From positions 44,937,446-45,001,445 of the forward strand of contig CM055095.1 in the NCBI GenBank assembly GCA_029204225.1: a stretch of 64,000 bases of DNA. Reading direction: 5' to 3'. Within the stretch, counting starts at the first letter, position 1. Each line of letters starts with the position of its first letter. The stretch is from Diphasiastrum complanatum (Eukaryota; Streptophyta; Lycopodiopsida; Lycopodiales; Lycopodiaceae). Both the position numbers and the translations under genes were made by a program. The notes beneath the pieces were generated by a model that was not told the origin of the DNA, ran no database searches, and worked only from the letters and a program-made list of their open reading frames with translations. Positions 1 through 64,000 of the stretch are shown here, piece by piece.

Positions 1-2
1 CG

Positions 3-484
3 TTATAACCGCTTCAGCCCAAAACTTGTGAGGCAGCCCCTTTGCTTTTGCAACGGGCCATCTCCATGAGTGTGCGATTCTTTCGCTCGGCAACACCATT
101 TTGTTGAGGCAAATAGGCAGTTGTCATTAGATGTAGAATTCCTTTTTCCTCGAAGAAATGCACCGAACGTATTCTTAATGTATTCCCCTCCTCGATCGGT
201 ACGTAGGGTCTTCAAAGAATGCCCAAACTGATTTTCCACCATTGCTAGAAAATCTTTGAAACGTTGAAAAACTTCTGATTTAGCCATGTAAAACGGGAAA
301 AGTCATCAATAAAAGTCACAAAATAGATGCACTTTCCAATGGATTCGGTCCTCATTGGACCACAAAAATCACTGGGAACCAAATCAAATTTATCAAGAAC
401 CCTTATAGTTCCATCAATTGGAAAAGGTTTCCTTTGAAACTTTAATACATGCCCCCTCGCGTACATGCCCTTCCGGCTGCTCAA
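3..484 (-). pseudogene. copia-1 integrase core, frameshifted and cut by the window edge
   Basis: Two overlapping minus-strand frames encode the retroviral-type integrase core that joins element cDNA to target DNA. The first (484-245) has the first catalytic Asp in a diverged SDFCGPM context (family norm HSDICGPM), followed by TFIDDFSRFTW. The second (287-3) carries the second catalytic Asp in LRTDRGGEY. The third motif (family GVAERKNRT) is seen only out of frame near 60-110, so at least two frameshifts are present. The neighbouring upstream frame is the pre-integrase zinc domain. Confidence 0.8.
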
Positions 485-839
485 TAGCAGGAATGTCTTC
501 TACCATATTAAATGTCTTCAGCTTCTTCAAACTTGCAAAGTTGAGATGCCGAAACTTTGCGTGCCACAATTCAGCCAACTCCAATGATTGTGATGTAGAA
601 GCAACAAGACATGTAGAGGGAATTCGTCGCTCATAGGTATCCATAATGAATAAGCCAGCATGCATCGTTTCCGAAACAATAATTAAGAGAGATCTTTTAG
701 GATCCTTGACAAGACACTTATCTTCTTTGAACTCAACAACTAGTCCTTGCTTCAACATAGTTGAAACCGAAAGAAGATTCTTCTTGATTCCCGGAACATA
801 AAGCACATTCTTAATGTACTTTTCTTCACCATTAGGCAA
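414..839 (-). pseudogene. copia-1 pre-integrase (GAG_pre-integrs) segment
   Basis: This 141-codon frame has the hallmarks of the region between protease and integrase: VLYVPGIKKNLLSVSTML at the start and ELWHAKFRHLNFASLKKL in the middle, the diverged form of the usual LWHxRLGHxN motif. It overlaps the protease frame upstream in a different phase, so a frameshift separates them. The expected HxxC-type zinc ligands are incomplete. It is a decayed part of the gag-pol polyprotein rather than a separate gene. Confidence 0.78.
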
Positions 840-1713
840 AATGATGGATACAATTCCAATTCCATGAATAGAATAAGATGCATCATCCGCACATTGTCTT
901 TCACTAATTTAGTGAATGCTTCTTTGCGAGAAGTCATATGATGAGTAGCACCACTATCAATCACCCATTCAATGGGCTGAAAATCAGCAACTTGCAAAAC
1001 AGAATCTGAATTCCTCATAGATGTAGTAGTACTAGTAGAAGCAATATTAGACACAAAAGCATAGTCTTGGTTGAAGAGATCACCAGCACTAGTATCAATT
1101 CCTTTACTCTCCTCTTTCGCAAGCTTCTTCTTACAATCCTTGATGAAGTGCCCATACCTTTTGCAATAATGGCACTTCCCTTTCTTCTTTTGAGTGTTGA
1201 CATTTTGACCTCCAATGGGCTTTTGCTCATCCTTGGAAGGAGGATTCCCTTTTCCTTTTGACTTGCCTTTGCCCTTGCCTTTCGTGAAGAAAGCTTGATC
1301 TTGTTGAGTGTCACCCGCAAAGTTTTGCCTTGTTTGCTCCTCTTGAAGAAGCAGCCCAACAAGTTCATCAAAGGAGAGTTGTTGTCCCCTAAGAGAGATA
1401 CTCAAAGATGAAACAAATGGAAGATAAGATGAAGGTAATGAGTTGAGAGTAATGGAAACAAATTGAGCATCCTCAATTATCTCATCAATATTAAGAAGCT
1501 CCTCACAAAGATCCTTGATCTTCGTCAAGTGATTGGTCACTTGATCCCCTTCTTGCATCTTCAACAAAGAAAGCTGATTTCTAAGATACACAACTCTTGC
1601 TGGATTTTTTACTCTATACATAGTATAAAGTGTATCCCACGCACTTTTAGATGTCTTACAAGACCTAATATGAGATAAGATAGATCTTTTCACAGCAAGA
1701 GCAACCATAGAAT
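752..1713 (-). pseudogene. copia-1 gag C-terminus, zinc knuckle and protease active site
   Basis: This 318-codon frame begins just downstream of the TRIM insertion. Its first two thirds are the copia gag domain (AWDTLYTMYRVKN, then LLLQEEQTRQ). A lysine-rich linker leads to a CCHC zinc knuckle, CHYCKRYGHFIKDC, near 1131-1175, the RNA-binding motif of the nucleocapsid. The aspartic protease active site WVIDSGATHHMTS follows near 930-975 with the catalytic Asp intact. The frame then shifts into the pre-integrase segment. The N-terminal part of the same gag lies on the other side of the TRIM (2118-2372). Confidence 0.85.
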
Positions 1714-1857
1714 TGTTAGAAATCCATAAATCATAATATGGATGGACAGACTAGGATTCGAACCCAGGACCTCCCTCATACCGGATGGGATGCTCTATCA
1801 CTGAGCTATCTGCCCTGTTTGATAGTTCTCTCTAGAGTGTGGATTGATATTCCAACA
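1714..1857 (-). repeat. TRIM 3' LTR (144 bp)
   Basis: This matches the 1974-2117 copy base for base except at two sites (G/A at about 1817 against 2077, and G/A at about 1839 against 2099). Minus-strand termini are TG...CA. The purine tract at 1858-1868 abuts it on the internal side and the target duplication AGAAT flanks it at 1709-1713. Confidence 0.93.
1744..1815 (-). other. tRNA-like sequence in the TRIM 3' LTR
   Basis: These 72 nt on the minus strand fold as a tRNA cloverleaf. Acceptor arms GGGCAGA and TCTGTCC pair over seven bases (one G-U). The D stem is GCTC/GAGC and the T stem CTGGG/CCTAG (one G-U) closes the loop TTCGAAT. The Pol III A box (TAGCTCAGTGAT) and B box (GGTTCGAATCC) both look intact. 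The anticodon arm is irregular: it is about one base longer than normal, pairs imperfectly and gives no confident anticodon. I read it as a tRNA-derived promoter module, not a working tRNA. Confidence 0.8.
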
Positions 1858-1973
1858 CCCCCCCTCAAGCCACACTTGGTTGGGGTCCTAACTGTCACAT
1901 GCCCCACAACTTGGGCCACCTAACCATGGCTTTGACACCATGAATTGTTAGGTCTAACTTGGCTCTAATACCA
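1858..1973 (-). other. TRIM internal region with primer binding site and purine tract
   Basis: This 116-bp noncoding segment lies between the TRIM LTRs. On the minus strand it begins with the primer site (1973-1961) and ends with the purine tract (1868-1858), the two signals needed to prime minus- and plus-strand DNA synthesis. There is no open frame of note. Confidence 0.9.
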
Positions 1974-2117
1974 TGTTAGAAATCCATAAATCATAATATG
2001 GATGGACAGACTAGGATTCGAACCCAGGACCTCCCTCATACCGGATGGGATGCTCTATCACTGAGCTATCTGCCCTATTTGATAGTTCTCTCTAGAGTAT
2101 GGATTGATATTCCAACA
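1974..2117 (-). repeat. TRIM 5' LTR (144 bp)
   Basis: This is the upstream copy of the TRIM LTR, with minus-strand termini TG...CA. The tRNA-like module occupies 2004-2075. The target duplication AGAAT lies at 2118-2122. Confidence 0.93.
2004..2075 (-). other. tRNA-like sequence in the TRIM 5' LTR
   Basis: It is identical to the 1744-1815 copy by eye: the same acceptor, D and T stems, the same A and B boxes and the same irregular anticodon arm. If transcribed by Pol III it would start near the A box and run into the rest of the LTR and the primer site. Confidence 0.8.
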
Positions 2118-2372
2118 AGAATGTGCTTGTGCATCCCTTCTATCCCACTTCTTTTGTTCTTCCGAAGACGTAGAAGATGATGTTGATGATGATGATCCAC
2201 GAGGTGTAGGAGGTGCCAAAGACGGAGGCCTTTCCTCATCACCATTGACCAAATCCCACAGCCCTTTCGCTATGAGAAGATTCTTCATCATGTAACTCCA
2301 CAAGGAGTAGTTTGTGCCATCCAACCGATCTTCACTAAACAAAGAACCGATAGCTTCCAATTCTTTAGCCAT
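2118..2372 (-). pseudogene. copia-1 gag N-terminus
   Basis: The likely start is the Met at 2372 (MAKELEAIGSLFSEDRLDG), followed by DGTNYSLWSYMMKNLLIAKG, the N-terminal copia gag motif (family SNYxxWKxxMxxxL), and then WDLVNGDEE. A Ser/Asp-rich stretch leads to WDRRDAQAHS, where the TRIM target duplication begins. The remaining gag resumes at 1713. An in-frame Met 18 codons upstream (2426) is possible, but the family pattern favours 2372. Confidence 0.8.
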
Positions 2373-3083
2373 TACCTCCAACAAAATTTCAGCTTGTAGT
2401 AGATAGGAAAGAGAGTCTTTCCACAACCAAATCTACTCAAAAATTTGCAGCAAACAAAGAGCTGAAAGTAGGAGCACAAGATATCTTTCAATCTGCAACC
2501 AAAGTACCCAGAAGATAATGGAGATGGTTGTCTTTCTGCACAAAAAAACCAGCTTCTTGAAAATTAGGTTAGCTTCGATTGAAGCCTACACTGAAACCCA
2601 ATTAGGAAGCCAAATAGTGTGATCAACACACACTCCAATAGGGTTGTTGAAAGCACCCTACTACTTGCTGAGAATTTGCAAATTTCCAGCCACAAGTTGA
2701 CCTAACCCTGAATAAGGTTTGCTGAATTTTGGGCGCGCGCCCTCCTACACAAATGCAAACCTGAAAACAAAAACAGCAAGATAGGGAGACACCACAACCA
2801 AAAATCAGTTGCAGATTTTTGGGCGCCCTCCTCCAAACAAAACTTGCTACTGGTTGCATAAAAATCAGATTTGAGATTCTGATTTTTGGGTGCCAGAAAT
2901 TGCTCCTCCTCGATCTCTGATGGCCGCCCTCCTTCAACTTGAAAAGAGACAAAAAAGCTGATCCAAACTCCACTTGAAAAGATCAGCAAGATGCAGAAAT
3001 TTCACAACAAAAAGCAGAGAAGCTCCTCTTCTGGTAGGGCGCCAACAAACAAGCTTGTTGCAGATCTGGTAGCTCTGATACCA
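2373..3083 (-). other. copia-1 leader between primer site and gag
   Basis: This is the untranslated leader expected in a copia element. The primer site TGGTATCAGAGC lies at 3083-3072. The decamer-like motif AGGAGGGCG(C) (minus strand) recurs, near 2732-2744, 2822-2832 and 2923-2933. Open frames here are low-complexity and do not resemble known proteins. Confidence 0.6.
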
Positions 3084-3607
3084 TGTAGGAAAGCAAGAGA
3101 CGAGTCACCAAGATCTAGTTATCAATCAATCTCCACAAGAAACAAGAGAGAAGAGGCTGGGTGCCCAACTCTAAGAGAGAGAGAGAGAGAGAGAAAACAG
3201 CAACAAGAGCAATGGAGAGCCAAACTGTATAAAATGGAATACACAATGAGCATCTAAGTACTCTACCTGGATGTGGCCAAATGCCACCAAACCCTAAGGT
3301 TAACCACTTACTAAGTGTAGGGCACCCCCAAAAGTCAAGATAGGGCCCCTAAACAAAATTAGACCCCTAAGGACCCACGAGTCAGTACATGACCAAAATT
3401 GGGTCCAACTGAACTTAAGACGATGGCCTAAATAACTAAATACCCATGGTTACACATCTCGACCTTTGGGTCAAAGTAACCTATGGATTAACTTCAGCAT
3501 AGTCATTTATTTCTAAAAAATGTAATACAATAGCACTCTACCAATGAGCTTTGAGAGCTTATATGCTAACATAAACTTATTTACATCAAAAATCACAAAT
3601 ATCAACA
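3084..3607 (-). repeat. copia-1 5' LTR
   Basis: The internal edge is firm, because TGTAGGAAAG (plus strand) directly follows the primer site complement at 3072-3083. The outer edge is a guess: the first suitable ...TCAACA is at 3602-3607, giving 524 bp. It contains a short GA repeat (about 3176-3196). The partner LTR is outside the window, so length and target duplication cannot be checked. Confidence 0.55.
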
Positions 3608-4970
3608 ATGTCTTCATTTTTCTATATAGTGTAACCTAGTTATAACGTTATAACTATTAAAGAATTTTTATCCCCGAGGGCACTCCGTCAACAAGTGGCA
3701 TGCCTTGCACCAGCGTATTGGAATGAAATGTAATAGACATCATCATAAAAGAAAGTAATGACATTCCAGATGGATGTTAGGTGGTTCTACAATTAGGACG
3801 AAGAACGTAAGAGCATGTGTACAAGGAAACTTAAACCTATGACTTGACAATGCAAAAGGATACTAAAATCAAAATGTAAGGGGTCAAGAGCTAAGGCCAA
3901 AACTTAAGCATACATTCTACATGGTGTCATGAACAAGGAGGCTAAAGTGTAATCACACAATCAATTCTAATATAAGTGGCCTACTCCCATCACAAATCAA
4001 GTAACAAGATTATCAAGGTTGAGCAACGGATTCTACCTATCTATGATTGATAACTGATGGTGTAGGTTTTGCTTTAGAGAGTCTACAAAAAATTGGAGAT
4101 TAATTCAAAGATTTGTCAACATCAAACGAGCTAACATCCGAATTCCAATAGATCTTGATTCCTTTGCATTTGAATCCATTTCTAATTGATTGTTCATTCA
4201 TATCTTGATTCTTTATTTAAATCTCAATTCTAATGTGTCAACTTCTTTTTACTTTATCTTTTTTTTCCACATTTTTTCAAAAATTTATAAAAATTCCAAA
4301 AAAAATAGTTGAATATTTTGCCAAAAGCTCAATTCAAACTTCAAAAAGAGGTTGATCATTTCAAATTTCCTAGGAATATGGCACATGCGCGTCCGGGCCG
4401 CAGGCAATCCACGTCCGTGTTCGGCCCCAGACGCGTCCGACCCCCGGACGCGTCCAATATTTTTTTTTTCTCTAAAAACATCAAAAAAATCAAAAAAAAA
4501 AAATTTAAAAGAAAAAAAAAAACAGGACGCGCGTTCGCTCCAGCCATCCGCTTCCTTAGTGGCATTCATAGAATGACAACTAATAACAATTCATTAGTTA
4601 AATTACTGGAAATTTTTCTTCTATGAAATCAATATCCTACCGAATTCAGTTATGTTAATATATTTTCTTTCCAGAGTATTCCGAAAAATGATTACTTAGT
4701 TGAAGGAATTTCTTAGGAAGAATATATCAATAGTCAGAGCTGAGCATGATTACTTTGAAAAAAAATAAACTCAACTATTTCTATGAATTTGGCCTTGAGA
4801 AGGTGATAGTGCTAAGTGAAGGATAAAAAGGGGCCTAGTAGGTGGTATGCATAATTAACTTCATACCAACCACTACTGTGTCCTTGGGAATCTGACCTAG
4901 GCATCTAGCCAACCGCCAAATCTCATGCCATTGGAGATTAGAGATAGAGAAACATTTAGAACTTCAGTAA
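3608..4970. other. intergenic, AT-rich; no gene seen
   Basis: There is no family-like frame on either strand. A GC-rich patch at 4386-4534 contains several CGTCC/GGACG motifs, including the palindrome GGACGCGTCC at 4446-4455, beside long A and T runs. Open frames across 4285-4626 on both strands are low-complexity products of those runs. Confidence 0.5.
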
Positions 4971-4975
4971 CATAC

Positions 4976-5697
4976 CTCAAAGCCTAGCACACTCAGTCTA
5001 TCCTTGTCAATAGAGGGCAAGCAACTTCTGTGCATATGATAAATCCGTCGACCATCCTCCGTAACAATCTCAGCTTCAAACAAATTTCGACCTTTGACAA
5101 AACCCAGCAAATTATTTAACCTCCCAGTAACAGAACCATGTTGAGAAGCCACAATCTCGACTCCTTCTCTCCTCACATGTCTCAAACTCTGGCCCGAGCT
5201 CTTCACATCAGAGGTACCATCTGCTTTCTGCTTGGAAACCTGCTCATCGTCTTTTTTTGTGGCCAGTGATGATGCCTTCACACTATCAGGTAGCAAAGTT
5301 TCCACACATTTGTAGGGTTCTCGATATCCAGTCGTGGCACACTGGTATATATCATTGTTTTGCTGCCAAAAAAAGCACCAGTAAAATTCACTAATGGACT
5401 TAATCCAGCATATCCGTAAGTACGTATCAATACTACTACTATGCTCTAAGCCTTTTCCTGGATTTGGTACCTAAAACAATGCGCGCGCTTCATGTATTTA
5501 ACTTTGCAAATGCTTTTACACCTAGATTTCAAATAGAAGCCAATGCTTCCTATAGACCACCTCTCAGAATAAAGAATCCTGTTTTAATCTTGCCAAGGGC
5601 AACAAGAACAAAAGAATAAAAATACTGCATGAGACAGAAGCCTGAAAAACATGGTTTTATGATGCAGAGAAATGTAAACACTCACCAGTGGACTCAT
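4976..5697 (-). CDS. Unrecognised host gene, probable first two coding exons
   Basis: A possible start ATG at 5697 gives a four-codon exon (M-S-P-L, 5697-5686) that ends at a perfect donor, GTGAGT. A 323-bp intron ends in a T-rich tract and CAG (5365-5363). Exon 2 (5362-4976, 129 codons, phase 0 at both ends) begins Q-N-N-D-I-Y-Q-C and ends L-S-V-L-G-F-E at a donor GTATGT. It is hydrophilic, with Cys near its start, a Lys/Asp/Ser-rich middle, then a segment with RRIYHMHRSCLP. No stop or frameshift interrupts it, unlike the surrounding transposons. I do not recognise the family. Later exons should lie below 4976, but I could not place them with confidence; the gene may also be truncated. Confidence 0.5.
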
Positions 5698-6323
5698 TGT
5701 TGATTAAGGAAATGTCACAAAAACCATTTAGCAAACAGCATAACCGCTCCTTTATACCATAATGGCGCTAAAGTATGAGATTTTTGGATTTAAGTTCCTA
5801 ATGAGATTGTAAAACCACAATGCTCAAAGGTTGATCACAAGGATGTCGATGTAACCACAAAATCTTGCACCGATTATTGCTCACCTTCCAACAGTGGACT
5901 TATATAAAAGAGTTCCAACAAGTGACAGAGTTATGATGTGTCCATGATCCATTTTAAAGACAACCATGGGGACAATTCCGTCAAGGCATAATGCAAGCAC
6001 ATCAAAAAATTCAAAAGTGGTAAGTGGGTGGTGCTCAAAACTGCAAGCCTCATCTAAGAAGGTGCATCATGTAAATTATTTTATAAGATAATCTTCAGGA
6101 AATTAGTGAGTGGAGTAGGTCTGTTCTCATTCAGTCATTAAAACTTACAAGATTTGCATTTGCCATTTTCAAATCATTTCAAATGTTTTTGATTCAATGC
6201 AAGATTTGAATCTTATTTTACTAGGGAAAGTGTGAGCTGCAACTTCAAGGTTACTTATGGCAATCTACTCTAGAAACACACGATCCTTGCCATTTTGCAA
6301 ACTCAGACCAGCTCAATTTGAAT
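5698..6323. other. no gene seen
   Basis: This may be the upstream region of the two-exon gene at 4976-5697. It is AT-rich and I see no family-like frame or convincing promoter box. Confidence 0.4.
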
Positions 6324-6844
6324 CTACTTGTGATTATGAGTTACACTTCCACGAGAAAGGGCTGAACCTATGTTTGCAGCTTGGCAGAAAATGATTTGAC
6401 GCATTCTAGGAGATGTTGGAGTGTGCATGAAAATTGTAGCAAGGGTAAAAGCCAAAGCAAGAAAAATAGTAAATATTAAGGTGCCATATGAGTCTAGTAG
6501 TTGTGTGGCACGTGACAACCATGATAGGTGATGTCCCTGCTCATGAAGTCTTTGAGAAGATGTGACTGGATGTATGACATTAGTGCACAACGTGGAGGGA
6601 AAACTTGAGATGATACCGGAATTAAGAAAGTTGGCAATAGACACCATGTTCGCAACGTGGATTAACAATTCGGATTCCAGGTCATCAATATCTTTGGCTT
6701 TGTTTCGGTTTGGCTTATGAATAGCATTTCGAACCATTTCAAGTGAGAAGAAATTAAAATTCATAGGTCTAGGTGAGATACTAATGGGTGTAGATGGTAT
6801 AGTGTAAAGCAGAGTGCAATGCCTGCCCCATGTATAGGTCTGTG
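6324..6844 (-). pseudogene. LINE-type reverse transcriptase relic
   Basis: Within this minus-strand frame, about 6735-6530 reads EMVRNAIHKPNRNKAKDIDD, then ESELL and TNVIHPVTSS. That fits the N-terminal part of plant non-LTR (LINE) reverse transcriptases: a helix with NKAxDIDGLxxE, then a hydrophobic helix, GFP and a NxIHPxxKSG strand. Catalytic FADD is not present, and sequence beyond TSS does not match. Copia-2 inserted at its upstream end (6845). It is a short fossil. Confidence 0.55.
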
Positions 6845-7164
6845 TGACAAATTCCAAGGCCTAGCTATGGAGTATCATAACAGCATAGTAAGCACACTAT
6901 CAAAGCTTGAAAAAACCAGCTATGGAGTAGAAGACAAAAATGGGCTACTTTTAGCGTGTAATCTATAGAGGTGGTGTCTTGCTAATTCTAGCTCTAGAAC
7001 CCACATGGGTCCTCAACCTACTTGTTATTACTTGCCTAATTAGCACAAGTGGGGTGTACAGTAGTGTACTATGTACATAAATGTTTTACCCCCATGTCTT
7101 ATGCACAACTTACAAGTTAAAAGTATACAAGCCTTAAGGGGCAAAATAGGCATTTATTTCAACA
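6845..7164 (-). repeat. copia-2 3' LTR (320 bp, internal deletion)
   Basis: It is colinear with 8985-9374 but lacks an internal block of roughly 80 bp that in the other copy starts GAGCAAGAGAGAG. Elsewhere it differs by a few bases. Plus-strand ends are TGACAA...TTCAACA. Confidence 0.9.
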
Positions 7165-7371
7165 CCCCCCCGCAATGGCTATTTTGTTCATACCAACACC
7201 TAGCATGCTACGGAACTTTTCAAATTTTCCTTTACTAGACTATCCAACTTTCTATAAGTTACATAGAAAGAATAAGGTACCTCCAATATGTCAAGTTGGG
7301 GTACTTAATGTCACAATTAGGCCTAGTGGACCCATGAGTCCCTACCAAATTAATTTCATACTAACTTAGGC

Positions 7372-7890
7372 CTAATATAATAAATGACCATGGTTACACA
7401 ACTCTCGACGACCTATGGTAATGTAAGCAATTCCATTTACATTCCAACAGTCTTGGTACATATAAGACATTCTTAATAACTTTGACTTCTCCTGATGAAA
7501 CTTTACAGGTACTGTGCCCTTTCCCTTGACCTTATGTGTTGAGTTGTCACCTAGGCACACCTCTTGTCCATCACAAATCCCCACAAAGGTATCAAACCAA
7601 TCCCTATGAGGGGTCATGTGCTTTGAAGCACCTAAGTCAATGTACCAACCACCTGTTGTAGCTTGTGAGGCCAATGCAACATAAAATAACTCAGCTTGCC
7701 TTATGTCACTCTGCTCCTCTCTTGCAACACTCTCAACAACATTTCCTCCCTGCTTCTTTGTGCCCTTCTTTTGATCTGCAAGCTTCTTCCTGCACTCAAA
7801 AGCAAAGTGTCCATATTTACCACAGTAATTGCAATTCCCCTTCCTTCGAGGTGTGGAAGAAGTATTCGAGGAGGATTGTGCTTCTGACAT
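7372..7890 (-). pseudogene. copia-2 gag C-terminus, zinc knuckle and altered protease site
   Basis: This 172-codon frame opens after an in-frame stop (near 7891). The CCHC knuckle CNYCGKYGHFAFEC lies near 7800-7845. The protease motif reads WYIDLGASKHMTP near 7610-7650, where the family has DSGAS: the Ser after the catalytic Asp is Leu, which should disturb the active site. The frame ends with pre-integrase-like LLRMSYMY and then unrelated sequence up to the purine tract, so the rest of pol was deleted. Confidence 0.8.
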
Positions 7891-8193
7891 CTACAAGTTC
7901 TCCATTCCTTGCTCAAGTGTTTGTGGTGCTCCTTTGTTCTTGCCTTTACCTTTCTTCTTATCCTTGGCTGGATTTTGCTTCTTCTTAGAAGCAAAGGCAT
8001 GCTCCTGGAAATCTTCCCTCTTGGAGAGATTAACTCTCCTCATCTCCTCCTGTAACAAGAGACCATAGACTTCTTCATAGGTAGGGATCTTCTCCCTCAC
8101 AAATATCATCATCACAAAGTTCTGATAAGCATATGACAAGCTATTCAGAACTATTGGCACCAAGTCTTTGTCAGCAATAGACTCTCCAAGCAC
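7891..8193 (-). pseudogene. copia-2 gag middle segment
   Basis: This frame carries ADKDLVPIVLNSLSYAYQNF and YEEVYGLLLQEEMRRV, the second half of the copia gag domain, then a Lys-rich linker. It is in phase with the zinc-knuckle frame downstream (one stop between them) and out of phase with the N-terminal frame upstream. Confidence 0.8.
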
Positions 8194-8221
8194 AGAAAGC
8201 TGATATCTAAGATCCTGAATC

Positions 8222-8665
8222 TTAGTAAGATTCAGTAATTGTCTCCCCTGTCTCCATTCTGAGAGTATACTTGTTCAAGTAGAGAAATCTAGTTGTACTT
8301 GTTGTCTCATACAATGCACAAAGAATGTGCCATGCATCCACAGGCCCTTTGGCCGACCTGATTTGAGGAATCACATTATCCCTCACTGACATATTGATGA
8401 TCCTGTGTGCCTTTTCCCCTCTCTTGATATAGTCCTTGAGTTCAGGTTCAGATGTTGGAACAGGCTCCTCACCTGTCACAAGCTTCCAACATTCTTTGTC
8501 TTCAAGAATGTTCTTGATCTTGAATTTCCAAATGCTAAAGTTAGTGCCATCAAGCCGGCTGGCTTCACTCAGCATGCTCTCTGCAAGACTAGAAATAAAA
8601 CCCAAAAGGTAAACTAGGGTTTTCACCCAACTAGGATATGCAACCACTTGCTCAATAACCCTCAA
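8222..8665 (-). pseudogene. copia-2 gag N-terminus
   Basis: DGTNFSIWKFKIKNILEDK near 8560-8500 and the VDAWHILCALYETTSTTRFL segment near 8340-8280 are the standard copia gag landmarks. A natural start is the Met of MLSEASRLDG (about 8575); the upstream codons look like leader read-through. A frameshift near 8200-8225 separates it from the next gag piece. Confidence 0.8.
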
Positions 8666-8984
8666 CTATCCCCCTGTATGGCTGTCCTAGCCCTTGTCCA
8701 AGATCCACTCAAAACTTTCCCTGCACTGTAGAAAGCGCCCTCCTACAGTCCTGGCTGTCCAAAAAGACTCAAAAAATTTCTCCCAAATTAGAAACTTTTT
8801 GGCACACTACTGTACTCCCCTTGCCAACAGTACTCCAACCATGCAGATGGCACAGAGATCAGATGCCCCTACAAAAAGTGCGCCCTCCTCAAAGATAAGT
8901 TGCTCTCCAGGAATGGCAGGAATCTGATCAAAACAGGTCCAAGCTTTCACCACGCCACAGGCAACATAACCTGCTCTAATACCA
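8666..8984 (-). other. copia-2 leader with primer binding site
   Basis: The primer site complement is at 8973-8984. The leader contains GCGCCCTCCT (plus strand) at about 8730 and again at about 8881, the same motif seen in the copia-1 leader. Confidence 0.6.
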
Positions 8985-9374
8985 TGACAAATTCCAAGGC
9001 CTAGCTATGGAGTATCATAACAGCATAGTAAGCACACTATGAAAGCTTGAAAAAACCAGCTATGGAGTAGAAGACAAGAGCAAGAGAGAGAGGATTTCAA
9101 AGCTCACACAACTTGAATGATTATTCAAAGAGTAGTAGGGCGTGGAAACCCCTCCAAACTATGGGCTACTTTTAGCATGTAATCTATAGAGGTGGTGTCT
9201 TGCTAATTCTAGCTCTAGAACCCACATGGGTCCTCAACCTACTTGTTATTACTTGCCTAATTAGCACAAGTGGGGTGTATTATGTACATAAATGTTTTAC
9301 CCCCATGTCTATGCACAACTTACAAGTTACAAGTATACAAGCCTTAAGGGGCAAAATAGGCATTTATTTCAACA
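8985..9374 (-). repeat. copia-2 5' LTR (390 bp)
   Basis: This is the longer LTR copy and abuts the primer site. Plus-strand ends are TGACAA and TTCAACA. It keeps the block with a GA-rich stretch that is deleted in the other copy. Confidence 0.9.
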
Positions 9375-10079
9375 TTGTGCGGGGGGGAGGTGGTGTGCGT
9401 ACAAGAAATTTATGCCAAGAGAAGTCCCAAAATAAACTCAATATTAAATCCAGAAGTCTCTTTTTCTTTGAGTGCTCATATTGGCCATGACAGGTCGCTC
9501 GGTACTTTTCATCATTTCTTTCAAATGAGTAGATAATGAGCGTTCAGCTTGGATCTTAAGGAGATGTAAATCATGACATTCATCGTCATAAAGAGTAATT
9601 TTCACGAATCTTTTGCCTCCAAGGTGTTTGAGAAATTTGGGGGGAAAATGGCAGGCGCAACAGTATGGAGGGACGGGGAGAGGTGTTTTGTGTCTCGAGT
9701 GAGCTGTAATTGGGGAATGGATGAGGAACTTTGCTCACTCATCCAGTTTGACCACTGTTGATGCTGGTTGTAAAAAGTCCTTGAAAATAAATACCACCCC
9801 TCTTGATCCTCTGCCACCCTGAGATCTCATCTCCTCCCTGTATTCAGAAATCCAATTGAATCTTGGGCAATGGGAAAGAAGGTAAACTTCTAAACTAAAT
9901 CTCATGAGTGTTTGTAAAAAGAACTTAACAAGGATGCCCCCTTTCTCTATGGGGGAACATCTGAGCGTTGAACATAGAAGTGGGTTTGGTACGAGTGGGA
10001 TATTATCCGAGGAAGGTGTCGAAGTTCCTCCCACAACTAATAGATAATTGAGAGAGTATATGAAATAGCGAAGAAGAGC
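9375..10079. other. no gene recognised
   Basis: Mixed-composition sequence with short frames on both strands. Nothing matches a family I know. Confidence 0.4.
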
Positions 10080-10720
10080 TTACCATATCATCAATTTATT
10101 AGTTAAAGACATGATTATTCTGCGTATCATATTGTTGATGTCAGATGGACTCAATAGCTTATCACTAGCCTATCCTGATTTTGTTATGACGTTACCTTTA
10201 CAAGAAATCAGGCCTACTTTTGGTGAGTTGAATGCTATCTTATTACAACAAGAAATGAGACGTCGCAATGGATGATTTCAAAAAACAAGCATTCATAGCA
10301 AAGAAGCAAGGGTAAAATTCGAAGAAACAAGAAAAGTGGAAAAAGAACAAGGGGAAGAAAAAGCAGCAAGGGAATTGGGAGAACAACAATACATCGAACC
10401 AACAGGAAGATGAAGAGAAGGCAAACTCCAATAGGAAAGAAAAATGCTTCATTTGTGGTAAGCAGGGTCAAAAGAATGCTGGAAAAACAAGTTCAACAAG
10501 AAGAAACAATGAGAAATTTTGGAAGAAGAAAGGCTTGATATGAAGTTAAGTTCTTTGGATCTTGGCAATTGTGAATTGTTTTCAACATCAACATATTCAC
10601 GTGATTTCTCAAGGGAAGCATGTTGGTTTCTCGATTCAGGTGTTGCTTATCTAGTTTTCGACAACTAGATGATGGTACATTTCAAGACCTCCATCAAGGA
10701 TCAAAGACTAGCCCGATGTT
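10080..10720 (+). pseudogene. copia-3 relic: gag C-terminus, knuckle and protease
   Basis: Reading the plus strand across several frameshifts shows LMSDGLNSLSLAYPDFVMT-like gag codons (about 10137-10190), ELNAILLQQEMRR (about 10226-10265), a Lys/Gln/Asn-rich linker, a damaged zinc knuckle (EKCFICGKQGQK with later ligands lost, about 10439-10480) and CWFLDSG with the protease Asp (about 10620-10640). No pol follows. This is a heavily decayed fossil. Confidence 0.6.
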
Positions 10721-11106
10721 GAACCCATAGAACCCAAGGGAATCGGATGGTTGACAAACCGCCCCAACCAAGTCTAGATCAAACGGATCTAGCCCCCAAG
10801 TTATGAACCAACCAATGTTCAATAGGAGAGAGATGTCACTCCAATTGTGACACCTCACTGGACACCTGAGTAGCCTAACTGGGCCACCTCACCCCACCCC
10901 CCCCCCCCCCCCCAGAACCTATGAGTCACTGTTAGTTCCATACCAACCCAACATCTTCAGTTTTAGACCCCTAACCATTAATTATGACTTTAATACCATG
11001 AGGGCCCCATATCCCTCATAATCATAATTGATTTACTAGTCGAAGTAGGCCTACTAACCTCCTTAAGGGATAATAATCCACAATCAGTCCATATGTGGGC
11101 ATGACA
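10721..11106. other. LTR-like noncoding stretch with a 17-base C tract
   Basis: A run of about 17 C at 10897-10913 resembles the purine tract (minus strand) that precedes an LTR. The right end (about 11100) resembles the LTR edge of gypsy-3 near 59389, so the block may be the remnant 3' LTR of the minus-strand gypsy relic to its right. No partner LTR is visible. Confidence 0.35.
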
Positions 11107-11900
11107 ATCTTCTCCTCTTATTCAAGTTTTGTCCTCAGAACTTAAACCTAAGGAAGTTCCTTCTCAGGCTACCTTCATATTCCAAAGAGACATCATTATC
11201 TGTAAGACCTCTCTATTGAGCCAGATGCTCGGTAACTATACGATTACGCAATTGTTTAGTTATGATATCCAAGATCTTTGCAGGTTCAAGTCGAGTCACA
11301 CCTGATGATTCCTTCGACAGGTCAATAGATCTCCAAAACCAAGAATATCCTCTTTACGTAGACTTTTCATAAGTTGAAATACCGCGTATACTTGAGTTCC
11401 TTCTAGGAGGTCTAATTGGTAAGTCAAAGATCCTATCCTTTTCAGGATTTTATTCGGTCCCCCGTATCTAGCGAACAATTTGTAATTGTTGCCGGTACAC
11501 ATTACATTTTCGGGGTTCGCAAATGTACCCAATCCCTCTCTTGAAAATCTCGAGGCGATTTTTTCATATTAGTATAATGTCTGTTCCTATCCTGGGAACA
11601 TTGGATATTCTCACATGTTATTTGTAGCATTTCTTGCATATCGAGTAGAAAATTTGCTACCTTTTGAAACTTGATCATCCGAGTTTCAACTAAAATGGGT
11701 GATCTAGGTTCATAACGTACATAAGCATAAACAAGCTATAACCACTAGCCGAATGCTTATTACCATTATAGGCAAACTCCGTCAAGGGCAAATACTTCTC
11801 CCAATGAGATTGCCATCAAAAGACGTATGCACAAAGCATTTGTTTGTTTTTTAACCACACACGTTGCCCTCTCCTAACAATCGAGTATAAACTAGAATCT
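11107..11900 (-). pseudogene. gypsy-1 relic: integrase C-terminus
   Basis: Minus-strand codons read FQKVANFLLDMQEMLQ, RHYTNMKKSPRDFQERDWV and, after a frameshift, YKLFARYGGPNKILKRIGSL and YQLDLLEGTQVYAVFQL (11532-11296). These parallel the C-terminal integrase of gypsy-3 (59418-60028) almost word for word, including the preceding 11700-11870 stretch. It belongs to the same chromovirus lineage but is shorter and more decayed. Confidence 0.72.
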
Positions 11901-13860
11901 GAACTATGATTCGTCAACCATAATTCATTGAATCCTTATTTCATACTTGACAATAAGAGAACATGAATATTACTATTCTTAGAAGACATATGAGTTGCTC
12001 AAGAAAACTCCTTTCCGCAAGGAAAGTCTCGGACTTATCAACTCACTATACGATGCCTACAAAGAATTGTAATTTTCAGATTTTTCTTACTTTAGACATG
12101 GCACAAAATGTCATTCTAAAGTTAAGATTCAATCTAGAATGCATTTAGACCCTATTACTCTTAAGTTCCAATCTACCATAACTTAAGATTTATTGAAACT
12201 TCAATACATGAAGTTTTGACTTTTGGTTTACATCAATTATCCAACTCCATCTGAGTTTCCAAGGAAGCATTCCATTTTTTTTCCAATCAGGCAAAAATTA
12301 AAGACAAAACTTTCTACTTATCCTATGCACATAACCCTTTGAATGAGTCTCAAAATGACTCATAATGGTTGTGACTTATGAGCAATACATATAAACTACA
12401 GTTTATAGATGATATTACACTATACATTCAAACAAACTAACTCAAAAGTAACGCTCCTAATTCGATTAGTTGTACCTAATTTAAAAATACTTGAATGTTT
12501 CGGTGTGGGCCCAATTTCAAAACACCACATTCAATCTGATTCTAAATTGTTCCTAGGTCAATCAGTAATTCTCATCAATTTATCTTATTAACCTGCGAGT
12601 AATTGTCTCCAAACAATTCTCATCAATATGCCTATGTTTTATTAACTAGTGGAACACCTTGTGAATCCACAGAATTAAGAACTTGCGCAAAGAAATCATG
12701 ATCCCACAATGATTCACTACATCGCATTCCACAGATCTCACACAATTTGTAAAAATTACATATTTAACTGAGAATGTTGTAACCCCCTTAACTTTGAGAG
12801 AGCATATTTCTCAAAGAATGCTATTTCGTGAAATAATAAACCAAAATCTCGATCGAAGATTATTTTAAAAAAGAATATATCATTAAGAGGGAATTTCTTT
12901 CCTTGTATCAACTTCTCACGGATTCTAGTTCTCACTAAGATCAAGTTGATCACAACCTACAAGGAACAAATTTCAACAAACCATTACTTGTAATAGTAAC
13001 TTTCTAGTTCTAATACAAATCGATCGGATTCTTAATCAGTAACTTTCTACCGTTTCCTAGATTTCCTTTCCTTATATCTTCTAACTAGATTTTTTCATAC
13101 AAATCCTTAGAATATCCAAACAGTATAAAAAATATCATGTAGATCTTAATTTTAAAAACAGGTCCTTCATCTATACATATTGCGGATTCCTCTTGGAATC
13201 AATGTTGTAGATATTTCTCTTGGATAATTTTTCTATCACCCTGCTTCTCTCCCTTTCTCTAGGAAACTACACAAGTTTCCAATAGGTTTCATATCACTCT
13301 AGATATGGCCTAGGAGAAGTTTTAAAGAAAATCTCTAAAAGTCGAACAAAGTCGATGATACATGTTGCATCAACGTAATTCGGAACGGTTAATGCCTCAA
13401 CACATTAGCATAAATGACTTATTCGAAGATCGTCCTTTTGTGACCGATAGCAATTGGCATCATTCAAGATATACGGCCCTACTATGGTCAACCTGATCCA
13501 ATTAGTTTCAAATCTTCTCTTTGGAATTGCCTGTGTCCCATACCGCAAGTTCTTCCTCCAAGAAGATCGTCCACTTCCCGATCATTATCGTCTAAAACTC
13601 AATTGGTCTATTTGGAATGTATTTGTCCATTAGAGAATTCCACAAAATCTCATAATCTGATAAATGACTCACGTAACATTTGAGTCCAATAAACCGATAA
13701 TGCTAAGTTCTCGGAAATTTCACTGAATTCCAACTTCCTAGCACACGAATTCCAACTCATATTTTCCTTCACCCTTTCCTTAATCTTTCTGATCATTGAA
13801 GGGACTTTAGGTCTCACCCTAACATCCCTTGAATTGACAGATTTAGAAATGGGAAAGAAT
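11901..13860. other. AT-rich sequence, no gene recognised
   Basis: Only short, family-less frames on both strands. It may be unrecognisable retroelement sequence between two gypsy relics. Confidence 0.4.
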
Positions 13861-14082
13861 GAGTCGAAACTTTATCCAATTAAGAACAAATTTGATTATA
13901 ATGGAGCTACTTCATTGCCTTCTCCCATTGGCATCCTTTTGATATCCCTATCATCCCTGCCATTTTTGCCTCTTGGTTTTTACCCTTTCCCTCATCATGT
14001 TGGTCCTAAGCCACACTATGCTCGTGACTTTTGTGATAAGATCCAGCTTACAACCTAATCTAGTTCCTCTAACGGGAATCTC

Positions 14083-14420
14083 TTGGAGAATTGGTTTTCT
14101 AAGTTGGAGACTTATTTTTTGATGTTCCCCAAGATTGTCATCCAGAAGATCAAGTTAGTTGCCTTAAACTTGGATGGACAACCTGCTACTTTTTCCCATT
14201 CCACTATATCTCGCCCTAGTGGCATTACTACCTCTGTTCCATCCACTCCTACTTCTGTTTCTCCTCCTCCTTCATTTTGACCTTCTATTCCTCGACTTGC
14301 TTATGTCCGTCATTATATTGCTGCAGAGTTCACTGAGATTTCAGCACAATAGTTTATGTTTCCAATGTAAGAGCCCAAACCACATTGCTCATGATTGCCA
14401 CCAGACCCCTTCCACTATCA
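14083..14420 (+). pseudogene. gypsy-2 gag C-terminus with zinc knuckle
   Basis: ENWFSKLETYFLMF is the gag capsid-like segment. It is followed by a Pro/Ser-rich linker and, in another frame near 14356-14400, the knuckle CFQCKSPNHIAHDC (CX2CX4HX4C). Frames switch at least twice. Confidence 0.65.
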
Positions 14421-14529
14421 TGAGGGGGTTGATGTTTATATCCAGATCCTTGATGAGCTTGACCCTATTCCTACGCCTCCTGCCCCTACTGATGACATCC
14501 TCCCTGCCACATGCCATGCTCAGCTTACC

Positions 14530-16180
14530 TATGCTACCTGGGCTATAGGCAGCTTGGTCCTCTCTCTATTCGATTACGTGTGCACATTACTGGGTGTGAG
14601 TTTATTGCCTTGGTCGACACTGGCAGGCTACGGTACTCATTCCTTTCTCAATAGTCATATTTCCAGTCAAATTCGTGCTTCACCTATTCCTGCTACACAA
14701 ACTCTACACGTTGAGGTTGCTAGTTCTCATTCTTTTGTAAATTCTCAAATGTTTCAGGGGTTGTCGTAATGCATTGGATACTTTGTTGGACAGGCGGACT
14801 TCTATATCATTCCTATGGAGCGTTATGATCTCATCCTTGGTGCTAGTTGGTTTGCTTCACTTTGGTGCAATTACATTAGACTTGACTCACCAGATACTTA
14901 CATGCCTACATGGTACTGTGACCCATTCACTTGTTGGTTTCAATTCTCAGGGGGATTACCAGCTGATTACTAGGAAGCAGTTTATGTGCAGCCTGCCAAA
15001 GGCTCATTGTGCGGCCCTTTTATGTGTCCAGAGTGCCTCAGTTGATGCTTCTACTGCTACAACATTGGTTCCTGTACCTCAAGAGATTCCTATCTTGCTA
15101 CAGCAGTATGCTCATGTCTTTACCACTACCACCATTATGTGATGTCAACCACCACATCGACTTGCTTCTTGGTTCCACTCCTTGTCCTCCTTATCGGATG
15201 TCTAGAGTCGAGCGTGGTGAGGTCCAGCTCCAAATTTTTACACTTTTATGTCAGGGCCTTATTGTTCCTAGCCATAGTCCTTTTGGTCAAAGTTGACCTC
15301 CGTTCCGGATACCATTAGATTAGGATGCACCCTTCAGATGAGTATAAGACTGCTTTTCATACTCACCTTGGTCTTTATAAGTTTCGTGTGCTTCCTTTTG
15401 GTGTCCACCTACATTTTAAAATGTCATGAATAATGTCATGTGTCCCCTTCTTGGTCGTTGTGTTTTAGTTTATTTTGATGGCATTCTCATTTTTAGTTCA
15501 TCTCTTTCCCAACATGTTTCCCATCTAGTTTTTAGGGTTTCTTATTTGTGATGGTCATATTCGGCTTGACCCCAAGTTATTCAAGATTGGTGCCTACTGA
15601 TGTTCATCATGTCTTTATGTTTCTTGGTTTAGCCACTCACTTTTGTCGTCATGTTCCACGTTTTGCCATTGTGGCCGCTCCTCTTCATGCACTTTTGAAG
15701 AAATCTCGTTCTTTCTTATGGACTTTTAATTGTCAAACAACCTTTGATACTCTTTGTCGTGTGTTGTTTCTGTTGATGTCATGTGTTTGCCTCAATTTGA
15801 TTAAAAGTTCGTTTTTGAGACTGATGCTAGTTCTATTGGTTTAGGCGCCTTACTTCATCAATCCCAGTGTATTATCACCTATGAGTCACGTCGTCTTTGC
15901 TCTTATGAGGAGCGTTACTCTGTTCATGAGAAAGATGTTCTCGTTAATATCTATGCTCTTAAAAAGTTGCATCATTATTTGTATCGTGTTTCTTTAGACA
16001 TTATTACTAATCATCAGTCTCTACATATTCTTTTTTCACAACAGGACCTTAGTGACCATCAGTATCGTTGATTGCAAATTTTACAGTCTTTTCATTTTGA
16101 TATTTTATATCGGCCTGGTCAGTCCTACACCGGTACTGATGCTTTATCCCGTCTTCCCGCTTTGTTACATAGCCTTGTTC
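14530..16180 (+). pseudogene. gypsy-2 protease, reverse transcriptase and RNase H
   Basis: Protease: FIALVDTG near 14610 keeps the catalytic DTG, and DLILGASWF lies near 14830. Reverse transcriptase: HPSDEYKTAFHTHLGLYKF and RVLPFG (15325-15405), then YFDGIL near 15475, where the family has YxDDIL, so the second catalytic Asp is Gly. RNase H: FETDASSIGLGALLHQ (about 15815-15862), HEKDVL, ITNHQSLHIL (about 16003) and DALSRLPAL (about 16138). Stops and frame changes occur throughout. Confidence 0.78.
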
Positions 16181-16389
16181 CTAGTAGCTACCATACCCCC
16201 TTGGTTTGATGCTTTACCTTCTGCTTATCTTAGTTGTCCTGATTTGCGTGTTGACATCAGGGTCATTCCATTGTTGATTATCATCTTTATCATTATGGTT
16301 CCCTTCGTATTCCGAGTACCAATGATGTTCGTTCTAAGTTGTTGTTTGATGCCCATTCTTCTCCTGTTGGTGGCCGTTTTGGTTTTCAA

Positions 16390-16965
16390 AAGTCTTCTAC
16401 TCATCTTAAGAACCATTTCTATTGGACATCCATGAAGTCTGAGCTCGCACTTCTTATTCGTCGGTGTACTTTTTGTGCTCGTAATAAGTACACCCATGCC
16501 AAGCCCGCTAGCTTGCTCCAAAGTTGGCCCATTCCTCGTTGCCAATGGACAGATATTTCTATGGACTTCATCCTTGGCCTTCCTCACACCTAGCGTGGTC
16601 ATGACTCATGTATGGTGGTGGTTGATCGGTTCTCAGAACATGGACATTTCATCCCTACTCACAACATTATTACAATAGAGAAGTGTGCGCGTTTATTTTT
16701 ATCAAAGATATTTCGGCTCCATGGCTTTCCACATCCTATACTATAAGATCGGGATAGTAAGTTTACTTCTACATTCTCGATAGAGCTTATGCGTATTCTA
16801 GATGTTCAACTCTTCATTGCTTATCATTCCACATCCGATGGACAATCCGAGGTCCTTAACCAGGTCCTTGAGGATTATCTTCGCCATTTTATTTCTCTTT
16901 CAGGGAAGGATCAAGATCAGCCTTTATACTTGGTAGAGTATAGCTATAATAGCTAGTACACTCCC
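16390..16965 (+). pseudogene. gypsy-2 integrase
   Basis: The zinc-binding end CTFCARNKYTHAKP (about 16465-16505) follows HHxxHLKNHFYW-like sequence. WTDISMDFILGLPHT (about 16549-16593) has the first catalytic Asp. After a stop, SCMVVVDRFSEHGHFIP continues. DRDSKFTSTF (about 16750) has the second Asp and DGQSEVLNQVLEDYLR (about 16840-16890) the Glu, so the DDE triad is retained despite nearby stops. Confidence 0.78.
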
Positions 16966-17579
16966 TAACCGTAGGCTCGTCAAAACACCGAAAGCTGTAG
17001 TGCATAATGAATCTTCTCCCATCCTTAGGTAACCCTTATAGTTCCTACCTACCATTCTAGTTATAGAGCATGTGGCATCCACGCATGGCTCACCAAGCCC
17101 CTTGGGTCCATAAGTCCCTGACCTATTGAATCGCACCCACTAGAGCCTCCTGGTTACCACCCCCGTGCACCGTCATGCCAAGTAGTACACTAGCCCTGGC
17201 CTGTATAACCACAAACAAACACACCTCGCATGACTCGCGGGTGCCTTTCAGTGAGAGACCTGTCAAGGGGCCATAGCCTTGGTCATGTGAACCTAAGCTT
17301 ATTAGTCCTGACGGGATCATGGCGGGCCACAACTAGGTCCTAACATTCCATCCCACCTTGAGAAAGTCATCAATCCTCGAAGACAAGCTCAGGAATCCCA
17401 TGATCCATCATTCTTTTTGGAAGATTCGGTCTAGTACAACATATTTATTGATGGCTATTCAAAAAAAACTTAGGTTTATTTTTTAAAACACAAATTCCAA
17501 ACTTTTCAAAAAATTTGGTTCAAGAAAATAAAAGTGCTAAAGATGTAATAGAAAAAGAGAATACAAATCTAACTATTTT
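16966..17579. other. no gene; possible retroelement flank
   Basis: The first 400 bp is GC-richer and noncoding and could be an LTR or untranslated end of gypsy-2. The rest is AT-rich. No partner copy was found in the window. Confidence 0.35.
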
Positions 17580-18760
17580 GATGCATTTTGCAAAAAGTGC
17601 CAACAAATTGGTTCAGCAGAAAGAAAAAACAGAACTTTGGCCGAAAGTGCAAGAAGCATAGGGTTTGAAGTCAAAGGTAAAGCATACTTTGTATGCAAAT
17701 TAAAGAAAGCTTTGTGTGATTTGAAGCAAGCTCCTCATGCATGGTATTTAGGAACCGATGAGTATCTACATGAAAAAAACTTTATTAAGAAGCAAAGTTG
17801 ATCCAAATTTGTCTATCTTATGACATGAAGCCTAAAGGTGCACTTCATGTATTTGTGTTATATGTTGATGATGAATTGATCCTAACGTGAAGTAATAGTA
17901 GCAGGATTGACAAACTCAAAAGAAGCTTGTGAAAGGAGTTTAAAACGAAGGATTTAAGAGAGCCCCACTATTGTTGAGGCATTGAAGTATGGAGGCAAAA
18001 AAAGTACTTTTCATACATGAACCTCTTCAAACAAATAATATGCTTGATTTCAAACCAAGTACTTTGATTGAATCGACAAAATAATTAGAATATTTTGATG
18101 CTGAAATAAACCAAATGAAACTAATTTCAGGCATATGATTGGCAGCCTTGTATATGTTACTATCACCAAATTTGGCATTGTAAGTCAATTCATCACTCAT
18201 CCAAGAAAATTACAATGGCAAATTGCAAAAGGAATACCTCAATCATTATCTTTTAAAGGCACTTACCATTATGGTCTTGAATGTGAGCGCATCATGATAT
18301 CAAATTTCAAGACTAATCTAACGCGGAATCAAAAAGTGATGTGGAGAATCAATATGCAATTTTTTTTCATGGGCACGCAAAAGACAGCTCATTGTTACTC
18401 TTTCATTCACTAAAGTCTAATATAAAACAACCACTAATGATATATGTGACAATTTATGGCTTAGAAGACTCCTAAAGGAATGTGAAGAAAATTGAAGGGA
18501 AGTACGTCTTATTTTTTGTTACGAGTCAAGATTGAAATCAAAATGCTAAGAATTCATTATCTCATGCTCCATCCAAACATATTGAGGTTCCTATCACTTC
18601 ATTTTAGCTAATGTACAACCAAGGAAAAGTGGAACCAATTACTAATCTACAAATGATCAAATGGCAAATATACTCAAAAACGAACTTAGCAAAGAGAAGT
18701 TTGAGAAGTTTAGATTGTTAATGAGCTTACAAAAAAAAATAGCCACTAAGGGAGAAATGT
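17580..18760 (+). pseudogene. copia-4 relic: integrase end, reverse transcriptase, RNase H
   Basis: Near 17615-17660 one frame reads AERKNRTLAESARSIG, the end of the integrase core. Almost at once KAYFVCKLKKALCDLKQAPHAWY (about 17680-17750) follows, so the intervening integrase/RT sequence is deleted. A degraded YVDD region lies near 17860. RHMIGSLVYVTITKFGIV (about 18130) and DQMANILKNELSKEKFEKFR (about 18655-18715) are the pre-RNase H and C-terminal RNase H landmarks. There are many stops and no LTRs. Confidence 0.72.
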
Positions 18761-18938
18761 GTAGAAATATGAGTAGGTGTATGCCTCAAGCTTTTTTTGA
18801 AGTTACAGTACACGAACTTGGGCCCTTGCCATTTGAGCTCTTTAATCTTCTTAATTAGTTAGTTCTCCAGTCTCATGACTCTTTGTGATGTATCTTCTTT
18901 CTCGTTCTAACATTAGGGAATTGGAGACTCAAAATTGA

Positions 18939-18940
<2 letters not shown>

Positions 18941-19011
<71 letters not shown>
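18941..19011 (+). repeat. (CT)35 microsatellite
   Basis: An uninterrupted CT dinucleotide run of about 71 bp. Confidence 0.98.
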
Positions 19012-19014
<3 letters not shown>

Positions 19015-20795
19015 ATGTTGATTGATTGACGGTTGTTAAATTACTGTTTTAGGACCTACATAATTCTCCTATCTTTGCACTTTTTACACTCTCTCATGCG
19101 CCCTTGGCAATCGTGCAGCTCCTAAAACGTGGAAAGCCCTCTCGAGCCGGTTCCATACTCCAAACCCTAAACCAAAAAGAATCATCATCGTGATCAAAAC
19201 TTCAAATTTGTATGATGCTCACCTTTTCGGAGTATGAGCAAGGAGCGCAAGGTCCAGATACCGTACATGTAAAGCTTGCATTGCCTTGTCTCTGGTGTAT
19301 TACCATGGCATCATTATTGCTCCTGCATTCACACCAGAAAAACACTGTAACCCTAATTCTCTGCAAAACTATAGAGTAGTAAAGCAAAACCGATCCCTCG
19401 AATTTCATGTTGAGTGCAAGACCACGCACAACTTACGGCTCCAACAAAGGCTCCCCGACTGCTCCAAAACGCAATAGACAGAGGAAGAGAAGGAAAGAGG
19501 AGAAAATGAAAGGGGAGGGCACGATCGGATCCGCCATCGCCAGAACGAGAGAGAGAGAGAGAGAGAGAAAGAAAGAAAGAGACGACCAACCAGGTACTGA
19601 ATATAATCTATGTTCTTGGCCCATTTCCGAAATTTAAAATATGCATTGCCAAGTCCAAAATTTAAAATATGCAAAATCAAGAACTTAAAATATGCAAAAT
19701 CTCACTAGGTCCACATGGGAAAAATTGGGATTCTCACCTTTTCACATTAACATGCGAATCAATGTCCCGTAATATGTTGAGTTGCCCCTAACATGTTGGC
19801 TTGCATTTTGAAGTCTTCACGACCCTCCACTCTCCACTGTTGATATTATTTTCAATGAAATGCATTTCAATTTTAACCTTTCTAGTTGAAAGTTGATTGC
19901 TTGAAAACAAAATTCTATAGGGCCCTTCAACCTTTTAACATGAAAATTTTCATACTTGTCTTTCAAAACACAAAACCTAAAATAAAATGGAGCAATCTTA
20001 TGTCAAGATTTAAATGGGCCAAAAAATGGGTGGCAAGTGAAAGTTCTAAGCAAAGGGACCTGGTTATTTACTCGAGAACATGGATCATTCTACACATAGA
20101 ATTGCAAGATATCACAAGTATAGTGCACTAGTCGGCAGTCCCTTGACTCGATAATTCGTCGACAGTCGATATATCGACAGTTCACTATTCGGAAGACGTT
20201 TGAACCTAACGGCAAAACTAACGTCTTGAACTGTCGTTATTACTATTGAGTCTTCACGTCCGCTTTACTGTACGAGTAGCCCAAAGGCTGACATGTAACA
20301 GAGCAACTGCATCGTGTACATATACAAAGTTAGATGCACATGTTCATAAATGGACCGATCTATCTGATCAGATGTATCACACTAGCAACACTCTTGATGT
20401 TTTTGTCTAGCACTATCGATCAATTCAAAAATTGATCTTCTAGGCTTGTATACTAATAAGTAGATTTTTTTTACTACAATCTTATGTACATTCGCACATC
20501 TTTAACATACTCTATGTTCTTTAAATCAGTGTATAATTTGTGAATGATTACTATTGTTTCTACTTTCTGATTGTGAATCAAATGTTTGTTACTCTATTTG
20601 TGTGTCTTATCGACTTAGTTAAAAAGCAAAATCACATAAAACTTTTCGATTTTATTAGTCACTTTCCTATTTTCAACGACATCTAGAACCTCAATATGAA
20701 ATTGTTTATAAAAAGAACAATCTACACAATAGTGTTTTCTCATTTTTTTGGGCGGTAGCCTTGCATGTTGTTACAATCAACGTCACAAGTTGCAT
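19012..20795. other. no gene recognised; GA tract at about 19550-19582
   Basis: Frames at 19200-19680 on both strands are driven by GA/TC-rich sequence and I see no family. Three spaced copies of TTAAAATATGCA lie at 19632-19702. A 33-bp stretch at 20098-20130 closely matches one at 50343-50375 inside the copia-8 LTR, so a fragment of a related LTR may be here. Confidence 0.4.
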
Positions 20796-20867
20796 GTTTG
20801 GCCGATGTAGACTTGATATTTTTGGTCGATATACACTTGATGTGTTTGGCCGATGTACACTTGATGT
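20796..20867 (+). repeat. 24-bp tandem repeat, three copies
   Basis: The unit is GTTTGGCCGATGTACACTTG plus four bases, repeated three times with a few substitutions; the middle copy has TTTTGGTCGATATACACTTG. Confidence 0.9.
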
Positions 20868-21700
20868 GTTTCTTCGCACTCTATTTTGTAAACTAAAAAC
20901 CTTGGACGTTTCCTTGATGATGTTGTTTTCTACAACCAAAAATCATACTAGTTCTATGCAAAGCCTACAAATGAAAAGGTAAATGGTTGTATGCTCAAAT
21001 TCACCTGTGTACTAGATGCAGAAGACAACATTGATCGAGAAGATTCTCCTTGTAAGCAATTGTGAAAAAAGTGGATCTTGACTGGATCCAAACTCCCAAA
21101 AGGCTAAGATCTTTGCACAACAAGCTACAAAAGCTAGAAATGGCAAAGCATCATAATGCTACCTTTGATACACATGAACTTGACAAAGCATTCAAGAGAC
21201 AAAAAACTAATAAAAGATACTGATGGCAGCCAAAAATAGTAACAAACAAGGCTCCCAACAGTGGCCTACCACTTCTGGAAACCTCTTAAGATCATACACA
21301 AAAGCTTGAAAACAATACACAAAGCAATGCTCTCAATGGAGGAAGAAACTGTGACAATGATCTATTGATCTCTCTCAACATTACAATAAGTTTCTCCAAC
21401 CTGTTCTCCATGAATTTCAGCCTAATATGGGTGAGAGAGAGATGACTCTCTCTCCTCTCTAGAACTTAGGACCCAATTTTAGGGCACCAGTAGCCTAAAA
21501 TAGCCAATTTTGGCCTATATGTCCAAATATATCTCCAATCCATGAAAGCCCTTGAGTGAATGAATGCCAAAATGATGTGTTTTATGTTCCATTTGACTGA
21601 GCAAAACCTGAACTTGAAATACTTGAAGTATCTCCACAAGATTTGCATACAACCCTTGATCCTACATTGTCAACAATTTGCCAATTTGCAAAATGCTAGA
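20868..21700. other. no gene recognised
   Basis: AT-rich. Possibly the noncoding end of the element or gene whose coding remnants begin at 21701 on the minus strand. Confidence 0.35.
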
Positions 21701-22671
21701 TCATGAATTTTTCTCAAAAGTAAACATATTGACCACTTCAGTATATTTCAAGATTTGAATGAATGCATGTACTTGATCATGAAAACCAGCAATGATAACT
21801 ATTCCATCTCCAAGATCCAAATGATGCAAAACTATGGAACTAGTTTCATTGAATTTTGACAATTCCAACACATTGACATGACAATGTTCATACATGAGAC
21901 TAAACAAGTAAGGTAGAGTAAAAGGACACTTCCTTGCTACTCCAAGAACCTTACTTGAACCTTCAAGAACTTGTAAAAACAGATCCAAAATCACGGCTCC
22001 CCTTTGATGCTTTTGACTAGCTTCCAATTGTTGCTTGCCTCTTGGTGTTGATGAAGCATTTCAAGATCAACATCTTGATCTTCCAATAAATCATCAAGGA
22101 CTTTGCATTTATAAACATCTTCATATCTTAACCTCTGAAGATAATCCCTCTCAAACACATGATTAAGATCCCAGAATATCTCATCATTGCTTGATTTCAA
22201 CCTTTCACTATAGTTAGTGAAAACAATGCCACCATCATAAACCAAAAGATAGATTTCTACAATTCTATCCAACATGAAGTAGAGTAGATGAAGTTGAGTA
22301 TCAAACCTAATCAAACCAGCCCATTTGAGTTCAAATCAAACCTCAATGAGCTCAACAATGCAATCTTCCTTGCCTTGAAGAAATTGCCACTTGAGTCGCT
22401 CCATGTAGTCTTCTTCATCCAACCTTTTGCCATCTTGATCATGCATGAAAATTCCACCAGAATCATAGCATCCTTTGAGTTGATGAATAGATGTAAGATC
22501 CATGCCTTGGATCTTCCCAAGAGTCACTCTTCCTTTGCCCTTTCCTTCACAAGGCTCCCTCTTAATGATCACACCACAAAAGCTAGCAATCTCCCTCTTG
22601 ATAGTTGCATTATAAGAAATGGAAGAATCTCGAACATTAGAAGCCATGAAAAGAATACATAGTACCTTCAA
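21701..22671 (-). pseudogene. Unrecognised coding remnant, part 1
   Basis: About 320 codons remain readable on the minus strand with one stop (TGA near 22335) and one frameshift (near 22010). Visible segments are KREIASFCGVIIKREP, GCYDSGGIFMHDQDGKRLDE, YLLVYDGGIVFTNYSERL, EIFWDLNHVFERDYLQRL and VLHHLDLGDGIVIIAGF. The mix of charged helices and Gly-containing strands looks like a real folded protein. I do not recognise it. It has no zinc knuckle, protease or RT motif, so it is not an ordinary copia or gypsy gag-pol part. Confidence 0.4.
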
Positions 22672-22784
22672 TATAAGAATGATTCAAGTAATTTTTCTTG
22701 TCAAACCTGGACTTCTAATCAATGATATAGGTAATGATAATGAACTCTCACTATCATTCACAAAAGCATCATTCAAGGTACATC

Positions 22785-23290
22785 CTACTTTGAACACTTC
22801 ACAATAATCTCTCCCTTTGACTTGATATCTTCCTCACCAAGTCTCATGATAGAACCTTTTGATTTACTTTCTTTATGAATACATGTGACACCACTTTTTG
22901 CACAAATTACTTTCTTGGACTCATCACATAAAAATGCAAAAGAACCTTTTTTTTCAAACATGCTCGAAGCACCATCTTTTTCCAAATGAGTAAATAAGTC
23001 ATCAGCAACAACCATTTCCAAAGAAGAGTTTTCATCACCTCCATTGATGAAGTTAGCTCTCTTCTTACCTTTTCCATTTTTGCACTTGCCATGCAGTTCC
23101 ATTGAAGAGCCACCAAGACTTGGAAATCTATGAGTAGAAGAGTTCAAACATGATACTAATTTAGCACCACATAACTCCATTTGACTAGTAGGTAGCACTA
23201 GTCCATCTTCAAGATCCAATGGATCCAAAACATTGATCATAGATTCACCAAAAGTTTCCAAGTTAGCACAACAATAACTATCTCCAAGAA
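22785..23290 (-). pseudogene. Unrecognised coding remnant, part 2
   Basis: A minus-strand frame of about 165 codons, with VLDPLDLEDGLVLPTSQMEL near its start, KCKNGKGKKRANF in the middle and GSIMRLGEEDIKSKGEIIV at the end. The LDLEDGLV phrase echoes LDLGDGIV in the 21701-22671 remnant, hinting at an internal repeat or two related units. No family recognised. Confidence 0.35.
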
Positions 23291-23640
23291 GCTCATTAGA
23301 TCTTCTTGCAAGTCAACCACACTTGACACGTCAAAAATTATATATCGCTCAGAATAAAAAAATGTCAGCATGGGATCAATCAGATATTGAACAGCTAAAT
23401 TTTTATATACAGTTCCTATTGATTGAGATGGGCTTTCAGGAAAGAGAGCCATTGATTTTGTGACATATCTATCCAGATCCTCTATGGTGTGTCTGGGCAT
23501 ATCCAAAGACTGGTCACTATCTAAAGAGTAATCTAGTAAAAAATTTAGACTAGGAGTGACAAGAAGACCCTCTTGAACTTTCAGTGTATCAAGAATCAAT
23601 TGGGTCTGGCCTATCATTTGCTCGGTCTCATCTGATAGTA
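23237..23640 (-). pseudogene. Unrecognised frame downstream of the H3-like fragment
   Basis: It can be read from SPPLSKRRLVLSDETEQM through LLDYSLDSDQSLDMPRHTIE to YRYIIFDVSSVVDLQEDL-like sequence (126 codons from the Met at 23617). It joins the preceding Pro-rich frame if one base is shifted near 23645, so it may be the C-terminal part of the same protein. No family recognised. Confidence 0.35.
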
Positions 23641-23986
23641 CTAATCTTCTTTTAGACAGAGGTGGAGAAGAGGGGATTCTTCAGCTTCCACCCTAGACGG
23701 CCCAGCCTGATCATGAGTTGGCTGGTCTTCGATTGGCTTGATTTGGCTTTTCTTGGCCTTGGTTCCTGACCTCATTGGCCTTGACTGCTTTCTTTTCCTC
23801 TGATAAGGGGGTCTAACCCTTGGAGCTGGTCGGGGAAGTGGAGGTGACTTGAACACATGCTCGTACTGATTTCTCAGCGTGAACACAAGCTTCATATCTT
23901 TGGGCATTATAGTCACCTACTTTGCATGTACAACAGCAAGCACAGTTTCCTCAAAAAATCTAATATGATAATCTTCATAGGCTGTA
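23641..23986 (-). pseudogene. Histone H3-like C-terminal fragment with Pro/Lys/Arg-rich extension
   Basis: From 23984 the minus strand reads AYEDYHIRFFEETVLAVVHAK, a stop codon (TAG, 23919-23917), then VTIMPKDMKLVFTLRN. This lines up residue by residue with the end of histone H3 helix 2, loop 2 and helix 3 (family [35 protein letters not shown]); the stop replaces the Arg of HAKRVT. Histone H3 normally ends a few residues later, but here the frame continues about 65 codons through PPLPRPAPRVRPPYQRKRKQ. The N-terminal part is missing because copia-5 starts at 23987. I call it a broken, divergent H3-fold gene with a tail of unknown role. Confidence 0.7.
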
Positions 23987-25046
23987 TGATGAGAATTAGA
24001 ATTGCGATTTGGATTTCGCAGTCGCGAAGCTTTCGCGAAGGAACCACGATCCTCTTACGCTTCGGACGGAGTTCAGATGCGATTGTTGGACACCGCCAAT
24101 TGAATCACTCCTACAATCCTCCAGAATGTAGTCAAGCACTGCTGATCTACGTTTATGAAATTAATACAACATTCAACATAGTTTCAACCAAGGTGCGAAA
24201 TTCAAAATCAAACAAGAAAACTCAGACAGACGATTAATAGTAGAAGCATTTGCATTCGGGTTCAGACATAATAATAAAATTAACATGTGCGCAAAGGCTA
24301 CAATATCGTCTATTGATTTTCCTTCTCTGATTCTTAAAGCACTACATGCATATCCACGCAATGCGTTGGCGTGGAGAAACATGGTTCTCTCACGAGTAAT
24401 TGTCTCACTTTACTGGCGGACAGTTGGATCTCTATGGATCCTGATCACAGAGCTCGTCTCGCACGCAGGTGGACTTATTGTCTGTATTTCGTCTTGATTG
24501 CTTACTAGTATCAGACTCCTATGTTACACTATATGTGTATTATGTTGATCTAGATGTCAAGTATCATCCAGCAAGTATGGTCGCTCTATGTAAATCTAAG
24601 ATTAGAGTGATTAAGCATCTACAACTAATCAGGGAATTGCAAGAGTGGCAGATTAGCCACGACCTAAAATGTATCTGCTGATGTCATGCCATCAGATCAA
24701 ATATTTGTACTTTTGGGTACTTACATGATCTCACTGGTACTCTTTGGAGCGTGGAGGACAGGAGAAGGTTTTATTTCCGTTGTTGGTTTCATTTTGGTCA
24801 TTTGCCTTCTCTCGTACTGGACCACAAATATTCTCGTTCATGAATCTTTTGTGTTTGCAAACTGTTCATCTTTGTCTGCTTTGACTTTCATGTTCGCAAA
24901 CCGTTCATCTTCGTTTCCTTTGACTTTCATGTTCACAAAACTTTTCATGCTTCGTGTCTCCAGATCTTCGAGTTCGCGAATGTCTTCGTTGGGTTGAGGG
25001 CTGAAAGCTAGCAAGGCTTTATAATTAGAAACGTTTCGTTTCTTCA
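23987..25046 (-). repeat. copia-5 3' LTR (1060 bp)
   Basis: Boundaries are taken from comparison with the copia-9 LTR (47960-48949). Both start TGATGAGAATT and end TTTCTTCA on the plus strand. The purine tract TTGAGAGGGAGC (minus) abuts it. The LTR interrupts the H3-like fragment. Confidence 0.85.
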
Positions 25047-25596
25047 GCTCCCTCTCAAAGCATGATAGCTTTACAATCTCGAGACTGCTCCTTTGTCTCT
25101 CAAAGAGTCCTTTGTCCAGGGCTTTAGTGAAGATGTTAGCAACCATGTCTCTCATTCCGATGAAGGTGGTCTGCAGCATCTTCTTCTCAATTAAATCCCT
25201 GATCAAGTGGTACTTGATTGCAATGTGCTTCATTCTAGAATGGAGGTGTATTGTAGAGGTGTTGTCCATCTGCAAGACCAGGGGCTCATTTCTTATTTTT
25301 CCCAATTTGTCTAGGAACTGTCTTAGCCAGATTATTTTGTTGGCCATCTTTGTTGCTGCAACATATTCTGCTTTGCAGGATGACTGGGCTACAACGGTCT
25401 TCTTCTTGTTGACCCAGAGAACTGCTGCTCCTGATGCGATGGTGCATCCTCCCGAGACACTTTTACAGTCGTCCTTGAGAGATGCCCCGTCGCTGTAGGA
25501 AAGTATCTTGAAATCTGCACCACGACAATAACACAAGCCATGATCCCTCGTTAATTGAAGATATTGCAAAATTTGTTTTGCAATCTTCCAATGTGT
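25047..25596 (-). pseudogene. copia-5 RNase H
   Basis: Motifs in order are GLCYCRGADFKILSYSDG (first Asp in YSDG), TVVAQSSCKAEYVAATKM (Glu), IWLRQFL, PLVLQMDNTSTIHL (Asp), KHIAIKYHLIRDL and MVANIFTKALDKGLFERQ. The frame from 25569 is open through the domain and on into the LTR (to 24838). Compared with the family (SAIALA...), one or two residues are missing after IHL, so a small in-frame deletion is likely. Confidence 0.85.
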
Positions 25597-26649
25597 CTAG
25601 CCTAGATTCGTGTAGAATTGGCTCATTCCGAATACTGCATAAGCAATATCAGGACGTGTGTTGTTAGCAAGGTACATCAGTGATCTTATCAGCTTCCTGT
25701 AAGGTGTGAGCTGCATCTGTTCTCTCTCTTCCTTAGCCTTTGGATAATCATCATTCATCAGCACCATCCTTGCAAGCATTGGAGTGTTCGCTCCTTTGCA
25801 GTTCAGCATCCCAAAGTCCTCTAGGATCTTCTGGGTGTATCTGGACTGGTGAAGGTATAACTTACCTCCCTCGTAGTCCCTTTCAATTTTCATGCCTAGG
25901 TAACACCTGGCTTCTCCCAGATCCACGATCTCGAAATGTTTCGAGATGTCTGCCTTTACTTCAACAATTAGCTGCTCACTTCTGCAAAGTATCATAGTGT
26001 CATCCACATACACAGCCACAATGATGATCCCATCTATAACTCTGACATATACATTGGAATAAGCCAACAGAGGCTTGAATCCTAATGATTTCAGGGCTTG
26101 ATCTTTCTTCTTGTACCATTGTCGGGCTGATTGTTTCAGACCGTAGATGCTTCTATGCATTCTGCATTCATAGTCAGGAAGTGAATTCGAGACATATCCT
26201 GGGGGTTGGTCCATGTAGACCTCTTCATCTAATTCGCCATGCAAGAAGGCTATCTTCTCGTCCACAATGTGGATCCTGAGGTCATAAGCTGTTGCATATG
26301 CAAATAACAAACGTAGGGACGAATGTTTGATGATAGGAGAGAAGGTTTTAGAGTAGTAAATACCATATCTCTGAGAGAAACCTTTCGCTACCAGTCTTGC
26401 CTTGTATTTCGTGATGTTCCCATCTGGTCCGTATTTGAGCTTGAAGACCCATTTGCATTTGACAGTCTTGCGCTTATGTGGTAATGGCTCCAACGTCCAT
26501 ACTTGGTTCTTCCTCATGGACTCCATCTCTTCGTTCAGGGCCTGGATCCATCTATCCTTTTCTGGACCTTCAATCATCTCCTCAAAAGTCTGTGATTTGC
26601 CACTGAACCTGCAGAAATCTTCTGATGTGGAAGTTGAGCTGCTTGGCAC
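25597..26649 (-). pseudogene. copia-5 reverse transcriptase, long open frame
   Basis: The 350-codon frame starts [12 protein letters not shown]. It includes [62 protein letters not shown] and the catalytic VAVYVDDTMIL (about 26015-25980), then LTPYRKLIRSLMYLANNTRP. The YVDD box is intact. A stop (TAG) at 25597 separates it from the RNase H frame. Upstream, a TGA at 26832-26830 separates it from the integrase tail. No gag remains. Confidence 0.87.
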
Positions 26650-27271
26650 ATATCTTGCTAGCGCTCTTTGTGGTCTTGTCGACCTTATGGGAGATCCTCC
26701 TGGAACAGCTATGTCTTTGTCCTTGTCTGCTCTGCTTGGTCCGGAACCATTTTGGTTTACAGGAACCGCGGCAGCAGGTTGCCTCTCAAATCTTTCTTCG
26801 TCAGATTCATTGTTTGAATGGGAGACGACTCAAAAATCTTCGTTTTCGTGTTCGTACTTTGCTCCCTCTGTCGTTGGCGGCAGGTCATAGTATTGTCTCT
26901 CTAGAACTTTATAACTGACAGGATCGTCATTGGCCATTGTCCTGCTCTCATCGAATCTGACATCTCTCATTGTTTTCACAGTGTTCGTGTCTGGCATGTA
27001 GACTCTGTAGTATGACAAGTTGTTGTCATAACCTACCAAGAATCCTTACTCGACTTTCTCATCAAGCTTCTTTCGAAGTTTATCAAGAATATGTGCATAA
27101 GCTGCACAGCCAAAGATTTTGACGTGAGACAGGTTGGGCTTTCTACCCCACCATAGCTCATGTGGTGTCGTGTGAGGAACACCAGACTTGTCTGTTTAGT
27201 TCTAGATGTATGCGGTTGTAGCTACTGCTTCAGCCCACAGTGCCCTTGGAGCTTTCGAGTAGGCCATCATG
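26650..27271 (-). pseudogene. copia-5 integrase C-terminal part
   Basis: Readable pieces are TPHELWWGRKPNLSHVKIFG (about 27180-27115), LDEKVE, VGYDNNLSYYRVYMPDTNTV and RDVRFDESRTM. Stops occur at the W or Q codons near 27048 and 27197. The frame 27039-26830 ends in EDF followed by TGA, then VVSHSNNESDEERFE continues in phase. The element breaks off at 27272. Confidence 0.75.
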
Positions 27272-29329
27272 TTTTTAAAAATGACAAATGAGTATTAATT
27301 ATGTTGTGATTTGATACAAGACAAGAAGATGATTTGATATCATTGTTTTCCAATTATAGATGAGATTAAATATGACCTTAGTTACTCGAAAATGTCTCGC
27401 CACTATCATAATGACACTTGCATGTGCTTCTTTTCTTCATGAATTAGACAAGGTCATTTCGTTCAAGCACATTGATATTGGTGAGGTATCTGAATGTTTC
27501 AGTGATAAATATATTTGTGGATCTTACTAAATTTGTGTGTACATCACTTTTAATTATATATTTTGATAAGTGTATTTTGTCAATATCACATGCGTAAGTA
27601 AGATTTAAAATTCTTATTTAAAAAATGCAGATAAAATGCAATCATTGATTTGCGAATACGTCTTCTGTTGAGGATGAATACAGCTTTGTTGTTTTATTTT
27701 CTACGATTGTTTAAAGCACGACGCCTCCACAAGATAGCAAAAAGCTAAAGAAGAGACAATATTATTACAAAATGAAATCAGGAAAAAGAGCACAAATGCT
27801 TGATCAACGACTTAAGCAGAATGCCATCGTCATCAAGTTCTGGTGCCCTTGTGTCTTAATTTAAGTTTTAATTTTCATGAATGAAAATCTTATATGTTAA
27901 TTGTTGAATAATTGTTTCCCATGTTTGAACGGACTATGAATCGTCGTCTAGCTCTAGTGACAATGACAACAGTGACTCCATATCCAAAACAAAATTGGCA
28001 TATGATGGGCCACACATAAATCAACTACCACGTCGTGAGCATATGTGATTGAGAGCCATGATGAAAATAGCTGAACAACAACGTGCCAAAACAAATCAGC
28101 CTCGACCTACTTCTTCTTCTTCTTCAGAATCAAGATCAAGTGCTAAAAATAATTTTTGTATTCAAGATGAAGTTGAAATCATGAACAACCTCATAAATAA
28201 TGTCTATGAGCATCATGATGTGGAAGAACGCACTGAACATGATAATGACTCATTTATTAGTGCCGAGAAAAAAAGATTGAGAGAAGAATCAAACACACCA
28301 TTATATCCTAGAGCAAAGACATCTTTGGTCGCTTCGTTGCTATATTGAACCTCCAAGCAAAATATAATGGAGTGAGAAATTTCTAAGTAATTAGGACTTA
28401 GAAATTTTATCTTTTCTGAAGCATAATGAGCACTTATAAATTTTTTCGATCAGTCAAAAATTGCCATGTGGCAGCCTGACACCTGATGCCTGAGGCACAG
28501 GCTAGAAAGCACACTAAATTGTTTTTGTAAAAAATAGATGAGTATTCTGCTCTTTAATCTGTTCATAAAATGGGCAAAATAGTCACCCAGTATTGATTAC
28601 TATGTAGAGAAAAAAATAGGGCCTTTTCTAAGAAAGACATTTGAAATGTGTGAGCAGGAAGACAAATCCAAAACCATTTGAGAGTCACATTGTGAGTGCA
28701 AAGGGGGGAGGGGCTGGGAGTTACTCGGGCCCGGGGATGGGCGAGGGCGATCCCTAATGGATTATGGACATCGGCCAAGCTGAGGCGCTGATGGATGGAT
28801 GCATGAGAGGCCAGGCCTGAGGCGGAGGCCTTGCCCTTGAGGCTTGTATATGCACCCCAGGTGTAGGCAAGGCCTGGCAGCACCCTGATGGGATGCAAGC
28901 CGAGGCTGGTCGCTGGAGCCATCCTCAATCCGTAATGTCAGGTCTTCGATTTTTCTTTGTGTTTTTGATGCACCTCCAGAATTGGAATTTTCTTGTGAGG
29001 TGGAATTTGCTTGCATTGATCCGGAATTCTCATCTTGCAGTAAAGGCATCATCAATTCTATCCAGAATCTATTAGAGATTAAAATCTCAGACATGTCATT
29101 AAGCAAGGGAAGCCCAGAATCCCTCGGGCATTCCGTGTAGGTCGGTCCCTACCCTCAGGCAAGGGTCCTCCCAGCACCGAAGGCACTCGGGGTAGGCCCC
29201 CCCCCAACTAACTCCTAGATCTTCGTGCAAAGGCGCTAATGGAATGGATGCACAAGCTTGAGGCTTGCAAGCCAGGTGCAGGGAGCACCCTGACGGCATG
29301 TAAGCGGAGGCTTGGAGCCGGATCCTTTG
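27272..29329. other. no recognised gene; one small frame and a GC-rich repeat pair
   Basis: A 99-codon plus-strand frame (28049-28348) is Ser- and Glu/Asp-rich with no family match. GC-rich blocks at about 28720-28925 and 29110-29325 share GCACCCTGA(T/C)GG, a GC(A/T)AGC-type run and GGCTTGxxGCxxG-type phrases, so they look like diverged copies of one repeat. They flank a minus-strand frame with NSNSGGASKTQRKIEDLTLR (about 29000-28925). Confidence 0.4.
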
Positions 29330-29381
29330 TAAGATGCAAGATGAGTGAAAAATTTCATTGAACTAGCCATATGAGAACTAG

Positions 29382-29439
29382 CTCCACTATCTATGCACCA
29401 TGGATTTTCACTCCACTATCTATGCACCATGGATTTTCA
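29382..29439 (+). repeat. 29-bp perfect tandem duplication at the copia-6 protease site
   Basis: The block beginning CTCCACTATCTATGCACC occurs twice head to tail (29382-29410 and 29411-29439). As 29 is not a multiple of three, it shifts the frame right at NPWCIDSG. Confidence 0.93.
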
Positions 29440-29822
29440 CTTTCCAAGCTAGAAGAAGAGTACATTGACATCATAAGAGATTCTTCCTTGTCACTCCCCT
29501 CTACCTCACTTTCACCCTCTTTAGTAAAATTAGCTTGCTTGAAGAACTTTTTCTTCTTGAAACAATTAGAAGAAAAATGCCCCTTCTTACCACAAAAGAA
29601 CCACTTCATCTTGGATTTGCCACATGTTGACGGTCATGATGAATTCTCATCATCCTCCTCCTTGGTTTTGTCCTTCTTGGAATGTGCCTTCAATTTGCCA
29701 TTGCCTTTTCCATGAGAGAAGAAAGCATTCTCCTCATCTACATTCTTGATTTGTCCCATCCTAGTAAGCTTGCGCTCAAGCCTACTCTCCTTGGCCACCA
29801 AGACTCCTTGTAGACTCTCCAT
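29391..29822 (-). pseudogene. copia-6 zinc knuckle and protease start
   Basis: The linker is Lys-rich (KAHSKKDKTKEE). The knuckle reads WFFCGKKGHFSSNC, where the family has CFFC: the first zinc ligand Cys is Trp (TGC to TGG). NPWCIDSG is the protease active site, after which the 29-bp duplication breaks the frame. Confidence 0.78.
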
Positions 29823-30363
29823 GGATGGTAGCTCTCATTTGGATTGCATGAGACTGAACAAGGTTAGCAAATTCATCACTAAGGCCATTCAACACCACTT
29901 GGACAAGCTCCTTTTGATTAATGGAATCACCAATACATGCAAGCTCCCTATTATAGTCTTTGACCCTCATAACATAATTTTGAGCACTCTCATCACTCTT
30001 TTGACAACTTTGAAGTATTTTGTTTATAAGAGTGAGGAGTCTAGAAGTGTTTTTAGACTCATAAATTGCTTGCAAAGTATCAAAAGCCTCCTTGGCCGCA
30101 CTACATGCTCCAATCTCTCTCAAGAGTTCATTGGACACATTCAATTTGATGCAATACCTTGCCCTCTTCTTGAACCTTATAGATTCTTGGAGCACTTGAG
30201 GCTCCTCTTCAATGCCAAGGACTATATCCATAATGTCTTGAAGCACCAAATTGGATTCCATCCTAACTTTCCAAATAGAATAGTTGGAGGAATTCAACCT
30301 TTCACTTGCCTCCAATAGCAACCCTCCTATTGAAGCCATGATGAGACAAATGAAGATGTACAC
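29782..30363 (-). pseudogene. copia-6 gag
   Basis: The natural start is the Met of MASIGGLLLEASERL (about 30339). Landmarks are LNSSNYSIWKVRMESNL, KEAFDTLQAIYESKNTSRLL, NYVMRVKDYNRELACIGD and VQVVLNGLSDEFANLV. The frame ends early at a shift near 29820. It is close in sequence to the gags of copia-10 and copia-11. Confidence 0.83.
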
Positions 30364-30514
30364 AAAGTATTAACTTGTGAAATGATTCTAAAAAGTGACT
30401 GGGATTTTTGAAAGCAAGTTTAAACAAATCAAAGATCTAGCAAGATCTCAATCACAAATCCTAGAATCAATCTTCACTGAAAATTTTTCCTTGTAGACAA
30501 AGTACACACGTGTG

Positions 30515-31694
30515 TGTTGCATTTTTCTCCTCTAGTCTCCTGAATCCTATTGTAATCTGCCTCCATTCATGCTGCTGTATTTTACTTAAGTTGTTGCACA
30601 ATCTGCATATTTACATGTAAAATAAGACAAGTGAATAAAACACGATTGTCTGTATAAATACAAGTAAATTTCCACAGGCGAAAAAGGCAAAAGAGACGAC
30701 AGTGTGTTTTTACACGTGATTTGTGACAGGCAAAAAAGACGACATTGCCCTACAAATGCTAAAGGTGCCCTTATAGAAAAAGCGAAGGCACCCTGTAAAT
30801 CAATTTTTAAGGCATTTGTCAGAGTGTCACATTTCTCGCATTTTCACCAACGTTAATTTCAGCGAAGGCTGACGTTGTGGCCTTCTCACGCTCATTCCAT
30901 GCAACTGTGCAACCAGATTTGACAACGACAGCAACCACCCATGATCTCCCATAGACAACACATCCACTTTGTACTTTCTTCATCTGCACACCTGTAACAT
31001 TATGTATATATATTGGATACCATCTGCGTATTTAGTGTGACACTGTGTGAAAAATATAGCGTGTATTAGAAGCTTATCAGAGATAGACGAAGTAAATGCT
31101 TTCGCGCATCAACTCTTTCTTCCAGATATATTGGCAGTAATAAGTTTATCACTTTTTACAGATTGTGTGATTAGCTTTGTGAAGAATGCGTTTCGTCTGC
31201 TATTGTCTTGTGCTCACCTGCATTATTGACATGTATATTTCGCTATACTTAATCTGATTATAGCTCTGTTGTTCTGCGTTCAGATTTGTGTCAATATTGC
31301 AATGCTTTTCTACATTCTATTTGATTTTCTTATTGCTTAATCTCGTAGTCTACTCTTAGTAAATTATTATTAGTCTAGTTGTTCGCAACTAATATTTAGT
31401 CTTACGTTTCGCGACTAATTATCAGTCTACTCAGTCCAGTTGTTCGTGACAAATTATCTTTCTGATGTTTTGATGCTTAATGTTTGGCTATGTAATCAGA
31501 TCGAACGTGATTTCTACCACTAATGTTCTGTTCTAGTCTGATAGGCGTAGTCATGCTTAAGAAAAGAGTTATTCTGCTGCGCACGAACACTTTCCATTCG
31601 AGTTCGCTTCTCTTCGAGTTTCGAGTTCGTTTCTTTTCATGTTCATTTTTACTTTCTAGCTATTTTTCATTTCTCACACCCCTCTTTCCCAACA
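30515..31694 (+). repeat. copia-7 5' LTR (1180 bp)
   Basis: Starts TGTTGCATTT and ends TTTCCCAACA directly before the primer site. TATATATATTGG at about 31001 could be the core promoter; the 3' LTR keeps it at about 36246. Confidence 0.92.
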
Positions 31695-31850
31695 TGGTAT
31701 CAAATTATTTTCCATAGCCTGATAAGCTTCAACAGTAAAAAGACTCTACTAGCCAATAGAGTAATTGTCTTCTTGTTCTGTAATTTAGCACCAAATTTTC
31801 ATACTTAAGTCACTGATAGTTTTTCCTATCACCTAGACTAATCTTTCACA

Positions 31851-32580
31851 TGGATTCCCAACGGAAAGTCGATCCTATCATGGACAAGCTTGATGGAGCC
31901 AATCACCATCTGTGGAAATTTAAGATGAAAATAGTGCTAATGGCTAAAAAATTGTATGACATTGTTACAGGTGAAAAAGGAAACCCGAAGCTGACGACAC
32001 AACAATCCGAGATGGAAGCTTAAGGATGGAAAGACTTTCGTGCTGATCATCCTCAACATTTCGGATACTCGGATCGGCCATGTATCCAAAGCCCAGACAT
32101 CCAAAGAAGTCTGGGACATCTTGAGCACATTATATGAAGTGTGAGATATAGCTTCCAAGCTACCTGTCAGAAAGAAATTTTACTCCCTCAAGATGGCGAA
32201 TGGTAATTCCCTGCAGAATCACATCATCCAATTCAAGAACTTATTGAAGCAAACGGTCGTTGTCGGATCTGTCATAGACAATCAAAATGCAGTAATGCAA
32301 CTACTTACAAGCTTGCCAAGCTCATACGATAGTTGGGTGATGATCATCACGACACATCCAGAATTGACTCTTTCGAGAGACATTACAATGTTGTTACAAG
32401 AAGACACGCGGAGGAATGAAGCCTCTAGTTCCTCAGCTGATTCTCACCCTTTGTACATGAACAAGAGCACGACTAAGCAGAAGAAGATAAAAGGAACAAG
32501 CAATCAAAGCAAGACCAGAAATCAGCACAACACAAAGAACAGTCAAATTCGTAGATGATGAAGAAGTTGTTCTGCAGATA
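31851..32580 (+). pseudogene. copia-7 gag
   Basis: MDSQRKVDPIMDKLDGANHH starts at 31851, and LWKFKMKIVLMAKKLYDIV follows. After frame changes, VWDILSTLYEV and ASKLPVRKKFYSLKMANGNS lead into the longest frame (32193-32558) with LPSSYDSWVMIITTH and TMLLQEDTRRNEASS. At least two frameshifts or stops lie before 32193. Confidence 0.8.
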
Positions 32581-33470
32581 CTGCAAACGAAACAACCACA
32601 AAATTCAAGACTGCCAAATACTAGAATAACAGCAAGGGGCAGTCGAATCAAGTGGCAATGCAGCTACAGAAGCTTCCCAACCCATTCAAGAAGCGGATCA
32701 TGATGCCTTCATGACCAGCCATCAAGAAGCGTACAACGACAGTTCTTGGTTCCTGGATTCCGGTGCCACTCAGCATATGACCAGTCTCATTGGTTGTTTC
32801 AAGTCCTATACACCCTACAGTACCAACAAATATGTTCAGCACACAAGCTATTAAAGGTGAAGGTACTCTAAGATTGAGCTTTGCAAATGATCAATCTAAG
32901 CTACTTTCCAAAGTCCGATATGTACCCACTTATCTACGAATCTGCTCTCTGTAAGCAGAATTACAGATCTAGGACATAAAGTAGAATTTTAATGTGATCA
33001 GTGCAAAGTACTTGATAGGACAGACAAGATCCTAGCACTCGGAAAGAGCCATGGATATTTGTATAGATTAAGTCATTGCTTTTCAGCCTCTAGTCAGGCG
33101 CTCGATATTTCTATTCAAGCAAATGAAAGTTTACTTTGGCATTATAGACTTGGTCACTTGAATCATGCTGTTGTACAACAAATGTCTAGACATTCTATTG
33201 TTCTTGATGTAGACGATCCTCGTGATAAAGTCGAGTTACATGTCTGTCAAGATTGTCTAGTTGGTGAACAGACTAGGAAACCAATAAAATCAAGCCATCA
33301 ACATACTGCTAGAGGTTTGCTAGAGATTGTCCATTCAGACATTTGTGGCCCGATGAAAAATCCTTCGCTGAAGGATGCAAAGTATTTTATAACTTTTATT
33401 GATGAATTTTTCAGAAGGACTATGGTGTACTTTATCAAGAAGAAATGAAAAGCTTTCAATTGCTTCAGAA
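32560..33470 (+). pseudogene. copia-7 zinc knuckle, protease and pre-integrase domain
   Basis: CRYCKRNNHKIQDC (about 32576-32617) is a full CCHC knuckle. SSWFLDSGATQHMTS (about 32740-32785) keeps the protease Asp. The frame then has several stops, to NLLSVSRITDLGHKVEF. The frame 33059-33448 holds LLWHYRLGHLNHAVVQQM, CQDCLVGEQTRKP and VHSDICGPM (first integrase Asp). Confidence 0.82.
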
Positions 33471-34230
33471 TCTTCAAGGAGCATGCAAAAGAAGAGATTG
33501 GAAGGACGATCAAGGTCTTAAGGTCAAACAATGGTGGAGAATACATCTCTACTGAATTTATGGAGGATTGCTAGAGCCAAGGCATTGAGCAGCAATTCAT
33601 CACTCCTTACAGTCCTCATTCAAATGGCTTACCCGAGAGGAAGAACCGTACTCTGGTTGAATCAGCCAAGTGTATGCTAGCGCATGCATCGCTGCCCAAG
33701 AGCTTCTGGGCCGAAGTTGTCTCCACTGTAGCTTACGTCCAGAACAGATGTTCGACCAAGGCCCTCTCGGGCAAGGTACCCCATGAGGTGTGGAGCCTTC
33801 TGTGAAGAACCTAAGAGTGTTCGAATGCGTTGCCTATGCGCAGATCCTGAAAGACACGAGGAATAAATTCGACTTCCAAGGTCTCAAGACCATCCTGATT
33901 GGATATACTTTATCTAATAATACATACAAGCTGTATGATCTTGATACCCATCAAATCTTGTACAATCGAGATACAGTCTTTATCAAGGATCAGTTCGTCC
34001 ACATCAAAGACAAAGATATTGTTCTAGGAGAACCTTATCACCTGTCATTGACAAGACAATCAAAGCTTCGGGCTCAGGCGTGTCCGTTGTCGACCCACTA
34101 TTCGACAACAAATCAGACAAAGATGTTGCTGCTACCTAGCAACAAGTCCCAGGAGTGGTTCGTCAGTCGATTCCTCCTAGAAGATCAAGTCGAGTGCCCA
34201 TATAGCCCACAAGGTATACTCCTGAGTCTG
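33450..34230 (+). pseudogene. copia-7 integrase core, second catalytic Asp lost
   Basis: VLRSNNGGEYISTEFMED (about 33518-33570) has Asn where the family has the second catalytic Asp (RSDNGGEY). YSPHSNGLPERKNRTLVESA keeps the Glu. SFWAEVVSTVAYVQNRC and, from 33790, the C-terminal part NLRVFECVAYAQILKDTRNK follow. The integrase would be inactive even without the stops. Confidence 0.8.
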
Positions 34231-34238
34231 CATGTCTC

Positions 34239-35815
34239 TTGATACAAGAACTGACAACACTCGAAGAGGCACTCAGCCAACCAGACTCTGATCTCTGGAG
34301 AAAAGCTATGGACAAAGAGTATTCCTCTCTAATTAAGAACCAGACGTGGTTACTAGTTGAAGCTCCTGTTGGCTGCAATATCGTTGATTGCAAATGGATC
34401 TTCAAAATCAAGTTCAATGCCAATGGAGCAATTGATCGAAAGAAGGCAAGACTGGTAGCACAAGGATTCACTCAGATCCCCAACTTCGACTACAATGAGA
34501 GTTTCAGTGCAGTAGTCAAGCATTCGTCAATCCGAGCCCTCCTATCATATGTTGTCGCTGTCGACCTCAAAGTGCATCAACTTGATGTACAAACAGCTTA
34601 TCTGAATGGGATCCAGCCCAAAGGATACATTCTGAAAGGTATGAAGAATCATGTTTGTAAACTCCATAAGGCACTCTACAGCTTGAAACAGTTTGTCAGA
34701 GCTTGGTTTCAGAGGATCAACACATTCCTCATCGAACAAGATTTCCAACCAAGCACTGTTGATTGCAACATCTACTCCAAGTCGGTGTAGCAATCCTTCA
34801 TTATCATCACCTTATACGTGGATGATACGTTGGTTTTCAACAACAATACCAATTTGGTCAAGGATTCTAAACAGATGCTGTTTTTTTGAGTTCGACATAA
34901 CTAATCTGGGCGAAGCTCACTTTCTGTCTAGGTATACAAATCCACAGAGACAGAGCGAAATGATTGATCTATATTACTTAACAAAGGTATCTTCATAATG
35001 TTCTTGACAGATACAATCTAATGAATTGTAAATTAGCTCACTCACCGATGGATCCAGGCCTACGTTTGTCAAAGGACCAATGTCCCTAGACCAAGCAAGA
35101 AGAGGAGCAAATGAGAGAGTATCATTATCGATCGATACTTGGATCTCTCATGTATACAATGGTCTATACAAGACCTGACATTTATTTTGCAGTAAGCTCA
35201 CTCAGTCAATATATGGCTAATCCTGGCATTACCCATTGGAAGGGTCTCATAAGAGTCATGAGGTATATTCTAGCTACCATGGACCAATGCATCTGCTATG
35301 GAGATGTCAAAATGACAATCTTCATCAGCTCAGTGGATATTCTGATGCAAGCTGGGGAGGAGATGTAGACAATCGTAAGTCCACATCTGGATTTACATTC
35401 TTCTTCAACGGCGGTCCTATCTCATGAAACAATCGTAAGCAAACTTCTATCGCTCTTTCTTCTACAGAAGCATAATACATTGCTACTTCTCAATCTATTA
35501 AAGAAGCGTTTTGGTTGAGAAATTTACTGTCAGACATTAGTTTGAATCAGTATAGCCCTACAATTATATTATGTGATAATCAGAGTGCTATTGCCTTATC
35601 GACCAATCCTAGATTTCACTCTAGGAGTAAGCACATTGAAATTAAATATCACTACATCAGGGGCAAGGTTCTCAACAAGGAGGTAAGCTTAACATACTAC
35701 TGAATGCAGGACATGGTTGCAGATGTATTCACGAAGGCATTAAGTTTTAATGCACACAACAAGTTTTGTGCATTGCTTACTCTGAAGATCAAGGCATTCA
35801 CAGATCCAGATTAAG
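34239..35815 (+). pseudogene. copia-7 reverse transcriptase and RNase H
   Basis: LWRKAMDKEYSSLIKNQTW, CKWIFKIKFNANG and LHKALYSLKQFVRAW lie in one frame to 34790. After a TAG stop, ITLYVDDTLVF (about 34806-34840) keeps YVDD. RNase H pieces are SILGSLMYTMVYTRPDIYFA, GYSDASWGGDVDNRKSTSGF, SIALSSTEA, IILCDNQSAIALSTNPRFHS, KHIEIKYHYIRGKV and MVADVFTKALS. Active-site residues are mostly kept, but at least six stops or shifts interrupt the domain. Confidence 0.83.
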
Positions 35816-35826
35816 GGGGGGGGGGG

Positions 35827-36928
35827 TGTTGGATTTATCTCCTCTACTCTCCTAAATCCTATTTTAATCTGCCTCCATTCATGCTGCTTTATTTTACTTG
35901 TGTTGTCGCACAATCTGCATATTTACATGTAAAATAAGACAGGCGAATAAAATGTGACTGTCTGCATAAATACAAGTACAAACGAAAAAGGCGACATTGT
36001 CCTACAAATGCTAAAGGTGCCCTTATAGAAAAAGCGAAGGCACCTTGTAAATCAGTTTTTAAGGCATTTGTCAGTGTCGCATTTTTCACATTTTCACCAA
36101 CGTTAATTTCACCGAAGGCTGACGTCGTGGCCTTCTCACGCTCATCCCATGCAATTGTGCAATCAGATTTGACAACGACAGCAGCCACCCACGATCTCCC
36201 ACAGACAGCACATCCACTTTGTCTTTTCATCTGCACACTTGTGTGTGTATATATTGGATATCATCTGTGTATTCAGTGTGTGTGAAAAATATAGCATGTA
36301 TCAGAAGCTTATCAGAGATAGACAAAGTAGATGCTTTCGCACATCAATTCTTTCTTTCAGATGTATTGTCAGTAATAGGTTTATCACCTTTTACGGATTG
36401 TGTGATTAGCTTTGTGAAGCACGCGGTTTCGTCCGGTATTGTCTTGTGTTCACCTGCATTATTGACCTGTATATTTCGCTATACTTAATCTGATTACAAC
36501 TCTGTTGTTCTGTGTTCAGATTTGTGTCAATATTGCAATGCTTTTCTACATTCTGTCTAACTTTCTTATTGCTTAATTTGGTAGTCTACTCTTAGCAAAT
36601 TATTATTAGTCTAGCTATTCGCGACTAATATTGAGTCTTGCGTTTTGCGACTGATTATCAGTCTGGCTGTTCACGACAAATTATCTTTCTTGTTTTGATG
36701 CTTAATGTTTGGCTACGTAATCATATCAAACATGATTTCTATCACTCATGTTCTGTTCGAGTCTGATAGGCGTCGTCATGCTTAAGGAAAGAGTGAGATA
36801 GCTTATTTCGCTGCGCCCTAACACTTTCCATTCGAGTTTGTTTCTCTTTGAATTTCGAGTTCGTTTCTTTTCGTGTTCGTTTTTCCTTTCTAGCTATTTT
36901 TCGTTTCTCACACTCCTCTTTCCCAACA
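35827..36928 (+). repeat. copia-7 3' LTR (1102 bp)
   Basis: It follows the G12 purine tract. Starts TGTTGGATTT and ends TTTCCCAACA. It aligns with the 5' LTR end to end with many small differences. Confidence 0.92.
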
Positions 36929-36933
36929 GTGTG

Positions 36934-37616
36934 AAAGGGACTCCAATAATGAATTTGTGACCTCCAAAAAAAAAAGATTTGAATACAATTCAAAGTGCTA
37001 GTAAGATCTCCAAAGATCTAGATCACAAACATGGGAATCACACCACACCAAAATCTATTCAACTGTTAGGCCTTGCTTTGATCACCAAAATGAAAGCACA
37101 ACAAATCTGAATCAAATCACACAAAATTCAGATTCAATCACCCCTATTGGAATCTCCAAAGACCAATGACTCTATCTCTTTAGAGTTGGAATGGATTTGA
37201 AAAGATTTGATTACAAACAATGTCTAGATTTCCTTATCACTTGACTAGCTTTGAGAGAACTTCCAATTTTGGACATAACACTCAAGATCAAGAGCATTGA
37301 ACCATAAAGATCCAAAAATTGTCAAGTGGGCACACCTACATATTGGGGATGATGACAAACTAACACACACCAAGGGTGGTCTAATAGGCCGCAGCGGAAT
37401 ATAGGCCGTCACCCCCAATCAAAGAAAAACAATGATGAAATAGTTGAAAACTGATGAATAAGGATCTTGGATCACTTAGAGACTAAGAATTAGAGCAGTT
37501 CTGAATTGATTTAGATGTCAGAGTAGGTGTCGTAGACAACCATAGAGAATGCAAACGATTTAGATATCTGAGACAGCCGTGCTAAGCTGATCATTTGTGC
37601 TTCAAGTCCTACGGAA
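36934..37616. other. copia-6 leader remainder, then fucosyltransferase 3' flank
   Basis: The first part should be the leader of copia-6, displaced by copia-7. TGGTGATCAAAGC (minus, about 37084-37072) could be a damaged primer site. The rest is noncoding and includes the 3' untranslated region of the gene at 37617-39332. Confidence 0.4.
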
Positions 37617-39332
37617 TTAGTTTGAGTTTGAGGTCATAAGCTGTATGCCACTATTGATGTCTTTATAACCATCAATGGGCAGGCAACGTTGGATATAAGG
37701 AACCTCCGAGGAGATGCTTTTCCCATTTGTATCAGGATCGTGTGGGCAATTGTATACTTCTGGACCCATCTGGTAACAAACATCCACGGTCTGACCTCTC
37801 AAGCAATTTGGAGCTTTAGTCTTATTCTCAGAGTTAAAATTAATGAACCAAGGAATGAGAGCTCCGTAACCTTGAGCCACTCCTCCAAATGTAGATGTTG
37901 GGGTTACAATCAGATCATCCGCATAGCTAAGCAAAAGCATTTCCGCTAGAGCTTGTTTATCCTCCTCCAAGTTTATACTCTGGTACATGTTGAAGCTTAG
38001 CTGTATCACAGCAACATCCTCTCCCCCAACGGTGGGATAATGCAAATATGTCTCCTGTAAGCGATCATGCAAGCTGGGGAAAAGTGATGCAACAAATGCC
38101 TTGATGGTAAAAGCACGAGTATAAAGGGATGAAGAAGACAAACCCCCGCCCTGATAATCAGGAACAGGAAGAAGGCCGTTCTCTATAGTGCACTGCTGTA
38201 TCCGAGCCTCAATCTCATTGCCCATGGACACGTAGTGCTCATAACCTTCCCTGTAACGGACCTGGATTCCAACCGTGCGATCTGAATCTCGTAAATAGGC
38301 CTTCCTTGCCCTCAGCACTCTTGCCCATATAGGGTCTGCTGGAAGCATGACGGTTCGCAGCAAACGTGTTAAAGCCATGTGGTCAGGAAACAGTGCTTCC
38401 AACACTGGCCTGTACTGGGGAACACTGTACAGCCTCGGTAAAAAATACAAACACCCAGCCAGAAAAACCCACGGTATGTCCTCAGCTTGATTGAGTTCCG
38501 TGGAACAAAAAAATCGGCTGCTTGGAGCTTCATACGTTTCGCCAGACTTGACAGCGTACAAACCTGTGGAGTTGACGACTTTATCTTTAGGTGATCTTAC
38601 AGTGTGACTGAAAATTTTGTCCTCGGAGCTCCAAAGGTCGGGGCTTTGGTCGGGCATAGGGAACTCTTCAGGAAGCCTCCATGAGGATTGGTAAAAGGGC
38701 TCGCACATAATATCTGGAATGAAGGTCTGGCTTGGAATTAGCATCACTCTCTGTGTCATAATTGCATATAGAAACGTAGAGACAAAACTCAGGATTTTAT
38801 TTCCCAATCCTAAATTTGTATGTGCAATCACAAATTTGCAAGCTGAAGAATGATTTTTACTCAGGAAATAGCTTGTAACATTTCCAATTTTGTGGATGCA
38901 AGCGTGATGCAATTTTGTGTACTCTGATAAAACTGATTCCCATTCAACATTTCTTCCCAGATTCTGGGCATGTTTCCTTTCAGAGTAGAACCCAGCTAAC
39001 TCAGATCGACTTCGACATGGATTCTTTTCGCTCCACGCAGGATCTGCTTCTATTTGGGCGGAGTTTTCCGCTGCCCACGCAGTGCCATTCTGCAAGGCTT
39101 CAATCAGTGTTTGAACAAAAGCTGAAATGTTATGATGGACCACTATTTGGGATTCAGAAAGCCGAGAAAAATAGTCTCCACGAATGGGTGGGTATGAAGG
39201 GCCAATACAAAGGAAAGAAGACAGCAACATGATCACTAGCAGTCCTCCAGCAAGCACCAGCAAAGGGACTACCAAAAACCCAGAATTGACATGAGTGCCT
39301 CCGTTCTTTCTCTTGAATGTTCTCATTAGCAT
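37617..39332 (-). CDS. GT37 xyloglucan-type alpha-1,2-fucosyltransferase
   Basis: This intact, intronless 571-codon gene encodes a Golgi type II membrane enzyme that moves fucose from GDP-fucose to a cell-wall glycan; xyloglucan galactose is the classic acceptor of the family. A short basic tail (residues 1-17) precedes one membrane anchor (about 18-45). The GT37 motifs are HTNLGLGNKIL (171-181), VGIQVRYREGY (354-364), the donor-binding region, and LIVTPTSTFGGVAQGYG (474-490). NxS/T sites occur at about 68, 82, 151, 160, 254 and 503. Its length is close to Arabidopsis FUT1 (558). The start MLMRTFKRKN has a second Met two codons in; either may be used. Arabinogalactan or another acceptor is possible, since GT37 members differ in substrate. 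Retrotransposons flank it on both sides but do not touch the frame. Confidence 0.93.
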   Translation of the reverse strand: MLMRTFKRKNGGTHVNSGFLVVPLLVLAGGLLVIMLLSSFLCIGPSYPPIRGDYFSRLSESQIVVHHNISAFVQTLIEALQNGTAWAAENSAQIEADPAWSEKNPCRSRSELAGFYSERKHAQNLGRNVEWESVLSEYTKLHHACIHKIGNVTSYFLSKNHSSACKFVIAHTNLGLGNKILSFVSTFLYAIMTQRVMLIPSQTFIPDIMCEPFYQSSWRLPEEFPMPDQSPDLWSSEDKIFSHTVRSPKDKVVNSTGLYAVKSGETYEAPSSRFFCSTELNQAEDIPWVFLAGCLYFLPRLYSVPQYRPVLEALFPDHMALTRLLRTVMLPADPIWARVLRARKAYLRDSDRTVGIQVRYREGYEHYVSMGNEIEARIQQCTIENGLLPVPDYQGGGLSSSSLYTRAFTIKAFVASLFPSLHDRLQETYLHYPTVGGEDVAVIQLSFNMYQSINLEEDKQALAEMLLLSYADDLIVTPTSTFGGVAQGYGALIPWFINFNSENKTKAPNCLRGQTVDVCYQMGPEVYNCPHDPDTNGKSISSEVPYIQRCLPIDGYKDINSGIQLMTSNSN

Positions 39333-39587
39333 TCAGCTCTTGCCTCCTTCAATTTTGCTATTTTATGGGCTCATTTGCGTTATCTGGAATTGCAGTTAAA
39401 CTCTCGAGTCTTGATCTCAAAGTAAATAAAAGGAAGACCTCAAAGTTGAGGAAATTTCCAAAGAGAAATCAGCGATACGTGCACTTTCAATTGACCAGTA
39501 GCAAGTTTGATCGGCGAGGCTTTCTAGACTTTGAAAAAAGGTTCAAAATTAGACTGATTTGACTTTGTTAGACTTTGAAACGGAGGT

Positions 39588-40024
39588 TGGGAGACCTCTT
39601 TTGAGTTATCCTCAAAAAACTTACATTTTTTAAAACATTTGGATTTTTGAAGACTCTTACTCATGAGAGGGTTTATAAGCCTATATCAAAAAAACGTCAA
39701 ATCTTTTATGATACCAATTTCTAGGACATTATACCGGTTCCATTCCTATACGTTGATGATTTTCTCAAGCCTGGCTTTGAAATAAGGTTGCTTGCTTGTA
39801 GCAGGTGTCCTGTGGAAACAAAGGAAATGTAGTAGTACTCTTGGAAACCTTTTTTGGGTTATCCTCAAAAAACCTACATTCTTTGAAGCTTAAGGACCAA
39901 TACGCATAAAAGGCTTTATACGCCATGTACAAAACCATCAAAATTTTCACGATGTTGGTTTTTTTAAAAAGTTGCTTGTCGGTCTCATTCCTACACTTTG
40001 TCGGCTTTCCAAACACTGAAATGA
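39588..40024. repeat. Diverged tandem duplication upstream of the fucosyltransferase
   Basis: Two copies (about 39588-39787 and 39841-40024) share TATCCTCAAAAAAC(T/C)TACATT, GGxTTTATA, a CCATTCCTA/TCATTCCTA phrase and other blocks in the same order. They begin about 250 bp upstream of the gene start and may lie in its promoter region. Confidence 0.65.
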
Positions 40025-40448
40025 GTGGATGCTCATGCTTGGAAAGTTAAACTTAAATTACTAGTGAGATTTGACTAGGCCATGTCACACTAGTGTTCTA
40101 GAAAATCGAGGTGTTGATTTCATCTTTGGCATAGATAAGATATGTCTTTGCTACCCTCTAATTCGAGCAACTGTGAGATGCCATTAAAAGATGCTTGATG
40201 CCTACTTGAAGCTGGAAAAAAACACATGAAGAAGAATAAATATTTTTGGCCTTGCCTTACCTTACAAAGGAAATTCTATGTGTTCAAGTTATCCAATGAT
40301 GTTTATACAAAAGTAGACTTCAAAGGGGTCGTCCAAAACATGGGTTCAATGACTTTAAATGTTTTAAGTTTGGTGATTACAAACCAAAAAGCACAAATCA
40401 TAACTTTCTTTTAAAAGTTCTAATGTGGACTTCAAGAAGTTTTGAGAT

Positions 40449-40668
40449 GAATACAAATAGCCAAAATACTTTTCAAAGTTCTTATATTAGAAAAAAGTGG
40501 TACATCACAAATTTTCTAGGTGAATGCACAAGTCAAATACTTTTCAAAAAGTTCTTATATTGTTAGAAAAAGTCATTTCTCACTACTTTTCTAATTGAAT
40601 GCATAAGTTAAAATACTTTTCAAACAATTCTTATTTTAGTAAAGTGAAACTTCACAAATATTTTTTGG
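40449..40668. repeat. Diverged tandem repeat, about 75 bp, three copies
   Basis: Units start GAATACAAATAG (40449), GAATGCACAAGT (40522) and GAATGCATAAGT (40597). Each is followed by AAATACTTTTCAAA, TTCTTAT and a second half ending CACAAAT or similar. Confidence 0.75.
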
Positions 40669-40701
40669 GCAGTTTGTCATCACTCATTTTCCATATGTTT
40701 T

Positions 40702-41479
40702 TTATTGTGTTGTCGCTCTTGCAAAGGATCTTAGAGTTGATAGGTTGTCACAAAAGATGATTGGGCTCTCTGAAAAATCCAACAAGTAAAGATCCTTAAT
40801 CATCCTCTTGATCCATACCATCGTGCAATGTATAAGTGCTTTGTACTCAACCTCACTAGATGACAATGAGATAGTGGCTTGTTTCTTAGACATCCATGAC
40901 ATAGCTCCATCACCTATGAAATTACATCGAGCACTTATGGATTTCCTATCCATTTTACCTCCAGCAAAGTCCGAATCTAAAAATCCAAACAAGTTAGGCG
41001 ATGATCCCTCACACAATATGCCAAAATCTCGAGCTCCAATGATGTATCTCAAAACTCATTTCCCTAGCTTCCAATGCTCCTTCACTAGGATCTTGCATAA
41101 ATTGGCTCAATCTACCAACACAATAGCTTAGATCTGGTCTTGTGATGGTTAGATAGATAAGTGAACCAACCAGATTTCTATAGAGAGTAATGTCCTTGAA
41201 GGATTTTTCATTACCTCTTATAGTTAGCTTTACATTTGACTCCATAGGTGTATCACAAGACTTTGCATCTACCATATAAAATCTATCTAGAATAGAATTA
41301 GCATACTTCTCTTGACAAATGAAAGTAGATTGAGAAGATCTAAGCACTTCTATTCCTAAAATGTAATGCAAATGACCAAGATCATGCACCTCAAACTCCC
41401 TCTTGAGAGCCCTCTTGATATCTTCCACATCTTGGTTGTCTCCACAACTCAAGATGATATCATCCACATAGATTAGCAA
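40702..41479 (-). pseudogene. copia-8 reverse transcriptase end and truncated RNase H
   Basis: The frame from 41479 opens at LIYVDDIILSCGDNQDVEDI, with the catalytic YVDD, then VHDLGHLHYILGIEVLRSSQ and YRNLVGSLIYLTITRPDLSY. After a frameshift, RNase H (41052-40702) has FLDSDFAGGKMDRKSISARC, ISLSSSEVEYKALIHC and IIFCDNLST, then ends without its last motif. The first half of the reverse transcriptase is absent: a TA repeat lies directly upstream. Confidence 0.82.
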
Positions 41480-41505
41480 AATGGTAACATCATTTCCAAC
41501 AAACC

Positions 41506-41508
<3 letters not shown>

Positions 41509-41576
<68 letters not shown>
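41509..41576 (+). repeat. (TA)n microsatellite at a deletion joint in copia-8
   Basis: About 34 TA units lie between the end of the integrase frame (GIFVGYSEVRKAY) and the YVDD part of reverse transcriptase. The missing N-terminal RT would otherwise lie here. Confidence 0.95.
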
Positions 41577-41578
<2 letters not shown>

Positions 41579-42240
41579 CTTTTCTCACCTCACTATATCC
41601 AACAAATATACCTTTCCTTGAAGACGAATCCTCCTTTGTCCTATCATAAAGAGTTATTTTGACGTAGCAAGTACATCCAAAAGTTTTAGCAAAGTTGACA
41701 CTCGGCCTCCTCTTGAATAGCATCTCAAAAGGTGTTCTTCCATCCAATATAAGCACTCGGCCTCCTATTGCATAGAAAGTTAGCACACAACAAAGCTTGA
41801 TCCCAAAATGGCTTTGGAAGATTAGCACCTAATCTCATGGATTTGGCACTTGCACATAAAGTCCTATTCTTCCTCTCGACCACTCCATTTTGTTGTGGTG
41901 TCCTTGGAGTTGTGTACTCCCTCTTGATCCCATGCTCATCACAAAAAGCCTTGAACTTGGTAGATATGTACTCTCCACCACTGTCACTCCTCAAGCACTT
42001 GATCTTTGTGAAAAATTGGTTCTCCCTTGCATTATTGAACTTAACAAAAACATCATACACTTCATCTTTGCTCTTTAGTAGATAGATCCAACAAAATCTA
42101 CTAAAATCATCAATGAAAGTTACATACATCTTAGCTCCACTATTGCTAATCGTAGTAATCCCATGAATATCCGAATGTACAAGGCTAAAATCATGGTTTG
42201 GTGGTACAAAAAAAGAACCCATTTTTCATTGTACCTTTTG
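41577..42240 (-). pseudogene. copia-8 integrase
   Basis: The frame 42222-41725 reads LVHSDIHGITTISNSGAKMY (first Asp), KCLRSDSGGEYISTKF (second Asp) and YTTPRTPQQNGVVERKNRTL (Glu), so the DDE triad is intact. FWDQALLCANFLCNRRPS follows. A small duplication near 41740-41765 (the GGCCTCCT-to-ATATAAGCACTC area) breaks the frame before KTPFEMLFKRRPSVNFAKTF and GIFVGYSEV. Confidence 0.83.
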
Positions 42241-43325
42241 GTAGTACATTTCACTTTTTGGGGATTTTTTTACTCATAGTGGCTTGATGAGCGCTTTCCA
42301 ATGATATGTTACATGACATACTTCCAAGCTACGGTAGTGTTCTTGAAAGTCCATGTTGTACCACCAAACCATGCTTTTAGCCAAATATTGAAAAGGCTTT
42401 GTAGATCTAGATGTAGATCTATGTGACTTTGACAAAGCACAAGACTCACAAATATGATTGATGCTAGTTACGGATCTTGGAAGACCAATCACAACTTGCC
42501 TCTTACCCATTACCTCCAATGATTTCAAGTTGAGGTGTCCCATCCTTTTATGCCAAACCTCTGGAATAGGTATTTCCTCACTTGCCATACATCCACTTCG
42601 TTAACAATAACACAACCATCTAGTTTGAACAATTTCCCTTGCCTTTTACCTTTTGCAATCAAGACATCCTTCATTTTGATCATGCAAGCATCTCGATCAA
42701 ACTCAACTTTGAAACCTTTACTTAGCAATTGACTTACACTAAGTAAATTCTTGGTAATGGAAGGTATGAATAAAACATCCTTAAAATGAACATTCTTATT
42801 TGTAGAGAGAGAAATAGGAATTGTGCCGATCCCTTTGATTGCACACTCACCATCGTTGGGGCCGTGTAGATCACCTTCTTGTCATCTCCATATGCCAACA
42901 AAGAAGTAAAGTACTCTTTGTGAAAAGTCATGTGTGAGCTTGCACCACTATCAATCTACCATGGATCTAGATCTCCATCATTAACAAGCATACATGAAGA
43001 CATCACAAAAGCATCATCATTTGAATTTTGAACATCCAAACCATCTTCATCATGAGTAAGATTACCTTGCTTGTCTCCTTGGATCTCTCTTCTTCTTGTA
43101 GCACTCACTTGCAAAGTGTCTTTTGATGCCACAATAGAAGAATTTTAGCTTTGATTTCTTTTTGCCATTTGAAGAAGCCTCTCCTTGATTTTTTTCCTTT
43201 AGACCACTTACTTTTGGTTTTGCCCTTGAGTTTTCCCTTGACGAATATAGCCTCCTCTCCACCTTGAGATGTTGATGTAGATCCACCTCTTGATTGAAGC
43301 CTATATTCTTCATTGATCAAGATCT
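42241..43325 (-). pseudogene. copia-8 knuckle, protease and pre-integrase domain
   Basis: The knuckle (about 43150-43105) reads KFFYCGIKRHFASEC: the first zinc-binding Cys is Phe. The protease site is PW-stop-IDSGASSHMT (about 42965-42930), with a TAG where the family has Val, Cys or Tyr. Pre-integrase codons are VWHKRMGHLNLKSLEVMG and CESCALSKSHRSTSRS (42588-42400). Several frames are involved. Confidence 0.8.
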
Positions 43326-43880
43326 TGATGAGAATTGTGAGAAGAAAATTCACGAAACATTCACAACTCTCTTTCAAGATTCGGATGGAGTTCAGATGCG
43401 TTCGCTGGGCACTGCCAGCTGAAACACTCCTACAATCCTCCAGAGAGTAGTCAGTTACTAATGATCTACGTTCATAAAATTAATATAGCATTCGACTTCA
43501 TTTCAACCAAGGCGCAAAATTCAAAGGAAACAAGAAAAATCAGATATATGAAAAATAAACAGCATAAGCATTCAACATCCAAGATCAGACACAACTAGAA
43601 AATAATCTATATTGATTTTCTTTGATTTCTTCAGGGCATTGCATGCGAATCCACGCAGTGCGTTGGCATGGGAGAAGCACAGTTCTCTCACGAGTAGTAG
43701 TCTCGCTTCACTAGCGGACAATTGGATCTTCTGATCCTAGACAAAATTATTTTCTCGCACGCAGGCGGAGCTTCTGTCTGTGTTCGTCTTGATTGCTTAC
43801 TAGCATCAGACTTCTTCAGTGTCTCTTCTCTTAGTTACACTCTATGTATCATGTTCTGAAGTATAGCAAGTATATAAATA
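43326..43880 (-). repeat. copia-9 3' LTR, truncated
   Basis: It matches the 5' LTR from its TGATGAGAATTGTGAG end for about 540 bp and diverges near 43860. The remainder and the purine tract are missing. About 100 bp of unrelated GC-richer sequence (43890-43985) joins it to RNase H. Confidence 0.8.
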
Positions 43881-43985
43881 ACTATGTATAGGCTAATTCT
43901 TCCTATGTGTGGCTACTCGGCTAACCCAAGTAGCCGGCCACGGGGTCAGTGCCCGATCAATATATCCTAACGGGTCACGTCCCGA

Positions 43986-44282
43986 TCACAACCATATACA
44001 GTAAACCAAATAAACTGTACAGTAATTAGTGGTCTGCATCATCTTCCTCTCAATCATGATTAAGTGATACTTGATCGCAATGTGTTTCGTTCTTGAGTGG
44101 AACACAAGATCTTTTGTCAGGTGTATCACAGAGATGTTGTTCATCTGCAAGACTAATGGCTCGTTCCTTGTTTCACCCAATTCACTGTAGGAAAGTATCC
44201 TGAAACCTACACCATGACAATAACACAAGCCATGATCCCTCGTTAATTGAAGATATTGCAAAATTGTTTTGCAATCTTCCAA
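43986..44282 (-). pseudogene. copia-9 RNase H with internal deletion
   Basis: YLQLTRDHGLCYCHG and ILSYSE jump directly to LGETRNEPLVLQMNNISVIHL. Compared with copia-5, about 70 residues including the conserved Glu segment are gone. KHIAIKYHLIMIERKMMQT ends the readable part. Confidence 0.8.
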
Positions 44283-45275
44283 TGTGTCGAGCCTGGAGTC
44301 ATGCAGAATTGCCTCATCCTGAATACTGCATAAGCAGTATCAAGACGTGTGTTGTCTGCAAGGTACATCAGTGAACCTGTCATCCTCCTGTAGGGTGTGA
44401 GCTGCATCTGTTCTCTTTCTTCCTCAATCTTTGGACAGTCGTCATTTATTAGCACCATCCCTGCAAACATTGGAGTGTTCGCTCCTTTGCAATTCAGCAT
44501 CCCAAAGTCCTCTAGGATCTTCTGGGTGTATCTGGACTGGTGAAGGTATAACTTGCCTCCCTCATAGTCCCTTTTAATTTCTAACCCTAGGTAACACCTG
44601 GCTTCTCCCAGATCCACTATCTCGAAATGTTTCAAGATGTCTGTCTTTACTTTAGCAATTAGCTGCTCACTCCTGCTAAGTATCAGAGTGTCGTCCACAT
44701 ATACAGCTACTATGATGTTCTGCCCATCTGTAACTCTGACATACACATTGGAGTCAGCCAATAGAGGCTTGAATTTCAATGATTTCAGGGCTTAATCCTT
44801 CTTCTTGTACCATTGTCGGGCTGATTGCTTTAGACCGTAGATGCTTCTATGCATTCTGCATACATAGTCAGGAAGTGAATTCGAGACAAATCCTGGGGGT
44901 TGATCCATGTAGACTTCTTCGTCTAATTCGCCATGCAAGAAGGCTATCTTCTCGTCCACAATGTGGATCTTGAGGTCATAAGCTGCTGCATATGCAAACA
45001 ACACGTAGGGATGAATGTTTGACGACAAGAGAGAAGGTTTCAGAGTAGTCAATACCATATCTCTGAGAGAAACCCTTCGCTACCAATCTTGTCTTGTATT
45101 TCGTCACACTCCTGTCTGGTCCATATTTGAACTCAATCTCTTCGTTCATGGCTTGGATCCATTTTTCCTTTTTTTGACCTTCAATCGCCTCCTCAAATGT
45201 CTGTGGTTCACCATTGAACCCGCATGATTCTTCTGATGTGGAAGTTGAGCTGCTTGGCACAAATCTTGCTGGCAC
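44243..45275 (-). pseudogene. copia-9 reverse transcriptase with internal deletion
   Basis: Three frames are read. [19 protein letters not shown] opens at 45275 and reaches [15 protein letters not shown], which lacks about 31 residues found in copia-5 (the MRKNQVWTL to CKWVFK stretch). YGLKQSARQWYKKKD lies in the 45058-44792 frame. VAVYVDDTLILSRSEQL (about 44705-44660) keeps the catalytic YVDD in the 44779-44243 frame. Confidence 0.83.
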
Positions 45276-45431
45276 TCTTTGTGGTCTTCTGAAAGATCCT
45301 CCCGGAACAGCTATGCCTTTGCCCTTGTCTGCTCTGCTCAGTCTGGGACCATATTGGTTTACAGAAACTACGGTGATAGGTTGCTTCTCGAATCTTTCTT
45401 TGTCTGATTCGTCGCTCGAATGGGAGACGAC

Positions 45432-46160
45432 TCAAAAATCTTCATTTTTGTGTTCGTCCTCTGCTCCCTCTGACGTTGGCAGCAGGTCATAGTACTGTCT
45501 TTCCAGAACTTCATAGCTAATAGGTTCTTCGTTGGCCAGTATCCTGCTCTCGTCGAATTTGACATCTCTCACTATTTTCACAATGTTTGTGTCTGACATG
45601 TAGATTCTGTAGTATGACAAAATATTGTCATAACCTACCAGAAATCCTTGCTCGGCTTTCTCATCAAGCTTCTTATGAAGCTTATCAAGAATATGTGCAT
45701 ATGCTGCACATCCGAATATTCTGATGTGAGACAGGTTGGATTTTCTACCCCACCATAGCTCATGTGGTGTCGTGTGAGGAGCACCAGATTTACCTGTCCT
45801 ATTCTAGATGTATGCGGCTATAGCTACTGCTTCAGCCCACAGCGCCCTTGGAGCTTTCGAGTATGCCATCATGCATCTGGCTGCTTCCATCAGGGTCCTG
45901 TTCTTTCGTTCAGCAACACCATTGTGCTGTGGTGTGTAGGCTGTAATTCTTCTAGGAATGATGCCATGATCATTGCAAAAGTCAATGAAGCAATTCGAGA
46001 TATATTCATCACCTCGATCTGTTCTGATCTGCTTCACCTTGGTGCCTGTGCATCTCTCAGTCCAATTCACATATTCTATGAATTTATCGAGTGCTTCAGA
46101 TTTATTCTGAATAAAATACACTCTGGCAAACTTGCTATAATCATCAATGAAGGTTATATA
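45432..46160 (-). pseudogene. copia-9 integrase
   Basis: The frame 46121-45804 has KQIRTDRGDEYISNCF (second Asp) and YTPQHNGVAERKNRTLMEAA (Glu). The first Asp (ELVHSDICGPF) is in the upstream frame. The C-terminal part (about 45800-45435) includes SGAPHTTPHELWWGRKSNLS and VGYDNILSYYRIYMSDTNIV and ends [16 protein letters not shown], the same stop as in copia-5. Confidence 0.82.
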
Positions 46161-47110
46161 ATATTTGGATCTCCTATTGAGATCACGTTGAATGGACCGC
46201 AGATGTCAGAGTGCACCAGCTCCAGAATCTTTGTTGTTCTGTAGGAGTCTCTGACGAATGGTGTGCGTGACATCTTGCCTTTCAAACATGCATCACAGGT
46301 GGTCGAATTGGTTGCATTCGAGATGCTGACCCCTGTTATTGCTCCATGATGACTTGCCTGGTAAAGTGCCATTGAGTTCATGTGACAGAGTCTTCTGTGC
46401 CACAGAGTGTCTGGCAAGTCATCATGGATATGATGCATTTGATCTTTAGGTAGGCGCACCTTTAGATGATATAGGTTGCCCTTCCTTCTGCCTTGAGTAA
46501 TGAGAGTGCTGGTGCTGGCATCAATCACGTTGCATGCTTTGTTAGAAAACGTCACACGCATCCCTGCATCTGCTATTCTCGCTACAGAGAGCAAGTCTTG
46601 CTGCAGAGTTGGCACAAACAGAACGTCTTCGAGTCGTCTGTCTCTAGCATTGGTGTTGAACCAGAGTGAAACAATACCGTTCATTTGATGTCTGGATCCA
46701 TCCTCAAGAACTATGAATCTTGAGGAATCTGCACTTCTGAAATCAGACATGATTCGTCTTGATGTCACGAAGTGCGAGGTGGCTCCTGAATCCAAGATCA
46801 CCTCGTGTGTGTCAGACGTTGATGCTGCACACACATCTTCACAGATGTAGGTGGTCGAACAATTTTTGTTCATTCTTTCTTCGACCATCTTCGAGCTCTC
46901 GAGCTCCTCAACATAGGGAGAACTATTATCGTTCTCCTGTTTGTTCTGTGCTGATCTGTTTCTTGGGATCTGGCAGCAATCCATGGCTGCATGACCCTTC
47001 TTATGGCAATGGATACACTCAATCTTGGGATTGAGCCAACAGGTATCTACTGTATGCCCATCTCTTCTGCATCTCGTGCAGTCTTCTTGTCTGCATCTTG
47101 TCGTTTCAAC
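46154..47110 (-). pseudogene. copia-9 zinc knuckles, protease and pre-integrase domain
   Basis: Two knuckles are visible, CTRCRRDGHTVDTC and CIHCHKKGHAAMDC (about 47085-46978), both CX2CX4HX4C. The frame 46984-46154 continues with VILDSGATSHFVTSRRIMSD (protease Asp intact), DVLFVPTLQQDLLSVARIAD, LWHRRLCHMNSMALYQ, CDACLKGKMSRTPF and LVHSDICGPF. It ends at a shift near 46160. At 276 codons it is one of the best-kept stretches in the window. Confidence 0.87.
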
Positions 47111-47124
47111 CTCCCTTTGGTCTT

Positions 47125-47847
47125 CTAGTTGCTTTTGCTGGTCCCCTCTGCTTGTTGGTCACGATCCTGCCTCTGATTCGACTCCCTCTTAGGCTTGAAC
47201 TGTTTCTTTGATTTTTCTCTATTGTCATAGAGTGTCTGGTCAGAACCATCTTTGTGATCAAGATGCTCTCTAGCCTCGACTTCCTCTCGAATCTCGACAA
47301 TCGCCTTTTTGAGGTTCATGGTAGGATCTTTCGCGAGCAGGGTTCGTGTCATTTGGAAAGATCTGGGTAAGGCTCTCAACAGATATGTGAGCTGCTTCTC
47401 AGCTGATACTGCATTCTGTGCTCCTAAGTTGTGTAGTGATAGAAACAAATCCTTCATCTTTCTCATGGAAGAGGTGAGGTCTTTTCCATCCCACTGTAGA
47501 TTCATCAGCTGATCTTCCAGTATCATAATCTGACTTATTGATTTCGTCTGAAATCTTGTGAGCAGTGCATCCCACATCTCCTTAGCTTTGGAGAGTGTAG
47601 CCAGGTCAAGTGTAAGGATATCTTTGATGGAAGATGATAGCAAGGCTACTGCCTTGTCATTTTTCTCCCTCCATTCGCGTAGCTCCTTGCTTGTTGTCGT
47701 AGGCATTTCTTTTGTGCCATCCACCCAGGGGAAGAGTCCTTCTCCCTTGAGTATCAAAGATGTCTTAACTTTCTAGGCTAGAAAGTTAGATCCTGAAGAA
47801 TTAAGTATAGTGCAGATCTTGCTCTACATGCTATTGATTGAAGCCAT
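47125..47847 (-). pseudogene. copia-9 gag
   Basis: The likely start is the Met at 47847 (MASINSM), followed by two TAG stops (one in place of the Trp of NFLAWKVK). The open frame from 47757 reads LFPWVDGTKEMP, EWREKNDKAVALLSSSIKDI, EMWDALLTRFQTKSISQIMI and LPRSFQMTRTLLAKDP, then a charged tail. This gag is a different subtype from the DRLNSSNYSIWK gags of copia-6, 10 and 11. Confidence 0.82.
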
Positions 47848-47959
47848 TGCTTCTTGAAGTCTGTTTTCTTGTTGATGGTTGATTGTCTGAATGCTTGGCC
47901 TCCTGGATCTGCTAGCTTCTTGGCTATGTCAGAATATGACAGGGTGGCTCTAATACCAC

Positions 47960-48949
47960 TGATGAGAATTGTGAGAAAAAAAATTCACGAAACATTCGTG
48001 ACTCTCTTTCAAGATTTGGATGGAGTTCAGATGCGTTTGCTGGGCACTGCCAGCTGAAACACTCCTACAATCCTCCAGAGAGTAGTCAGTTACTACTGAT
48101 CTACGTTCATAAAATTAATACAGCATTCGACTTCATTTCAACCAAGGTGCGGATTCAAAGGAAACAAGAAAACTCAGACATATGAAAAATAAATAGCATA
48201 AGCATTCAACATCCAAGATCAGACACAACTAGAAAATAATCTATATTGATTTTCTCTGATTTCTTTACGGCACTGCATGTGAATCCATGCAGTGCGTTGG
48301 CGTGAGAGAAGCACGGTTCTCTCACGAGTAGTAGTCTCGCTTCACTAGCGGACAATTGGATCTTCTGATCCTAGACAAAATTATCTTCTCGCATGCAGGC
48401 AGAGCTTCTGTCTATGTTCATCTTGATTGCTTACTAGCATCAGACTTCTTCAGTGTCTCTTCTCTTAGTTACACTCTGTGTATCCTGTTCTGATATATGT
48501 CAAGTATTATCCAGTAAGTATTGTCTCTCTATGTAAACCTAAGATTAGAGTGACTATACATCTACAACTAATCAGAGAATTACAAGAGTGGCAGATTAGC
48601 CACGACCTAGGAAGTATCTACTGGCGTCATGCCATCAGGTCATATCTCTGTACTTCTGGGTACTTGTGTGATCTCTGGCGAAGACAGAACAAGTTTTGTT
48701 TCCGCCGTTGGTTTCATTTACCTCGTCTGCCTTTCTCTCTTGCTGGACCGCAACGGAATCTTGTTCGTGGATCCTTCGAGTTTACAAAATGTTCATGTTT
48801 GCGAACTGTTCATCTTCATCTCCATTGACTTTTGTGTTCGAAACTCTTCGTGTTTCATGTCTCCAGATGTTTGAGTTCGCGAACATTTTTGTCAGGTGAA
48901 AGGTTGAAAGCTAGCAAGGCTTTATAAGCAGAAACACTTTGTTTCTTCA
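47960..48949 (-). repeat. copia-9 5' LTR (990 bp)
   Basis: Plus-strand ends are TGATGAGAATTGTG and TTTCTTCA. It abuts the primer site on the left and the GATCT duplication on the right. Confidence 0.9.
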
Positions 48950-48954
48950 GATCT

Positions 48955-49495
48955 CTTGAAGATAAATCAAACTTGGAAAATTTCTTTAAATGGCAAGACT
49001 TTGTACAATTTTAGCATGAGCATCCAACAAACCATTAAGATAGCTTGAACAAGCTCTCCTTCCTTACTGCTCTCATCAATGCAAAATAACTCATCATTCA
49101 AAGCCTTCACTCTCAAAACAAAAATATTTGGACTCTCTTCATTCTTTTGCAAACTTTAAAATATTTTTCTTCTTAGAGTCAATACTCTATAAGTAGACTT
49201 GGATTCATAAAGCTTCTTCAATGAATCCTAAGCATCCTTTGATGAAGTACTCTTACCAACTTCCATGAGAAGTTCATTGGTAACATTCATCTTTATCATG
49301 TGTAGAGCTCTTTCAGCTCTCTTGTCATACCTCAAATTGTTCTTGTTGTGTTGCTGGCCTCTCCTCCAAACCTACAAGAATATCCAAAACATCATTCATC
49401 TCAAGAAGTGATTGCATCCTCACTTTCCACAATGAATAGTTGCTTGAGGTAAGCCTATCATTGCCTTCCAACATGTATTCACTTGATGTAGCCAT
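48955..49495 (-). pseudogene. copia-8 gag N-terminal half
   Basis: The start is the Met at 49495 (MATSSEYMLEGNDRLTSSNY). SLWKVRMQSLLEMNDVLDIL follows, then, after frame changes, NIFVLRVKALNDELFCIDE and KEGELVQAILM. The rest of gag, KFFYCGIKRHF and its Lys-rich linker, is on the far side of copia-9. Confidence 0.8.
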
Positions 49496-50091
49496 GTTGC
49501 AATGACCTGATCCTTCTCTCTCAACTTGTTCCAATGCACAAAGGACTCTTTTGAAATACAAAAAATGTTTCCAAAAAGAAATCACAAAAATATGGAATCT
49601 CTCAATTCTCTTCTAGCACTTATATCTAGCAAATCAACACATAGAATGTAGAAATCTTGATCAAACTATGATCTATCCTCAATCTAATGACTCTTGCCAC
49701 TTCCTAAGATTGAAACACACTCTAATAAAGTTCGGTAACCTCACAAAATAGAGATCCAATCAAGATTAGGGTTTTGACAAAATCACAAAAAATTGAATAT
49801 TTCAAATTCTACATGCAATTGCCAATAACTTGATATAGAATCTTGTAGACTCAAGTGAGACCTTCCTAATGCATTCAAAATCGGCTATTTCCATCAATTG
49901 TGGTGTGAAATATTCCTCAAGTTCGTTGACCTAAATTGAGTTTTGACCTACAAGAGATTCAACCTACATATGCAAGAAACTCGATTTTTGAGTAGAAGTC
50001 AGTCTAGCATGCTCTAGCATTGATATCTCCTCCAAATCCTTGATAGATGTGCTTGAACCTTTTATAAATTGCAACACAAGCTTTGATACCA

Positions 50092-50600
50092 TGTGAAGAA
50101 TTCAAATCATTTAAGATCCAATTCCATAACCTGATCTTTGGTTAGAAATTGATCAACTCCACCAATGTTGCCAATGTAGAAAAATGAACATCTACTCTAT
50201 GAAAGAGATGCAAACTCAATAAGAACCTGATAAAACATCAAACATATGATATGATGAAGTTGTTGTCCATACAAAATCAGTAAGCTACTGTATTTCACAC
50301 GTGTGGATCCGAAAATAGGATAAAATGAGCATTCTACACACAAGATTGCAAGATATCACAAATATAGTGCACCAATGGATATATGAACCCAAGAGAACTC
50401 ATGTATAAGCATGAAGTGAGATAAGAGAGAGAGAATTTGTCTCTTCCCACGAGTGTACAACTATATATAACATATCCATGACTCATTAATGAGTTTGGTT
50501 TCCCTCCATAACAAAAACCCTAACATTAATGTGGACTAGATTCAAATGTCTCCACATTCCAACTTGAATCTCCAAAAATCGTGCACTACACTTTCTCACA
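50092..50600 (-). repeat. copia-8 5' LTR (about 509 bp)
   Basis: The inner edge is fixed by the primer site at 50080-50091. The outer edge is taken as TCTCACA at 50594-50600, which gives inverted ends TGTGA...TCACA. No second copy exists to confirm it. Confidence 0.55.
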
Positions 50601-50982
50601 CTTTCAAAAAGTATTTATTCAATTGATTTTAGACTAATATAGCTTTGAAAAGTCAAACTCTAAGTCTAATATGAACATTGGCCTCGATTGCCAAATATAC
50701 AAATACGAATATGACCAAAATAGCAAAAAATTTGAAATTTCTCACATCATTTGGAGCACAAATTACTACAAAGTAAAGTTTCTGATTTTTCTTCCATTGA
50801 AGTATTCTACAATTGTATTTGATTTTGTGGCCTTTCTTCTTGTACTATTTTCAAAAAAGTTTTTCTGATTGATGCTTCATAATATCTTGTTGATTTGGTT
50901 GCTGATTATCTCAAGAAGATGAGAGATTCTTGGCATTTTTTTGTTCTTGAGACACTACCTCTTCTTGGAATACACTTCAACT
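50601..50982. other. no gene seen
   Basis: AT-rich, without family-like frames. Confidence 0.4.
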
Positions 50983-51530
50983 AATGTTAGCAGATTCCAG
51001 GGAATCCCCAGATGCCGAGCCAAGCTGAAAACATAGATTATCTCTCACCCATGACCGAGGAGGTCTCAGAAGGAGGAGAGCAAAGGAAGCTGAGAGCCGA
51101 GCATGAGAGCCGAGGATTACTAGCTAGGGTGATAATGATTATTCATGTGAGCCTACATGGTGATCCCCGAGAAGGAACGACCATGTAGGAGCTAGTAATA
51201 TTGTAAATAAGTGTAGACCCCTTAGATAATTTAGAGTGAGCAACCTTTTGATGGTGACCTCTAGTGGAAGGGCAAATTCCACTTGTATTTCCAAATTAGT
51301 GGAATTGCCACTTGGGCTCCACATGGGCAGCCTTCTTGTTTATTTAAGGGCCCCCTTCTCTTGTGAGGGAGCTTTGATTGTATTGCCAATTGCTCTTGAG
51401 TGAATAAAGAAGATCTTCCACAAGTTCTTGATGATTGTAAAGCTCCTTGTTCATGGCAATCTTCTTGAGTGAATATGAGCATGTCTTGATTTCCTTTTGT
51501 GTTTGTGGATTAATTAGATTTCTTGCTTAC
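50983..51530 (+). repeat. LTR-like segment with promoter and polyadenylation signals
   Basis: A TATA-like TATTTAAG (51341-51348) is followed by GGGCCCCC, a short GA/TG-rich stretch and AATAAA (51403-51408). This spacing (about 60 bp) and wording are typical of the U3-R core of plant gypsy LTRs. There is no partner copy and no clear primer site. The left edge TGTTAGCAG (50983) is a guess. Confidence 0.5.
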
Positions 51531-51539
51531 TCTCTTGCT

Positions 51540-51835
51540 TGTGGGCCCATCGCTCCCATCTCAACCGAAGCACTTGCTCAATTCTCAACTGGAGCCCATC
51601 GCTCCCATCGCTCAATTCTCAACCGGAGCCCATCGCTCCCATCTCAACCGGAGCCCATCGCTCAATTCCCAACTGGAGCGCTAGTTCAAATCTCAACCAA
51701 AGAGATTGTATCAAATCTCAACCAAAGAGATTCTATCAAATCTCAACCCACGGGTTTCGACCAAATCTCGACCAGAGGTTCTGGGTCCAATCTCGACCAA
51801 AGGGGTTCCTCACCATCTCAACCGGACCAAATCCA
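51540..51835 (+). repeat. Minisatellite with two related unit types
   Basis: The first half repeats CTCAACCGGAGCCCATCGCT with variants. The second repeats a 25-bp unit of the type AAATCTCAACCAAAGAGATT plus five bases, drifting to CTCGACCAAAGGG-like versions. All units share (A/T)CTC(A/G)ACC. Both open frames here translate the repeat and look like by-products. Confidence 0.8.
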
Positions 51836-52024
51836 CGCCAGACCACATAATTTCAACGACAATCAGAACTGACGCATACAATAGACATCAGATCCGACAA
51901 CTTGCATCAACACCGCATTTTATTTGCATCTGACATCCTCTATCTTCGTTTGCATCTGACTCCCTCTATAAGGGAAGCTCCTTAGATCCTGCTTACAAAT
52001 CCTAAACACAAAACGATAACACAT
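51836..52024. other. no gene seen
   Basis: Short spacer between the minisatellite and the presumed LTR of gypsy-3. Confidence 0.4.
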
Positions 52025-52212
52025 TGTGGAGAAACCACCCAACCAAGTAGAAGCATCCAATCAATCTCTAGAAGCCTCACCCCCAAGCCAAGGAACAAGA
52101 AGTATGAATATAGAGTGAGAGCCTAGCAATGAATCAAGAACCATAATGAGGAGTAGGGCGAGTTTGGTCCTCTTATATAGAGCCTAATGCATCCTGGGCA
52201 CATAGCCATGCA

Positions 52213-52928
52213 TGTGAAGTTTTTAGCACGTGTGAACTTCACCACACACCCTACAGGATCTTACTGAGGTGTTGTGATTGCACAAGATTGATCAAAGAAC
52301 AATATGCTTAATCTAAGGCAAGAGCACAATGGCATACATTTGATGAAAAAATCTAACTCTTCACTATGAGAGATGAATGTCAGAAATAATTCTAAGTGTT
52401 CAGTATGGGAAAAAGAGGCTGCTCTCAGGTAGAGAGAGAAAATCATACATATAAAACTCGGTAGAGAGAGAATGAGTCCAAAACACCAAAATCTCAATAT
52501 TCACAATATGGGAAAGCTTTCCCTACATGAGAGAGACTCGAATTCCTACAGTGGAGTTGCATAGAAAGTCCACTTAACTGAACTAATTCACCTACCAGAA
52601 ATCCACATGCGTAACTGCATGCATGTATGGTGCATGTACTGCATGTCAACTCATAAAATTGCCTAGACATGTGTAGATCACAGAAACTACTTTGCATGTT
52701 GCATGCACTGATTGCATGTGGCTTGCATGCATACAGTAAGACTTTGCATGCTATCTAAACGTCTGCATGTCATCATAATTGAACCTATCTAACTCAAATC
52801 CGAGCTACACTAGAAGGATATGTGCTCAATTCACACTCCTTATATGTACAACATGAAATCTAGTGGAAATTATCATGGACATGACCCCAAACTCGGGATA
52901 GGAAGATAATATTTTAATAATCTTCACA
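52213..52928 (-). repeat. copia-10 3' LTR (716 bp)
   Basis: About 149 bp at the left end and 99 bp at the right end match the other LTR with few changes. The middle (about 52362-52829) has no counterpart there. That middle is rich in GCATG motifs near 52610-52735. Confidence 0.87.
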
Positions 52929-52942
52929 CTCCTCCTTAAAAT

Positions 52943-53731
52943 TTATGTTCCTATCAACATAGATTTTGAAATTAGGCCAAGGTTAGACCTCATCTTCATA
53001 AAGACATTCTTGAGTAGAGGCTTGGTGAGAAGATCTGCAACACAATCTAAAGATGAAACATGCTCTAATGAGATCTCTCTTCCAATGACTTTTTCTCTTA
53101 CAAAATGATGAGCCACTTCAATATGCTTGCTCCTTGCATGAAAGATTGGATTATTTGCAAGAGCCTGAGCAGAAATGTTATCATTCTTGATAATTGGTAA
53201 ATCTTCATCTGCATAACACTTAAGCTCCAAAAGTAGTCGTTTGATCCATAAAACCTCCTTTGTTGTGGTTGTAAGAGATTTGTATTAAGCTTCACAGGAT
53301 GATAAGAAAATAGTTGCATGCTTCTTTGACAGCCAAGAAACCAAATTTCCTCCAAGAAATATAGTGTAAGCACTTGTGGATTTCCTATCCAACTCGTCTC
53401 CTGCAAAATCTGAATCTGAAAAAGCAATCAAAGTCAAATCTTCTCCTTCATATTATAGTCCATAATCCAAGGTAGAAGATATATACCTCAAGACTCTTTT
53501 AGCCAACTTCCAATGATATAACTTTGGATCCTGCATGTGTTGACTTAGCTTATGAACACAAAAGCTTAGATCAGGCCTAGTCACTGTTAACCAAATAAGT
53601 GAGCCAATAAGACTCCTATAAAGAGTGCTGTCCTCAAAGGATTTTTCATCATCTTTAATAGGAACTTTTACAGTGTGCTCCATAGGTGTATCTATGCCTT
53701 TGTAGTTCTCCATATGGAATTTCCTGAGCAT
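52943..53731 (-). pseudogene. copia-10 RNase H
   Basis: Pieces: STLYRSLIGSLIWLTVTRPD and HWKLAKRVLRYISSTLDYGL (53731-53453), a degraded DSDFAGD/KKH region, then ELKCYADEDLPIIKNDNISA and KHIEVAHHFVREKVIGREI (53230-52943), ending VADLLTKPL. The usual CDNxSA is KNDNISA. Two or more frameshifts. Confidence 0.82.
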
Positions 53732-54747
53732 GGAAAGTGCATATCTACTTTGGCCTATAAATGCATGACCTTTCCAAAAATCTATTTCAAGGCCTAGAAT
53801 ATAGTGAAGAACTCCTAAGTCCTGCGTTTTAAACTCAGTACCAAGTGCATGCTTAGTTTCTTAAACTAACTTCTCACTGTTTCCACAAAGAATAATATCA
53901 TCTACATAGATGAGAAGAATAATTACAAACTTATAATATAGAGAAGGGTCATATTTACTTAGACAAAATCCAAGTGATATGAGATAAGAATTGAGCCTTG
54001 CATAGCAAGACCTTGGTGCCTGTTTCAGTCCATACAGACTTTTGAACAAAAGACAAACTTTTGATTCATCACCTTCCTTCACAAAACCTGGAGGCTATTC
54101 CATATAAATCTCCTCCTCAAGGTAACCATTGAGAAATGCATTAGAAACATCAAACTGGAACATACTCCATTTGTGAAGATATGTAAGAGAGATGAGTATT
54201 CAAATTGTTACCATCTTTGCAACTGGTGCAAAGGTATCTTCATAATCAAGACCTTTAATCTGTGAGTAGTCTTTAGCGCAAAGTCTTGCTTTATACTTAT
54301 TGATAGATCCATGCTTCAAATTCTTGGGTCATTGCTTCAACCCACTCCTTGGATTGAAAAGCTTCTTGGACATCCTTAGGCTCTTCATCTGATATAGATA
54401 GGAAGTTTCACCTTCCACTTGTCTTCCTTCTTCATCATATGTGAGCCTCCTTGGCTCAGATCTTGCTCGTGTAGATCTTCTTGGTGTGGTAGCTTGAATC
54501 TGCTCCTCCTCAAGCCTCGGCCTCACTTCTTCTTGAACAACATCAAGGTTGATGATTGATCTTGCATGAGTCTCTTTGATCTGAACATCATCCAAGTTAA
54601 ATTTCTGATCTTCATGGAAGACCACATCTCTACTAACAACATTTTTGTCAATAGAGGGCAAATAAACTTTGTATGTTTTTTTAGTGGATGCATATCCTAC
54701 AAAAACTCCTTTTACTGCACTAGGATCTTCCTTCTTCCTAGTTTCTA
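53732..54747 (-). pseudogene. copia-10 integrase tail and reverse transcriptase
   Basis: AVKGVFVGYASTKKTYKVYL-type codons and VVSRDVVFHEDQKFNL (about 54715-54590) are the integrase C-terminus. A Glu/Arg-rich hinge (54661-54329) leads to reverse transcriptase. The frame 54082-53861 has CLLFKSLYGLKQAPRSCYAR and LLIYVDDIILCGNSEKLV (YVDD intact). Stops and shifts separate the blocks. Confidence 0.82.
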
Positions 54748-56005
54748 TGTTCCCGATATGCCATGGGCTTCACCCGCAGGAGAGGGTCTAAACTCGATGT
54801 TCCCGAGCGGGAACGTGGTGCTCAAAACCATTTGGCGAGGGATGGCGGGGTGGGCATGCGTTGGTTCTAGCGCTAGCATGCCGTCCGCCATCACTTGCCG
54901 CGATGGCGCTGTTCCTGGGCGGCCCATGCCGCGCCAGGGAGCGGCGCTCACGCTTCGACTATTCCGATTCGGTGCCCTCACGGAGTCAGAAACGGGACCC
55001 GAGCCTTGCATCCGGCTGTTGTAAAGCTGACTCAGGTGCACCCAGCGTGCCCTGTAAGACTCTAAGGTGTGACACTCTCTAAGGTCCCAGATCAAGTTAG
55101 AACGTCAAGGACTGAGCCTCCGACTTGTGGTGAGCCAGTCAAGTAGTCACAAGTCATGAGCTAGCTCTGGAGCTCGAGTCATGGCCTAGTTAGGAAGCAA
55201 GTTGATTCTGCCACCGGAACGGCTCTCGAGACCCATGTCCGGGAGCCAGACTGATTCTGTCAGGCTTGCCAGGCTTAATTAGCAAAATAAAAAGTAAGTC
55301 CCAAAAAGCGTGCTTTACTAAAAAGCACTATGTTTCAGAACCGAGGGGGTGCGCCGAATCACAGCAGAACTATAGGGGGAGTCCAGCAGATAGAAACTTG
55401 GGCAACTCAACCAGCGCCAGGAATCCAGTCGCCAGGTCTCAGCTCCCTCTACCAGCACGAGCCATGCACAATGCCCAACATGTGTTGGTGGCCCCGAGAC
55501 CGGTCAGTCTATGTATGAATGTAACCTCTTCCAAATCTAATAAAGTTGATCCTTGGGTATGATTACCATTTTGGTTTTGCCTCCGGGACTGGTCCAAGTG
55601 GAAGGACCCTTACTACAACCTTTTTGCGTCACTGGCGCCTAAGGGTCCCTGTCATCGACATGGGGCTTGCCGCTATGCCAATCGGTCAGTTTGGCGACCA
55701 CTATGCCTTGGGTTTCATGTGTGGCTTGTCCTTTGCCTTTGGTTACCTTTTGGGGACGGATTTTGAGTTGGCTTTCGGGTTGGTTGGGATTCCAGTTTTC
55801 TTAAGTCTGAATGGTTAAGCTTGTTACGTTTCTGAGTTGGCTTTTACGTAAGTGCATGATGGATGAATGTTAGACTTAAGCGCGTGTTGGGGAAACCGCT
55901 CAAGTCCTAGCGCCCTTTGAGGCGCCATGGGCGCCAACGCAAAGGGGTCCCGGAATGTGTCCGAAGGCGAGGCCCGACATTCACCGAGGACAGTCACGGA
56001 GAGGC
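54748..56005. other. GC-rich insertion of unknown class inside copia-10
   Basis: Copia-10 integrase breaks off at FVHVP (about 56005) and resumes at IETRKKEDPSAV (about 54747). The 1.25 kb between is clearly more GC-rich than its surroundings. AATAAAG at about 55536-55542 and short direct phrases (TTCCCGA at about 54750 and 54801) are visible. I could find no clear target duplication or terminal inverted repeat, so it may be a solo LTR or a captured segment. The open frames inside (for example 55546-55818) do not match a known family. Confidence 0.6.
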
Positions 56006-56412
56006 ACATGCACAAAGCATACACAGGCAAAAATCCTAAGATGATCTACCTTAGGCTTTTTCTTATACAACATCTCAAATGGTGTCTTTCCTCCTATTGC
56101 AAGATTTGTAAGCCTATTACAAAGATAGTTTGCACATGCAACTGCCTCTCCCCAAAATTCTTTAGTCAGAGAAGCTTCCAGCCTAATGGCTTTTGCACAT
56201 TCACACAAAGTTCTATTTTTTCTCTCAACAACTCCATTTTGATGAGGAGTATATGAACAAGAGAACTCTCTTTGAATACCCTCTCTCTCACAAAAGTCTT
56301 TAAACTTATTGGGAGTGTATTCCCCTCCACTATCACTTCTTAAAGCTTTTATCTTGAAAGGAAACTGCTTCTCTACATAAGCTTTAAAAGTAAGAAAAAC
56401 ATCATAAACCAT
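56006..56412 (-). pseudogene. copia-10 integrase core
   Basis: The frame reads FKIKALRSDSGGEYTPNKFK (second Asp) and YTPHQNGVVERKNRTLCECA (Glu), then FWGEAVACANYLCNRLTN, KTPFEMLYKKKPKVDHLRIF and CFVHVP, where the GC-rich insertion begins. The first Asp is in the upstream frame (LVHSDVHFSS). A stop near 56413 divides them. Confidence 0.85.
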
Positions 56413-56418
56413 GGCTTT

Positions 56419-57972
56419 TCAAGACAACATATAGATCCAAGAATGTCTTGTATAATCATCTACAAAAGAGACAAAGCAGTTGGCTCCTCCTTTGCTCTTA
56501 GTTGATGAGAAATGAACATCTGAGTGTACAAGTTCAAATGGTTGCTTTGTCTTGATACTTGATCTAGGAAAAGGCCTTCTGTGTGACTTTGCCAGCACAC
56601 AAGCTTCACAAGGTAGAAGCTCCTTTGACAGTGTATTTGGTAGACCAACAACTTTTCCTTCTTTGACCATAGATTGCATGGCTTTGAAATTGGGATGACC
56701 CAATCTCTTATGCCATAGATCCTCCTGTAGGACCTTGGTCTCATAAGCAATATTTGAAATGTTAGCACTCTCCCTAGAATCTAGTTTGTACAGCTTACCA
56801 ATTCTAGATCCTCTAGCAATAACTTCATTTTCTCTTGAGATTATACACTTGTCAACTTGAAACTTGACATCCAATCCACTATCAAACAACTGTCCTACAC
56901 TAATGAGACTCTTAGTCAATCTAGGTACATACAGTACATCATGTAAGCAAAAAGATTTTGATGATGATGCATGTAATGGAATGCTACCTATTCCTTCAAT
57001 CCTACACTCTACATCATTAGCAGTATAGATTGACCTTTTTGCACCTAGATATGGCATGAGATTAGTGAAAGAGTTCCTAGAATTAGACATGTGGGACTCT
57101 ACACCCTCACACTCATTCTCATTAGTAAGGTTAGCTTGCTTAGATTGGTTCTTCTTCTTGAAACAATTTGATGTATAATGTCCTTTCTTTCCACAGAAAA
57201 AACACTTGATCTTTGACAACTTCTTCTTGCTACTGGATATTGCACCTTGTGAGGACTGATCCTCACCACCTTCTTTGGCTTTGTCCTTCTTGAAGTGTTG
57301 TTGTCCTTTGCCCTTGCCTCTTGACTTGTCTCTAATGAAGAGTGCTTTGTCATCTCCACCATCTTTCAATGAAAGTCTGTTGATCCTCAACATCTTGTTC
57401 TCTTGCCTGCTTTCTTCAGCAATGAGAACACCTTGCAGTGTCTCCAAGGATAGAGGATCCTCTCTGACAACATAAGTCTGCACAATATTGTCATACTCAT
57501 CTCTAAGTCCATTTAGGACTACTTGAACAAGTTCAGTGTTTTTAAGAGCATCACTAATACTAGCTAACTCTTGATGAAGATCCTTAACTCTCATGACATA
57601 TGATGAAGCACTCTCATCTACTCTCTGATAACTTAGAAATATTTGGTTTCTAATTGTAAGCAATCTAGAAGTATTTTTTATTTCATAGATTATTTTTAGA
57701 GTATCCCAAGCTTCCTTGGCAGTGGTGCATGTACTGATCTCTCTTAACACTTCATTGGTAACATTCATTTTTATAAAATGAAGGGCAATTCTGGTTCATT
57801 TGTGGAATGTTGCAGCTTCATTAGGTGCAGCGGGCTCTTCTTCAGCTCCACTCACAATATCCATTACATCTGGTAGAATCAACAATGATTCCATTCTGAT
57901 CTTTCACATTGCATAATTGGAAGATGTTAATCTCTCACTGTGCTCTAAGAAATGTGAACTAGATGAAGACAT
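56419..57972 (-). pseudogene. copia-10 gag to integrase start; protease active site deleted
   Basis: The start is the Met at 57972 (MSSSSSHFLEHSERLTSSNY). Two stops (one TGA in place of the Trp of NYAMWKIRM) precede a 449-codon open frame (57768-56419), the longest retroelement frame here. It holds AWDTLKIIYEIKNTSRLL, SSYVMRVKDLHQELASISD, the knuckle CFFCGKKGHYTSNC (about 57200-57155), LYVPRLTKSLISVGQLF, LWHKRLGHPNFKAMQSM, CEACVLAKSHRRPFP and ELVHSDVHFSS. Between knuckle and SHMSNSRNSF the sequence is ECEGVE, where the family has the protease core W-x-(V/I)-DSGAS: the catalytic Asp has been removed by an in-frame deletion. Confidence 0.87.
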
Positions 57973-58728
57973 GTTCTTGGTGAGAAATTCTAGTAATGAT
58001 AAAAAATGGATTTGAAAGGATGTTGCTTGCTATCTCAATCTAGGATCTAACACAGATGTTGATCCACCCTATGAAATCTAGCAACAGATGTGAGAACAAA
58101 TTCTCAATACAAAAAATCAATCTATCTTGAATTTGGATCTTGCTTCAGTCACAAAAGAAGAAGCACATGCAAGCAAGAAGTCTATCTCTCCCACGAGTTT
58201 CAATGTACTGATAAAAGAACTTACTTTCAACCCAAACACAGTAATATGTGTGAAATGAAAATTCTAAGACCTCAGAACACTCACTTCTATCCAATCCTAC
58301 TTGATTGACAGTGAAAATTGATGAAAATGATTAAAAAGACAGATGTGTGCTCACTTTGGCATATCCCACGAGTTGAGTACCCTCTCAGACTCTATGATTG
58401 CCTAAAACTCTTCTAAAAACAAATCAAATTGATTTAGAAATAAGAGCAACACATTCTACTCTCCAATACCTATCCAACAAGCTATAGAACATCAAATTTG
58501 GATCATTTCTTGAGAAGCAACACTCATTAATGAGGGCTGATTTCACACGTCCGAGCTCTCTATCCATACAGTACTCTGCTGGAACATATCAGCCTTGATT
58601 TGATCCATAGATTGCTTGTTTCTTAGCGAGTTTGAATCCTTCTCCAAAATCAAAGTTCCTGCAAGCAAAAACACTGATGATTTGATGTATACACCCTCAC
58701 CTCTTCAAAGCATGAAGCTCTGATACCA
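57973..58728 (-). other. copia-10 leader with primer binding site
   Basis: Noncoding. The primer site complement lies at 58717-58728 directly against the LTR. Confidence 0.75.
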
Positions 58729-59107
58729 TGTGAAGTTTTTAGCACGTATGAACTTCACCACACACCCTACAGGATCTTACTGAGGTGTTGTGATTGCACA
58801 AGATTGATTAAAGAACAGTATGCTTGAAAAATCTAAGGCAAGAGCACAATGGCATACATCTGATGAAAAAATCTAACTCTTATATTTTGTAGGGACGTCT
58901 CCACCTGGTAAAACAGCTGCAAATTACTGGTGTGAAGACAGGTGCCAAGATGATGTGGAAATTCACTAGAAAATAGTTTTCCAAACATAAAGGATGTTGA
59001 GGCATATATTCACACTCCTTATATGTACAACATGAATTCTAGTGGAAATTATCATGGACATGACCCCAAACTCGAGATAGGAAGATAATATTTTAATAAT
59101 CTTCACA
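58729..59107 (-). repeat. copia-10 5' LTR (379 bp)
   Basis: The ends match the 3' LTR. The middle (about 58882-59008) is unrelated to the 3' LTR middle. It begins with a TTTTGTAG phrase resembling a splice acceptor, followed by about 26 open codons (RLHLVKQLQITGVKTG and so on). Confidence 0.87.
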
Positions 59108-59112
59108 ATGCA

Positions 59113-59389
59113 TAGCCCTATGTTCCCTATACATAGATTCAACTAGAATAGAGTCCTATGCATGGACCAACTATTCATAGAATTGCTATTGATAACTCTA
59201 CACATGCATACACTGTCTCCTTACCTTGTCTAAACTCCACTTAGTGTGTTCTGGGCCTCACAAGGATATTAGTTACTTTCGGGTGATGTCCAGTATAACG
59301 TGGCATAACTAATAGCTTGTTTCACTGGAGTACCGTGTATCCAAGACTAGGAGTATACAGTATCCTATGTATTGGTCATGGACATAACA
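59113..59389 (-). repeat. gypsy-3 3' LTR, first part
   Basis: The minus strand begins TGTTATGTCCATGACC at 59389, following a short purine-rich stretch (AAGTAGGGAAGAA). It is cut at 59112 by copia-10; the remainder is at about 52025-52212. Confidence 0.65.
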
Positions 59390-59417
59390 TTCTTCCCTAC
59401 TTAAATTGTTTCTATCC

Positions 59418-60028
59418 TTAGAAACTAAAATTCAGGAAATTCTTCTTTATGCTATCAACTCTCTCCCACGAATCATCATTCTCAGTACGACCCTTCCACC
59501 AAATTAAGCACTCAGAGATAGAACAATTTCTCAATTGTTTATCTCTGGTTTTGAGCACTTTCTCAAGTTCCAAAGGTATACTAAGTGACAAATCTTCCAA
59601 ATGGGATAAATCCTCATCCGATCCAACTGTATCACCATCATGTAAACTTAGTTTCAAACGACTTACATGAAACACTGGGTGTGCAGTCGATTTTCCTTGA
59701 AGATCGAGTTCATACGCCAAAGAACCAATTCTACGTACAATCTTGAAGGTCCACAATAATGGGTAGACAGCTTATAATGCTTCCCTGTACGTAACGTCTT
59801 AGAATCTTTTGGAATCCTAAGATATACCCAGTCATCAGCTTTAAAATCTCTTGGAGATCTCTTAAGATTGGTATAGTGTTTAGCTCTAACCTGAGCACTC
59901 CGGATACTATCCTTAGCCACTTGCAACATTTCTTGCATATCATTCAAAAAATCAGCAACCTTCTGGATCTTAATAGTCTTCGTCTCTATATTTACTAGAG
60001 ATCTAGGTTGAAAACCGTACATAAGCAT
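59418..60028 (-). pseudogene. gypsy-3 integrase C-terminus and chromodomain
   Basis: KIQKVADFLNDMQEMLQVAK and KHYTNLKRSPRDFKADDWVY (60028-59663) are followed, after a shift, by FKIVRRIGSLAYELDL and AHPVFHVSRLKLSL. A chromodomain-like tail reads PLELEKVLKTRDKQ and CLIWWKGRTENDDSWERVD (about 59575-59455). Chromodomains of chromoviruses help direct integration to chromatin marks. Confidence 0.82.
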
Positions 60029-60100
60029 AAAAGGAGTGTAACCTATAGTAGAATGTTTTCTACTATTATATGCATACTCAACCAGTGGGAGATAATCTTC

Positions 60101-60676
60101 TCAATGAGATTGCCTGTGAGAAACATACGTCCTCAAAATATCTTCCATAGTTTGATTAGTCCTTTTTGTTTGGGCATCTGATTCAGGATGATCAGAAGAA
60201 CTCAAACTCAAAGAAGTTTCCAGTTTATGGAATACTGCTGACCAAAAGTGACCTATGAACTTAGGATCTCTATCACTAACAATGTCACTTGCAGACCATA
60301 CAACCGAAATAATCTCAACAAAGATCTGGGCTAAATCAGAAACCTTTATAGTTGACTTGACTGGTATGAATGCAGCTAACTTAGTTAGCCGATCCACTAC
60401 AATACAAATAGAATCATTTTGTCGTTGGGTCTTTGGAAGTCCAACTACAAATTCCATAGAGATGCTTTCCCATTTCTTATCTGGGATATCTAACGGATGC
60501 AACAAACTACCAACCTTATGGCGTTCAGCCTTTGCTAGTTGACAGGGTTTGCATTTAACAACATATGACTCGACATATGGCTTGATCTTTGGCCAAGAAA
60601 ATTTTCTCTTAGCCAAGTCCAAATTCCTGTGTATATGGTGATGTCTTGCACAGGGTATGTCATGACATTCAAACAA
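60101..60676 (-). pseudogene. gypsy-3 integrase core, catalytic residues altered
   Basis: This open 191-codon frame has the H2C2 zinc site (HHHIHRNLDLAKRKFSW and CKPCQLAKAERHK). WESISMEFVVGLPK has Glu for the first catalytic Asp (family SMDF). DIVSDRDPKFIGHFW keeps the second Asp. DHPESDAQTKRTNQTMEDIL has Lys where the family has the catalytic Glu (QTER). Two of three active-site residues are changed, so it would not be active although the frame is open. Confidence 0.85.
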
Positions 60677-60847
60677 AATCTTCCGTTTGAGCTCATCATC
60701 ACCAGGTACGCAAACTTTCCCATTCCGAAGTAGTAATCCGTCTCAAATGGTGAACTGTTCCACAATCTTCTTATCTTTCTTAGTTAGTTGAGTCCCCTGT
60801 GTTCCTGACTCAACACTGTCCACATTTCTTCCGGTCTGAACAATATT

Positions 60848-61555
60848 TCAAATGTGACCAAAATGGGAATCTGATTCATATTTTTCTCTTAGAAAAAGAT
60901 ATAGATCCGTAGAAATCTGGGTGAATGACAACTCGTTCAGTTCACCGATCAGACTAAGAGCATCTGCAACTTGATTAGAGCTGTCTCTTATGTAATAGAT
61001 TTCATGATCGAATTCTTGCATCAATTCAGCCCATCGAGCTTTTCTCCCTCGAAGATCATGTTGATTACAAAAATACTTAAGAGGCTGGTGATCCGTATAC
61101 ACTACAAACTTACTACCATACAAGTAGTGTCTACAGGTTTTAAGTGGATGGATTACAGCAAAAAATTCTTTTTCCTGTGTAGTATAATGCAACTGAGGAC
61201 CAGTGAATTTTTTGCTTTCAAACGCTAGTGGCCTATCCATTTGTAATAGAACTGCTTTAACTGCAACATCACTTGCGTCTGTTCTCACGACATAAGGTAA
61301 ATCTGGATTTGCAATTTGTAACATGGGAGCTAAAACAATCATTGTCTTAAGTTTCTTAAAACACTGATTCAATTTCTCGTTCCAAACAACAGGCGGACTA
61401 GGTTGATTCCTCTTTTTCTTTTTATTAACAATTCCTTTTGTCAAATTATTAAGCGGTGCTGCTAACTTAGCATAATCCTCAATAAATCTCTTGAAGTAAA
61501 GTGTAAAACCTAAAAAAGACTTTAACTGCCTCAATTTCCAAAATTGGCCACTCAA
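60848..61555 (-). pseudogene. gypsy-3 RT thumb and RNase H
   Basis: QLKSFLGFTLYFKRFIEDYA and AAPLNNLTKG are the end of reverse transcriptase. RNase H has VVRTDASDVAVKAVLLQ (Asp), YTTQEKEFFAVIHPLKTCRH (Glu), FVVYTDHQPLKYF (Asp) and SNQVADALS. The 235-codon frame is open. It joins the RT frame upstream with a phase change. Confidence 0.85.
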
Positions 61556-62178
61556 TCACAATCTTGATTTTATCCTCGTCAATCTTGATCTCATTTACTA
61601 TGATCTTATGACCGAGATAAAGCAACTCTTGCTTAAAGAGTTCACACTTGGACTCTTTAGCGTAGAGTAACTCCTGACGGAGCTTCATCAAGAAGATTTT
61701 TAAGTGTTCTACGTGTTCCATCAAGGATTTATTGTAAACGAGAATATTGTCTAAGAATACTACCACAAACTTTTCCAAATATGGACGAAATAAATCGTTC
61801 ATCATTTGCTGGAACGTTGTTGGAGCATTCGTTAATCCAAATCGCAACACTAGAGATTCATAATGACCAAATCTAAAACGAAAACCTGTCTTTTGAACAT
61901 TTTCTGACTTAATTCTTAATTGATGGTATCCCCACCTGAGATCTATCTTGGTGAAATACCGTGCTCCACCCAAGCGATCTACAAGGTCATCCATTCTAGG
62001 TAATGGATATTTATTCTTTATAGTCACTTTATTAAGGCCCTTGTAATCCACACATCCTAAAACCTCCATCTTTCTTCGCTTTAAGAAGAACAGGAGCGCC
62101 CCATGGTGATTTACTAGGTTGTACTTTTCCCGTCCTCTAATAGTTTTCTTTCTACATTGGCAAGATTAGTGAATTGCT
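61479..62178 (-). pseudogene. gypsy-3 reverse transcriptase, catalytic Asp to Asn
   Basis: Just upstream, one frame reads QPSKSPWGAPVL. The 62069-61479 frame then has CVDYKGLNKVTIKNKYPLPR, YFTKIDLRWGYHQLRI and APTTFQQMMNDLF. The catalytic box is VVFLDNILVYNKS (about 61755-61725), where the family has FLDDILVYS; the second Asp of the YxDD-type motif is Asn. The 5' pol and gag are missing beyond about 62178. Confidence 0.85.
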
Positions 62179-62926
62179 TGTTTTTGTAACCAAAGATCTT
62201 TAGATGATTTGGATCTGAATTGATCCCAAATCTTTCACATGTTAAAATTTCACAATGCTAGCTTGACCAATTTGGTCATATTGCTTATAAATTGTATTAT
62301 GGTCATGTTGTGGCTTGTCACACATGCCAAATAGCATAGGATACTCATTCCTAACCTATCATAGGAGTGGCACCTTTGGAATGAGTCCAAATAGTGTTTG
62401 GACAGGCTAGATAAATTCTAGGATCTAAAAATAGCATGTTTTACATTGTTTTTGGATCTCAAAATCTTGACCCCAAGTTAGGGTGGATCCAATGACCTAT
62501 TGGGGTAGATGTTAGGGTTAGGATATGATAAGTTCAGAGGTGCCCTAATATGCTTAGATCCGAGCTTAAAAAGTATAAATGTATGATGGGATTTCCATTC
62601 AAATATCAAGAGAAATCGAGTTTTTCCACTTCTATCATCATTGTCTTTTAGTGACGAGTTCTAGCTATTGAATGTGAGTGTTCTTATGCATTATTTGCTT
62701 GGTTTTGAAGGTACTGAACCTGTTTACAGGTTTGAGAAGCTTGTTGTACTTTACTTTGGTTCATTTGATCAAATCTATGTGCCTAATGTGGAGTTAAATG
62801 CCAAATTTGCTAGTTTTGGTAACTAGTCCTGATTTTAGCTCATAGTCTGGATCTAGATCTTTGATTTGAGCATCCTCCATCACTTTTAGGATTGATTGGT
62901 ATTCATTTTGCTATAAAATTTTGTCA
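62179..62926 (+). repeat. copia-11 5' LTR
   Basis: The right edge is fixed by the primer site. The left edge TGTTTTTG at 62179 is chosen because gypsy-3 coding (KQFTNLANVERKLLEDG) is readable up to about there; it is approximate. AAAAAGTATAAATG near 62570 could be the promoter. Confidence 0.5.
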
Positions 62927-63149
62927 TGGTATCAGATCCTAATCAAAAGTGAGCTTTAGATTTGATTTTCTCAAGCTTAGATCCTAGATTTGAGTAGTAC
63001 TGGCTTTGCTCTTGTTACTAGTTGCTAATCTAGTAGTTGTACCTTCAAATTTGGTTTCATTTGAGTGATAATAGATCAAAGAGAACTTGTTTTGTTGAGT
63101 TATAGTTGCAGGAACCAAGATTGACCCATTTCCATTCAACCAAACCAAA

Positions 63150-63490
63150 AAGCCATAAGTGCCTATCTTTTGGACTCTAGTGATAGATTGAACTCTTCAA
63201 ATTATTCAATTTGGAAGTTAAGAATGGAATCCATCCTTATCATGCAAGATTTGATAAATATTGTGAATGGAGAGGAAGATGAGCCAATCCATCCACAAGA
63301 AGCAACTAAATACCAGAGAAGGTGCAAGATTGCACTTCATTGTATTAAGATGAATGTTGCAAATGATTTGCTCAAAGAAGTAGGAGCATGTACCTCAGCC
63401 CAAGAGGCTTGGGAGACTCTTCAAAAGATTTATGAGTCCAAGAATACCTCAAGGTTACTTCCCCTCAAGAACCAAGTTCTTCAATGTTTC
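63150..63490 (+). pseudogene. copia-11 gag N-terminal half
   Basis: SAYLLDSSDRLNSSNYSIWK, LRMESILIMQDLINIVNGEE, VANDLLKEVGACTSAQEAWE and TLQKIYESKNTSRLLPLKNQ are intact copia gag codons. No ATG in phase is visible at the usual place. The frame runs into unrelated sequence after VLQCF. Confidence 0.82.
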
Positions 63491-64000
63491 TGTTGACAGA
63501 TCCCCTGATCCAGAGGATCTATTTACTACGGTTTTTTTCCTTCTTGCTTACAGCTTCTACGGCTTGGTATTCTACCTGTTACCAGGCTTCAGGGCATTTG
63601 TTATGTGTGCTCTTGATCTTAAAATGCCAAACTAGTCAGAAGGGACAGATTGTCATTGTAGTATATTTTTTGTCCTGCCTGTCAGAGGACTACTCAAGGG
63701 CGTCTCTCTTGAACGCACTTACATTCTAAAAAAGATGCAAGCCAAGAACGCTCATTCACAGATCAGAGTGCAGCCCATATGAACATTCAAAAGATTCTAC
63801 AGCTATCTACTCCTAAAAATGAACTAAATCAAATCCTAAGCATTATTAAACTGAGCCGCACTTGCATAAATTGACAAAACAAGGACCAAGAACTAATCTA
63901 CAACATTTTAGGAGTCCAAGAATCAAGAAACCAACCAGACTTTTGATTTTTGGACACCCCAAGAACATCAAGAACTAGAATGTCAGAGAATATGCAAGAT
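63491..64000. other. no gene recognised
   Basis: This begins exactly where the copia-11 gag match ends, so it is either an insertion or the flank of a deletion. The plus-strand frames here show no family. Confidence 0.4.

What the first reader, a model, noticed from the sequence alone, without database searches (positions are those of the whole stretch)
1714..2117. A TRIM whose LTRs carry a tRNA-like Pol III unit
The 404-bp element has every structural mark of a TRIM: paired 144-bp LTRs, primer site, purine tract and AGAAT target duplication. Each LTR also holds a 72-nt tRNA-like sequence with good acceptor, D and T stems and intact A and B boxes. Cassandra TRIMs carry 5S rRNA genes in their LTRs; this looks like an independent case using a tRNA. 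A Pol III promoter inside an LTR would let the element make RNA without a Pol II promoter, and the same LTR could seed SINE-like transcripts.
Basis: partly seen in the sequence, partly recalled or inferred. Interest (0 to 1): 0.88.

Follow-up and report, generated by a model that had tools for sequence, protein, structure and literature searches.

The report
tRNA-bearing mini-retrotransposon and its copia partner
A tiny, gene-less jumping element, probably of a clubmoss, carries a tRNA-like promoter in each of its ends, as a group named Helenus does in other organisms, and fused copies in the genome point to the full-sized retrotransposon whose copying machinery it shares.

Summary
The 404-bp element is real: 144-bp LTRs (2 differences), iMet-type primer site, purine tract, AGAAT target duplication, and a 73-nt tRNA-like unit (Rfam tRNA, 49.2 bits) in each LTR, all reading on the minus strand. 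The host is probably the clubmoss Diphasiastrum complanatum. The family is dispersed: 22 of 30 loci (19 of 27 without duplicated places) have a perfect 5-bp duplication. A second family, F2, shares only the tRNA-like part of the LTR.

The kind is not new: Kojima (2024) named tRNA-bearing TRIMs 'Helenus'; the only plant listed was Selaginella.

New here: the autonomous partner. At 40 of 40 scored places the TRIM LTR is joined, at the LTR|PBS boundary, to the copia in which the window's TRIM sits; 21 of 40 scored places show the reciprocal joint. Twelve carry both, in two reciprocal orders. Six of seven composites tested have one flanking 5-bp duplication. For F2, with the same PBS, no such joint appeared among 40 scored candidates. 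Best reading: TRIM and copia RNA share particles, and plus-strand DNA transfers between them through the common primer site. Pol III transcription remains inferred.

The parts
1709..1713 (.). target site duplication AGAAT (3' side in element sense)
1714..1857 (-). 3' LTR (144 bp, TG...CA)
1743..1815 (-). tRNA-like unit in 3' LTR
   Evidence: RF00005, 49.2 bits
1798..1808 (-). A box TAGCTCAGTGA in 3' LTR (one base off the majority TAGCTCAGTGG)
   Evidence: sequence
1754..1764 (-). B box GGTTCGAATCC in 3' LTR
   Evidence: sequence
1858..1869 (-). polypurine tract CTTGAGGGGGGG
   Evidence: sequence
1858..1973 (-). internal region, 116 bp, too short to code for a protein
1961..1973 (-). primer binding site TGGTATTAGAGCC (iMet type; TGGTATCAGAGCC in most copies)
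   Evidence: the tRNA assignment is recalled knowledge
1974..2117 (-). 5' LTR (144 bp)
2003..2075 (-). tRNA-like unit in 5' LTR
2058..2068 (-). A box in 5' LTR (TAGCTCAGTGA)
   Evidence: sequence
2014..2024 (-). B box in 5' LTR (GGTTCGAATCC)
   Evidence: sequence
2118..2122 (.). target site duplication AGAAT (5' side in element sense)
3084..3518 (-). 5' LTR of the partner copia (435 bp; its 3' LTR of 440 bp lies outside the window, about L045:4726-5163)
2118..3083 (-). PBS, leader and start of gag of the partner copia; the same stretch is fused to TRIM LTRs elsewhere
752..1708 (-). gag-side ORF of the partner copia (Retrotran_gag_2, Pol_BBD) downstream of the TRIM insertion

Best explanation
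It is a Helenus-type TRIM (a TRIM with a tRNA-derived Pol III-like promoter in each LTR). It does not encode proteins and is copied by a specific Ty1/copia family, one copy of which it has landed in. SHOWN by sequence: family structure, TSDs, and TRIM-copia fusions joined at the LTR|PBS boundary in both reciprocal orders, six of the seven tested bearing one TSD round the whole. INFERRED: RNA starts at the tRNA-like unit in the 5' LTR and runs through to the 3' LTR or beyond; it is packaged with copia RNA; both are primed by initiator tRNA-Met; the copia RT and integrase copy and insert it. Because TRIM and copia have the same PBS, plus-strand strong-stop DNA (LTR+PBS) of one can transfer onto the minus strand of the other, giving LTR(TRIM)-copia-LTR(copia)-TRIM-LTR(TRIM) and the reciprocal form; the same transfer between two TRIM molecules would give the tandem arrays.
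For: Family: 49 near-full-length matches, some overlapping inside arrays; 22 of 30 loci with a perfect 5-bp TSD, 19 of 27 without duplicated places; at least two tRNA calls in 44 of 44 loci scanned, 39 distinct places. Fusions: 40 of 40 scored places span TRIM LTR|copia PBS (27 after leaving out 10 in two C5 clusters and 3 on small contigs; other duplicates not checked); 21 of 40 scored span copia LTR|TRIM PBS; 12 places carry both, 4 with the joints 261-262 bp apart and 8 with them 2.5-9.4 kb apart in the reciprocal order. Joints read or aligned to the base in L031, L034, L067, L068. One 5-bp TSD round the composite in 6 of 7 tested: TAGAT, GTGCT, GTTAT, GACTG, TATCT, GATAC (for the last two only the ends were read). 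L010 has a copia LTR start at its left and a TRIM LTR end at its right, with TSD GTTAT. Control: F2 has the same PBS, but the 11 places spanning an F2 LTR|copia probe are all F1 places at 82-85%, none an F2 place, among 40 scored of 1542 candidates. Of 92 F1 LTRs reaching their end in 40 loci (a few duplicated), 49 are followed by the TRIM internal region, 41 by flank, 2 by this copia and 0 by PBS plus another element. Between F1 and F2 the tRNA-like unit is the conserved LTR part (0 of 1000 shuffles reach the score; flanks 218 and 986 of 1000).
Against: No transcript data: Pol III use is untested, and one A box base is changed in the window copy. Within F1 the tRNA-like unit varies MORE than the rest of the LTR: 37 of 49 variable columns lie in it, about half the length. 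No TTTT terminator in F1 (35 of 35 internal regions and 63 of 64 LTRs lack it), though 1234 of 2000 shuffles also lack one. One composite (C21) had no TSD at the predicted ends. Each genome search scored only 40 candidates, so rates and totals are unknown, and fusions with other copias or with F2 could lie below the cut. Fusions show shared reverse transcription, not that this copia's integrase makes the simple insertions.
Confidence: 0.8

Rival explanations
1. Composites arose after integration by homologous recombination between neighbouring TRIM and copia insertions, so they say nothing about co-packaging.
For: This is the usual origin of complex elements according to PMC1950507. C21 lacks a TSD. 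Two clusters on C5 look like local duplication.
Against: No LTR similarity between TRIM and copia was reported when the copia LTR region and the TRIM LTR were compared with the window; the tract they share at the joint is the PBS. 6 of 7 composites tested have one TSD round the whole. F2 with the same PBS gave none among 40 scored.
Confidence: 0.1
2. The real helper is another copia family; this one is an occasional companion in the particle.
For: Co-packaging is seen only where it leaves a fusion; many plant copia families use an iMet-type PBS (recalled).
Against: In the loci fetched with TRIM queries, 3 of 3 heterotypic composites (L010, L028, L034) involve this copia, and 0 of 92 LTRs run into PBS plus another element. 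The copia has many close copies: 40 of 40 scored at 98-100% over its 3' end.
Confidence: 0.2
3. The tRNA-like unit is a passive relic and the TRIM is transcribed by Pol II like its helper.
For: No expression data; window A box changed; no terminator; unit more variable than the rest within F1.
Against: The unit is the conserved LTR part between F1 and F2; B box exact in 54 and A box in 45 of 64 LTRs.
Confidence: 0.3
4. An ordinary tRNA gene or SINE flanked by chance repeats.
For: Rfam and ARAGORN call tRNA.
Against: Same LTR-internal-LTR architecture with perfect 5-bp TSDs in 22 of 30 loci; no SINE-like tail seen by eye.
Confidence: 0.01

Closest known systems
Helenus (Kojima 2024, PMC10886601), esp. 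Helenus-1_SMo of Selaginella moellendorffii
   Same: TRIM with tRNA-like unit in each LTR, PBS, PPT, 5-bp TSD in plants; LTR 120 / internal 85 bp in Selaginella against 144 / 116 here; tandem arrays also reported for a fish family
   Different: Different lycophyte order (if the host is Diphasiastrum); partner copia identified by fusions, whereas the fungal partner was inferred from PBS and internal-region similarity; most fungal families use an anticodon-loop PBS. Sequence relation to Helenus-1_SMo not tested (no sequence available here).
Cassandra
   Same: TRIM with Pol III gene sequence in LTR, PBS TGGTATCAGAGC, tandem arrays (PMC7215508, passages)
   Different: 5S rRNA, not tRNA
Template-switch complexes in Triticeae (Sabot and Schulman 2007, PMC1950507)
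   Same: three LTRs, two cores, one flanking 5-bp TSD; attributed to co-packaging
   Different: there between similar elements of one family, with the switch proposed in R; here between a TRIM and its presumed helper, joined at the PBS
OsajRetroS10 / OsajLTRA10 and other TRIM-partner pairs (Gao et al. 2016, PMC4717578)
   Same: TRIM linked to an autonomous copia
   Different: linked by LTR and internal homology; here the LTRs are unlike and the link is physical fusion

Membership tests
Helenus | short non-coding element with two LTRs (TRIM) | tested here: met
   404 bp, 144-bp LTRs
Helenus | tRNA-like sequence inside each LTR | tested here: met
   RF00005 49.2 bits in both LTRs; at least two tRNA calls in 44 of 44 loci (39 places)
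Helenus | PBS after 5' LTR and PPT before 3' LTR | tested here: met
Helenus | 5-bp TSD (plants, fungi) | tested here: met
   22 of 30 loci perfect; 19 of 27 without duplicated places
Helenus | conserved A (TRGCY..) and B (GGTTC) boxes | tested here: met
   A box exact 45 of 64, GGTTC 59 of 64; window A box one base off
Helenus | transcription by Pol III | not testable with these tools
   no RNA data; stated as not validated for Helenus in PMC10886601
Helenus | sequence kinship with Helenus-1_SMo | not testable with these tools
   Repbase and the paper's supplement could not be looked up
Cassandra | 5S rRNA sequence in LTR | tested here: not met
   only RF00005 reaches its gathering score in the window
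SINE | no LTRs; A-rich or LINE-like tail; TPRT-type duplications | tested here: not met
   paired LTRs and 5-bp TSD
template-switch complex (Sabot and Schulman) | internal LTR, two cores, flanking TSD, alike outer LTRs | tested here: met
   C4:71314 composite: copia LTR, TRIM core, TRIM LTR, copia core, copia LTR with GACTG on both sides; the outer LTRs were read only in part

The most novel reading that the evidence does not exclude
Parasite and helper have become heritable units: composites in which a tRNA-bearing (Pol III-type) LTR stands directly in front of a copia gag-pol region have themselves spread, so that some of the 27 dispersed TRIM-LTR|copia places are offspring of a fused lineage rather than separate accidents. 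The Pol III LTR would then have been captured as a 5' LTR by a coding retrotransposon.
Probability: 0.18. Interest if true: 0.85.

Novelty: new member of a known kind. Interest (0 to 1): 0.58.

Why it matters
Who mobilises TRIMs, above all those with Pol III promoters, is mostly unknown: Gao et al. 2016 found no coding partner for 278 of 289 plant TRIM subfamilies (passages), and Kojima 2024 states there is no indication for Cassandra. Where LTR homology is absent, a homology search cannot find the partner. Reciprocal heterodimers joined at the shared PBS give a genomic read-out of which two RNAs met in one particle. The search can be repeated in any assembled genome, and F2 serves as an internal negative control. 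It also extends Helenus to a second lycophyte order, if the host is Diphasiastrum.

Tried and rejected
Ordinary tRNA/SINE with chance repeats: rejected. tRNA-like unit as primer: its 3' end does not match the PBS (by eye). Lack of TTTT as evidence of selection: rejected, 1234 of 2000 shuffles also lack it. Excess conservation of the tRNA-like unit within F1: not found, rather the reverse (37 of 49 variable columns). Fold energy as evidence: weak. Parent tRNA of the unit: not determined. Helper of F2: unknown; no hit of this copia's LTR, leader or gag in 19 F2 loci with about 1.5 kb of flank each side. Duplicated places were found only on checking: F1 pairs L005/L007, L009/L024, L016/L022; F2 pairs L049/L050, L051/L055, L052/L054, L062/L063. 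Duplicates among the junction places were not checked.

Full report
OBSERVATION. The window holds two 144-nt direct repeats, 1714-1857 and 1974-2117, with two differences, flanked by AGAAT. ARAGORN and Rfam place a 73-nt tRNA-like unit in each, minus strand, 49.2 bits against a gathering score of 29. On the minus strand the order is LTR, TGGTATTAGAGCC, the rest of a 116-bp internal region, a purine tract ending in seven Gs, LTR, so the tRNA-like unit has the sense of the element. Acceptor, D and T stems pair in the fold; the anticodon arm folds only as a bulged stem, and 23 of 200 shuffles fold at least as well.

HOST. The fucosyltransferase-like ORF 37617-39332 has relatives in lycophytes, mosses and liverworts; one hit, P0022, is a Diphasiastrum complanatum protein on a contig of 51,472,129 bp, exactly the length of contig C15 of the window's genome. 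The host is therefore probably this clubmoss.

FAMILY. The genome search gave 52 matches, 49 of them nearly full length at 93-100% (some overlap inside arrays), from 40 scored of 1202 first-look candidates. In the 30 loci fetched, 22 have a perfect 5-bp duplication, 19 different sequences; three pairs of loci are duplicates of one place, which leaves 19 of 27. In 29 of 30 the two LTRs differ by 0-6 of 144 bases; in L015 an indel spoils the ungapped count. These are the best matches to the window copy, so age is biased to young. Each of 44 loci scanned (39 distinct places) has at least two tRNA calls, mostly tRNA-Thr(ggt), some Ile, Pro or Arg. Homotypic tandem arrays occur, with five LTRs in L008. 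In 64 LTRs the A box is exact in 45 and the B box in 54. Within the family the tRNA-like part is more variable than the rest: 37 of 49 variable columns.

SECOND FAMILY. Beside one array (L012) lies another TRIM, F2: LTR about 153 bp, internal 73 bp, the same PBS, its own PPT. 13 of 19 loci have perfect 5-bp TSDs, 10 of 15 without duplicated places. F1 and F2 LTRs are alike only over the tRNA-like unit (0 of 1000 shuffles reach the score; 5' flank 218 and 3' flank 986 of 1000). F2 has a TTTT in 32 of 36 LTRs, near the LTR end; F1 has none in 63 of 64. An F1 array sits inside an F2 LTR with TSD GTGGT.

PARTNER. The window TRIM lies in a copia: 5' LTR 3084-3518, gag-side ORF 752-1708 (Retrotran_gag_2, Pol_BBD), and, outside the window in L045, ORFs with SH3_retrovirus and RVT_2 and a 3' LTR, with ACATT on both sides of the whole. 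The ORF in the place of RNase H gave no Pfam hit. TRIM and copia share the PBS. Three of the loci found with TRIM queries turned out to be fusions with this copia. L028: TSD TAGAT, TRIM LTR, about 1.3 kb of copia from its PBS into gag, last 41 nt of the TRIM internal region, LTR, internal, LTR, TSD TAGAT. L034: about 1.06 kb of copia from its PBS into gag between TRIM LTRs in an array with TSD GTGCT. L010: 34 nt of the copia LTR start, last part of the TRIM internal region, LTR, internal, LTR (part missing), with TSD GTTAT. A probe across TRIM LTR|copia PBS matched across the joint at all 40 scored candidates of 1985; 10 lie in two clusters on C5 and 3 on small contigs, leaving 27, among which duplicates were not checked. 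A probe across copia LTR|TRIM PBS matched across the joint at 21 of 40 scored of 2612; the other 19 are ordinary copia LTR and PBS. Cross-matching gives 12 places with both joints: 4 as copia LTR-TRIM core-TRIM LTR-copia core (joints 261-262 bp apart) and 8 as TRIM LTR-copia-copia LTR-TRIM (2.5-9.4 kb apart). One of the first kind was read in large part (L067-L070): its copia region aligns to the window copia from leader to 3' end, in several ORFs, and ends in the copia LTR, with GACTG on both sides. Of three of the second kind whose ends were read, two have a TSD (TATCT, GATAC; the first with TC for TG at the left end) and one has not. In all, 6 of 7 composites tested have one TSD.

CONTROL. 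If the shared PBS alone caused the joints by genomic recombination, F2 should show them too. A probe joining F2 LTR and copia found 11 spanning places, all of them F1 places already listed, at 82-85%, and no F2 place, among 40 scored of 1542 candidates. A true F2 joint should have ranked above these, but the cap leaves room for misses. Among 92 F1 LTRs reaching their end in 40 loci, 49 continue into the TRIM internal region, 41 into flank, 2 into this copia and none into PBS plus something else.

MECHANISM. Shown: the fusions, their joints and the TSDs as counted. Inferred: TRIM RNA and copia RNA in one particle, priming by initiator tRNA-Met (recalled identity of the PBS), plus-strand transfer between molecules through the PBS copy, insertion by the copia integrase. 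The L010 insert, with a copia left end and a TRIM right end, suggests one integrase accepts both. Pol III transcription is the natural reading of the tRNA-like unit but has no direct support here.

KNOWN WORK. Kojima 2024 (PMC10886601; abstract, parts 1-4 of 6 and the figure and table section read; not the conclusions) defines Helenus; the only plant is Selaginella moellendorffii. My searches for Helenus, tRNA-bearing TRIMs and Diphasiastrum repeats listed no other such report in the held library; most subscription papers are not held. Sabot and Schulman 2007 (abstract and results section read) describe TSD-flanked complexes by template switching. Gao et al. 2016 (passages) report tandem TRIMs in 129 subfamilies and no coding partner for 278 of 289. 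Kalendar 2020 and the 2024 Cassandra paper were seen in passages.

VERDICT. Observation confirmed; the kind is known; the partner assignment by reciprocal, PBS-joined, mostly TSD-flanked heterodimers with a matched negative family is the new part.

Noticed in passing
L012:1905-2253 and L047-L066: Second tRNA-bearing TRIM family F2 in the same genome, LTR about 153 bp, internal 73 bp, TTTT near LTR end.
   Followed up: yes
L012:2262-2330 (-) and 2498-2685 (+): Diverged tRNA-like / F1-LTR-like pieces beside the F1 array, perhaps older Helenus relics.
   Followed up: partly
G000:C5:65.19-65.69 Mb and C5:37.75-37.97 Mb: Local clusters of 7 and 3 TRIM-LTR|copia junctions at 90-92%, perhaps local duplication of one composite.
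   Followed up: no
window 7155-7175: PPT-LTR-like boundary of another element (TTGCGGGGGGG/TGTTGAAATA on the minus strand) is 90% like the TRIM's; a possible relative of the source of F1.
   Followed up: no
L064 left flank: F2 insertion lies exactly next to a reverse-oriented PBS-like sequence (GCTCTGATACCA).
   Followed up: partly
window 37617-39332: Long fucosyltransferase-like ORF (PF03254) of 571 aa amid retrotransposons.
   Followed up: partly
window 3514-3518: The 5' LTR of the copia starts TTTTAG where the 3' LTR starts TGTTAG; its two LTRs are 94% alike.
   Followed up: partly
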